A stretch of 36,444 nucleotides of DNA from a virus, in the IMG/VR virus record IMGVR_UViG_3300029448_000150, positions 1 to 36,444 of that record, one strand, 5' to 3'. The number at the start of each line of letters is the position of its first letter. Position 1 is the first letter of the stretch. Below are positions 1 through 36,444 of this stretch, piece by piece. Under the pieces are notes generated by a model that saw nothing but the letters and a program-made list of their open reading frames with translations, had not been told where the DNA came from and made no database searches. Position numbers and translations under genes: made by a program.

Positions 1-245
1 CAATTATACCACATAAAGACACCTCTTACGGAGGTATCCTCATTGTAGTGAACAATTAATGTTTGCTTCGCCCAGTGATAGGCTACCATTAGACGTATAA
101 GTTCTTTGTCCCAGTCCTCGAATACCCTTCCATTCTCGTGCTGAATACAGAAGTCCACAACCTCATCCATAGCAAGGATAGCATTCTTTTGAGTACGATT
201 CTCAAGAGCTACCTGTACGGATTGAAGTAAACGATTATACGACAT
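1..245 (-). CDS. Partial second copy of the 162-aa conserved phage protein (first 81 codons)
   Basis: The frame starts at ATG 245 and runs off the left edge. Its 81 residues match the N-terminus of the complete 162-aa gene at 35929-36417 with eight substitutions: E15Q, T18N, K20A, N21G, I23L, R40K, E43Q and V73I (this copy first). The upstream sequence is identical in both copies. Because it lies in the terminal overlap, it is probably the same gene read from a sister strain rather than a second locus. If the window is not circular it would be a genuine tandem paralogue. Function unknown. Confidence 0.75.
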   Translation of the reverse strand, partial: MSYNRLLQSVQVALENRTQKNAILAMDEVVDFCIQHENGRVFEDWDKELIRLMVAYHWAKQTLIVHYNEDTSVRGVFMWYN

Positions 246-272
246 TAGTGTTTAAGGGCAATTAATTTGGAA
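1..272. repeat. Left arm of imperfect terminal overlap (partner 36173-36444)
   Basis: Positions 1-272 align with 36173-36444 with no gaps and about 25 mismatches (about 91 percent identity). The alignment runs from the first base of the window to the last, a dovetail arrangement. Mismatches are clustered and mostly conservative at protein level, so they are not random sequencing error. The simplest reading is that the contig has run past its own origin on a circular or terminally redundant genome, with the two ends coming from different strains. A true tandem gene duplication is the less likely alternative. Confidence 0.85.
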
Positions 273-280
273 TTTATAAA

Positions 281-958
281 TTAAGCTGTACGTTTCCACA
301 TATATACTACGATGTATGGTTGGAGATTGTCGTGAGCAGTAACAGATGTACTATCTAATTCACGATTATTATCTGTATGATTAGTGCCAGATAATGCTCC
401 ATCTGAAGTAAGTTCTCTACTATCTCCGTTTCCATCAAATGTATTATTTCTATTTCCATTCGAAGTCAAAGCTATACTTAAATCAGCACCACTTCCTCCA
501 GTCGTAGTCCATATATGATTGTGATTCATTTGTGCTTGTGACAACGTAACTGTCTTAGCACCACCCTCCTCCTCTGCTACATTGAAGTCCGAATCACTTG
601 ATTTTTGACCTACAAGCACACGACCAGCACCAAAGGCGTCCCAAGTTGTTCCACCAATCGCGCTTACAACCGCAGCTGAATCCGCATAGTTAGTTACCGT
701 AATGAATATGGAGTCAATTGGGTACACTACATCTGTTAAAGCTCCTGCTGCTATCTTAGCTGCTGTTATAGCATCATCAGCTATCTTAGCTGTTGTTACA
801 CCAATGTCTTTTATTCTAAGGGCGTTTGAGCTCAACTCTATAGTTGAATCATCCACTGAGTCCGCTGACAGTGCAGCATTATTTACAGCATTATTTAGTT
901 TTGCTGCTGTTACTTGGTCACTTGTGCTGAATGTATTTCCTGTTGTAAATCTTGCCAT
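281..958 (-). CDS. Short tail fibre / tail collar-type receptor-binding protein
   Basis: The 225-residue product has a helical-repeat N-terminal third in which TTAKIADDAIT and TAAKIAAGALT recur. Its C-terminal half looks like the phage tail-collar fold: a GxVLVGQ-type segment, then AKTVTLSQAQMNHNH, ending DNLQPYIVVYMWKRTA. That His-rich loop followed by LQPY(I)xVYxWKRTA is the hallmark of T4 gp12-like and related adhesin tips, which form trimers with the NHNH region near the receptor-binding head. It starts at ATG 958, overlapping the last base of the 749-aa tail gene's stop, so the two are translationally coupled. It probably trimerises on the tail and contacts the host surface. Confidence 0.8.
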   Translation of the reverse strand: MARFTTGNTFSTSDQVTAAKLNNAVNNAALSADSVDDSTIELSSNALRIKDIGVTTAKIADDAITAAKIAAGALTDVVYPIDSIFITVTNYADSAAVVSAIGGTTWDAFGAGRVLVGQKSSDSDFNVAEEEGGAKTVTLSQAQMNHNHIWTTTGGSGADLSIALTSNGNRNNTFDGNGDSRELTSDGALSGTNHTDNNRELDSTSVTAHDNLQPYIVVYMWKRTA

Positions 959-3207
959 TATTCCACTGAGTTAGATGATCTGAATGTTTGAGTAGCTGAA
1001 GTTTTAATTGATCTAATACTTGGTTTACCTAAAGTGTTCTGTATTTGTATTTGAGCACCGTACGCTCTTATATTTCCTATTCTACCACGAATGGCAACAT
1101 CTTCGGACTCCGATATAGTTGAACCCAAGTACGTAGAAGCAGAACCCAGAGATGCTTGTTCATTTGTAAGCTCTATGTCTATGTTCTCTGTTTGTATTTT
1201 TATATCAAAATCCGCTGAGGAATCTCCAGATTCAGCCTGTATATCAAAAGAATTAAATTTTTTACGACCAATATCTCCGTATGTATACATTCTTGTTTTC
1301 AATAATCCTTGTATATCTGTTTCGGTCGTAGAAGTCACTCCTATTTGAGTAATTGTAGTATCCTTTCCTTGTTTATTTACTGCATCAAATGAACTAACAT
1401 TACCGTCTACCTGATGTATACCTCCATCTGTATTTACGCAGTACAATCCTCTACTGGATCCTAAACCAGAAACAAACAAATTTGTGTACTCAAAGGGAGG
1501 AGATGAATTTATAGTATCAATGGACTCCCATTGATTAGTTAGGAAGTTGTATACCAGTAGGGCATTATTGAACTCCGCAGCAGTACCATCCTCTGAATCC
1601 AAAGGAACCGCAATATAGTACCTATTATCAAAGTACGCAGCAACTGAATTTTTAGAAATGTTTGGATTGATTCTGTCCATGGTGCTTTGAATGGGCTCCG
1701 ACAATGGGGTCTGCGTACCACGTAAATTATATTCATCGAAGAACTCTAAGGAGTACACACCATTATCCGATAGAAAAAATATATTTTTTCCAACTTGAGT
1801 TATTGTGTCCCTAGCCAAGCAACCAATCTCATCCGTTAATATTTGAGAAGATATTTGTGATATATTAGTTGTATTGGATACTCTGTGTATGGAGTTCTTG
1901 TTGAATACTAGGAATGAATCCTCGGTAAAGGACTTGATGCCCACCGTAAAGTCACTAGCTCCAGCATTAAATCTAAGAGAAGCAAAAATTTGATCGTACG
2001 TGTTACTATCCAATATGTCTGAAGCAATTAACTCATCGAATATTTTTCTTGAAGTAATTGTTGGGGAACCAGATGAACCAGTTTGCTCGAACTGAAACGG
2101 AACTATAAGTCTACCTTGATGTAGTTCACCGAACTCAGGTGCTGGCATATGAACGAACCCAAGGTTGCTGGATACTCTGGTTACAAATGTTATAGTCTTA
2201 CTATCTTGGTCTGCTACATCTGCAATAAATGTAAATTTGTTTGCTGCAGTATCTATAGAACTAATTGAAATTGTGTCATTTACAGAAAATCCACTAGAAC
2301 TTCCAACACTGGAAACTGTTAAAACCTGTCCTGTATTTAATCCACTTACGCTGGTTACTGTAGCCGTAGCAACTTTTGTCACTATATCTAAATCACTAAC
2401 AGATACAGTTGACTGCTGCGTAAACGCTCCATTGGATGCAAGAGAAAAAGAAGGACTAGAAGTTATGTTGTTGGAAGCTAAGTCAAGCTCCATCGCAGTA
2501 TCGCCTTTTCTAAATATAATTACCTTATTAAAAGCCTGAATTACACTAACTGAGTTAGATACAGTTTCCCCAGAAGGATAATTTAAATCAAAAGTTGTGC
2601 TGGAATCCGAAGTTTTAACTGCAACCGATTTGTTATTTGCAACAAGAATAATATAACTATCATTGTTTTCTGAGTTAGGATCCGAAAAATTACAGGATCC
2701 GTATACTAAATTTACTACGTTGTCCCTAAGTGGTGCACAAGCTATTGTGGCATCCCCTGTTGGTTTTCCAGTAAGTCCAGTTACTGATATTTTAAAATTG
2801 TTATCATCAACCTTAGTTACTCTTCGAGAACCGTTGGGATCCACTCCAGCAGTGCCGAGCCCAGAAACAAAAACAACAGTTCCAGTGCTTAGTCCGTGAC
2901 TACTGGATGTAAAAGTAATTTCAACACCGCTTATTGAAAAATTAGCTTGAGCTACAGTTTTGTCGCCAAATACATCAAAGGGCAATGTAAGTGCAGTATC
3001 GCCTACAGCTAATGGGGCAGAAGTGGACTTGGTTCCAAGCCTAACAGTCCACTCACCGTTGCGATCCAGCCTTGCATTCTCGCACTTCTCGAGTAAACCA
3101 GCTTGCAACTGATCTGGGCGCAGACGGTTATTGAACCCCACGAATCCTGCATCTAGATCCTGTAGGGTTCTATCGTCATTAGCACCGTACTTGTCGTACC
3201 TAGACAT
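958..3207 (-). CDS. Large tail protein (stabilisation / tail tubular B-like)
   Basis: The 749-residue product opens with a charged stretch (YDKYGANDDRTLQDLDAGF, residues 4-22) and a segment FNNRLRPDQLQAGLLEKCEN, the type of N-terminus seen in podoviral tail stabilisation/needle-hub proteins of marine phages. It is beta-rich, with two Val/Ser/Thr-rich inserts around residues 90-155 and 265-345 that read like small Ig-like or repeat domains. The C-terminal part (SFDIQAESGD, QIQIQNTLGKPSIRSIKTSA) resembles a beta-propeller or tube end. Its position directly upstream of the collar fibre supports a tail-hub role. Family assignment is by general resemblance only. Confidence 0.6.
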   Translation of the reverse strand: MSRYDKYGANDDRTLQDLDAGFVGFNNRLRPDQLQAGLLEKCENARLDRNGEWTVRLGTKSTSAPLAVGDTALTLPFDVFGDKTVAQANFSISGVEITFTSSSHGLSTGTVVFVSGLGTAGVDPNGSRRVTKVDDNNFKISVTGLTGKPTGDATIACAPLRDNVVNLVYGSCNFSDPNSENNDSYIILVANNKSVAVKTSDSSTTFDLNYPSGETVSNSVSVIQAFNKVIIFRKGDTAMELDLASNNITSSPSFSLASNGAFTQQSTVSVSDLDIVTKVATATVTSVSGLNTGQVLTVSSVGSSSGFSVNDTISISSIDTAANKFTFIADVADQDSKTITFVTRVSSNLGFVHMPAPEFGELHQGRLIVPFQFEQTGSSGSPTITSRKIFDELIASDILDSNTYDQIFASLRFNAGASDFTVGIKSFTEDSFLVFNKNSIHRVSNTTNISQISSQILTDEIGCLARDTITQVGKNIFFLSDNGVYSLEFFDEYNLRGTQTPLSEPIQSTMDRINPNISKNSVAAYFDNRYYIAVPLDSEDGTAAEFNNALLVYNFLTNQWESIDTINSSPPFEYTNLFVSGLGSSRGLYCVNTDGGIHQVDGNVSSFDAVNKQGKDTTITQIGVTSTTETDIQGLLKTRMYTYGDIGRKKFNSFDIQAESGDSSADFDIKIQTENIDIELTNEQASLGSASTYLGSTISESEDVAIRGRIGNIRAYGAQIQIQNTLGKPSIRSIKTSATQTFRSSNSVE

Positions 3208-3210
3208 AAA

Positions 3211-3663
3211 TTATTTTGAGTTCCGACCCTTCCAAGCATTTAAAGCACTCAGATATTTTTTTCGTTCGGAATTAGTCGTTCTTTTACCAGTTCTAAAATC
3301 ATCGATTTTGGGTTTAGGATCATTTGATGCAATCCTTGGTTTTGGATCTGGGGACGATGTATTTCCGTGAGTTTTTTTAAATGTCTTAGTACCAGTATTC
3401 TTTTTGGTAGTACCTGACTTCAGTTCTTGAAACTTAGCAATAGCTTGTTCTCCTGTTATGCTAGGTCTTTTTAGGACAGTCCCTTCACCAACTTTGGTTC
3501 TAGTTGCACTTAAATCCTTTCTACCAGTAAGGCTACCTAGAGCTTTACCTATATTGGATATTACTTTTTTAATAGGCTTACCCTTTTTTTCAGGTAAACG
3601 ACCTTGGGCTTTCGCTAATCTATATGAAGCTGTACCCCTTCTAAATTCTTGTTTTCTTGGCAT
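3211..3663 (-). CDS. Highly basic hypothetical protein (150 aa)
   Basis: Not recognised. The product is rich in Lys and Arg (for example KKGKPIKKVISNIGKALGS), low in hydrophobics and probably largely disordered, with an N-terminus MPRKQEFRRGTASYRLAKAQG. It lies 3 nt upstream of the 749-aa tail gene and is the last member of a run of small cationic genes. A virion-associated nucleic-acid-binding or DNA-condensing role fits its composition, but nothing in the sequence proves it. Start ATG 3663 lacks a clear Shine-Dalgarno. Confidence 0.65.
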   Translation of the reverse strand: MPRKQEFRRGTASYRLAKAQGRLPEKKGKPIKKVISNIGKALGSLTGRKDLSATRTKVGEGTVLKRPSITGEQAIAKFQELKSGTTKKNTGTKTFKKTHGNTSSPDPKPRIASNDPKPKIDDFRTGKRTTNSERKKYLSALNAWKGRNSK

Positions 3664-3681
3664 TGTATTTATTATTAATTG

Positions 3682-3918
3682 TTAGCATTTCCAACGCTTT
3701 AGGGCTAGTGCCTTACGAGTTGGTCTTCCTTTTGAATCCTTCATTGGTCCTTTAACGCCAGACATTCTGGCACAAAATGATTTCTTACGAGCTTTGTTCT
3801 TGCCTGTTGGTTTGCTCTCAGTAACTGGTGGTTTTAAGTTAGCCCCAGTCTTGCGTTTGAAATACGCTCGTCCAGCTGCAGTTAGACCTCCTTTTTTACT
3901 TTTGTGTTCCTTCCTCAT
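3682..3918 (-). CDS. Small basic conserved phage protein, DUF6321-like (78 aa)
   Basis: The sequence has the recurrent environmental-phage pattern KKGGLTAAGRAYFKRKTGAN, then LKPPV, then KSFCARMSGVKGPMKD, ending RKALALKRWKC. I recognise this as a conserved small-protein family of uncharacterised function (DUF6321-like). Two cysteines, in SFCARM and at the very C-terminus (WKC), could pair or bind metal. Start ATG 3918 overlaps the stop of the upstream 76-aa gene by one base, so translation is coupled. Strongly cationic. Confidence 0.75.
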   Translation of the reverse strand: MRKEHKSKKGGLTAAGRAYFKRKTGANLKPPVTESKPTGKNKARKKSFCARMSGVKGPMKDSKGRPTRKALALKRWKC

Positions 3919-4148
3919 TAGCTACGTACCTTTGCTCTAGGCGTATTGGCAACGACTGTTTTTTTGGATTGTTTTTTCTTTCTTGCTGTTGCTGCTCTTT
4001 CTGATTTCGATAGGCTAAGAGCCTTTCTTTTAGGCAAGCAGCGGTCAGGGTTCTTCTTGTTCTTTGACGTTCCGCAAGGTCCTTTGATGCTTCCATCAGT
4101 TCCAATACGTACCCAGTTCTGTTCCCGCCATTGTTTGAGCTGTCCCAT
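3918..4148 (-). CDS. Small basic conserved phage protein with WVRIGTDG..GPCGTSK motif (76 aa)
   Basis: The N-terminal half contains NWVRIGTDGSIKGPCGTSKN followed by KKNPDRCLPKRKALSLSK. This arrangement, with two cysteines (GPCGTS and DRCLP), is common in marine and soil viral genomes. The C-terminal half is Lys/Arg-rich tail (SERAATARKKKQSKK). Function is unknown. It could be a small metal-binding or disulphide-linked virion protein. It starts at ATG 4148 within the stop codon of the 56-aa gene upstream (TAATG), so it is probably translated by reinitiation. Confidence 0.75.
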   Translation of the reverse strand: MGQLKQWREQNWVRIGTDGSIKGPCGTSKNKKNPDRCLPKRKALSLSKSERAATARKKKQSKKTVVANTPRAKVRS

Positions 4149-4318
4149 TATCTACCTTTGCGTTTACCGCCCTTTGCCTTCTTGCCGTAGTTAGGATCCT
4201 TGCAGTACTTAGAAGCAGCCATATTAGCGTACGCACTTGGGTACGTATCAAATGTACGTCTAGCCCAAGCCTTACCTTCTGGGCATATCTTACCTCCGCT
4301 TTTTGCTTTTTTTTGCAT
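4148..4318 (-). CDS. Small basic protein, KICPEGKAWARR type (56 aa)
   Basis: Reads MQKKAKSGGKICPEGKAWAR, then RTFDTYPSAYANMAASKYCK, ending in a Lys/Gly tail (GKKAKGGKRKGR). The 'ICPxGKAxAxxxFDxYPSAYANxxASxYCK' layout with paired cysteines is a recurrent tiny phage protein whose role is not known. Its stop TAA overlaps the next ATG (4148), and its start (ATG 4318) lies inside the end of the 40-aa frame. Short, but coding is supported by the conserved pattern and the exact coupling to its neighbour. Confidence 0.75.
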   Translation of the reverse strand: MQKKAKSGGKICPEGKAWARRTFDTYPSAYANMAASKYCKDPNYGKKAKGGKRKGR

Positions 4319-4412
4319 TCCTTACTATTGATTTAAGAACTTTGGCTTGACCTGCGTGAGCCTTAGAAGCCTGTTCAAGCTTTCTTGCGACTGTTAGTAT
4401 TTTTCGATGCAT
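4290..4412 (-). CDS. Possible 40-aa cationic micro-ORF
   Basis: A frame from ATG 4412 encodes MHRKILTVARKLEQASKAHA followed by a Lys/Arg-rich helix-prone tail. It overlaps the start of the 56-aa gene by 29 nt and the end of the 46-aa gene by 38 nt. It fills the only non-coding gap in the cassette and has the same cationic character. No family is recognised and coding is uncertain. Confidence 0.4.
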   Translation of the reverse strand: MHRKILTVARKLEQASKAHAGQAKVLKSIVRNAKKSKKRR

Positions 4413-4515
4413 TTCTACCTCTTAGTTTCTTGAAGTCCGCACCCGTAATTTTATTACGAGGTGCTGCTACCCTAGCGATTTTTTTCTGCTTTGGACTATA
4501 TTTACTGAATGGCAT
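4375..4515 (-). CDS. Small basic protein, MPFxKYSPKQKKIARVAxPRNKITGADF type (46 aa)
   Basis: Begins MPFSKYSPKQKKIARVAAPR and continues NKITGADFKKLRGRN before a polar tail. The same N-terminal pattern recurs in many uncultured marine phages, usually beside the other micro-genes found here; function is unknown. Its ATG (4515) shares a base with the stop of the 35-aa gene upstream (TAATG). Net charge is strongly positive. Confidence 0.7.
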   Translation of the reverse strand: MPFSKYSPKQKKIARVAAPRNKITGADFKKLRGRNASKNTNSRKKA

Positions 4516-4622
4516 TACTTCTTGCCTCGTTTTTTCTTAGCCATTTTTTTCATCCCCTTGGCTTTAGCAGCTTTAGATGGACGACCGACTTTACTTCCGT
4601 ATGTTCCTTTTCCCATTGGCAT
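4515..4622 (-). CDS. Small basic protein, MPMGKGTYGSK type (35 aa)
   Basis: Encodes MPMGKGTYGSKVGRPSKAAK followed by AKGMKKMAKKKRGKK. Almost every third residue is Lys or Arg. The MPMGKGTYGSK..GRP start is a recurring micro-protein in environmental phages. The start could be ATG 4622 or ATG 4616; the first is preferred because an AGGAG lies just upstream on the coding strand. The role is unknown; the composition fits nucleic-acid or membrane binding. Confidence 0.65.
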   Translation of the reverse strand: MPMGKGTYGSKVGRPSKAAKAKGMKKMAKKKRGKK

Positions 4623-4638
4623 AATACTCCTTTGTTTA

Positions 4639-4911
4639 TTAGTTTATTATTCTTTTGAATCTAGCGTTAGCTACTTCTTTTTGGTACTTTGTCCTTTTAT
4701 CTGGACCCTCAAATGCTTGTCTAAGTTTTTTTTCTATGTCTGTTTCCCTTTTTGTGTTTTTAGGTTTTCTTTGAGGCACTACAGCAGTTTTCTTTTTTAT
4801 TGAACTTAACTTCTTAATTGCCTTGCCTCCCTTGTACGCTAACTTAATACCGTATGCGCCAGCTCTACCAACAGGTGGTGCAAAATTTAATAGTATTTGT
4901 GGATCTGGCAT
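4639..4911 (-). CDS. Basic hypothetical protein (90 aa)
   Basis: Not recognised. The N-terminus is mildly hydrophobic (PQILLNFAPPVGRAGAYGIK) and the rest is Lys/Arg-rich and helical (KKLSSIKKKTAVVPQRKPK, EKKLRQAFEGPDKR). ATG 4911 abuts the stop of the PEP-CTERM-like gene (one-base overlap), so it is coupled to it. It is the first member, in transcription order, of the cationic cassette. A short amphipathic segment could touch a membrane. Confidence 0.6.
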   Translation of the reverse strand: MPDPQILLNFAPPVGRAGAYGIKLAYKGGKAIKKLSSIKKKTAVVPQRKPKNTKRETDIEKKLRQAFEGPDKRTKYQKEVANARFKRIIN

Positions 4912-5531
4912 TATAATGTACTTCTTATTTTAAAATAACAGAATGCTACAAAGCCCCCAATGATCAATGCTATCCATAATCCTGTGTCACTCATCTCTGG
5001 GATTACTGCACTTAATTCATTGCTATAAATTTGACTGGGTGCATTTACACGAACTGCCATTGTTCCCATTGTATTCGGAGTAAAGGATGCAAATACAGCA
5101 GTGTAAGTAGTTTCACCCGCTAGTGTTATTGTTCCTTGAAACGCTTGGCTTTCTCTTTCAAAACCTTGAAAAGTATTTTCCTGACCACCGCCAAATCCTA
5201 TTCCTGCACCATCATTGAACGCCCAAGGCTCATCAATAATTAGATTAGCTTCAGGGTTCTGGTATATTAGTAAGGATGTATCCGTTACCCCGTTGGTTAA
5301 TTTACTGGAATAATTGTTAAATTCAAAGTCCCCAGCAGTACTTGTAGTAAAGACCAGTGGCTCGTAGTAAGTAACTCCGCCCTCTGGATTAAAATCCTGT
5401 ACAGCATTAGTTTCATCAATGTTTACTATTAGATCGTAGACTACACTGTTTAACTGTATTGTACCCCAAGCTAAAGATGCAGATAGCAATGCAGCTAACG
5501 GGTATTTTATTTTTTGAAGATGGAGGTGCAT
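4911..5531 (-). CDS. Secreted protein with PEP-CTERM-like C-terminal sorting signal (206 aa)
   Basis: Residues 1-23 look like a signal peptide: basic HLQKIKY, then a hydrophobic PLAALLSASLAWG core. The middle is beta-rich and Asn/Gly/Thr-rich, with DTSLLIYQNP (residues 84-93) and a later TITLAGETTYTAVFASFTPN stretch. These resemble exported bacterial PEP-CTERM/pre-peptidase-like beta domains. The C-terminus has the tripartite sorting layout: IPEMSDTG (177-184), a hydrophobic segment (about 185-200), then basic KIRS. In exosortase systems PEP-TM-Arg tails are processed at the membrane. Such a signal on a phage protein is unusual. It could instead be a plain C-terminal anchor. The gene sits in the lysis/membrane block; the start ATG 5531 overlaps the 54-aa TM gene. 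Confidence 0.65.
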   Translation of the reverse strand: MHLHLQKIKYPLAALLSASLAWGTIQLNSVVYDLIVNIDETNAVQDFNPEGGVTYYEPLVFTTSTAGDFEFNNYSSKLTNGVTDTSLLIYQNPEANLIIDEPWAFNDGAGIGFGGGQENTFQGFERESQAFQGTITLAGETTYTAVFASFTPNTMGTMAVRVNAPSQIYSNELSAVIPEMSDTGLWIALIIGGFVAFCYFKIRSTL

Positions 5532-5671
5532 ATTGAGGCGAACTCTTTAAACATTTTTGATAGTATATTGTTCTTCGGAAGAAACATAAACACTATTGAT
5601 ATTATACCAATGTATGCAAATAGCATACCCAGTAGGTTGTCCTTATAGTTATCTATTAAGTACTGTATCAT
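5507..5671 (-). CDS. Small single-TM membrane protein (54 aa)
   Basis: From ATG 5671 it encodes MIQYLIDNYKDNLLGMLFAY, then IGIISIVFMF, followed by LPKNN and an amphipathic tail. One clear membrane segment spans about residues 13-31. The ATG overlaps the stop of the acidic 278-aa gene (ATGA) and the frame ends 25 nt inside the PEP-CTERM-like gene, a typical coupled lysis-block layout. It could be a holin/antiholin or spanin-like component, but no family motif is visible. Confidence 0.6.
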   Translation of the reverse strand: MIQYLIDNYKDNLLGMLFAYIGIISIVFMFLPKNNILSKMFKEFASICTSIFKK

Positions 5672-6504
5672 TGTTGCCTTTCTGGACCCTCTGGTGAAAC
5701 CTGTACTATGTCTGGATCAATTACTGGAACTTCTGCACTTGGCACAGGTTCTGCTGAATTAGAGGGTTTTGTTTCCTGTTGCGTTTCTTGTTGTTCCTGT
5801 TGTTCTTCCTGTTGTGACTCATCTCCTGTACTTTCCTCTTGTGTTTCTTCTCTGGATTCATCACTTGAATTATTATCTTCTTGAGTACTTTCCTTTGCCT
5901 CTTCCCCCTGAGCCGTTTCTTTATCTTGTTTAGTCTCTTCAGATTTCTCTGCCCCTTTTTCATTGGACTCATTTTCTTGAGTGCTGCCAGCAGCTTTGTT
6001 CTGGGACTTATTTTCCTGACTGCTGGATTCCTTGGGGCTTTCTGACTTGGGTTCAGTGTGTGCTACCTTGGCTTCAGCTTTGGCTACCTCTGCCTTTACC
6101 TCAGCTACCTTAGCTTGCATTACCCCTTGCCCCCATACGTTCACGGCATTGAAGTCCACAAAGTTCTCAACGAACGCAGGGAAACCCAAGCGTTCTTCTA
6201 CAACGTCATTGGCTACACTGGCTACAAAGACCTCAGTTTGATCCACAGCTATGTTTGTCTGCGTTACAGCAGCTGTGCTTACAGCGACAGTGCCAGCAGC
6301 CCCTAGCTGACTTATCTTGTCAACTACAGGTAAATCCTTAATTCTACCTAGAAGCGATTTCTTAGCCCTGTTAGCACCGTCTCTAGCGGAGCTAAGAGCT
6401 TTTTCAGCATCTTCCCTAGAAGAGCCAACGCTTTTTGAGCCGAGGACTTCATTAAGAGAATCGCGGAGTTCAGAGAGTTTTTGTTTAGCAGCTTTGTGAT
6501 CCAT
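5668..6504 (-). CDS. Acidic, partly disordered protein of the lysis/membrane block (278 aa)
   Basis: The N-terminal 60 residues are helical and charged (DHKAAKQKLSELRDSLNEV, KALSSARDGANRAKK). A hydrophobic/Ala stretch follows (QLGAAGTVAVSTAAVTQTNI), then a short ordered region (RLGFPAFVENFVDFNAVNVWG). The last half is a Glu/Gln/Ser/Lys-rich low-complexity tail (for example EEQQEQQETQQETK) ending EGPERQQ. I prefer ATG 6504 as start; the frame is open upstream to 6534 but only a TTG is available there, and no Shine-Dalgarno precedes 6504. A zinc-ribbon frame overlaps the start. Function unknown. The disordered acidic tail contrasts with the basic genes downstream. Confidence 0.65.
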   Translation of the reverse strand: MDHKAAKQKLSELRDSLNEVLGSKSVGSSREDAEKALSSARDGANRAKKSLLGRIKDLPVVDKISQLGAAGTVAVSTAAVTQTNIAVDQTEVFVASVANDVVEERLGFPAFVENFVDFNAVNVWGQGVMQAKVAEVKAEVAKAEAKVAHTEPKSESPKESSSQENKSQNKAAGSTQENESNEKGAEKSEETKQDKETAQGEEAKESTQEDNNSSDESREETQEESTGDESQQEEQQEQQETQQETKPSNSAEPVPSAEVPVIDPDIVQVSPEGPERQQ

Positions 6505-6566
6505 TGTAGGGGGTAACAGAAAGAACAAACCGTTTTAGGTTTTTTACATTTTTTGCATTTAGTCAT
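6348..6566 (-). CDS. Small Cys4 zinc-ribbon-like ORF overlapping the next gene (72 aa)
   Basis: It starts one base after the stop of the 134-aa gene and reads MTKCKKCKKPKTVCSFCYPL, with four cysteines in a CxxC-x6-CxxC layout. The remainder runs antagonistically in another frame of the 278-aa gene for about 157 nt, so only the first 21 residues look like real protein. Either a small zinc ribbon is translated here, or it is the true N-terminus of the 278-aa protein joined by a -1 shift at the run of five C (coding strand, around 6508-6513). Treat as tentative. Confidence 0.4.
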   Translation of the reverse strand: MTKCKKCKKPKTVCSFCYPLQWITKLLNKNSLNSAILLMKSSAQKALALLGKMLKKLLAPLETVLTGLRNRF

Positions 6567-6567
6567 A

Positions 6568-6972
6568 TTATTTTACTGATGATGATCCGAAGTAAAAGCC
6601 AACGATAGCTAGTACAGTTTGCCTTATCTCTGGTAGTATAACATATCCGTGCAAGGTCTGATAAGAAGTACCCTTCATAAAGCCGAACCACTTGCTGTAC
6701 TCGCTTGCTACTGTTACACCTTCGTTGCTGTGCGCTAGGATGAATGGTGCTATGATTACACCGAACAGAACTGTTATTACTATTATTCTACGGACTACTG
6801 CACCACCATCGCCTGTACGCTTTGCTGCTGCATCTGCACTGGCATCCATTGCCTCCTGCTTCTTTATGAGGTTACTTACATTGTTCTGTTGAGCAGTAAC
6901 CATTGTACCAATTAACTTGAACAAGAAGCCAGAAGCTCCTCCGCCAAGCATAGCTATAAGTTCAGTAGTCAT
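6568..6972 (-). CDS. Holin-like multi-TM membrane protein (134 aa)
   Basis: From ATG 6972 (AGAAAGAA just upstream) the product starts MTTELIAMLGGGASGFLFKL. It has hydrophobic segments around residues 4-24 (LIAMLGG...LIGTMV), 62-82 (IIVITVLFGVIIAPFILAH) and 112-131 (VLAIVGFYFGSSS), separated by a charged loop (KKQEAMDASADAAAKR). The layout, a TM-loop-TM-TM protein beside a tiny two-TM gene in the late operon, is what phage holins look like. No specific family is proved. It overlaps the upstream 56-aa gene by ATGA and precedes a zinc-ribbon ORF by one base. Confidence 0.6.
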   Translation of the reverse strand: MTTELIAMLGGGASGFLFKLIGTMVTAQQNNVSNLIKKQEAMDASADAAAKRTGDGGAVVRRIIVITVLFGVIIAPFILAHSNEGVTVASEYSKWFGFMKGTSYQTLHGYVILPEIRQTVLAIVGFYFGSSSVK

Positions 6973-7139
6973 TTCTTTCTGAATATATAATAATAAGCTG
7001 TAGCTAATGAAGCTAGACCACCGCAAAGATAAGCAATGGCTTGAGCCATAGCACTTACGTCAGCCATATTGAATGCAGTCAATTCGGCTAGGAGGACTAA
7101 CCCCCATATTTGACCTTGTGCTAATATATGCTCTTCCAT
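6969..7139 (-). CDS. Small two-TM protein, putative holin/antiholin (56 aa)
   Basis: From ATG 7139 it encodes MEEHILAQGQIWGLVLLAEL, a linker, then AMAQAIAYLCGGLASLATAY and YYIFRKK. That gives two hydrophobic segments (about residues 11-23 and 33-52) and a basic C-terminus, a class II holin-like topology. The ATG overlaps the stop of the 79-aa gene upstream (TAATG), and its own TGA overlaps the ATG of the 134-aa membrane protein, so the three genes are coupled. An internal ATG (7067) would give a shorter one-TM form, as in dual-start holins. Not assigned to a family. Confidence 0.6.
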   Translation of the reverse strand: MEEHILAQGQIWGLVLLAELTAFNMADVSAMAQAIAYLCGGLASLATAYYYIFRKK

Positions 7140-7378
7140 TATTCTTCCTCAGGTGGTACAGGGTTATAGGATGGTACTGTCTGCGTTTTCTCAACGTCCG
7201 ATAGTTCGTAATTAGTAACGTCCAAGGCGTAGTTGCCTTCTGCTGTAGGCTGAGGTGCTGTAAGCCAGCGTGTACCATTACCGTTATCTTCACGCCAGTA
7301 ATCAAATTTAAGTAACTTACCTTCTTGGTCAGCCCTTGCGTTAGCATCCTCTTCAGTTGTGTAAATTAAGTACAGCAT
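7139..7378 (-). CDS. Hypothetical acidic protein (79 aa)
   Basis: Not recognised. Begins MLYLIYTTEEDANARADQEG, then a compact segment FDYWREDNGNGTRWLTAPQP and an acidic Pro-rich end (NPVPPEEE). It lies 2 nt after the LamG tail protein and overlaps the two-TM gene. Small proteins of this sort often follow tail fibre genes as chaperones or virion accessories, but there is no motif to decide. Confidence 0.55.
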   Translation of the reverse strand: MLYLIYTTEEDANARADQEGKLLKFDYWREDNGNGTRWLTAPQPTAEGNYALDVTNYELSDVEKTQTVPSYNPVPPEEE

Positions 7379-7380
7379 AT

Positions 7381-9660
7381 TTAGGATAGGGTTATGCCGT
7401 AATGATTGGCAATATTAGATTCAATATTTGTGCGGTTAGCTGATTGATCAGTATTGTATGTAATTAGTTCTTTAATACTTCCATCATAAAAAAGTGCAGC
7501 AGAACTATAAGACCTTGCTCCAATTCTTGGCTCATCGTTAGGATTTGCTATTGTTCCTCCAGCCGTACCAGCTGTTAAAGTACCATTTAATCCAGCACTT
7601 GTATTACTAGAATTGTTAATTGATGTTAATAAATTTTCATTTAAATTTGAACTACCAGCGGTTGTTGATGCACTTTGAACAAAATATTTAAAGTCTCCAG
7701 ACCCAATTAAAACAGAGCTACCTTGTCCACTACTGTCTCTATTATCAAATATGGTGGCTGTGCTACTTGATTCTAAATCATCTGATTTCTGTACAACAAA
7801 TATTGATTGATTAGCTCCAGCACCTAATACGCTATTTAATTCTAAAAAGTCATCCGTTCCATCGAAGTCAACACCATCAGCATTTAAAGAACCAGCACTT
7901 ACAATTTTTGGCTGAAGCGTAGCAGTAGTCTGAGTAGCATTATTACCATTACCTGATTGGTCATACCAAGTCTCAACGAATCCGTTTACTTGATTGTCCT
8001 CAGCAGGTACTCCAGAGATGCTGTAGTGTTCGGCTATATTAGCTTCAAATGCACCTCGGTTGTCTGTTTGATTGGAGTTATAAATTATAATCTCATTAAT
8101 TGTGCCAGCTAAAAATGTTGCTGCAACAGTGCCTCCATTTCTATTACCAATTATAAAATCACTTGACCCTGCTGAGAAGTCATATGTCCCTGCATCCGTC
8201 ATAGTGCCAGAACCATTTACCAATAAACCAGCATCGCCATTATTGTAAACAGCTGATAATAAATTTTGACCTGCTGAACGAGCAATATTGTCCAAGGTGG
8301 CGGCACTTTTATTAGTCAAAGTAAATTTAGTTGCAGAAGCATAAAGAGAACTACCATTGGATGCTGAAGCATTACCATAAAGATACCCAGCTTCAGAACC
8401 ATCTGCTACTACAGTCTGAACACTGAATGCACTATAAGTTCCAGCTGCTGCTGCCGTAATAACTGGTTCGCCACTTACTGAAAGTTCATCATTTGAACCA
8501 TCAAAGAGTAATCCACCAGCTGTATTTAAAGAACCATTACTAACAATCTTTGGCTGATTAGCAGCAGTAGCCTGCGTAGCGTGATTACCAGTTCCTGTAC
8601 CTCCACCTTGGTCAGTTACACTTTGGTCGTACCAAGTACGGACGAAGCCGTTAGATGTAGTCTCAACAAATTTTAAATCAGATATATAGAATATATCTCC
8701 AGTTGAGCCAGTGGATGAAGAAGTTGGGTTACTTGCTAAAGAACTAATACCAAAATTAATTCTTTGATTGCCACTTGCTGTTGCTGTATAAGAAAAAGAA
8801 AAGTCAGTCCATACTCCACTTGAAACTAAATAACCGCTTGGAAAATCAGAAAGTGCAGAACCAGATAATCCGTCCTTAATCATTATTCCATCAACAGAAG
8901 TGTTTGATGTTGGTGCAAAAAATGTACCAGATACAGTATAAGTTAACCCAGCAACAACACCTTGGTCTCTTTGAATATAACCTTGGGCATCTGATGCTTT
9001 GACTGCTTTTAATACATTATCCTTAGTTGTTCCAGCTTCATCGCTTACCCCATCTTGATTACCTGTTAAGGTTGTAGTGCTTGTTTGGGTAAATCCATTT
9101 ACTCCTGCTGAAAAATCTGATTGATATATAGTTACATCTTCATTTACAAAACTTTCAAGAGTACCATTGGATACCTCATCAGCCGTAAAGGACTTAATGG
9201 TATCATCAGATGAACGACGTACCTGTACAACGTACTTGCCATTTGCAGCAGTAACTGTATCTCCAGTCGCTGCTACAGTAGCTTGACGATCTCCTAGGCT
9301 ACGCAAGGAGTAAGCTGCCTTGGCTATAACGAAGTTACCATCCCTATCACCTGATCCACCTGAGTTCAGTTCACGAACATCAAGGGGTTTTATTACGCTT
9401 TGGTTGCACCAGTCAGGTATTTGAGTTACTGCACTCGCAGGAAAGTCCTGTTCACTGTTATCGCTGTCCCTGCGTACACGGACAACTGGTCCGTTCATAG
9501 CTCCTACGTCCCGTAGTGAATACGCTGCTGCAGCTCCACCGAACTGCTTGCCTATACCTAAATCGGTATAAGCATCCGCGTAACCGCTAAGAATATCCCA
9601 AGCACCACCGAGGTTGCCCTTGAGAGTGTTCTCCGCGGAACCTAGAAGCTCAGAGGACAT
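7381..9660 (-). CDS. Large tail protein with two LamG/concanavalin-like domains (759 aa)
   Basis: Residues 46-70 and 116-160 carry a duplicated AYSLR...VRRxSD module. Residues about 175-335 look like a carbohydrate-binding jelly-roll. Two LamG-like domains follow (about 341-548 and 560-757), each opening with TWYDQS...NATQ...QPKIVS...GSL and an (L)FDGxxDxL segment, and each ending with an IxEIIIY/KELITY strand and a HY-I end. Such LamG repeats are typical of exposed tail or capsid decorations that bind glycans. Its position between tail and membrane genes suggests a tail spike or fibre for adsorption. No catalytic triad for a depolymerase is obvious. Start ATG 9660 overlaps the stop of the 111-aa gene. 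Confidence 0.75.
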   Translation of the reverse strand: MSSELLGSAENTLKGNLGGAWDILSGYADAYTDLGIGKQFGGAAAAYSLRDVGAMNGPVVRVRRDSDNSEQDFPASAVTQIPDWCNQSVIKPLDVRELNSGGSGDRDGNFVIAKAAYSLRSLGDRQATVAATGDTVTAANGKYVVQVRRSSDDTIKSFTADEVSNGTLESFVNEDVTIYQSDFSAGVNGFTQTSTTTLTGNQDGVSDEAGTTKDNVLKAVKASDAQGYIQRDQGVVAGLTYTVSGTFFAPTSNTSVDGIMIKDGLSGSALSDFPSGYLVSSGVWTDFSFSYTATASGNQRINFGISSLASNPTSSSTGSTGDIFYISDLKFVETTSNGFVRTWYDQSVTDQGGGTGTGNHATQATAANQPKIVSNGSLNTAGGLLFDGSNDELSVSGEPVITAAAAGTYSAFSVQTVVADGSEAGYLYGNASASNGSSLYASATKFTLTNKSAATLDNIARSAGQNLLSAVYNNGDAGLLVNGSGTMTDAGTYDFSAGSSDFIIGNRNGGTVAATFLAGTINEIIIYNSNQTDNRGAFEANIAEHYSISGVPAEDNQVNGFVETWYDQSGNGNNATQTTATLQPKIVSAGSLNADGVDFDGTDDFLELNSVLGAGANQSIFVVQKSDDLESSSTATIFDNRDSSGQGSSVLIGSGDFKYFVQSASTTAGSSNLNENLLTSINNSSNTSAGLNGTLTAGTAGGTIANPNDEPRIGARSYSSAALFYDGSIKELITYNTDQSANRTNIESNIANHYGITLS

Positions 9661-9995
9661 TACTGGGTAAATTCAGATGCTACAATACGACCCACTGTAC
9701 CAGAAGAAGCATTTATAAATGAAGCTCCTTCTGCTGCTTTTGCACTCCAAGTATAACTGCGACCTGCATATAGTCTATGTCCATTGGTTGCTGTTGCAGT
9801 AGTAAAGTAATTTACAAAGCAGTCCGATGTATGAATATCAAGAACAACGTACTTAGTGTTTTCGTCAAGTGCACCAAATAGTGTTGTAAATAATACTGCA
9901 CCTGATCCTGATACTGGTATTGTAATGGAGGCTTGTTTAACAGTAGCCTGATCATTGGGTACTGGGTATAGATTAACTACGTTTGAATTAGGCAT
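9660..9995 (-). CDS. Small virion-type protein (111 aa)
   Basis: The product is beta-rich, reads MPNSNVVNLYPVPNDQATVK and contains VLDIHTSDCFVNYFTTATAT. It resembles small tail or head-tail proteins found beside LamG tail proteins in marine phages, but I cannot assign a named family. It lies 4 nt after the 336-aa gene and is coupled to the LamG gene through overlap at 9660. A structural role is inferred from context only. Confidence 0.5.
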   Translation of the reverse strand: MPNSNVVNLYPVPNDQATVKQASITIPVSGSGAVLFTTLFGALDENTKYVVLDIHTSDCFVNYFTTATATNGHRLYAGRSYTWSAKAAEGASFINASSGTVGRIVASEFTQ

Positions 9996-9999
9996 GATT

Positions 10000-11010
10000 T
10001 TATCTTGATGAAGTATTTATATAAGTTGAAAATTTATGGTTCAGGGAATTGTTGTTATTTATTATATCAATTCGTTCAAGCTCCGTTGCTAGAAAGAGTT
10101 CAGCTTGCCCTTCCTCAAAAGCAGCCTTATCGTGCTGACCATCCATTCTAAGGAAATCCGCGTATACTCCGTGCGCAGTATAACTAAAGAACTCAGAGGG
10201 TATTTCTGTTCCTGAATCCAAATTAGTTGTAGAAGCGAGTATTCTTCCAGTGCTTGTACTCGCTATATTCTTTTTGTACGTAACAAAAACTTCAGCATCG
10301 GAAGCAGTACTATTCATTACATTAGCACCATTGGAGTCCGCATAAAAGTTGTATTCAGTGCTGGAATTATTAAGAAATGCTTGTCTCCTGTGTATTCGAA
10401 TAAAATCATTAATTGTTGTTTTTAAAACTCTGCCTGTACCAGAAGAAAAAACTTCATGTGTTTCGTTGTACGGTACAGTATTCGAAGAAGCTAGCACTAG
10501 GTTTCCACCCCTTGTACTTAATGTACCCCAATTTAGTACACTAACTGGAGAAGCGTATTCTTCTGTATCCTGTTGAGTAGCAAATACGGAACCCGCGGAT
10601 ATAGTAACAACTCCCGCTGTAGTTTTACTGTAAGTTGCTAGTCCCCAAACCCACTTTGATGATGAGTTCTTGTAAAAAATTATTGTATTTTGACCATTAG
10701 TAGAATCGCTTTGATCGATGGGTACAAACGCATCGCTAGTAGATGTGCCAGTATAAATGTAATCCCCGTACTTTGTGTACGCAGCGTTGTACGCATCGTT
10801 ATCAGTAATGCCAGATATACTAAAGCTAGATATAGACCTTTTTTCGGATACTACAATGTACCTATCCCACATAGGGGAAGCGTTGTACGCCATGTTTAGT
10901 CTGCGTTCAGTCAAGGAAACTAGCATGGACTTTTCACTGTTCGTAAAATTATTTACGCCAGCTAAAGCCTTTATAGTTCCAAACAATTCTGAATTAGCTC
11001 TTAGTAGCAT
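10000..11010 (-). CDS. Tail/connector structural protein (336 aa)
   Basis: Opens MLLRANSELFGTIKALAGVN and continues SEKSMLVSLTERRLNMAYNA, an N-terminal helical segment like those of head-tail adaptor proteins. Next is a beta-rich Ser/Thr-rich middle, then a helical C-terminus with FFSYTAHGVYADFLRMDGQH and ELFLATELERIDIINNNNS. The order capsid, small gene, this gene, tail protein matches head-tail adaptors (tail tubular A-like) in podoviruses. It shares a base with the stop of the 102-aa gene. Assignment rests on position and general architecture. Confidence 0.45.
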   Translation of the reverse strand: MLLRANSELFGTIKALAGVNNFTNSEKSMLVSLTERRLNMAYNASPMWDRYIVVSEKRSISSFSISGITDNDAYNAAYTKYGDYIYTGTSTSDAFVPIDQSDSTNGQNTIIFYKNSSSKWVWGLATYSKTTAGVVTISAGSVFATQQDTEEYASPVSVLNWGTLSTRGGNLVLASSNTVPYNETHEVFSSGTGRVLKTTINDFIRIHRRQAFLNNSSTEYNFYADSNGANVMNSTASDAEVFVTYKKNIASTSTGRILASTTNLDSGTEIPSEFFSYTAHGVYADFLRMDGQHDKAAFEEGQAELFLATELERIDIINNNNSLNHKFSTYINTSSR

Positions 11011-11318
11011 TATGCTTTATTGGGAGAAAGATCCTTGTGCTTTTTATTGAAGTACTGTAAAAATTCTTTGGATAAAACGGTATCCTTTCCGTACTTTGCA
11101 ACGAGCCTAAAGTAATCCCGTGCTGGGATATTAGCTACGCACTTACCTAGAGTGGGATGCGTCTTACCAACATTGTCCTTGGCTTCCTTGCGTGCTACGT
11201 TTTCTCGATGCTTTTCAGTCATCTTCTCGTTCGTAAGGGATTTATTAATATAATCCTCTAGAGCTTTGCAGTGCTCTTTTTCGTCTATTTTATTTTCTTT
11301 GAAGTGCAGTATATTCAT
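11010..11318 (-). CDS. Hypothetical charged protein downstream of the capsid terminator (102 aa)
   Basis: Not recognised. Charged, helical and His/Lys-rich (KALEDYINKSLTNEKMTEKH), with RDYFRLVAKYGKDTVLSKEF near the end. Its ATG at 11318 sits only 3 nt after the U-tract of an intrinsic terminator and has no visible Shine-Dalgarno. Translation must therefore rely on the read-through transcript of the capsid genes, which should hold this protein and the tail genes below capsid levels. Might be a connector accessory or assembly protein. Confidence 0.5.
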   Translation of the reverse strand: MNILHFKENKIDEKEHCKALEDYINKSLTNEKMTEKHRENVARKEAKDNVGKTHPTLGKCVANIPARDYFRLVAKYGKDTVLSKEFLQYFNKKHKDLSPNKA

Positions 11319-11321
11319 AAC

Positions 11322-11356
11322 AAAAAAGGGGTGGCTGAGATCAGCCCAACCACCCC
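11322..11356 (-). terminator. Intrinsic terminator after capsid genes
   Basis: On the minus strand, a GGGGTGG (11356-11350) ... CCACCCC (11334-11328) stem encloses a nested CTGA/TCAG hairpin and is followed by TTTTTT (11327-11322). It lies 20 nt after the stop of the capsid accessory gene and immediately before the ATG of the 102-aa gene. Position after the capsid genes recalls T7 T-phi, which lowers transcription of later genes by partial termination. Confidence 0.8.
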
Positions 11357-11375
11357 ATAAGTACAGTAAGCTAAA

Positions 11376-11855
11376 TTAGCTTGTAATGCCAGAACCAGCA
11401 GTTGGGTAGTAAGCAACTAGGAGCTTAAATTTGCCCTTTGATGCGTTACCGAAACCATTGCCTGTTCCATTGGACGATACGTTGAACTGAGAAACAAGGT
11501 GCGATGTAGCAGTTGCACCATTAAGAAGTGCTCCTGTGTTAACGTACTCTTGATTGTTTGTATCCCCTGTGAAGCAATTTGATACTGCAACAAAGCCGTC
11601 AACGTCATCATCCCCAGCGGAGATAGTAGCGTCAGAAACAGCGGAACCAGTTGTAACTGCTGCTGTAACTAACTCTTTGACTTGAATGCTTGCTTTAGCA
11701 ATTACACCTGCAAGTGCGCCCCCAGATGGGAATTGCACTGCTGTGCTTTGAGCTCCAGTGGAAGCGGATAGTTCGCTTGCATCGAACTCAACTTCGTGAG
11801 TGTAACCCTGAGCTAATGTTTCAAGGTTACCGATTTTTTTTAATACGAGTGCCAT
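11376..11855 (-). CDS. Capsid-adjacent structural (decoration-like) protein (159 aa)
   Basis: Begins MALVLKKIGNLETLAQGYTH and is Ala/Ser/Thr/Val-rich, beta-strand-like, ending with GKFKLLVAYYPTAGSGITS. A strong AGGAGG Shine-Dalgarno precedes ATG 11855, the best in the window, implying very high expression. It lies directly downstream of the major capsid protein and just before a terminator, as head decoration or stabiliser proteins do. Family name not recognised; role inferred from context and translation strength. Confidence 0.6.
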   Translation of the reverse strand: MALVLKKIGNLETLAQGYTHEVEFDASELSASTGAQSTAVQFPSGGALAGVIAKASIQVKELVTAAVTTGSAVSDATISAGDDDVDGFVAVSNCFTGDTNNQEYVNTGALLNGATATSHLVSQFNVSSNGTGNGFGNASKGKFKLLVAYYPTAGSGITS

Positions 11856-11872
11856 GTTATTATCCTCCTATG

Positions 11873-12910
11873 TTAGACAATTTTACCGTGCGCTGCTGGA
11901 GCATAAACACCGAGTGTCAATGCGCAATCAACGAAACCACGCTCACCACCGCCCATGTTTGGAAGGCGAGTTGAGCCCATTGGGATCAGTTCGTGAATAC
12001 CGTAGTAGTCAGGATTGATCATGTAACCGCGATCGTGTGCTGTATTACCAGCAAGTGTATCTGGGTTTGTTTCTGGGTTCATGTTAATGATAGAAACAAT
12101 ACCGAAGTCCGACTGATAGATTTCAACGGAGAGCTTAATTGTTGAGCTCATTCCATCGTAATTTACAGAACGCACACCAGCATTTGCACTCACTGCTGAA
12201 TCAGCAGAGAAACGTGCGAAGTCCGCGATTTGCTTGCGAAGGCTTGTGTCAGCAATAAGAACAAGGTTGTTTGCTTCACCGTTTACACGGTATATTGAGC
12301 GAACGATTGTGTTGAACTGAGCCTCTGTGATTGCAGCACCATTAGCATCAATGGATGCAGCAGGAGGAAGGTAATCCGTAGCAACATTACTTGGTACGCC
12401 AGCACCACCTGTGTTGGCAGCGGATTCAACCCACTGACCTAGACCACGAAGTTTGTATGGCTGTGCACCTGTTTCTGCTTGTTGCTCGTTATCCGAAAGG
12501 ATAGTAGCTTCAACATCGCGTTTTAACTCGCGAATTGCTTTAGCTTCCGCTTGTGCAACTTTAGCTGGACCAACTGAATCAACCGCTTCTTGAAGGTCTG
12601 ATACCATGTAGTCCCTACGGAACTTTTGTACATAGTTACCAAGACGAGCGCGATTAGCAAACTGGTCTGTAAATGCTGTAATGTCCGCACCTTCACTAAT
12701 ACCATCGGTACTAGGTGCAGATAAGGAATCGACAGTCCACTCAACAAATGTAGAACTTGCGCTCTGTTTGTTTGCGGACGAAAGGGCAGGTGTTTCTTCT
12801 GGCGCAAGGATGGTCAAGACATCTGTCAAGTCCTCACGATTAGAAACACTTGGACCCTTGGAGCTAGTAGGACTTCCTACTGATGGATCAAATGTATCTG
12901 AAATAGCCAT
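11873..12910 (-). CDS. Major capsid protein, SU10 / DUF5309-like (345 aa)
   Basis: The N-terminal part has NREDLTDVLTILAPEETPALS and a FVEWTVDSLSAPST segment, the pattern of the SU10-type HK97-fold capsid family, followed by GISEGADITAF. The C-terminal part has DFGIVSIINMNPETNPDTLAG, GYMINPDYYGIHELIPMGSTR and the ending LTLGVYAPAAHGKIV. Length fits the family. It lies between scaffold and decoration genes in the canonical order. No N-terminal cleavage site is apparent, in keeping with the separate scaffold gene. Confidence 0.85.
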   Translation of the reverse strand: MAISDTFDPSVGSPTSSKGPSVSNREDLTDVLTILAPEETPALSSANKQSASSTFVEWTVDSLSAPSTDGISEGADITAFTDQFANRARLGNYVQKFRRDYMVSDLQEAVDSVGPAKVAQAEAKAIRELKRDVEATILSDNEQQAETGAQPYKLRGLGQWVESAANTGGAGVPSNVATDYLPPAASIDANGAAITEAQFNTIVRSIYRVNGEANNLVLIADTSLRKQIADFARFSADSAVSANAGVRSVNYDGMSSTIKLSVEIYQSDFGIVSIINMNPETNPDTLAGNTAHDRGYMINPDYYGIHELIPMGSTRLPNMGGGERGFVDCALTLGVYAPAAHGKIV

Positions 12911-12929
12911 TGAATTTTATATTTATTTA

Positions 12930-14024
12930 TTAACGTTGTAATTGAAGAGTTCGCATTTTGACAAAATCATCTCTATTTCCTGAATCTTTAAAACGACTGT
13001 TCAGGTCAGCTAGAGCCTTGGTTCCCTTCTTTGCGCGACTTGTAGTTGGAGCTGCTTGCGCTCCTGTCTTCGGTGGATTTAAACTTACGTTGTTGGGCTT
13101 TTCTTTGATAACCTTTCTTCCGTATATGCTATTGGCTGCGTGAGCTATGATATAAGGTAACTGAGCTGATATGTCTGGATCCACGGTTTCCTTTAATTTC
13201 TGGAACCTTTGATCCTGCAACATGGATTCGTACCTTTTTCTTGTATCATTATCTTCCCCTTGCAACCAATCCAACTCTTTCTGCGCCTGTTCTTTGAACG
13301 CGGATTCAAGTTGTACAGCATTCTCTTTCTTTTGAAGAGTACTGAGTTGATCAGGTAGATATGTATCCCTAGCCTTTCTTGCTTGCAGTAAACTTTTTCT
13401 TACTTGTGCTTTAGTAACTTCCTTACCTTCTATTTCGGTAACTACATCATCCGCTGAATATCCATCAGCTTCAAATAGCGTATCCTCCGCCCAACTAATA
13501 ATTTCGTTTACTTCCTTGGCTTTATCTTTTAAGTCCTGCATAGTACCCAAGTTAGAATACGGATTATCTTGTACTTCTTGAACTTCTTGAAGTACATCCT
13601 TTTTCTTTTCTTGTATACTGGATTGCAGTTCAGCAAGTTTTTCCTCAGCAGCTTTTCTTTTAGCTGTGAGCTCACCAAATCTAGCAACCGCGCGACTCCC
13701 AAGTTTGTCCGCAAGCTCCTTTAAATCCTCCTCGGACATTTCATCCAAGTTGTACTGTGAAAGAACCTCTTCCTCGGATTTAGGTTCATCCTCTTCCAAA
13801 GCCTCCGCGGTTACTTCTTCAGCAACCTCTTGGACTTCTTCAGTGGATTGTACTTCCTCCGATGCCTCTTGAACTTCTTCCTGTACTTGGGGCTCCTCTA
13901 CGGATTCACCAAGTGGTTGAAGTTGTTTAATTCTGCGATTCGCAAGTTGCGATACAGACATATTATTTCCACTCTGATTTTCTTGTAGTGCCTGAGCGAC
14001 TGCACCTTTGATTTCTTCTGTCAT
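12930..14024 (-). CDS. Acidic capsid scaffolding protein (364 aa)
   Basis: The N-terminal 120 residues are extremely acidic (EEPQVQEEVQEASEEVQSTE and repeats, rich in EV and EE). A long coiled coil follows (AKRKAAEEKLAELQSSIQEK and LLQARKARDTYLPDQLSTL), then a basic end (NSRFKDSGNRDDFVKMRTLQ). Scaffolds of portal-scaffold-capsid clusters share this acidic, helical composition with a basic capsid-binding C-terminus. It is encoded just upstream of the capsid gene and 51 nt downstream of the 69-aa gene. It likely forms the internal core during procapsid assembly and exits or is degraded. Confidence 0.75.
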   Translation of the reverse strand: MTEEIKGAVAQALQENQSGNNMSVSQLANRRIKQLQPLGESVEEPQVQEEVQEASEEVQSTEEVQEVAEEVTAEALEEDEPKSEEEVLSQYNLDEMSEEDLKELADKLGSRAVARFGELTAKRKAAEEKLAELQSSIQEKKKDVLQEVQEVQDNPYSNLGTMQDLKDKAKEVNEIISWAEDTLFEADGYSADDVVTEIEGKEVTKAQVRKSLLQARKARDTYLPDQLSTLQKKENAVQLESAFKEQAQKELDWLQGEDNDTRKRYESMLQDQRFQKLKETVDPDISAQLPYIIAHAANSIYGRKVIKEKPNNVSLNPPKTGAQAAPTTSRAKKGTKALADLNSRFKDSGNRDDFVKMRTLQLQR

Positions 14025-14075
14025 AATAAACCGCTTATTTACGCCAAGCGACTGCGATGAAAGTATTATAACATA

Positions 14076-14285
14076 CTATCCAAATCGTCTTTGGATGCTG
14101 TTGTAGTCACACATTTGTAGTATTTGATCATAAGTAAGTATACGTCCACTTACTTGGTGCATAGTATCGAAGTCCGCTTTATGGAGTTCAGCTATTGCTT
14201 CCTCCCTTAAATCCCGTATTGTAAAAATAAACTTAGCGAATGCTTCGTGATTTGATAGTGCTTGTAGTGCTTGTTCTAGTTCCAT
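14076..14285 (-). CDS. Hypothetical helical protein between portal and scaffold (69 aa)
   Basis: MELEQALQALSNHEAFAKFI, then FTIRDLREEAIAELHKADFD, a mostly helical acidic protein with no recognised motif. Its ATG at 14285 shares a base with the portal's stop, indicating coupling. Small proteins in this slot are commonly portal or scaffold accessory factors, but nothing identifies it. Confidence 0.55.
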   Translation of the reverse strand: MELEQALQALSNHEAFAKFIFTIRDLREEAIAELHKADFDTMHQVSGRILTYDQILQMCDYNSIQRRFG

Positions 14286-16366
14286 TACATAGTTTGTGTC
14301 ATTACTTCACCCATTTTTGCGGGTTCAGTACCGATTCGCCCAATCTGGGCATTTTGTGCTTGTTGCATTTGAAATGCGTATTGTGATTGGTACTTTTGCA
14401 ATCTAGCTTGGAAAGCTGGATCATTCTGCAGTCTAGCAGCTACATCTTCTTGAGATACGTATTGCTGTAGAACTTGCATTGCAATTTGAGCACCGTTTGG
14501 TCTAGCTGGCATTTCTATACCAGCAAAAATTTTAGCGAGGTCATCCGTAACTTGCTTTACTATTTGCTCCTGTGCTTCCTGAGCTGGTTGAAGAACCATA
14601 TCCGCTAGTACTGGATCCACTGAATTAGCTATTACTCCAAGTAAATTATCTACATTGATGCGACCATTTCTGTCAAGTTGTGTAAGTGCTTGAATCTGAG
14701 CAAGTTTCTTTTCTTGTGTTTCGGGATCCGTGTTCAGTACATCGTACGATATAGTTACATCGAAGTTTTCATTTGGATCCCCTTTGCCAAATGTCTGTGC
14801 ATCTGGGGAACCAGTTACCCTGAAGAATGTACTATCTGGTCCAAATCTCTGGTAGCACTTGTACGCTAGTTTTACAACTTCCGAGCTGTGCTTTAGAAAT
14901 TTGTTTACTAAGAACTGCCTCTTGAGTTGACTCAAAGAAGTTTCATCTAGACCCATCAACCTATCTGCTTGAGCTTGAAGGGTTTGCTCAATCTCCACGG
15001 AACCAGTTGGTGGTGGGGGAGTAGGACCAAATGTTAAGTCACCCTTTCTGCGGTACGGTATCATTCTAGCTGGTCCGTAATCCGTAGGTGCTTGACCCAC
15101 TGGATGCAGTATAGGCGGTAAAGTGGAGAGACTGTTCCTGTCTATGCGGGAATCACGTTCTACTTTTACTTGATTTTGTATTCCTCGTAGTAGATCAGGA
15201 GCAGTCATTGTATCATAAAGACGCTTTGAATCCTCCGAAAGTTTAGTCACTACTATAGGATAATCTTCGTATCCATTTAGTAATTCATGTATAGCAAAGG
15301 CGGGCGCATCATTATTCCCGCTAAAAAGTCTATGGAATACCGTATAATATATCCCTTCTGAACCATCCTCTGGGTCGATTAGTCTTTGGTATCCATAGAT
15401 TAATTCAACTAAATCCTCTGTTTCATAACCGTAGTCCGATATAAGATTACTTCTTTGTCCCTCTTGTTGTTTCTCTATGCTTTGTATATCTATACCCCTG
15501 TATTTATCTATCATTTCCTGAACGAAATCAGAGTCCCATCCATCCGTTGTTACTTTTAGTTCTAGTTCCTGTGGAGTATAGTAACTCCTCCAGAAACAAT
15601 ACGGGGCTCTTTGTGGATCCGTAACGTACGGGGGTAAGAAAAAGTCATGGTCAGGTGCAAGTGTACGTACATCTGGTGCATTTATTGCCCTGCGTACTAT
15701 AGGCAACTCAGCAGTTCCATTGTTTCTTAAATCCTTGATAGCTTTCTTTGCACGTTTTTCTGATACTCCCTCGAAACCAGATTGAATAAGTTCAACTACG
15801 GATTCATCTTTATCTCCTTGCTGTATAGCTTTAGCTATTGTTGGTGCAATCTGTGCAATCTGCGTTAGATCCAAGGACTGCAAGAACTTTCTGTCCTCGC
15901 GTTGCCATCCAACGTGCGTAATTAATATACCTCTTTCTAGTAAATAGTTGCAACCGAGTTCCATTTCCTGAGAAAAACGATTAATGTACCCAGAACTAAT
16001 CATCCATTTAAGGAAGCTGGATACTATCTTTGATCTAGGTACATCGCCTATTTCTACTGGGAATGCAGTAACATTTGCCCTATTTAGGGCGGACATTAGT
16101 AAAGCAACTAATCTAGTAATGCGCTCATCAATAACGTGCGCCTCCATATCAGAAGCACCCTCAAAAGGAAAAGCATCCGCTCCGTGCTTACGATGATCCC
16201 TAGTCTTACCATTCCAATAATTCCTACGATTATCATAGGAATCACGGCATAGATCAAAATAAGGTTCTAGTTCATTGACCGTTTGCTCGTAGGCGTGTTG
16301 CAGGTGATCAACATTTGGCTCATCAGTTATGTAAGTTAATGAGTTTGAAATATCACTTGTTTGCAT
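14285..16366 (-). CDS. Portal (head-tail connector) protein (693 aa)
   Basis: The protein starts with a helical segment (DHLQHAYEQTVNELEPYFDL, then RNYWNGKTRDHRKHG). FPFEGASDMEAHVIDERITR, seen in large podoviral portals, follows. Other typical elements are YCFWRSYYTPQELELKV, the long crown helices late in the chain (AQEAQEQIVKQVTDDLAKIF) and an ending rich in Gln (QYVSQEDVAARLQ, QYQFQMQQAQ-like). Length (693) suits podoviral portals of the long type. It lies between the IF2N-like gene and the 69-aa gene, downstream of TerL. It forms the dodecameric packaging ring at the capsid vertex. Confidence 0.85.
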   Translation of the reverse strand: MQTSDISNSLTYITDEPNVDHLQHAYEQTVNELEPYFDLCRDSYDNRRNYWNGKTRDHRKHGADAFPFEGASDMEAHVIDERITRLVALLMSALNRANVTAFPVEIGDVPRSKIVSSFLKWMISSGYINRFSQEMELGCNYLLERGILITHVGWQREDRKFLQSLDLTQIAQIAPTIAKAIQQGDKDESVVELIQSGFEGVSEKRAKKAIKDLRNNGTAELPIVRRAINAPDVRTLAPDHDFFLPPYVTDPQRAPYCFWRSYYTPQELELKVTTDGWDSDFVQEMIDKYRGIDIQSIEKQQEGQRSNLISDYGYETEDLVELIYGYQRLIDPEDGSEGIYYTVFHRLFSGNNDAPAFAIHELLNGYEDYPIVVTKLSEDSKRLYDTMTAPDLLRGIQNQVKVERDSRIDRNSLSTLPPILHPVGQAPTDYGPARMIPYRRKGDLTFGPTPPPPTGSVEIEQTLQAQADRLMGLDETSLSQLKRQFLVNKFLKHSSEVVKLAYKCYQRFGPDSTFFRVTGSPDAQTFGKGDPNENFDVTISYDVLNTDPETQEKKLAQIQALTQLDRNGRINVDNLLGVIANSVDPVLADMVLQPAQEAQEQIVKQVTDDLAKIFAGIEMPARPNGAQIAMQVLQQYVSQEDVAARLQNDPAFQARLQKYQSQYAFQMQQAQNAQIGRIGTEPAKMGEVMTQTM

Positions 16367-16389
16367 ATCTAGCTATTTTATCATACGCA

Positions 16390-16767
16390 TCAAACAATCT
16401 TTTGCATAATAATTATGTACTTGTCCTCTTCGTATTCTTCTATGTGAACCATTTGCTGCCTTCGTATTTTTCCCATTAGTTTTCTTGGTATACTTGCGGG
16501 TACGCAACCAGCCTTTTCTTTTATATGAATAATAGCGAACTTTGGGTTGGGTGCTAAGTTCCGTACCCTACCCCTGTATACCTTGGGCTTGGATATTTCA
16601 AGCGGGATGTTATCATCCAGCATAGCTTGACCCATCTCCGTTACCCAAGTGTTTCTACCTTTACCAGTAAACGCACTTTCGTCCAGTTTATTAAAAGCAA
16701 TGTCACTTGCTTGCTCAAAGGATATATTGTAATCCTTTGCTATATCAGTTAATCTTCTCTTTGGCAT
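16390..16767 (-). CDS. IF2N-like small protein between TerL and portal (125 aa)
   Basis: The N-terminal 40 residues (RRLTDIAKDYNISFEQASDI) resemble the winged-helix-like subdomain of translation initiation factor IF-2 (a 'DIAKEL-x-V' motif), a module also found on some phage proteins. The remainder is beta-rich (VYRGRVRNLAPNPKFAIIHI, IRRQQMVHIEEYEEDKYIII). It may bind nucleic acid or a partner during packaging, but this is inference. ATG 16767 is coupled to the TerL stop (TAATG), preceded by a GAGGT Shine-Dalgarno inside TerL. Confidence 0.5.
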   Translation of the reverse strand: MPKRRLTDIAKDYNISFEQASDIAFNKLDESAFTGKGRNTWVTEMGQAMLDDNIPLEISKPKVYRGRVRNLAPNPKFAIIHIKEKAGCVPASIPRKLMGKIRRQQMVHIEEYEEDKYIIIMQKIV

Positions 16768-18425
16768 TAATAACCTCCACTTCCCCTAGTTGTTGATAAT
16801 AATTGTCTACCTGTTACATGGTCAGGTCCCTCACCACCGTTTGTCATTCGTAAATATCTAATAGTATCAAAGAAGTCCTTGAGTGCTTCGTCCGCCTTAC
16901 CGTTGCTTCCGTAATTAATTAAGGAATCAATTAGGTTCCCGCACTCCTCGTGCACGTAGCACAGTGGTCTATTGACGGAATCCACTGGTATATTGGGGTT
17001 ATAGGTGAACCACTCATCCAGAGCACTGATACCCATCTCTTCTTTTCTACCGTCACTGGGAACAAAATTCATTCCTAGTTCATCAAAGGATCTAAATAGA
17101 TCATCGTTGTTCTCGTTCTCCTTCGCAAAGAATCTGGAGTCCCCGATTCTTTCGTATATAGCTATACCGAGTTCTTCTTCTATCTCTTCAAAGAGCTCCA
17201 CGTACCCCTGTACATTTAAGCCAATCTTCTTGGATGCGGGTCCGTATCTCCATTTGGGATCCCCGAACAATGCCCACTCCCCGTACGTATCTCTATCTGG
17301 GAACTCCTTTCGTATATAAACGTACCCATCCTCATCAACGCCAGCCCACAGCGCAGAATAGTTCCGAGCCCCAGCGGGGTCCACAACCATGTAGCAAGTA
17401 TATGCGTTCTTTTGACTGATGTCTGGGAACCGCATACCGTATTTATTCTCTGTATCCGAAAGTACATTTACCTCAGTATTAAACAATGGTAGTAGTGTAG
17501 TCATGGATTTCACTGGTACCCCGTACGCACGAACCATTATGTCATCCTGAGATCTACCTAGAAGATCCTTCTTTATTCTTTCGTAACCACCAAAAGGGTT
17601 CTCATCCGAATGCAAGTAAACAATGGAAGCATCCCTATCTGGGGCATATTGACGTACTGGTAGCTTTCTATTACCCAGTAGTTCCGCTTCTTTGTCCTCC
17701 AGTGTTTCTGCACCTTTTAGGTACTCATTGATAAATGGGGTATACCCATCAATGGGGGTGAAACCCACCAATAGCTTGGAGTCCCTAGTAGCTAATCTAA
17801 ATCTTAGAGTATTGACTAAAGTTGAATCCCCGAGGTACTCATCGAGCCAAGCACCTATATTTAAACCATTGGGTGCATTGTACCCGAACTCAAAACCCTC
17901 CAATATAGTCTGGTTATTGGTGAACTGCGTATACGTCTTGAAATCCACACGCGTCCTAGTATCAGGAAATATAAAAGAACTTCCCGTGAAGCCATTTTGC
18001 ATAGAGAAGTTAATGTACCCCTCTATCCCCTTCGTCTTTCTTTTGAACTCCTTGGGCATCATTTCCCATATGGCAGCTTGCTGCACCTTTACAGATGTAT
18101 CTGCATTCTGAGAAAAACAAACAATATGACCATCCGTGCTTTCTATAACGGATTGCATAACTATCTTAGCGCACCCAGTAGTCTTGCCACTTCTGTTACC
18201 ACCTAGAGTCAAGCACTCATTGCACTCCTGTAGACCAGTGCGTATTCTTTCCCATCCATCTAAATCAAACCCGTATCGTACGGGCTCCTCTACAGAGGAC
18301 TTGATAGTTCCCTCGTGTACCCTATGCAGCTCCGCAAGTAATGTTGGATCCACCTCCGCGAGCTGTATTATTTCTTCATCCGTTGGGGCTTGCAGGATGG
18401 GGTGCGGGGTAAATACTAATTCCAT
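16767..18425 (-). CDS. terL: Terminase large subunit (552 aa)
   Basis: ATPase motor: Walker A at residues 75-83 (GGNRSGKTT) and Walker B at about 192-197 (GAWLDEYLGD, with D195 E196). A C-terminal RNase H-like nuclease follows: first Asp in YMVVDPAGAR (D349), second in RIGDSRFF (D429), third in LKDFFDTIRYL (D516 or D520). It therefore both pumps DNA into the procapsid and cleaves concatemers. I start at ATG 18425, which overlaps the stop of the 79-aa gene (TAATG); upstream in-frame codons reach 18461 without an ATG. It is 552 residues, normal for TerL. Packages with the portal. Confidence 0.9.
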   Translation of the reverse strand: MELVFTPHPILQAPTDEEIIQLAEVDPTLLAELHRVHEGTIKSSVEEPVRYGFDLDGWERIRTGLQECNECLTLGGNRSGKTTGCAKIVMQSVIESTDGHIVCFSQNADTSVKVQQAAIWEMMPKEFKRKTKGIEGYINFSMQNGFTGSSFIFPDTRTRVDFKTYTQFTNNQTILEGFEFGYNAPNGLNIGAWLDEYLGDSTLVNTLRFRLATRDSKLLVGFTPIDGYTPFINEYLKGAETLEDKEAELLGNRKLPVRQYAPDRDASIVYLHSDENPFGGYERIKKDLLGRSQDDIMVRAYGVPVKSMTTLLPLFNTEVNVLSDTENKYGMRFPDISQKNAYTCYMVVDPAGARNYSALWAGVDEDGYVYIRKEFPDRDTYGEWALFGDPKWRYGPASKKIGLNVQGYVELFEEIEEELGIAIYERIGDSRFFAKENENNDDLFRSFDELGMNFVPSDGRKEEMGISALDEWFTYNPNIPVDSVNRPLCYVHEECGNLIDSLINYGSNGKADEALKDFFDTIRYLRMTNGGEGPDHVTGRQLLSTTRGSGGY

Positions 18426-18664
18426 TATTCTTCGGTTTCCTCTTCCCAGCCATCTTCCCAATCTACATCCACTGTATCCATGCGTACCTCTTGATGCATT
18501 TCATTTATAAGCATCCTACCACTGGGTAAGTGATCGTAGTCAAAGTACACTTCTCCCTTATCATTCATTACAATGAAACAGAAGTGCTCGAAGTGCTCCC
18601 CAAGTATACCACGTACTTGATCGTAGATAGGATCATAGTCATTACTTAGAACAGACCTAGGCAT
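18425..18664 (-). CDS. Conserved hypothetical acidic protein between TerS and TerL (79 aa)
   Basis: MPRSVLSNDYDPIYDQVRGI, LGEHFEHFCFIVMNDKGEVY and FDYDHLPSGRMLINE, then a strongly acidic end (VDWEDGWEEETEE). The 'LGEHFxHFxFIVMNxxGEVYFDY' pattern recurs in marine phages beside terminases; function unknown. It overlaps TerS by 8 nt and is coupled to TerL. A packaging accessory is plausible. Confidence 0.6.
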   Translation of the reverse strand: MPRSVLSNDYDPIYDQVRGILGEHFEHFCFIVMNDKGEVYFDYDHLPSGRMLINEMHQEVRMDTVDVDWEDGWEEETEE

Positions 18665-19211
18665 CCTGTACCTCCGCATCTATAACCTTCGCTTTCTTTA
18701 TGCGCTCCCTAGCAGCCTTGATAGTAGCATCGTAATCATCCTGCGTATACGTCTTTCTATCTTCACTTATATGAGTTGCTTCCCCTCTAGCTGTTAGAGC
18801 TTCCCTAGAAGCGTTCGCCTTCGCTATTGATAACTCTTTGAGATCCCTGAACGTGGGTTCCAAGTCCCCTTCCTTCATTCTCTTTCGTACAGCCTGTATA
18901 AGATCCTCCTCCAATGAACTCATGTTCATATAATTCCTAGCAGCTATCTGCCCAGATAGTTCTTTGAACTTACCAAAGTAATCCGCGTAATCCGTTAGTA
19001 TACTAACTACACCGTTTCTATCGTGCCCGTACTTTTCAATTATCCTAGTCTGAGAATTACCTATACTATACAAGTAAAGTATCTCCGCTACCTTCTCCTG
19101 ATTGTATCTAGAAAGACTCTTCTTTTTAAGAGCACTCTTGGAATCCGATACTTCCTGTATCGCTAACTGGATCTCCTTGAAGAGCTCCTCTTTCTTTCTG
19201 TCCTTGGGCAT
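18657..19211 (-). CDS. Terminase small subunit candidate (184 aa)
   Basis: The central part has a helix-turn-helix-like stretch: VAEILYLYSIGNSQTRIIEK, then YGHDRNGVVSILTDYADYFG. Long helices follow (EEDLIQAVRKRMKEGDLEPT, KANASREALTARGEATHISE) for oligomerisation, and it ends with IKAARERIKKAK. This is the usual TerS layout (DNA-binding HTH plus oligomer helices), and it sits one small gene upstream of TerL. It recognises the packaging site and stimulates TerL. I did not see an exact family signature. Confidence 0.6.
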   Translation of the reverse strand: MPKDRKKEELFKEIQLAIQEVSDSKSALKKKSLSRYNQEKVAEILYLYSIGNSQTRIIEKYGHDRNGVVSILTDYADYFGKFKELSGQIAARNYMNMSSLEEDLIQAVRKRMKEGDLEPTFRDLKELSIAKANASREALTARGEATHISEDRKTYTQDDYDATIKAARERIKKAKVIDAEVQDA

Positions 19212-19212
19212 A

Positions 19213-19701
19213 CTACAATTTACTTATGGATACGTGAGGAATACTTCTTAGATCCGAGGGTAATATTTTAGTTAGTAAATCTTTGCGTCCGTACTTTGTT
19301 CTGGAGTACAACTTGTACAATGCGTCCTTTGGATCCTGAACCCTTTCTTTAGTTGTTAACTTTTTAACCAATTCTATAAGATCCTCTTTGCGTACCATAA
19401 CGAAGTACTTCTCTCTCTCGAAGGCGAAGTGCGTAGCACTGCCGTACAGCCATCCCTTGTTCCCCTGTACGTTCTTGATCTCCACCCATATTGTACTAGC
19501 ATCCTTTATACTTTTTACATCTACCTTGAACTGCATCTTGCAATGGTAATCCACGTGCTGTAGCTCCTCTTGGAAGGTGGACTTCCGTACCCCTGCATAA
19601 AAAAAGATGCCTAAGGCATCCTTGAATTTTTCTTCAGCTTGTGCTCCGTTAATACGAGCTTCACCTTTTGTATCGAATTTGTTTTGGTATGTGTATGGCA
19701 T
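19213..19701 (-). CDS. PD-(D/E)XK-like nuclease (162 aa)
   Basis: Contains the core of the restriction-endonuclease-like fold: E23/E24 near the N-terminus, D51 (HVDYHC), D61-V-K63 and E74-I-K76 (IWVEIKN). D51...E74xK76 fits the PD-(D/E)XK pattern, followed by a GWLYG loop. It could act as a Holliday-junction resolvase, a concatemer nuclease or a packaging-associated nuclease. It is the first gene of the late operon, next to TerS. I choose ATG 19701; a GTG at 19707 would add two residues. Identification is by motif only. Confidence 0.5.
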   Translation of the reverse strand: MPYTYQNKFDTKGEARINGAQAEEKFKDALGIFFYAGVRKSTFQEELQHVDYHCKMQFKVDVKSIKDASTIWVEIKNVQGNKGWLYGSATHFAFEREKYFVMVRKEDLIELVKKLTTKERVQDPKDALYKLYSRTKYGRKDLLTKILPSDLRSIPHVSISKL

Positions 19702-19724
19702 ACTCACTTTTTTATAACTTTATT

Positions 19725-19737
19725 CTTGACAGTCAAG
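19725..19737. promoter_or_regulatory. Palindromic operator-like site over the -35 box
   Basis: CTTGACAGTCAAG is a perfect inverted repeat (6-bp arms, 1-base centre) that includes TTGACA on the plus strand and TTGACT on the minus strand. One regulator bound here would shadow divergent promoters at once. Candidate binder: the HTH protein at 23738-23956 or a host factor. Confidence 0.5.
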
Positions 19738-19811
19738 TTTATAATACGGTATCTTAATGAAGTGATACATAAGGTTGCTCCTGATCATAATAATTTAGCA
19801 CCGTATCATTT

Positions 19812-19833
19812 CCCCCCTCCCCAGAGAGGGGGG
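19812..19833. promoter_or_regulatory. GC-rich hairpin, no U-tract
   Basis: CCCCCCTC (19812-19819) pairs with GAGGGGGG (19826-19833) around a six-base loop. Neither strand has a following T-run, so it is not a standard terminator. It may be a structured leader, an origin element or a protein site. Confidence 0.4.
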
Positions 19834-20146
19834 GTACATAAGTATCATTGTTATGCCGTATGAGTTCATAATTTTTTTATGTGGTACTTTATAATACATA
19901 GATTTTTACGGTGCTGATCTTTGACCCCCCTCCCCCCGTGGCAAAAAAGTCATGCAGTTTTTATTATGTATGAGTGTTTTATTTATTCTTATTGGACTAA
20001 ATGCATCACAGCCCCAAAAGGCTTCCATCAGGACACATATTTACCCCCTAGTAATAAAGTTGCATTTATAGTTGCATCAGGGGTCAAACTCTGATCCACT
20101 AACTGCATAACGTTGCAATAAAGCACCGTTAAACCAACTAAATATT

Positions 20147-20320
20147 ATGAATATAGATTATTATGAATCCGCGGAGGGCGTTACCATTACTAGAGAAGGA
20201 GCACTTCATTTACTAGGGAAGCACGGCTTGCCACTAGAGGAGTATCCACTGTTTGATCAAGACCTAGGACGCAATGATTTCTACGAAGCTCAACACGTAC
20301 TTGCTTGGCTCGGCTACTAA
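20147..20320 (+). CDS. First early gene, small hypothetical (57 aa)
   Basis: ATG 20147 follows an AACTAAATATT leader. Reads MNIDYYESAEGVTITREGAL, then HLLGKHGLPLEEYPLFDQDL and GRNDFYEAQHVLAWLGY. The TREGALHLLGKHG segment followed by YEAQHVLAWLG resembles the recognition-helix layout of small excisionase-like DNA-binding proteins, but too weakly to claim a family. As the first early gene it could act on the host or on phage promoters. Confidence 0.55.
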   Translation: MNIDYYESAEGVTITREGALHLLGKHGLPLEEYPLFDQDLGRNDFYEAQHVLAWLGY

Positions 20321-20338
20321 TCACTAACTACTAATACT

Positions 20339-20560
20339 ATGAAAACACTAATCGAATCCAATATCGAAAAGCAGGAGGGCTCAGTGCCCTTCTCAATATC
20401 CTTAAATGATACAGGGGAAAAGCTGTTCCCGTACAGCACGCACTTAAAGACCTACGAGGAGGGGGAGCACTTCTTTTATCATGGGGACTACTGTTCTACA
20501 TTAAAGCAGGCTCTAGCTTCTTTTAAAGAACGCTGTGCAGAGAGGGGCTTACAGTACTAG
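20339..20560 (+). CDS. Early hypothetical protein (73 aa)
   Basis: MKTLIESNIEKQEGSVPFSI begins the product, which contains FPYSTHLKTYEEGEHFFYHG and DYCSTLKQALASFKERCAER. Not recognised. The leader TCACTAACTACTAATACT before ATG is shared with other early genes, and an intrinsic terminator follows at 20582. Confidence 0.55.
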   Translation: MKTLIESNIEKQEGSVPFSISLNDTGEKLFPYSTHLKTYEEGEHFFYHGDYCSTLKQALASFKERCAERGLQY

Positions 20561-20581
20561 CCAGAACCCAAAACAACTCAC

Positions 20582-20612
20582 AGCCTCTCAGATATTCTCT
20601 GAGGGGCTTTTG
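20582..20612 (+). terminator. Intrinsic terminator-like hairpin
   Basis: An 11-bp stem (20582-20592 with 20598-20608, one G-T pair), 5-nt loop TATTC and a short T-run. It lies 22 nt after the stop of the 73-aa gene. The U-tract is weak (TTTT then GGGG), so leaky termination or processing is possible. Confidence 0.65.
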
Positions 20613-20655
20613 GGGTAGAGGCACCCTGCTTCTAATTATCACTAACTAAAATACT

Positions 20656-21408
20656 ATGAAGACAAAAGATAAAAACCTACAGCACTTTGTTAAGTGCGCA
20701 CGTTATAACTCGGGAACTCACTTCTTAGATAGTGGCGGTTCTAATGGTCGGCACTGGCAAAACCCAGTGAGCCCAGACGATATACCACTAGTTAAGTTCG
20801 ATGAGTTCGGCTCTGAGATTAATACCGCTAAATTTTTAGCGGAGCATCTTGAAGTAGATGAAAAGCTACAAAAGCAGTTTATGAAGTACGCTAATCTTGA
20901 AGAGAATAAGAAAAGAGATTGGCATGATTGCTTGCAGTCATTTATGTACAAAAAGCACAGCCTTAAACAACGTTGCCAAGACAATTCTTATAACTATGAC
21001 AATGACTTGTCACAGAACTTTATTGTAGAAGTGTACAACGATGAAACTTACAAAGATTACTTTGAAGTAGATGACAGCACTTTAACTGCAATATACATCC
21101 ACACAGGAGCGGATGTACGCGGAGGCTATTCTTATCCATTAATTACGCGATCAAAGACGGACTACTCTTTTCCGCACTCCATGTGCGCGGAATATCGTTG
21201 CATAGAGGAGCGCGGTGCGGATTGCGGAGACTTCCCAGAGCTACTGAGCGAAAAATGGGAGTGCGGATACAGTTCTTACCCTTTTGGGGAATTGGAGCAA
21301 GATACACAACGCTTCTTTTTATTCCCTAGCAGAGAACCAGACACTTTTGTGGCTAAATTAAAAGAAGGCGCACTTGCAAAAGTTGTAGCTTGCGCACCAA
21401 TATATTAA
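20656..21408 (+). CDS. Early conserved-type hypothetical protein (250 aa)
   Basis: Starts MKTKDKNLQHFVKCARYNSG, followed by THFLDSGGSNGRHWQNP; this DSGG...GRHWQ patch looks like a conserved phage motif. A later segment VEVYNDETYKDYFEVDDSTL, then TAIYIHTGADVRGGYSYPLI, is also compact. It is Cys-rich (about nine). I cannot name a family or activity. Nearby elements (terminator upstream, shared leader TCACTAACTAAAATACT) suggest it has its own regulated unit in the early region. Perhaps a host-takeover factor. Confidence 0.55.
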   Translation: MKTKDKNLQHFVKCARYNSGTHFLDSGGSNGRHWQNPVSPDDIPLVKFDEFGSEINTAKFLAEHLEVDEKLQKQFMKYANLEENKKRDWHDCLQSFMYKKHSLKQRCQDNSYNYDNDLSQNFIVEVYNDETYKDYFEVDDSTLTAIYIHTGADVRGGYSYPLITRSKTDYSFPHSMCAEYRCIEERGADCGDFPELLSEKWECGYSSYPFGELEQDTQRFFLFPSREPDTFVAKLKEGALAKVVACAPIY

Positions 21409-21448
21409 AACTAAACAGTTTGCGGATCTGTAAAACCGCCTTTTAAAT

Positions 21449-21814
21449 ATGAAAACTAAAGAAGATAAAAAACTATGGATGCGCAAGTCCCATGTACTTG
21501 CACTAACGGAGCTAATTCAAAACCTAGAAAAAGCAGGGTTCAAGAATACCTACGCTTATGACAGTGACGGTGAACCCACGGAGGAAAACCCAAGTATCTT
21601 GGACGCACTGCACCAAGTAGAATGCGCGGAGCTAGGTGCTTTGGATCTACAGCACAAGGACGGATGGATCTTTTGCTTGCAGATAATAACATTCAATGAT
21701 GACGTTATTGATAACGTACCAGATTGGTCATGGCAAGCCAAGTGCCCGCAATCCATACAAGACGACTTCACAGCCGTGATGGATTCATGGTACGATGATC
21801 ACGAGAACTATTAA
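21449..21814 (+). CDS. Early acidic hypothetical protein (121 aa)
   Basis: Opens MKTKEDKKLWMRKSHVLALT and contains LGALDLQHKDGWIFCLQIIT and DDVIDNVPDWSWQAKCPQSI, ending with WYDDHENY. Strongly acidic (DNA-mimic-like composition is possible). Not recognised. Follows the 250-aa gene by 40 nt with the same ATGAAAACTAAAG-type start region. Confidence 0.5.
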   Translation: MKTKEDKKLWMRKSHVLALTELIQNLEKAGFKNTYAYDSDGEPTEENPSILDALHQVECAELGALDLQHKDGWIFCLQIITFNDDVIDNVPDWSWQAKCPQSIQDDFTAVMDSWYDDHENY

Positions 21815-21826
21815 AATAAAATAATT

Positions 21827-22000
21827 ATGCACAAAGAAACAAAAAAAATAACAGAATCCCAAGTCGAATATTGGCTTGGTTCGGATGCACAGCTAGAAGA
21901 AGCTATAGACGTTCTGGTTGAGATTGCTAACGGCAACTACTCACCCAAACTATTGAGGGAGGAAATACTAAAATATAACCAAGACATCCTATCGGACTAA
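21827..22000 (+). CDS. Small early hypothetical protein (57 aa)
   Basis: ATG 21827 gives MHKETKKITESQVEYWLGSD, then AQLEEAIDVLVEIANGNYSP and a helical end. Ends just before the terminator at 22021. Not recognised; helical and acidic. Confidence 0.55.
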   Translation: MHKETKKITESQVEYWLGSDAQLEEAIDVLVEIANGNYSPKLLREEILKYNQDILSD

Positions 22001-22020
22001 TATAACTATACCCGAACCAC

Positions 22021-22049
22021 AAGCTCACGCTGAAAGGCGTGGGCTTTTT
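22021..22049 (+). terminator. Intrinsic terminator
   Basis: Stem 22021-22030 pairs with 22037-22046 (10 bp with one T-G), loop TGAAAG, followed by T-run 22045-22049. Closes the unit of the 250-aa, 121-aa and 57-aa genes. Sequence after it (GCAAGCATCCTGCTT..TAATTA) repeats that following the 20582 terminator. Confidence 0.75.
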
Positions 22050-22094
22050 GGGTGCAAGCATCCTGCTTGTAATTAACAATCAATAACTAAACTT

Positions 22095-22382
22095 ATGAAA
22101 ACAATAATAAAACAGTTAGATACGGCTATACAGCAAGCGTTGAATGAGCCAGAGCCTCACGATTACTACGAGAGACTTGTATTGATGCAGGGCTTAGTAA
22201 AGAAACTAAGAGCTGAAAGTGAAGACTCAATGATTCTCTCTAGGACGGCATACGACAGAGGTTTTTCGGACGCAATGCAAGGAGACAACTTCAATTCGCC
22301 TTACAGTTACAAGAATAATCCAAATCGACACGCGGATTACTCATTCGGATTTCAAATAGGCATCAATGAATACGAATCTTAA
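22095..22382 (+). CDS. Early hypothetical protein (95 aa)
   Basis: Begins MKTIIKQLDTAIQQALNEPE, helical, then YDRGFSDAMQGDNFNSPYSY and a C-terminal SFGFQIGINEYES. Not recognised. Same ATGAAAAC start context as the other genes opening early units; ATAACTAAACTT precedes the ATG. Confidence 0.5.
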   Translation: MKTIIKQLDTAIQQALNEPEPHDYYERLVLMQGLVKKLRAESEDSMILSRTAYDRGFSDAMQGDNFNSPYSYKNNPNRHADYSFGFQIGINEYES

Positions 22383-22395
22383 CCCAATAACCAAC

Positions 22396-22417
22396 TATAC
22401 TATGAGTAAAGAACTTA
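22396..22417 (+). repeat. 22-bp direct repeat over a start codon, copy 1
   Basis: The translation start of the 69-aa gene (six bases upstream plus the first five codons, ATGAGTAAAGAACTTA) is repeated exactly at 22602-22623 over the start of the 75-aa gene. Confidence 0.9.
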
Positions 22418-22611
22418 AATTATATGACACAGATTATGTCTGGTTTGATGGAGAGAAAATTGATATGGAAGCTATCTATGCCGAAGAATCAGTGCTTGAA
22501 ATATTATACGATGAGCCTCTTGTGGGAGGCGAAAAGTTCATCAAAATGACTGAGCTACCTATCGACATACAAAACGAGTTTATCCACAAAATTAAAACAA
22601 ATATACTATGA
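22402..22611 (+). CDS. Early hypothetical protein (69 aa)
   Basis: MSKELKLYDTDYVWFDGEKI, then an acidic DMEAIYAEESVLEILYDEPL and EFIHKIKTN at the end. Not recognised. I start at ATG 22402 because its leader is an exact repeat of the leader of the next gene; an upstream ATG (22366) falls inside the preceding gene. Overlaps the next gene by ATGA-type coupling (22608-22611). Confidence 0.5.
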   Translation: MSKELKLYDTDYVWFDGEKIDMEAIYAEESVLEILYDEPLVGGEKFIKMTELPIDIQNEFIHKIKTNIL

Positions 22612-22623
22612 GTAAAGAACTTA
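22602..22623 (+). repeat. 22-bp direct repeat over a start codon, copy 2
   Basis: Exact second copy of the 22396-22417 sequence, again with the ATG as its seventh base. Suggests duplication of a translation-start cassette. Confidence 0.9.
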
Positions 22624-22835
22624 CACAGAAGGACATTGATTCCGCGGTGGATTTAGGGACGGTGTATCCGTCCACAGAATCCTATGCGAACTTCAAAAGA
22701 CGGAGGCAGAGACTAGCGGACTCCATCAACAACGGTGCAATCGGGAACTGCATACGGTACTACCAGAACGGTCGAGGGACGGAGTGCTACTATGATCCTA
22801 GTATCAAAGCACGGTGGACGGAGAACTTTTCTTAG
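22608..22835 (+). CDS. Early hypothetical protein (75 aa)
   Basis: MSKELTQKDIDSAVDLGTVY, then PSTESYANFKRRRQRLADSI and NGAIGNCIRYYQNGRGTECY near the end. Unknown. Five shared N-terminal residues (MSKEL) with the preceding gene come from the duplicated start cassette. Ends 8 nt before a promoter-like TTGACA. Confidence 0.5.
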   Translation: MSKELTQKDIDSAVDLGTVYPSTESYANFKRRRQRLADSINNGAIGNCIRYYQNGRGTECYYDPSIKARWTENFS

Positions 22836-22843
22836 GATTATGC

Positions 22844-22875
22844 TTGACACGGTTATTTACAATCCCGTACATAAT
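22844..22875 (+). promoter_or_regulatory. Sigma-70-like promoter before the endolysin
   Basis: Consensus -35 TTGACA (22844-22849) with -10-like CATAAT at 22870-22875 (spacing 20) or TACATA (spacing 18). It lies in a non-coding gap and precedes the endolysin at 22914 by 38 nt. Confidence 0.5.
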
Positions 22876-22880
22876 TAAGT

Positions 22881-22895
22881 CCCATAATTTATGGG
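22881..22895 (+). promoter_or_regulatory. 15-bp palindrome in the endolysin leader
   Basis: CCCATAATTTATGGG, arms of 7 bp around a single T, lies a few bases downstream of the -10 element and 18 nt before the endolysin ATG. Either an operator or a leader hairpin; it has no T-run. Confidence 0.5.
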
Positions 22896-22913
22896 CATTA
22901 GAACTAAAGAATT

Positions 22914-23288
22914 ATGACTAAACTAATACTAGCAATAGCTATCATAGAAAGTTCACTGAACCCCAAAGCAATTGGGGACGGTGGAAAAGCCGTGGGGATT
23001 ATGCAAATACATCCCTGCGTTATAACTGATGTAAACTACTTCTGTAAAAGTAATTATAAAAACTCTGACAGAATAGATACAGAAAAAAGTTTCGAGATAT
23101 GTCAAAAGTACTTAACGTACTGGGGCTCAGTCTACGAAGAACGCACTGCATTAAAATGCACAGCGGAAGTGTACGCCAAGATATGGAACGGTGGTCCTTT
23201 CGGTTGGAAAAAAGAAGGTGCAGTAAAAGAACGTCTTGACCGATACTGGTTCAAGGTACAACAAGAACTAAATAGATTACAAAAATAA
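22914..23288 (+). CDS. Lytic transglycosylase/goose-lysozyme-type endolysin (124 aa)
   Basis: The lysozyme-like SLT core is clear: ESSLNPKAIGDGGKAVGIMQ with catalytic Glu12 in IIESS and the conserved GxAxGIMQI element, then TYWGSVYEERTAL and AKIWNGGPFGW (the usual 'YNGG' position). It cleaves the peptidoglycan glycan strand. At 124 residues it is a bare catalytic domain. The hydrophobic start (TKLILAIAII) is part of the fold's first helix rather than an obvious signal peptide. Unusually it lies in the early region, behind its own promoter and palindrome, far from the membrane genes of the late operon. Confidence 0.8.
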   Translation: MTKLILAIAIIESSLNPKAIGDGGKAVGIMQIHPCVITDVNYFCKSNYKNSDRIDTEKSFEICQKYLTYWGSVYEERTALKCTAEVYAKIWNGGPFGWKKEGAVKERLDRYWFKVQQELNRLQK

Positions 23289-23289
23289 T

Positions 23290-23496
23290 ATGATTACAAA
23301 ACTAAATGATAAGAAGTACCTCCAAGATAAGATAGAGGAAACTTTTGACGAGGCGGATATGATTGCGGAGCTGATATGCGAGGGAGGGGCTGAAGGTGCT
23401 TATACACCAAGAGAACTATCCAAGATGCAGTACAAAGTGCATCACTTGGAGAGCTTAGCAAGCGTCCTTGAAACAAGACTATCTAAATTAAACTGA
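23290..23496 (+). CDS. Early hypothetical acidic protein (68 aa)
   Basis: MITKLNDKKYLQDKIEETFD, EADMIAELICEGGAEGAYTP and a C-terminal helix (KMQYKVHHLESLASVLETRL). Coiled-coil-like end; unknown function. Starts 1 nt after the endolysin stop, so it may be a lysis accessory translated with it. Confidence 0.5.
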   Translation: MITKLNDKKYLQDKIEETFDEADMIAELICEGGAEGAYTPRELSKMQYKVHHLESLASVLETRLSKLN

Positions 23497-23513
23497 ACTA
23501 AACAAATACAAAA

Positions 23514-23741
23514 ATGAAAATTAAAATATCGGAACTTAAAAAGATAAAGAGATCACATAAGGTTCTCAAGGAACTGGAGCACATGGCACAGCAGGACAAG
23601 AAAACTGGTTCAACTGACCTAGCGGAAGCCATTGCAACTGCGTACTACGCGGTTCAATACGATGACAGCCAAGAGAAAAGTTGTATGCACGTATCCAAAG
23701 CAATGGACAAGGCTCTTAGTAGTTGGGGGTTCAAGCAATGA
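23514..23741 (+). CDS. Early hypothetical protein (75 aa)
   Basis: MKIKISELKKIKRSHKVLKE, then LEHMAQQDKKTGSTDLAEAI and MHVSKAMDKALSSWGFKQ. Basic N-terminal helix, helical throughout, not recognised. Its stop overlaps the ATG of the HTH gene (ATGA). Confidence 0.5.
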   Translation: MKIKISELKKIKRSHKVLKELEHMAQQDKKTGSTDLAEAIATAYYAVQYDDSQEKSCMHVSKAMDKALSSWGFKQ

Positions 23742-23956
23742 GTACCCTCAAGGAAGCGGACTACGAATCCATAGCCTCTAGGTACTTTCTAAATAGGAAG
23801 CAAGCATCGGTTTACATTGGTGTTTCTGTACGGCACATGGACAACCTTGTTAAGAGAGGAGAGATAACGTACTCCAAGTGCGGAAGCCGTATCATAATAC
23901 GCAGGGATTACTTGGATGATTACGTACAAAGAAATACGGTACAAAGAAATCCATAA
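23738..23956 (+). CDS. Excisionase/MerR-like helix-turn-helix regulator (72 aa)
   Basis: From ATG 23738 the core reads FLNRKQASVYIGVSVRHMDN, LVKRGEITYSKCGSRIIIRR and DYLDDYVQ. This is the HTH_17/excisionase-type winged-helix layout: a 'RKQAS-x-IGVS-x-R-x-x-D' helix pair and a wing (SKCGSRIIIRRDYLDDY). Such proteins bind DNA as small regulators. No integrase is present, so a transcription-control or replication role is more likely than excision. It sits just before the exonuclease unit. A TTG start would add five residues (23723). Confidence 0.75.
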   Translation: MSTLKEADYESIASRYFLNRKQASVYIGVSVRHMDNLVKRGEITYSKCGSRIIIRRDYLDDYVQRNTVQRNP

Positions 23957-23985
23957 AATAATTTGCATCCGTCACCAGTAGGGGG

Positions 23986-23991
23986 TTGACA
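23986..23991 (+). promoter_or_regulatory. TTGACA box upstream of the recombination unit
   Basis: A consensus -35 hexamer in non-coding sequence after the HTH gene, but the -10 at 17-18 nt (ATAGGG/TAGGGT) is poor and overlaps the hairpin at 24004. Weak or activated promoter. Confidence 0.3.
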
Positions 23992-24003
23992 GATGTAGCA
24001 CTT

Positions 24004-24032
24004 GAGTCATAGGGTTCGCCCTATGGCTCATT
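24004..24032 (+). terminator. Hairpin with TTCG loop in the exonuclease leader
   Basis: GAGTCATAGGG (24004-24014) pairs with CCCTATGGCTC (24019-24029), 11 bp with a TTCG tetraloop, followed by ATTTTTAT. It fits an intrinsic terminator or attenuator between the HTH gene and the recombination unit. Confidence 0.7.
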
Positions 24033-24052
24033 TTTATAACTGCAAGGATGTA

Positions 24053-24775
24053 ATGAATCCTTTTTTGGACGAAGAGATTGAAACCCCCGCAAAAGCAAAG
24101 AAGAAAAGTAAGTTCCATTACCCTTCTTGTACTACAATCATAGGTCAGACTATCAAAGATCCTTTTCTGGATTCCATTCACAAACCTAGATCCATGGTTA
24201 AGTTCGCTCGTATGCAGGAGCACAACGACAAGCACTGGAAGGACTTAGAACGCTTGTGCTACGGTCAGTTGGAATCCCCAGAGGGTACAATAATACAGAG
24301 CTCTGAGTTCGGTACTAGGGTGCACGCATCCGCGGAGAAACTACTGGACTCCCTTTTGTTTAAGCTACCGTACGAAGAAGATATATATGATTCTTGGGCT
24401 CAACCCTTTGTTGACTGGGTACAAGAGAAAGGTCACAGCATAATCGCTACGGAGTACATTGTAGCGGATAGGTTAATTAAAACCTGCGGAACTATTGATG
24501 CTGTTTTAAGGGACGGGGACACGGGTGAATTGTTTATATGCGATTACAAATGCAGGAAGAGTAAACAGTTTTACCCCAAGGATTTATGGCAGATGGCTAT
24601 TGAGTGCGAGATGCTACGCAGAAGGGGCTTGGATTACTTACCGAAGTGCATCTCCGTGTGCATAGATGTAAACACCAAGGAGCACTACCACAAGGTCTGG
24701 AAGGAAGAGGATCAGAAGGAAGCAATCAAGATAGTTAAATACATCTCCAAGTTGTACTGGATGATACGCATGTAA
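24053..24775 (+). CDS. RecB/Cas4-like PD-(D/E)XK exonuclease (240 aa)
   Basis: Motif series of the RecB-like nuclease fold: H91 in GTRVHASAEK, E134 in ATEYIVAD, D149 in GTIDAVL, D164-Y-K166 in FICDYKCRK and Q180 in LWQMAIEC. This matches Cas4/RecB-type 5'-3' exonucleases that pair with annealing proteins. Start ATG 24053 has AAGGATG just upstream; earlier in-frame codons would overlap a hairpin. It processes DNA ends into single strands for the ERF protein 0.9 kb downstream. Metal-binding residues seem complete. Confidence 0.75.
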   Translation: MNPFLDEEIETPAKAKKKSKFHYPSCTTIIGQTIKDPFLDSIHKPRSMVKFARMQEHNDKHWKDLERLCYGQLESPEGTIIQSSEFGTRVHASAEKLLDSLLFKLPYEEDIYDSWAQPFVDWVQEKGHSIIATEYIVADRLIKTCGTIDAVLRDGDTGELFICDYKCRKSKQFYPKDLWQMAIECEMLRRRGLDYLPKCISVCIDVNTKEHYHKVWKEEDQKEAIKIVKYISKLYWMIRM

Positions 24776-25023
24776 TGATTACAGAACAACAATTAGAATA
24801 CTATCTGGATGGGTGCGAACCCGATGCAATTAGATTCCATGGACTTGATGATGCTATCATAGGTGTGGATCACAACAGCCAACTATGCTACAGCTATACG
24901 TTAATGCTCGATATATTTATGGAGAGAGATGGCATGAAGCAGGACGAAGCCGTTGAATGGATTGACTACAATGTACTGGGTACAAATGCGGGAGTAGGAT
25001 TCACTGTAATTTTTGATGAATGA
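24775..25023 (+). CDS. Hypothetical acidic protein (82 aa)
   Basis: MITEQQLEYYLDGCEPDAIR, IIGVDHNSQLCYSYTLMLDI and DEAVEWIDYNVLGTNAGVGF. Its ATG immediately follows the exonuclease end (coupled). The middle resembles a small conserved phage protein with a 'WIDYNVLGT' end. Unknown function within the recombination unit. Confidence 0.55.
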   Translation: MITEQQLEYYLDGCEPDAIRFHGLDDAIIGVDHNSQLCYSYTLMLDIFMERDGMKQDEAVEWIDYNVLGTNAGVGFTVIFDE

Positions 25024-25210
25024 GTACCGTATTAAATACACCTTAGAAGATATGCCTAAGAACTACATAGGTTCCTGCAAGAAGTGGGCGCACAATGAGA
25101 AGGAAGCGGTGCGTTACTTACTAAAAAAGAATGCGGACAAAGATGGTCGTTGTGTATTTAAAAGGGGATCCAGTGGCAGGATACTATCCGTACAAGAAGT
25201 AAAGCACTAA
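25016..25210 (+). CDS. Small basic hypothetical protein (64 aa)
   Basis: MNEYRIKYTLEDMPKNYIGS, then KKWAHNEKEAVRYLLKKNAD and a C-terminal VFKRGSSGRILSVQEVKH. Overlaps the upstream gene by 8 nt and is coupled to endonuclease VII by TAATG at 25210. Unknown; likely a compact alpha/beta nucleic-acid-associated protein. Confidence 0.5.
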   Translation: MNEYRIKYTLEDMPKNYIGSCKKWAHNEKEAVRYLLKKNADKDGRCVFKRGSSGRILSVQEVKH

Positions 25211-25722
25211 TGCCGTACCTAACATTCACCAAGATAAAGGAGTACAGGGAAGCTAATACCCCAGACAAGTGCCCTATTCTTGGTATACCAATGACGGATC
25301 CAGTTCTGGATCACTGCCATAGGACTGGTCTAGTACGCGGAGTCATATCAAGGGAAGCGAACTCCTTGGTGGGCAAGGTAGAGAACTTCTTTTATAGGTA
25401 CTGCGAATCCAAAGCAATCAATACCAAGGAAGAAACTGTGTACAAGATAGCCAAGTACTTGGAGAACTACAAAACAAATGTACTGCACCCAGTTGGTCTA
25501 CAACAACTATGCAGAGCCTTCAAGCGCATGAGCAAGAAGGAGCAGTACGTTGCCCTTAAAAAAATGGGTGCAAAAAAAGATGAAATAAAGTCTTGCAAGA
25601 ACCAGAAGCAAAGGGTAGATGTGTACCGCACTTTACTTAAATACAATTATGAAAGAGAAAAACATACGTCAAAAACTACAGGGAGTTCAGTCATCCCTCA
25701 AAGCCCCCAAGGGGCAGACTAA
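25210..25722 (+). CDS. Recombination endonuclease VII-like resolvase (170 aa)
   Basis: The core reads CPILGIPMTDPVLDHCHRTG, then LVRGVISREANSLVGKVENF. This is the endonuclease VII/His-Me-finger pattern (DH-x-H..G-x-VRG followed by ANSLxGKxEN). Histidines 35 and 37 are in place. The zinc-binding cysteine pairs of T4 endonuclease VII are reduced here to C21 and C36, with ISREAN in place of the second pair; other phages carry similar zinc-poor variants. It cuts branched DNA before packaging. The C-terminus is a basic helical extension. Confidence 0.75.
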   Translation: MPYLTFTKIKEYREANTPDKCPILGIPMTDPVLDHCHRTGLVRGVISREANSLVGKVENFFYRYCESKAINTKEETVYKIAKYLENYKTNVLHPVGLQQLCRAFKRMSKKEQYVALKKMGAKKDEIKSCKNQKQRVDVYRTLLKYNYEREKHTSKTTGSSVIPQSPQGAD

Positions 25723-26113
25723 CAAGTTCGGAGGGTATAAATACCGCTCCTGTGAGGACATCCTTACTGCACTGAAACCGTTGCTCGCTGAGTTCGGTAC
25801 TTGTCTAACTATATCCGATGAAATTATTGAGAAGGGTGACAAGTTATTCGTTGAAGCAACAGCAACCCTTTACGATAACGATAGCTCGGAATACCTGTCC
25901 TCAAAAGGATCAGCAGAGCACGCGGAAACCAAGAAGGGAATGGATCAAGCTCAGATTACTGGCAGTGCTAGTTCCTATGCTCGCAAGTACGCATTGAATG
26001 GCTTGTTTGCTATTGATGATACCAAGGATGCGGATGCCACCAATACGCACGGCAAGAAGATTCCGAGTATACAAAAATCGCCTCAGCAAACTGAGGATGA
26101 AGAATGGCTTTAA
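25649..26113 (+). CDS. erf: ERF-family single-strand annealing protein (154 aa)
   Basis: Clear ERF signature: KFGGYKYRSCEDILTALKPL, LTISDEIIEKGDKLFVEATA, then KGMDQAQITGSASSYARKYA and LNGLFAIDDTKDADATN. The SYARKYALNGLFAIDDTKDAD block is diagnostic. ATG 25649 gives MKEKNIRQKLQGVQSS at the right distance from the core; the frame opens upstream but inside endonuclease VII, whose last 74 nt it overlaps. It anneals the single strands made by the exonuclease and so supports recombination and concatemer formation. The C-terminus is acidic (EDEEWL). Confidence 0.9.
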   Translation: MKEKNIRQKLQGVQSSLKAPKGQTNKFGGYKYRSCEDILTALKPLLAEFGTCLTISDEIIEKGDKLFVEATATLYDNDSSEYLSSKGSAEHAETKKGMDQAQITGSASSYARKYALNGLFAIDDTKDADATNTHGKKIPSIQKSPQQTEDEEWL

Positions 26114-26130
26114 CCCAACATAATAATAAT

Positions 26131-26349
26131 ATGGCTGAATACGATAATACAAACGGGGGAGCACTGTTCCCCAACGATAAGAAGGAAAAGGAAACGCACC
26201 CAGACTTCCGCGGAAGCATCAATGTCGAGGGCACGGAGTACTGGATAAAGGGATGGAAGAAGATTGCCAAGAGTGGCATGAAGTTCCTATCCGTAGCTGT
26301 GAATCCAAAGGAGGCACAAGTTCCACAAACAGAGGATGACCCTTTCTAA
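26131..26349 (+). CDS. DUF736-like small protein with acidic DDPF tail (72 aa)
   Basis: MAEYDNTNGGALFPNDKKEK, HPDFRGSINVEGTEYWIKGW and KSGMKFLSVAVNPKE match the small beta-barrel-like DUF736 pattern. The chain ends in TEDDPF, very like the acidic tip (DDIPF-type) by which bacterial SSB recruits partners. An adjacent ERF protein suggests a single-strand DNA partner role. ATG 26131 is preferred over 26104 because it restores the family's normal start and avoids overlap with erf. Its stop overlaps the next gene. Confidence 0.65.
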   Translation: MAEYDNTNGGALFPNDKKEKETHPDFRGSINVEGTEYWIKGWKKIAKSGMKFLSVAVNPKEAQVPQTEDDPF

Positions 26350-26710
26350 ACAGAAGGATCGTGCTTTTGATAAGGTCTGGTACAATCAGTTCCGAGAGGA
26401 ACTTGTACAAGAACTTCTTGATGTAACTGCAAAGAAAAACAATGACTATACAACTGGGTCTGGGGACGATGCTATGCAGATGAACCCCTTCGCTAACTTC
26501 GATAGAAGTACGGAGTACGGTGTACAACCCATTGTAGGTCTTTGTATTAGAATGCAGGACAAGTTTCAAAGATCAATGACGTTTGCCAAGGATGGTAAAC
26601 TTGCCATTGATGAAGGCAATGATTCGGTTAGGGATATATTCTTTGACCTAGCGGGCTATTGTTTACTTGCTATGGGTATGCTTGAGAGAGACAAGCATAC
26701 TAAGGAGTAG
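26336..26710 (+). CDS. Nucleotide-modification-associated (DUF1599-like) protein (124 aa)
   Basis: Pattern KNNDYTTGSGDD, NPFANFDRSTEYGVQPIVGL, CIRMQDKFQRSMTFAKDGKL, and ESVRDIFFDLAGYCLL-like end (here DSVRDIFFDLAGYCLLAMGM) fits the DUF1599/Nmad1 family, which is associated with modified-nucleotide metabolism in phages; a MazG-like all-alpha pyrophosphatase is the main alternative. It overlaps the end of the DUF736-like gene by 14 nt and is followed by a terminator at 26733. Confidence 0.65.
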   Translation: MTLSKQKDRAFDKVWYNQFREELVQELLDVTAKKNNDYTTGSGDDAMQMNPFANFDRSTEYGVQPIVGLCIRMQDKFQRSMTFAKDGKLAIDEGNDSVRDIFFDLAGYCLLAMGMLERDKHTKE

Positions 26711-26732
26711 CGAACTTGTTTTACAAACAACG

Positions 26733-26762
26733 GCTAGGCAAACTCTCTTGCCTAGCTTTTTT
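26733..26762 (+). terminator. Intrinsic terminator after the recombination unit
   Basis: Stem GCTAGGCAA (26733-26741) / TTGCCTAGC (26748-26756), loop of six, then TTTTTT (26757-26762). It is placed between the DUF1599-like gene and a 53-aa gene that precedes the helicase; strong and symmetric. Confidence 0.85.
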
Positions 26763-26768
26763 ATTACT

Positions 26769-26930
26769 ATGCAAAAAATATTAGAAGCTATTGAAGTAGC
26801 TGTTGACACGCACAAAAAAATTCAATTCAAAGGAAGTACACGCACCGATGAATTGTTATATCAGTTCCTTGGACAGATACTAAAAACACTAAAAGAAGAT
26901 ACTAAAAATAATGCTCGTCCCCCAGAATAA
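26769..26930 (+). CDS. Small hypothetical protein before the helicase (53 aa)
   Basis: MQKILEAIEVAVDTHKKIQF, then KGSTRTDELLYQFLGQILKT and a basic end. The ATG at 26769 follows the terminator's T-run by six bases, so it depends on read-through. It overlaps dnaB by 20 nt. Unknown; a helicase-loader-like partner is possible but unproven. Confidence 0.5.
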   Translation: MQKILEAIEVAVDTHKKIQFKGSTRTDELLYQFLGQILKTLKEDTKNNARPPE

Positions 26931-28194
26931 AGATGCAGAGGAAGCAGTACTAGCGTGCTGTATAATAGGAGAAGAAGAAAACGTATTTGATAAAGCTCGA
27001 AGGCATTTAAAGGATAAAGATTTTTATCTGGATGAGCACAGAGATATATGGGAAGCTATGGTACAGCTCCGCAACAAATCAGTACCCATTGACGAGATAA
27101 CTTTATCGGAGGAGCTAGGGGATTCCGAAACAAAGCACCTGCCTATGCTGATAGCGAACAAGGTTCAAACAACCTTGAGCCTAATGCACTACATAGATAT
27201 TGTGCTAGAGAAGTCTAGGCTAAGAACTATAAGGAGTCAGTACTCCTTGGCTCTGGAGCGCATGAAGAACAACGATGAGTCCCAAGATATACTGGATGCA
27301 GTGCACAAGGAACTGGACAAGCACGTACCTAGAGAGAAGGAAACAACGCACATTGAAAGTACCTTGGATGAAATACAAGAGGAGTTCGATCAGATGGCTT
27401 CTGGGGAGTACAAGCACGAGTACATCAAGACTCATATACCGCACCTAGATGAGAAGATAAAATTAGAACTCGGTACAGTATTTACTATAGCAGCACCGAC
27501 CTCCGTAGGTAAGTCCGCATTGAGTCTAAATATAGCTATGAAGTCCGCTTCCAAGGACAAGTTTCCTGTACTAATATTTAGCCTTGAGATGCCCCAGAAA
27601 CAGATATCAAAGAGGATGCTAGGTGCACTATCAAAAACTAATTTAAAGAGCATAGAGAGCAATATAAAGGAGCCCTCGTACGCAAGGAGGCTCAAGGATG
27701 CAGGGGACAAGTTAAGAACCCTACCTATACATACAGTGCACAGTGTAAAGAGTGTGGATCAGATAGCTAGTGACGTTCGTAGATTCAAGCAGAGGTACGG
27801 GATCAAGCTCGTTGTTATTGATTACCTTCAACTGGTTCCCTTCAATGCGGATAAGATGCAGAAGGCGGATGGTGTAGCTATGATCTCACAGAGGATCAAG
27901 CAGGTAGCTTTGGACTGCAACGTATGCGTTGTGCTTCTTAGTCAGTTGAATCGAGAGGGTGCTACTTCTAATCAACCCAGTATCTTTCAACTCAAGGACT
28001 CTGGATCCATCGAGAACGATTGCGACATTTGTTTGCTAATGAACTACAAGAACAATGATATGCAGTCCGCTACGGGGTACGATAACAAGGGTCAGTACTC
28101 CAAGGTTAATTACTTCATTGGTAAGAACAGAGAAGGGGAGTCCCAAGTACGTGGGGAGTTCAAGTTTTATGCTTGCTACGGAATATTTTATTAA
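26911..28194 (+). CDS. dnaB: DnaB-type replicative helicase (427 aa)
   Basis: N-terminal domain (PQNKDAEEAVLACCIIGEEE) of about 140 residues, then the RecA-like motor: Walker A IAAPTSVGKSALSLNIA (K201, S202), SLEMPQKQ (motif 1a), Walker B VVIDYLQLVP (D304), LLSQLNREG (Q345 sensor) and GKNREGE (arginine-finger region, about 404-410). Length fits DnaB family helicases. It unwinds at the replication fork and would work with the host polymerase and primase, since no phage polymerase is present. Overlaps the preceding small gene. Confidence 0.92.
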   Translation: MLVPQNKDAEEAVLACCIIGEEENVFDKARRHLKDKDFYLDEHRDIWEAMVQLRNKSVPIDEITLSEELGDSETKHLPMLIANKVQTTLSLMHYIDIVLEKSRLRTIRSQYSLALERMKNNDESQDILDAVHKELDKHVPREKETTHIESTLDEIQEEFDQMASGEYKHEYIKTHIPHLDEKIKLELGTVFTIAAPTSVGKSALSLNIAMKSASKDKFPVLIFSLEMPQKQISKRMLGALSKTNLKSIESNIKEPSYARRLKDAGDKLRTLPIHTVHSVKSVDQIASDVRRFKQRYGIKLVVIDYLQLVPFNADKMQKADGVAMISQRIKQVALDCNVCVVLLSQLNREGATSNQPSIFQLKDSGSIENDCDICLLMNYKNNDMQSATGYDNKGQYSKVNYFIGKNREGESQVRGEFKFYACYGIFY

Positions 28195-28206
28195 TACTTT
28201 TTTATT

Positions 28207-28383
28207 ATGGATACAAAAGAAGAAACAGTAGAAAGGATACAAACTAGGATTGACATGATTCGTATGGAATCCAGAAGTCTTAGTCATAAGATAGCTATTA
28301 TGCTTGAGACGCGTAAGGAGCTCTCTGAAAAAAAGAAGAACTTAAAAGAATTACTTGCTCACGTAGAGAAAGTTGTTCAATAG
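28207..28383 (+). CDS. Small coiled-coil protein after the helicase (58 aa)
   Basis: ATG 28207 begins MDTKEETVERIQTRIDMIRM, then ESRSLSHKIAIMLETRKELS and a Lys-rich end. Almost entirely helical with heptad spacing, so probably a dimerising coiled coil. Starts 12 nt after dnaB. Unknown role. Confidence 0.55.
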   Translation: MDTKEETVERIQTRIDMIRMESRSLSHKIAIMLETRKELSEKKKNLKELLAHVEKVVQ

Positions 28384-28507
28384 TGTATAATAGCAACGGG
28401 GTAATGTACTAGAGTAATCCGTACAGCGTTTTCATATACGTAGTTGATTCCCCAATGTGTGTACCTCACCCCCCTAGCTAGGCTAGGGGGAGTGGGGTTT
28501 TTTTGTG
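28384..28507 (+). ncRNA. Possible small non-coding transcript ending in a terminator
   Basis: No frame is coding in 28384-28507. A perfect TATAAT (28386-28391) lacks a clear -35, the stretch contains complementary GGGGTAAT and ATTCCCC pieces, and it ends in an intrinsic terminator. Could be a small RNA or simply the 3' end of the preceding unit. Confidence 0.25.
28474..28507 (+). terminator. Intrinsic terminator before the 28.5-kb promoter
   Basis: CCCCCTAGC / GCTAGGGGG (9 bp, loop TAG) followed, after a short AGTGGGG, by a run of seven T (28498-28504). Isolates the histone-like unit downstream from the helicase unit. Confidence 0.8.
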
Positions 28508-28508
28508 C

Positions 28509-28537
28509 TTGACATTCTTTTTTGATTGTAGTATAAG
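28509..28537 (+). promoter_or_regulatory. Strong sigma-70-type promoter
   Basis: TTGACA (28509-28514), 17-nt spacer, TATAAG (28532-28537): the best match to a sigma-70 promoter in the window. It lies immediately after a terminator and drives the 81-aa and 85-aa genes. Confidence 0.8.
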
Positions 28538-28581
28538 GGATTCAGTTTCCTTAAAAATGAGGAAGCATAACACTCAAAAAT

Positions 28582-28827
28582 ATGAAATACATAAACACGC
28601 AAAACATAAAGTTGTTTGCTAAAAAATACGGCAAGCAAATTCACGGTAAGGATCTACAAGTATCCTTGGAATTCATTACACAAGTACACGAACTTGTCGA
28701 GGCTGTTGTCAAATCCAATGTAGTCCAGCAGGACAACTTGGCAGGAACACTTAGATCAACTGATTGGGGTAACAACTGTATTGCTGATGCGAACTCCAAG
28801 ATGCAGGAAATAATTGATGAGGTCTAA
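28582..28827 (+). CDS. Small protein with possible histone-fold (81 aa)
   Basis: MKYINTQNIKLFAKKYGKQI, then HGKDLQVSLEFITQVHELVE and AVVKSNVVQQDNLAGTLRST. The pattern short helix (IKLFAKKYGKQI), long helix (KDLQVSLEFITQVHELVEAVVKSN), loop, then TLRSTDW is the layout of histone-fold proteins (bacterial ones read K-x-FAK-x-G...T-L-x-x-D). Sequence is too diverged to be sure. It follows the strongest promoter in the window, so it is probably abundant: a DNA-binding, genome-compacting or host-chromatin role would fit. Unrelated helical protein is the alternative. Confidence 0.5.
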   Translation: MKYINTQNIKLFAKKYGKQIHGKDLQVSLEFITQVHELVEAVVKSNVVQQDNLAGTLRSTDWGNNCIADANSKMQEIIDEV

Positions 28828-29074
28828 AGAAGTTGCACAGCTCCTAAAGAAATGGACTCAATCGCAGGAGTTCAAAGGTTGGAGCGACTACATGGTTGAT
28901 AGAACTATTGAGGCATTGGATTCCAGTGACTTCTCTTTTGATGATCTAAACCCACAAGTAAAAACATTCGTTCCGTATGTTGAAGAGGATGATTTGCCAA
29001 AGGATGACAATCAGGATTCCTCTCCAAAGATTGTTGTACCACGAACTTCATCAAACGATTGGCTAACCTTTTAA
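28817..29074 (+). CDS. Acidic protein paired with the histone-like gene (85 aa)
   Basis: ATG 28817 (AGGAAATAATTG just before) reads MRSKEVAQLLKKWTQSQEFK, GWSDYMVDRTIEALDSSDFS and an acidic, Asp-rich end, closing SSNDWLTF. Basic/helical front and acidic disordered tail. It overlaps the previous gene by 11 nt, so they are co-translated; the acidic tail could chaperone or regulate the partner. Unknown family. Confidence 0.55.
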   Translation: MRSKEVAQLLKKWTQSQEFKGWSDYMVDRTIEALDSSDFSFDDLNPQVKTFVPYVEEDDLPKDDNQDSSPKIVVPRTSSNDWLTF

Positions 29075-29089
29075 GGTAATCCAAAAACC

Positions 29090-29119
29090 AGTCCGCGCTC
29101 ACAAGGCGCGGGCTTTTTT
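29090..29119. terminator. Bidirectional terminator at the convergence of early and late units
   Basis: A 9-bp stem (29090-29098 with 29106-29114) with loop of seven is flanked by T-run on the plus side (29114-29119) and an A-run on the other side (29083-29087), so it can stop polymerase in both directions. It overlaps the 3' end of the giant minus gene. Confidence 0.8.
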
Positions 29120-32100
29120 ATATCCCCAACATATCCCTCGTTATACCGATGGGCTCTGGATTCACAGCTTGGAATGGATCTGGTAAGAAAAACAACTTAC
29201 CTTCGCGTTGCATACGCTTCTTCATGAATCTTATTTCTCTGTCTCTTTTGTACTCCCTTGCTTCTGGGGACACGTACTGCAACGTATCGTACAACGGCAG
29301 TGTTCTTTGGAACTTGGATTTCAGGCTTCTCTCCATTAAGGATCCTTCAGCTTCAAACAAATTAAAGAATGCGTCCGTGGAATCCTTCAAAGTAGTTAGA
29401 GGAGCTGGTGCAGCAAAATCAAACATAGATTCACCGTACCCTTCGAACTGCCCTTTGTACAGGAAGTACTTATTGATACCCGCTAGACGCACAGTGGAGT
29501 TAAACATATAATCCGACCAGTACCCAAGCCTACCTGCTATTAGATCCTTTAGTAAATCAATAGGTACACCGAGCATCAAGAAGTACGCTAGTAATCTTCC
29601 TAATCTTACGGATGCTTGGGCTCTAATCTTTGCACTCTCAGCCTTCGTCTTACCTTTGTCTGGTCCAAACATATCATTCAGTGCAATATTCCTAGCAGTA
29701 TTGAACTGCACAATCATAAAGGACTTCATGGTATAAAGCATTCTAGCATTTGGATGCTGGGTAGCAGCCAACGGTAGTCTTAATTGCGATAAAGGCTGAT
29801 TAACTAGAAGTTTGGATACAAGCACATCGGCTACAGCTTGATGCTGTCTCTTTGTTCTAGCCTTTGGATCCGCCTTCAGTGCAGTAAAGAACTCCGCCCT
29901 AGCATTCGGGGATACAATGGACGGGCTAAGGAAAGTTGCAATCTCAGCTTCCATCTTCTTGTGCTGCTTGGAGCTCTGGAACTGCTTCTTTAGTGTACCA
30001 TCCGTATTGAAGCCGTTGGATAGACGCTTGTACCTGCGGTAATTAGCATCCATTGTAGTGTTCTTCATTATTCTATCCAGAGTCCTGAACCCAGTAAGTG
30101 TCAGTCCTGTATCAATAATCTTCTTGAAGGCGTTCTTGTCATTCTGGAAGTTCTCCTCGAATACTCTATCCGTATCTATAAGTTCCCTTATATCGAACTC
30201 CTTGTTCCTGAACATGGATCCCATTGTATTAAAGAATCCATTGTCGTACGCAATGAAAGGCATATCGTACAACTGTGACATAGTTGATGTAAATTCTGTA
30301 AGTAGAGAGAAGTAACTGAACTGCCTTGCCCAACGAAGTGCAGTCATCTCCTGCGCTGTATTCGCCATTAGTGCTTTTGTTATCTGCGGTAAAGTATCAA
30401 AGAGTCTTTCTTGGTTTACTTCATCCTGCGTACTAGGATCATTCTTTAGTTGCTGTACAACTAACCCCAGTTCCGAAGTAGGATCAAAGTCAAAAGAAAC
30501 CCTGCCCTGTACGGATTGAGGTTGGACGGCTCTGTTACCCATGAACTTCGCAGTCTCAATGGAGTTCGTCATATCTATAATGTACCTAGCTAGAGCCTCA
30601 GTAGGAGGAACATAGGAATCAATGTCCGAGGAATCAATTAATTCTATTACTCTGGATTCCATTGGACTCGCACCCTTCTTGGGTTTAAGCGTTCCATCCG
30701 TCAAAATCTTTTGAATGAACAACTCTTCTTCTAAAGTATTTTTTTCTATAGGAGGTATAGGGTCAGGTCTTTTCCCTTTTTGTATATTGTACACAAACCC
30801 TTCTTTTTGTTGTACCTTAGCAAGTACTTCCTGAGCTTTCGTCATTGTTGGAACAGTAGCTATAAGAGAAGTATCGCCATTTGCATCCGTAGCTATAACT
30901 TCGTAAACTGTTTTCTCGTGCTTTGCACGCCTTTCATTTTCTTTTCGTACAGCACCGTCAATCGTACGAACCTCGAACCCGTACTTACGCAAGAACTTCA
31001 CCTTTCCGTCCTTGGTTAAATACCTAGGAAAGTAATTCTGCCTGTTGCCTATCTCTAATCTAGTTGCAGCCTCCGCGTACATCTCATCCAGCATAAATCT
31101 AATGGATGTATACTGATTAAGAAGGTTGTATTTAATTAGGAGTTTAGTTCTCTCTTCCCCTAGAGCTTTTTGTTCTTCCTCGGAGAACCTTGAGTTCTCC
31201 TCGTTTGGACTAAATGATATTAAGGACCATAGTCTTTCGTAGTCCTTCTTGTTTTTTTTCTTTATGGAATTAAATCCTGCACTAAAGCGTTGAATCATTC
31301 TGCCCCTACTAAAGATTAAATAATCTTTTCTCTTGATGAAGTTCGTAAAGACTGTTTCTAGGCTTGGGTGTATATCCGCTAGAAGCTGACCGATGGGTAC
31401 TAGGAACTTGGAGAATACTCCTACGCCCTTCTCTGGTCCCTCAAGATCCACCTTATCTATATTCTTTGTATCCTCCTCCACAGGTGAGTTACCATCCGCT
31501 AGTTTTCTTAAATCCCTAGTTAAATCATTTGCGCTCAAAGAAACACCCTCTGTGTTCTGCGAATACATGGATCTAACTTGGTCAATAAGTTTTTGATTTA
31601 CTGGTCTAGCCTCTGGATCCACTTGCTGTAAAAGATTCACGGAATCCAAGAACATATTTGCTACAGAGGAATCCACCAGAGCTTCCTTATCAAATATTCT
31701 AGCTACGTACGCTTGAACATCCTTGATGAACTTCTTAACTACTGTAAATGCTGGACCAGATGTAAGTACTCTTCTGCTTCCGCTGTCCTTAAATTCTTCA
31801 GATATACCTCCGTACGAGAACTGCTCTACAATTGCCCTAATGTACTCAGCACCTCTTAGGTAATCAGTGCTTGAACCGAACTTAAATCCTTGTCCACCGT
31901 ACGCTTCATCAAGCCTATTCTTTTGCTCCTTGGTTAAAAGTTTGCTTAGTTTTTTATATATTGGTCCATCCTCACCTTTAGCTACTATTGAAGTAATAGC
32001 GTGTATTAGCTCATGGCGCATGAGTCTATCTATAGCATTGGTGTTTATTTCTCCTGTACCAGAGAATGCATCCAAGTGTATAACTATGGTATGCTTACTG

Positions 32101-34271
32101 GGAGAATAGTATCCAGCGGTTCTTGATCCTGCTGGTGCACGTTGTTTAAACAAAATCTTTAAATACTTACCGCCCTGATCCCTTTCAGACTTAGTCATAA
32201 AGATTTTACCCTTTAGCATAAGTTTTTTGTTTCGTACAACGTACTCTTGTTTAGCCTGTACTTCATCTAGACCAAATTGTACCCCGTACTTCCTAAGAAT
32301 ATATTTAATAATAGTGGAGTTTATTATACCTGACTCCGCTGTTTGCTCAGGGATTGGATCCAGAACTACATCTGGGTTTACTTCTGTGCTTGGTCCTTCA
32401 CCAACGAGTTCAGCCAAGTTCTCAAGCATCTCCGCTTTTGTTTTAGCGAATGCAGGAAATACAGAAGAACCGTCCTCATCAACTCCTTGAGAAAAGTTTG
32501 ACATGGTTTCATCCACTTGGTCATTGCTTAACACGTTTCCGTTGGAGTCCGATAAACGGAAGTTCCCTAAAAAATCCCTAGTAAAAAATAAATCTCTTCC
32601 CTGAGCTAGTACTTTGAATACTGGATTCTCGGATGCGCTCAATGGTAGCTTTGTGGACTTGGACTTCTTGCCACGAGCAACTTGAACGGGTTTCAAATTA
32701 TTTAAAGCATCCGCTTCTGGCTCTGGGGCAGGTTCAGGAGTTGGTTCTGGAGTTGGTTCGGGAGTTGGTTCGGGAGTTGGTTCGGGCTCCGTTTCAGGTG
32801 CAGTCTCTGGCTCTGGCTCAGGTGCTGTCTCCTCCTCCGCAGTAGTTTCCTCCTCCGCAGTAGTTTCCTCCTCTGAATCCGTTTCCTCTTCTTCAGTAGC
32901 TTCTTCCTCTGGAGTAGTCTCTGGTTCGGGCTCAGGGGTAGGTTCCTGTTCAGGTGCAGTTTCAGGTTCTGTTTCTGGTGCAGTCCCTGCATCCGTTACG
33001 GATTCCTGTACTAGTACTTCACCCTCTGGCAAGTACTGCCCTGTAAATTCACTTCTAAATACTTTTTCAGCCTCCTCTTTATTACTAGCAATAATAGGTA
33101 CAGTTGTTGTTTCCCCAGTACCAAAGGATGTAAAGGTTATATTAAATACTCTTGCGTCCTTAGAACCCTCATCAACAGCAGTGGGTTCTAGATCTCTTTC
33201 ACCTCTTGCGATACGTACAGTATCCCCTGCTCCAGATGCAATACCACCCACTGCAAATCCAACAGTGAACTCCGTTATTCTTCGAGCAAGTGCATCACCA
33301 GTAATAACATTTCTATCCGAATCATATAGGTTCTTCGCTAGTAAATCCAGAATTGCGCCATCACCCAATGATTCCTGTAAGCCCTCCGCTGTACCACTTT
33401 TAAAAGCATTCTTGGAAGCAGAACCAAGAGCTTTTTTTAAAGTTCCTTCTGGGACTGCTTTGCCTAGTTTTAATCTATTTAATACAGTTTGCAGTGGTCC
33501 TTTCATTCCAGACACGTACTTAAATACAGTAGCGTCCAAAGCACCTGTTGTTGCACCGTATACTATGGATCCATCCGTAACCTTTTTGGCTTCTGCATCG
33601 GACATTTCATATATCTTTTTGCCCAATGTATTTTCTGCATCATCAATGAACTCCGATGTTCTGTTAAAGAAAGCTGTACCAAAAACAGCAGCAGTACCAG
33701 CAGCTACACCAGCAAAAGGATTCGCAGTAGCTAGAGTTGTAGCACCACCAACCGCCTTAGCTGCTGCTGCGTACCCAACAAATTGACCTAGACCCCTAGA
33801 AACAGAGGAGACAAATGCACCGAATCCAGTTTTACCGAAGTTCGGATCCGCATTTAGTTTCTGTGGTAGGGTTTCATCGAATACTTTGGAGACTCTCTCA
33901 GCGTGCTTGTACGCACTCTTCTGCCTTTCTAGGCGTTCTTGGTTGCGCTTTACGTAATCATCGTACGCCTGTTGTCTAGCCCTCGGTGTTTTGTTGAACT
34001 CCTCTTCACTAAGAGTGGGGTTCGCATAAAAATCAGCAGCTACATCCACTGCACCCTCGTAAGTTTTGCCAAAGGTTTCAGAGAAACCAAGCAACCCTTG
34101 CTTGAACACTTCCGCAAATACATTACCGCTGGAAGCTCTTTGTGTAAAACGGTTCCTGTACACAGGATACCTATTTAAAAACTCGTACGTAAGTTTGTTG
34201 TTATCTACGTCCTTGTACTGCGGAAACTTATTTTTTACCGCTGCAGCGAATGATTCTACTGTTTCTGGCAT
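29118..34271 (-). CDS. Giant ejection-type internal virion protein with HExxH protease motif (1717 aa)
   Basis: 1717 residues. The N-terminal 120 are helical (KNKFPQYKDVDNNKLTYEFL). Residues about 155-210 are Ala/Gly/Val-rich and hydrophobic. An acidic/Pro-rich linker follows (about 430-520, E/T/P repeats). The HELIH motif is at 753-757, with a plausible third ligand in GAEYIRAIVEQF (about 809-816), consistent with a zinc metalloprotease. The long helical C-terminal half fits ejection proteins (T7 gp16-type in position). It probably crosses the envelope during DNA injection and may cut cell wall or protein on the way. It ends at the bidirectional terminator. Start ATG 34271 is well placed after the 194-aa gene. 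Confidence 0.75.
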   Translation of the reverse strand: MPETVESFAAAVKNKFPQYKDVDNNKLTYEFLNRYPVYRNRFTQRASSGNVFAEVFKQGLLGFSETFGKTYEGAVDVAADFYANPTLSEEEFNKTPRARQQAYDDYVKRNQERLERQKSAYKHAERVSKVFDETLPQKLNADPNFGKTGFGAFVSSVSRGLGQFVGYAAAAKAVGGATTLATANPFAGVAAGTAAVFGTAFFNRTSEFIDDAENTLGKKIYEMSDAEAKKVTDGSIVYGATTGALDATVFKYVSGMKGPLQTVLNRLKLGKAVPEGTLKKALGSASKNAFKSGTAEGLQESLGDGAILDLLAKNLYDSDRNVITGDALARRITEFTVGFAVGGIASGAGDTVRIARGERDLEPTAVDEGSKDARVFNITFTSFGTGETTTVPIIASNKEEAEKVFRSEFTGQYLPEGEVLVQESVTDAGTAPETEPETAPEQEPTPEPEPETTPEEEATEEEETDSEEETTAEEETTAEEETAPEPEPETAPETEPEPTPEPTPEPTPEPTPEPAPEPEADALNNLKPVQVARGKKSKSTKLPLSASENPVFKVLAQGRDLFFTRDFLGNFRLSDSNGNVLSNDQVDETMSNFSQGVDEDGSSVFPAFAKTKAEMLENLAELVGEGPSTEVNPDVVLDPIPEQTAESGIINSTIIKYILRKYGVQFGLDEVQAKQEYVVRNKKLMLKGKIFMTKSERDQGGKYLKILFKQRAPAGSRTAGYYSPSKHTIVIHLDAFSGTGEINTNAIDRLMRHELIHAITSIVAKGEDGPIYKKLSKLLTKEQKNRLDEAYGGQGFKFGSSTDYLRGAEYIRAIVEQFSYGGISEEFKDSGSRRVLTSGPAFTVVKKFIKDVQAYVARIFDKEALVDSSVANMFLDSVNLLQQVDPEARPVNQKLIDQVRSMYSQNTEGVSLSANDLTRDLRKLADGNSPVEEDTKNIDKVDLEGPEKGVGVFSKFLVPIGQLLADIHPSLETVFTNFIKRKDYLIFSRGRMIQRFSAGFNSIKKKNKKDYERLWSLISFSPNEENSRFSEEEQKALGEERTKLLIKYNLLNQYTSIRFMLDEMYAEAATRLEIGNRQNYFPRYLTKDGKVKFLRKYGFEVRTIDGAVRKENERRAKHEKTVYEVIATDANGDTSLIATVPTMTKAQEVLAKVQQKEGFVYNIQKGKRPDPIPPIEKNTLEEELFIQKILTDGTLKPKKGASPMESRVIELIDSSDIDSYVPPTEALARYIIDMTNSIETAKFMGNRAVQPQSVQGRVSFDFDPTSELGLVVQQLKNDPSTQDEVNQERLFDTLPQITKALMANTAQEMTALRWARQFSYFSLLTEFTSTMSQLYDMPFIAYDNGFFNTMGSMFRNKEFDIRELIDTDRVFEENFQNDKNAFKKIIDTGLTLTGFRTLDRIMKNTTMDANYRRYKRLSNGFNTDGTLKKQFQSSKQHKKMEAEIATFLSPSIVSPNARAEFFTALKADPKARTKRQHQAVADVLVSKLLVNQPLSQLRLPLAATQHPNARMLYTMKSFMIVQFNTARNIALNDMFGPDKGKTKAESAKIRAQASVRLGRLLAYFLMLGVPIDLLKDLIAGRLGYWSDYMFNSTVRLAGINKYFLYKGQFEGYGESMFDFAAPAPLTTLKDSTDAFFNLFEAEGSLMERSLKSKFQRTLPLYDTLQYVSPEAREYKRDREIRFMKKRMQREGKLFFLPDPFQAVNPEPIGITRDMLGI
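32731..32790 (-). repeat. Tandem 12-bp repeat (Pro-Glu/Thr linker)
   Basis: Five imperfect 12-base units from GGTTCAGGAGTT to GGTTCGGGCTCC encode the repeated PEPT of the linker. Likely length-variable. Confidence 0.85.
32830..32865 (-). repeat. Tandem 18-bp repeat (Glu/Thr linker)
   Basis: Two exact 18-base units plus a partial third encode repeated EETTAE in the same acidic linker. Confidence 0.8.
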
Positions 34272-34280
34272 ACCAAATTT

Positions 34281-34865
34281 TCACTTACCTGTAGTTTTTT
34301 TGAAGTCAAAACCCATGGGGTTCTCAGATAATCTAAAGAACTCCTCTGCTCCCTCGAAGTTAAAGATTTCATTATCCGTGTCCGCTAAAGTTATCTCTTG
34401 ATTCGATGTTCTATCTATAATTTTTCCACCCTTGTATTTATATCTATCGCTGAGGGATCCACTCTTTACGGCATCCAGAAAGTTATCTGTCATTTTTGGA
34501 GCAGTCCTATCTGGGGTTTCCATAGAAGAAGTTAAGAATTGACCGTATAATGCAGCACCACCTTCTAAGCCAAAGGTATCCACTACACTTTTTGCAGCAG
34601 CTTGTATTTCATCTTCCTCTGCACGTATTGTATCAATGCCAAAACTTTTAGCTATATCAGGATTGTTTTTTAGTGCACCAGCAATACCGCTAACCAATGC
34701 TTTCTTTTGTTTCTTCTCCTTGAACTTACCTACTGCGTCCCCAACTCTATTACCTAAATCCTGTATAGCAGCAGCTTGTATATTAGCTGCTCCAATTATG
34801 CCTTGAGCTGCACCACTGTAATCCAGTAGAGTGGGATCCACCCTTGATCCTGCTTGAAATCCCAT
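34281..34865 (-). CDS. Ejection-block protein (194 aa)
   Basis: Opens MGFQAGSRVDPTLLDYSGAA, then IIGAANIQAAAIQDLGNRVG and FKEKKQKKALVSGIAGALK. Ala/Gly-rich helical protein, placed between two other ejection-type genes; probably an internal virion protein delivered with DNA (T7 gp14/15 position), though no named family is proved. It is coupled to the 352-aa gene by overlap at 34865. Confidence 0.55.
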   Translation of the reverse strand: MGFQAGSRVDPTLLDYSGAAQGIIGAANIQAAAIQDLGNRVGDAVGKFKEKKQKKALVSGIAGALKNNPDIAKSFGIDTIRAEEDEIQAAAKSVVDTFGLEGGAALYGQFLTSSMETPDRTAPKMTDNFLDAVKSGSLSDRYKYKGGKIIDRTSNQEITLADTDNEIFNFEGAEEFFRLSENPMGFDFKKTTGK

Positions 34866-35923
34866 TACTTAATCCTCCCGTCCATCCACTTGCGGATGAT
34901 TGATTTAATCATTGGTTTATTAGAAATAAACTTAGCGAATCTTTCACCGTGCCTTATGTAAACGTTCAGAAGCCAAGGTGGTGAGTCCTGAAGCATCCAA
35001 GCTCTGAATCGTAACCACTTTGGATTCTGTACTCCGTATACTTCACGGGCTACCCAGCATATAAATGCTGCACCTATTGTACCCGCTGCACTTAAAAGTG
35101 AACCACGGTTGGAAGCATCAGCTTGCATCTGAGCACCAAGAAGATTCATATCTTGAGAACGCTGTTGCATAGCTAGATTAATACCCATATTTGGATCAAA
35201 TAATTGTGGTCCTGCCTGTTGCCCAGCTAGGGCAGTAGCCTGTCCGTATAACTGAGAACCCATAGTAGTGCTTTGTGCAGGGCGACCAAACAGAAACTGC
35301 GATGGGTCACCGCCTATTTGTCTAGCTTGAGAGAAGCCCATTTGTCCTGCTCTCTGTGCTTGCTGTCTAAGGTTCGCTCTAGCGTCCTCTCTACCGAGAA
35401 CAGCAGCAGCATCCACGGAAGCGTCCCTGCCTCTACCTCTGGATATACCAGATGCTCTAGCTGCTTGATCCACCTGCCGTTGTCTTTCTGGAGATAGATC
35501 TCCTTCAGCTTCAGCATAAAGTCTTTCTGCTTGTTGTTGCTGTAATTCCTGAAGTCTAGCAGAAGCGGGATCCGATGCACGCAGAGCCTCTGTTACTTGA
35601 CCACCAAGGGAACCCAATAATGCTACTTCTCTTTCTTTAGCAGCTTGTTCTATAGGAGCAAAAGCATCGGAAGCCCTTCGCTGAAGATCTATTAAACCAT
35701 CTTGACCATCGGAACCAAACAATGCTGCTTCTTGATCCGCTAATTCTAGGGCTTGGAACTTGGGTCTAAACTCAGCTTCCGCAGCAAGTAGTTTTTGTTG
35801 TAGTACGGGATCCGTTATGCCCCCGTAGGACTCGAAGTCCTTACCAAATAAAAATTCTCCAGCTGATTTAGATGGATCAATCGGATCAGGTTGTTGTATT
35901 GTTGTTCCTCCTTTGCCTCCCAT
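34865..35923 (-). CDS. Internal virion/tail-tip protein with conserved C-terminal helix domain (352 aa)
   Basis: The N-terminal 280 residues are Gln/Ala-rich and helical (LQELQQQQAERLYAEAEG, NMGINLAMQQRSQDMNLLGA), as in internal virion proteins. The C-terminal 65 form a distinct block: AAFICWVAREVYGVQNPKWL, then RFRAWMLQDSPPWLLNVYI and RHGERFAKFISNKP. This CWxAREVYG..NPKW.xFRxWML pattern occurs at the C-terminus of many phage ejection or tail-tip proteins. It heads the ejection block and starts at ATG 35923 (AGGTATT upstream). Confidence 0.7.
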   Translation of the reverse strand: MGGKGGTTIQQPDPIDPSKSAGEFLFGKDFESYGGITDPVLQQKLLAAEAEFRPKFQALELADQEAALFGSDGQDGLIDLQRRASDAFAPIEQAAKEREVALLGSLGGQVTEALRASDPASARLQELQQQQAERLYAEAEGDLSPERQRQVDQAARASGISRGRGRDASVDAAAVLGREDARANLRQQAQRAGQMGFSQARQIGGDPSQFLFGRPAQSTTMGSQLYGQATALAGQQAGPQLFDPNMGINLAMQQRSQDMNLLGAQMQADASNRGSLLSAAGTIGAAFICWVAREVYGVQNPKWLRFRAWMLQDSPPWLLNVYIRHGERFAKFISNKPMIKSIIRKWMDGRIK

Positions 35924-35928
35924 AATAC

Positions 35929-36417
35929 CTAGTTGTTAATTATTTTTTTAAAAAGTCTGTTGTCGTAGTTAACCCTTTTAGGGAAACCATTTCTGTACCT
36001 TAAACCTATTTTGTTTTTGGTAAGAACCTCTGGGCATTTATCAACGAAATCCTGTGTTAGTTCCTTAAATGCACCTTCACCCTCAGCAAAAAGGAACGCT
36101 AGAAATACACTATCTCCGTCCTCTCTGTCCGCTTCCCAGTTATTAATAAATTCCCAGCCATCGTCCTCGTTACAATTATACCACATAAAGACACCCCGAA
36201 TAGAAGTATCCTCATTGTAGTGAACAATTAATGTTTGCTTCGCCCAGTGATAGGCAACCATTAGACGTATAAGTTCTTTGTCCCAGTCCTGAAATACCTT
36301 GCCGTTCTCGTGCTGAATACAGAAGTCCACTACCTCATCCATAGCAAGTAATGCACCCGCTTGATTGCGATTTTGAAGAGCTACTTGTACGGATTGAAGT
36401 AAACGATTATACGACAT
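35929..36417 (-). CDS. Conserved phage protein of the late operon (162 aa)
   Basis: MSYNRLLQSVQVALQNRNQA, FCIQHENGKVFQDWDKELIR, then LMVAYHWAKQTLIVHYNEDT, MWYNCNEDDGWEFINNWEAD. A compact alpha/beta protein rich in aromatics, of a type that precedes ejection proteins in marine podoviruses. Function not known. Its start region lies in the terminal overlap, and a second, 91 percent identical copy starts at 245. The protein-level differences are conservative, so the gene is under purifying selection. Confidence 0.65.
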   Translation of the reverse strand: MSYNRLLQSVQVALQNRNQAGALLAMDEVVDFCIQHENGKVFQDWDKELIRLMVAYHWAKQTLIVHYNEDTSIRGVFMWYNCNEDDGWEFINNWEADREDGDSVFLAFLFAEGEGAFKELTQDFVDKCPEVLTKNKIGLRYRNGFPKRVNYDNRLFKKIINN

Positions 36418-36444
36418 TAGTGTTTAAGGGCAATTAATTTGGAA
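36173..36444. repeat. Right arm of imperfect terminal overlap (partner 1-272)
   Basis: Same 272-base segment as the left arm, about 25 mismatches and no gaps, ending at the last base of the window. Joining the two arms gives a closed unit of about 36,172 bp. Confidence 0.85.

Follow-up and report, generated by a model that had tools for sequence, protein, structure and literature searches.

A fixed phage locus with interchangeable PEP-CTERM-like tails suggests borrowing of the host's surface-sorting enzyme

Introduction

The PEP-CTERM/exosortase system is a major route of surface sorting in Gram-negative bacteria, and the roles of many of its substrates are poorly known. A signal peptide is present in 97% of classical PEP-CTERM proteins, whose bodies are biased towards low contents of Cys and basic residues and high contents of Thr and Asn (PMC1569441). 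Exchange of one tag for another within protein families has already been described (PMC3237569). LPXTG/sortase, GlyGly-CTERM/rhombosortase and MYXO-CTERM/myxosortase have in common with the phage tail described here the succession of a motif, a transmembrane (TM) helix and a basic end. No published phage or viral PEP-CTERM protein was found in the literature searched, most subscription papers lying outside it, and such a missing description is not proof of novelty; a paper on viruses and PEP-CTERM (PMC12642866) is about host genes, not phage genes.

This work concerns one gene, here called the tail gene, of a 36,444-base IMG/VR viral contig which was analysed over its whole length (the window). 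Its product had been predicted, from the letters alone, to end in a PEP-CTERM-like sorting signal. The tails encoded at this locus resemble the PEP-CTERM domain (TIGR02595 / PF07589) in their C-terminal place, in Pro-Glu(-Pro), in the TM helix and in the basic end, and they share with it the nature of a suffix found on unrelated bodies, one of which is low in Cys, rich in Thr/Asn and has few basic residues. They differ from the PEP-CTERM/exosortase system (EpsH, PF09721) in the fixed phage locus and in the variable third residue of the motif; moreover, the window tail is without an Arg cluster and one of the two protein families at the locus, family B, is without a signal peptide. The phage motif is [IV]PE, in contrast to LPXTG, GlyGly or the MYXO Cys.

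Results

The tail gene and its product

The 206-aa ORF is read from 5531 to 4911 on the minus strand and the gene is real, the plus-strand reading of the same stretch being stop-rich and thus ruled out (Table 1). All elements quoted in the original prediction are present in its product, MHLHLQKIKYPLAALLSASLAWG...DTSLLIYQ...TITLAGETTYTAVF...IPEMSDTGLWIALIIGGFVAFCYFKIRSTL, once the strand is taken as minus. The signal-like start, read by eye from the sequence, has a basic n-region, HLQKIKY, and a hydrophobic core, PLAALLSASLAWG. The full tail reads IPEMSDTG-LWIALIIGGFVAFCYF-KIRSTL, in which a TM helix of 16 hydrophobic residues (helix 181-205 of the structural model) comes straight after the motif at the C-terminus, and the end has two basic residues only, K and R. 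Against the description of this tail as PEP-CTERM-like, M is found for P and the end has K and R only where an Arg-rich stretch is expected.

Table 1. Coordinates of the tail gene, of the parts of its product and of the neighboring genes in the window
Feature	Position	Strand	Remark
Small Lys-rich protein, downstream of tail gene	4639..4911	minus	
Tail gene (family A), 206 aa, putative exported beta domain and PEP-CTERM-like tail	4911..5531	minus	
Residues 1-25, signal-peptide-like	5457..5531	minus	Sequence reading; model helix 2-27
Residues 28-170, predicted jelly-roll-like beta sandwich	5022..5450	minus	Cys-free, Lys+Arg 2%
Residues 177-184, IPEMSDTG	4980..5003	minus	I177, P178 and E179 invariant in family A
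Residues 185-200, hydrophobic segment LWIALIIGGFVAFCYF	4932..4979	minus	
Residues 201-206, KIRSTL, basic end	4914..4931	minus	Weaker than canonical R/K cluster
54-aa single-TM protein, directly upstream of tail gene	5507..5671	minus	
Acidic Ser/Glu/Gln-rich protein, likely start MDHKAAK...	5668..6504	minus	Same place in relatives
phrog_38283 membrane protein, 134 aa	6568..6972	minus	Synteny anchor

The body of the window protein contains 0% Cys, 11.3% Thr, 9.3% Asn and 2% Lys+Arg, against 0.6, 7.2, 5.5 and 10.9% in 16 other proteins of the window, and the bodies of its family (family A) as a whole have 0 Cys, 11% Thr, 7.5% Asn and 2% Lys+Arg. This is the bias known from PEP-CTERM proteins, with the exception of Ser, which is not raised, and in composition the body fits an exported protein of the PEP-CTERM type. 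The sole Cys of family A, unlike the MYXO Cys, sits within the C-terminal TM and is Ser in many relatives and Thr in some.

The AlphaFold2 model of the window protein (mean pLDDT 66.6, from a 27-sequence alignment) begins with a helix (2-27), continues as a beta sandwich (30-164) and ends in a further helix (181-205). Foldseek placed family A in the beta-sandwich class, next to secreted domains of jelly-roll / CBM / PA14-like type such as TK-SP (3afg), CBM35, Cea1 and Flo1, with TM-scores of only ~0.3 and no sequence match; one 198-aa viral protein was also matched (E 5e-9). We take this predicted likeness as a hint of fold class and not of family membership. Unimolecular spanins have the general layout of a signal sequence, a beta-rich periplasmic domain and a C-terminal TM. 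The window protein has a similar predicted layout and its gene adjoins other membrane genes, so it could be imagined as a u-spanin or another lysis fusogen, its beta domain tethered to the C-terminal TM on one side and to the outer membrane on the other. However, no Cys, and hence no lipobox Cys, is found in the N-terminus or body of any aligned member of family A, and family B is neither beta-spanin-like nor provided with an N-terminal signal, which makes such a function very improbable.

The window protein gave no Pfam, NCBIfam or PHROG match at a useful E-value, and even at E<=10 no family of Pfam (whole protein) or NCBIfam (whole protein and tail alone) was returned. The tail bears a resemblance to the IPTL-CTERM pattern (IPxxSxxG); identity with IPTL-CTERM was rejected, since no NCBIfam model matched. 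Neither the window protein nor its close homologues matched any PEP-CTERM model, so the window protein itself fails formal PEP-CTERM membership by sequence. Its tail has PEM for PEP, an aromatic TM that contains Cys, and two basic residues only, and is best read as a diverged subtype. What speaks for its working in a PEP-CTERM-like way is the locus, the rest of the gene family and the invariant [IV]PE.

The locus

The order phrog_38283 - acidic protein - 54-aa TM protein - tail gene is kept in relatives. The 54-aa TM gene, which was found at the locus in all relatives listed, shares its last 25 nt with the start of the tail gene. The acidic protein upstream of it is of low complexity and matches no known family. 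Terminase, portal and capsid of the window match those of phage C75C1 at 65-72%, and the product of its phrog_38283 gene matches that of C75C1 at 54% and that of Verrucomicrobia phage P8625 at 50%, the host of which is Puniceicoccales sp. IMCC8625. The tail gene itself is absent from both C75C1 and P8625, no homologue of the window protein was found in annotated phages, and no exosortase gene was found near the phage tail locus.

Some features elsewhere in the window deserve mention. Versions of one gene (MSYNRLLQSVQVAL...), with similar but not identical protein sequences, are present at both contig ends (3-245 and 35929-36417, minus strand), which may reflect tandem duplication in a circular genome or an assembly junction. 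A 1717-aa protein (29118-34271, minus) has a long Pro/Glu/Thr repeat (EPEPTPEPTPEPT) and a HELIH metallopeptidase-like motif (MRHELIHAITS). A small SLT/lysozyme-like protein (22914-23288, plus) is encoded in the early plus-strand region, away from the run of membrane genes next to the tail gene.

Invariance of [IV]PE

A direct scan yielded 11 close homologues of the window protein and a further set which matches its last 30 residues alone. The latter was fetched by the tail pattern FVAFCYFK and therefore overstates the conservation of the tail, for which reason we resampled the locus by neighbors and by body, in ways blind to the tail: through the phrog_38283 neighbor, through the family B body and through the 54-aa TM neighbor. 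In these samples the tail proved variable and PE constant, and the idea that FVAFCYFK is strongly conserved was rejected. The 54-aa neighbor led to 80 loci, in 79 of which an ORF follows, one being clipped by the contig end, and all complete following ORFs end in [IV]PE, a TM and Lys/Arg. When the tail-blind samples are pooled, this ending is present in 89/89 distinct proteins, the third motif residue giving PEP in 63, PEL in 10, PEM in 7, PES in 6 and PEV, PEQ and PEA in one each. Within family A the window has PEM and its homologues PEP, PEL, PEM or PEV. The possibility that Pro-Glu varies freely among homologues, which would have spoken against a sorting signal, is thereby refuted, though the third residue varies.

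The fetched phage contigs contain 171 ORFs with a TM at the C-terminus; [VI]PE stands right before this TM in 82, all of which are the tail gene, and in none of the remaining 89. The motif thus precedes the C-terminal TM of the tail gene more often than by chance, and the tripartite tail of [IV]PE, TM and basic end is a constant feature of this place in the genome.

Two bodies and exchangeable tails

Two unrelated bodies occur at the locus. Family A, the window type, is ~197-206 aa long and keeps 43 invariant columns over 27 sequences with identity down to 40%. Family B is acidic, ~80-125 aa long and mostly starts with MSHE...; its body before the tail has 56-84 aa, a net charge of -7 to -16 and 1-4 basic residues, keeps Y-x-W-x-E-x-D-Y-R, and shows no N-terminal hydrophobic segment which could serve as a signal peptide. 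Five members of family B (L217, L220, L233, L238 and L239) continue for 25-33 Lys-rich residues beyond the PEP-type tail, ending ...IYNKLTK-like, and because of this addition their TM is not at the very C-terminus.

The lack of any match to a PEP-CTERM model, which would have spoken against the prediction, is true of the window protein together with its close homologues but not of family B. One of its proteins (L244) lies above the cut-offs of both models (PF07589, 21.8 bits against >=20.7; TIGR02595, 21.4 bits against >=16), two (L040 and L042) lie slightly under them, and at E<=1 PF07589 finds 16 of the 24 representatives of the family. Among the many textbook PEP-CTERM tails of family B are VPEPSTYALLAGFAVLIFTMIKRRNK (L244), IPEPSTYVLFAGFAVLLYTLIKRRK (L240), VPEPSFYGLVLGFSLLLLTMIKRRK (L207) and VPEPAFIGLFMGLCLLTLTLIKRK (L219).

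Tails of one kind are found on both bodies, the FVAF type on 26 proteins of family A and 17 of family B, and the GLxMGLCLLTLTLIKRK type on family B and on two A-like proteins (L320 and L323) with bodies ~45% identical to the window. Within family B, pairs with nearly the same body have different tails: the bodies of L204 and L206 are 99% and their tails 29% identical, the aligned DNA being identical up to GTACCAGAGCC (Val-Pro-Glu-Pro), after which the tails are unrelated, while in L265 and L272 the values are 99% and 18% and DNA identity returns at the ATG of the next gene. These alignments show that whole tails are swapped as cassettes, with the breakpoint right at the PEP codons.

A tail that is the conserved element common to two unrelated bodies, one of just 56-84 aa, and whose subtype varies as if following different sorting enzymes, could also belong to a decoy, that is, a small abundant substrate which occupies the host exosortase late in infection and blocks the maturation of surface proteins or exopolysaccharide, the domain itself mattering little. 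The bodies of both families are, however, well conserved (the invariant columns of A and the motif of B), and the body therefore has a selected job, which makes a decoy improbable.

Candidate hosts

Exosortase (PF09721) is present in 75/103 genomes of Verrucomicrobia of the Opitutales order, often in two or more copies, in 48/101 Rhodobacterales genomes and in 0/32 genomes of the order of the Rickettsiales MAG, order and class names being taken from MAG titles. A profile of the canonical phage tail matches 73/103 genomes of the order to which an Opitutae MAG (G004) belongs, with a best E of 9e-11, and only 7/101 in Rhodobacterales, all of them partial; it would probably match further PEP-CTERM-rich groups outside the orders searched. 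Where loci were fetched, most of the matches displayed form the C-terminal tail of a longer protein that begins in a signal-peptide-like manner. One such tail, VPEPSTYALIAGFAAFLFVAIKRRK of genome G106, shares 18/24 residues with VPEPSTYALLAGFAVLIFTMIKRRNK, host tails having been preselected by similarity. PEP-CTERM proteins of the Opitutales order thus have tails like that of L244 and differ from the phage proteins in being longer and having signal peptides. The top matches of a mixed profile of FVAF tails from both families are PEP-CTERM tails at protein C-termini, such as VPEPSTYGLIGALALGALVAFRRRAKRA, but the B members of the profile themselves carry PEP. The profile of the window tail class matched host tails only near chance, none above it, and no homologue of the family A body was found among 273 genomes of the Opitutales order.

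The same Opitutae MAG holds two exosortases and a phage contig with terminase, portal and capsid 62%, 66% and 59% identical to those of the window. Other relatives of the phage group are binned with Alphaproteobacteria, and MAG binning is unreliable since bins can contain stray phage contigs. On the contig pieces binned in Rhodobacteraceae, Rickettsiales and Sneathiella MAGs (L110, L111 and L112) no PEP-tail gene was found, so that presence of the tail may track host type. CRISPR spacers gave no host link, the short matches in Opitutales genomes lying outside repeat arrays. A verrucomicrobial host is likely for this phage group; if it belongs to the Opitutales order, the objection that no plausible host has an exosortase would not apply.

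Discussion

The fixed-locus gene and its swapped tags suggest that phages borrow the host's surface-sorting enzyme. We consider it probable, if only just, that the phage protein is a substrate of the host exosortase, exported late and recognised through its C-terminal [IV]PE-TM-basic tail. The late timing is judged from the placement of the tail gene among structural genes, and we infer that the protein is exported, recognised and cut by the host exosortase, displayed at the envelope and active at the cell surface late in infection. In family A the signal peptide would direct the jelly-roll domain into the Sec pathway, and the tail would come to rest in the inner membrane, its PE facing the periplasm. 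There the host exosortase would cut at PE and move the domain to the outer envelope or the exopolysaccharide layer. The displayed domain would probably alter the surface, so that competing phages are excluded or the matrix is loosened for release. The short acidic body of family B would have to be translocated tail-first, like N-out/C-in membrane proteins, which is an extra assumption. The window's IPEMSDTG...FVAFCYFKIRSTL would be a diverged subtype, perhaps suited to a different host exosortase.

The strongest competing reading is a plain periplasmic protein anchored in the inner membrane, an exclusion or lysis accessory, whose tail is a stop-transfer anchor in which exosortase has no part, with Pro-Glu serving as a helix cap or turn that came along with the body. 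The absence of a signal peptide in family B is in accordance with such a protein, as are the position of the gene within a late-region run of membrane proteins and the window tail, which is outside all PEP-CTERM models and belongs to a class without a cellular match. In the tail-swapped family B pairs, too, PE was perhaps simply inherited with the body because the breakpoint falls after it. A plain anchor nevertheless leaves unexplained why two unrelated bodies end in [IV]PE, why many relatives have canonical PEP-CTERM tails akin to bacterial exosortase substrates, and why PE is absent from other C-terminal TMs of these phages. We regard it as rather unlikely, and the decoy and u-spanin as less likely still.

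Starting from recognition by a host exosortase, a broader reading, to which we give somewhat less than an even chance, is that a widespread marine phage lineage keeps this locus for an exosortase-sorted envelope protein, swaps of 20-35-residue tails re-aiming it between hosts and the tail subtype tracking the exosortase subtype of the host. The fixed-locus gene with its interchangeable tails would offer natural short substrates for mapping the tails that each exosortase accepts, and it might be of use as a host-prediction marker for uncultured marine phages. It would also let one ask whether phages employ the sorting enzyme of their host to remodel its surface; if so, tail swapping would be a phage strategy of borrowing that enzyme.
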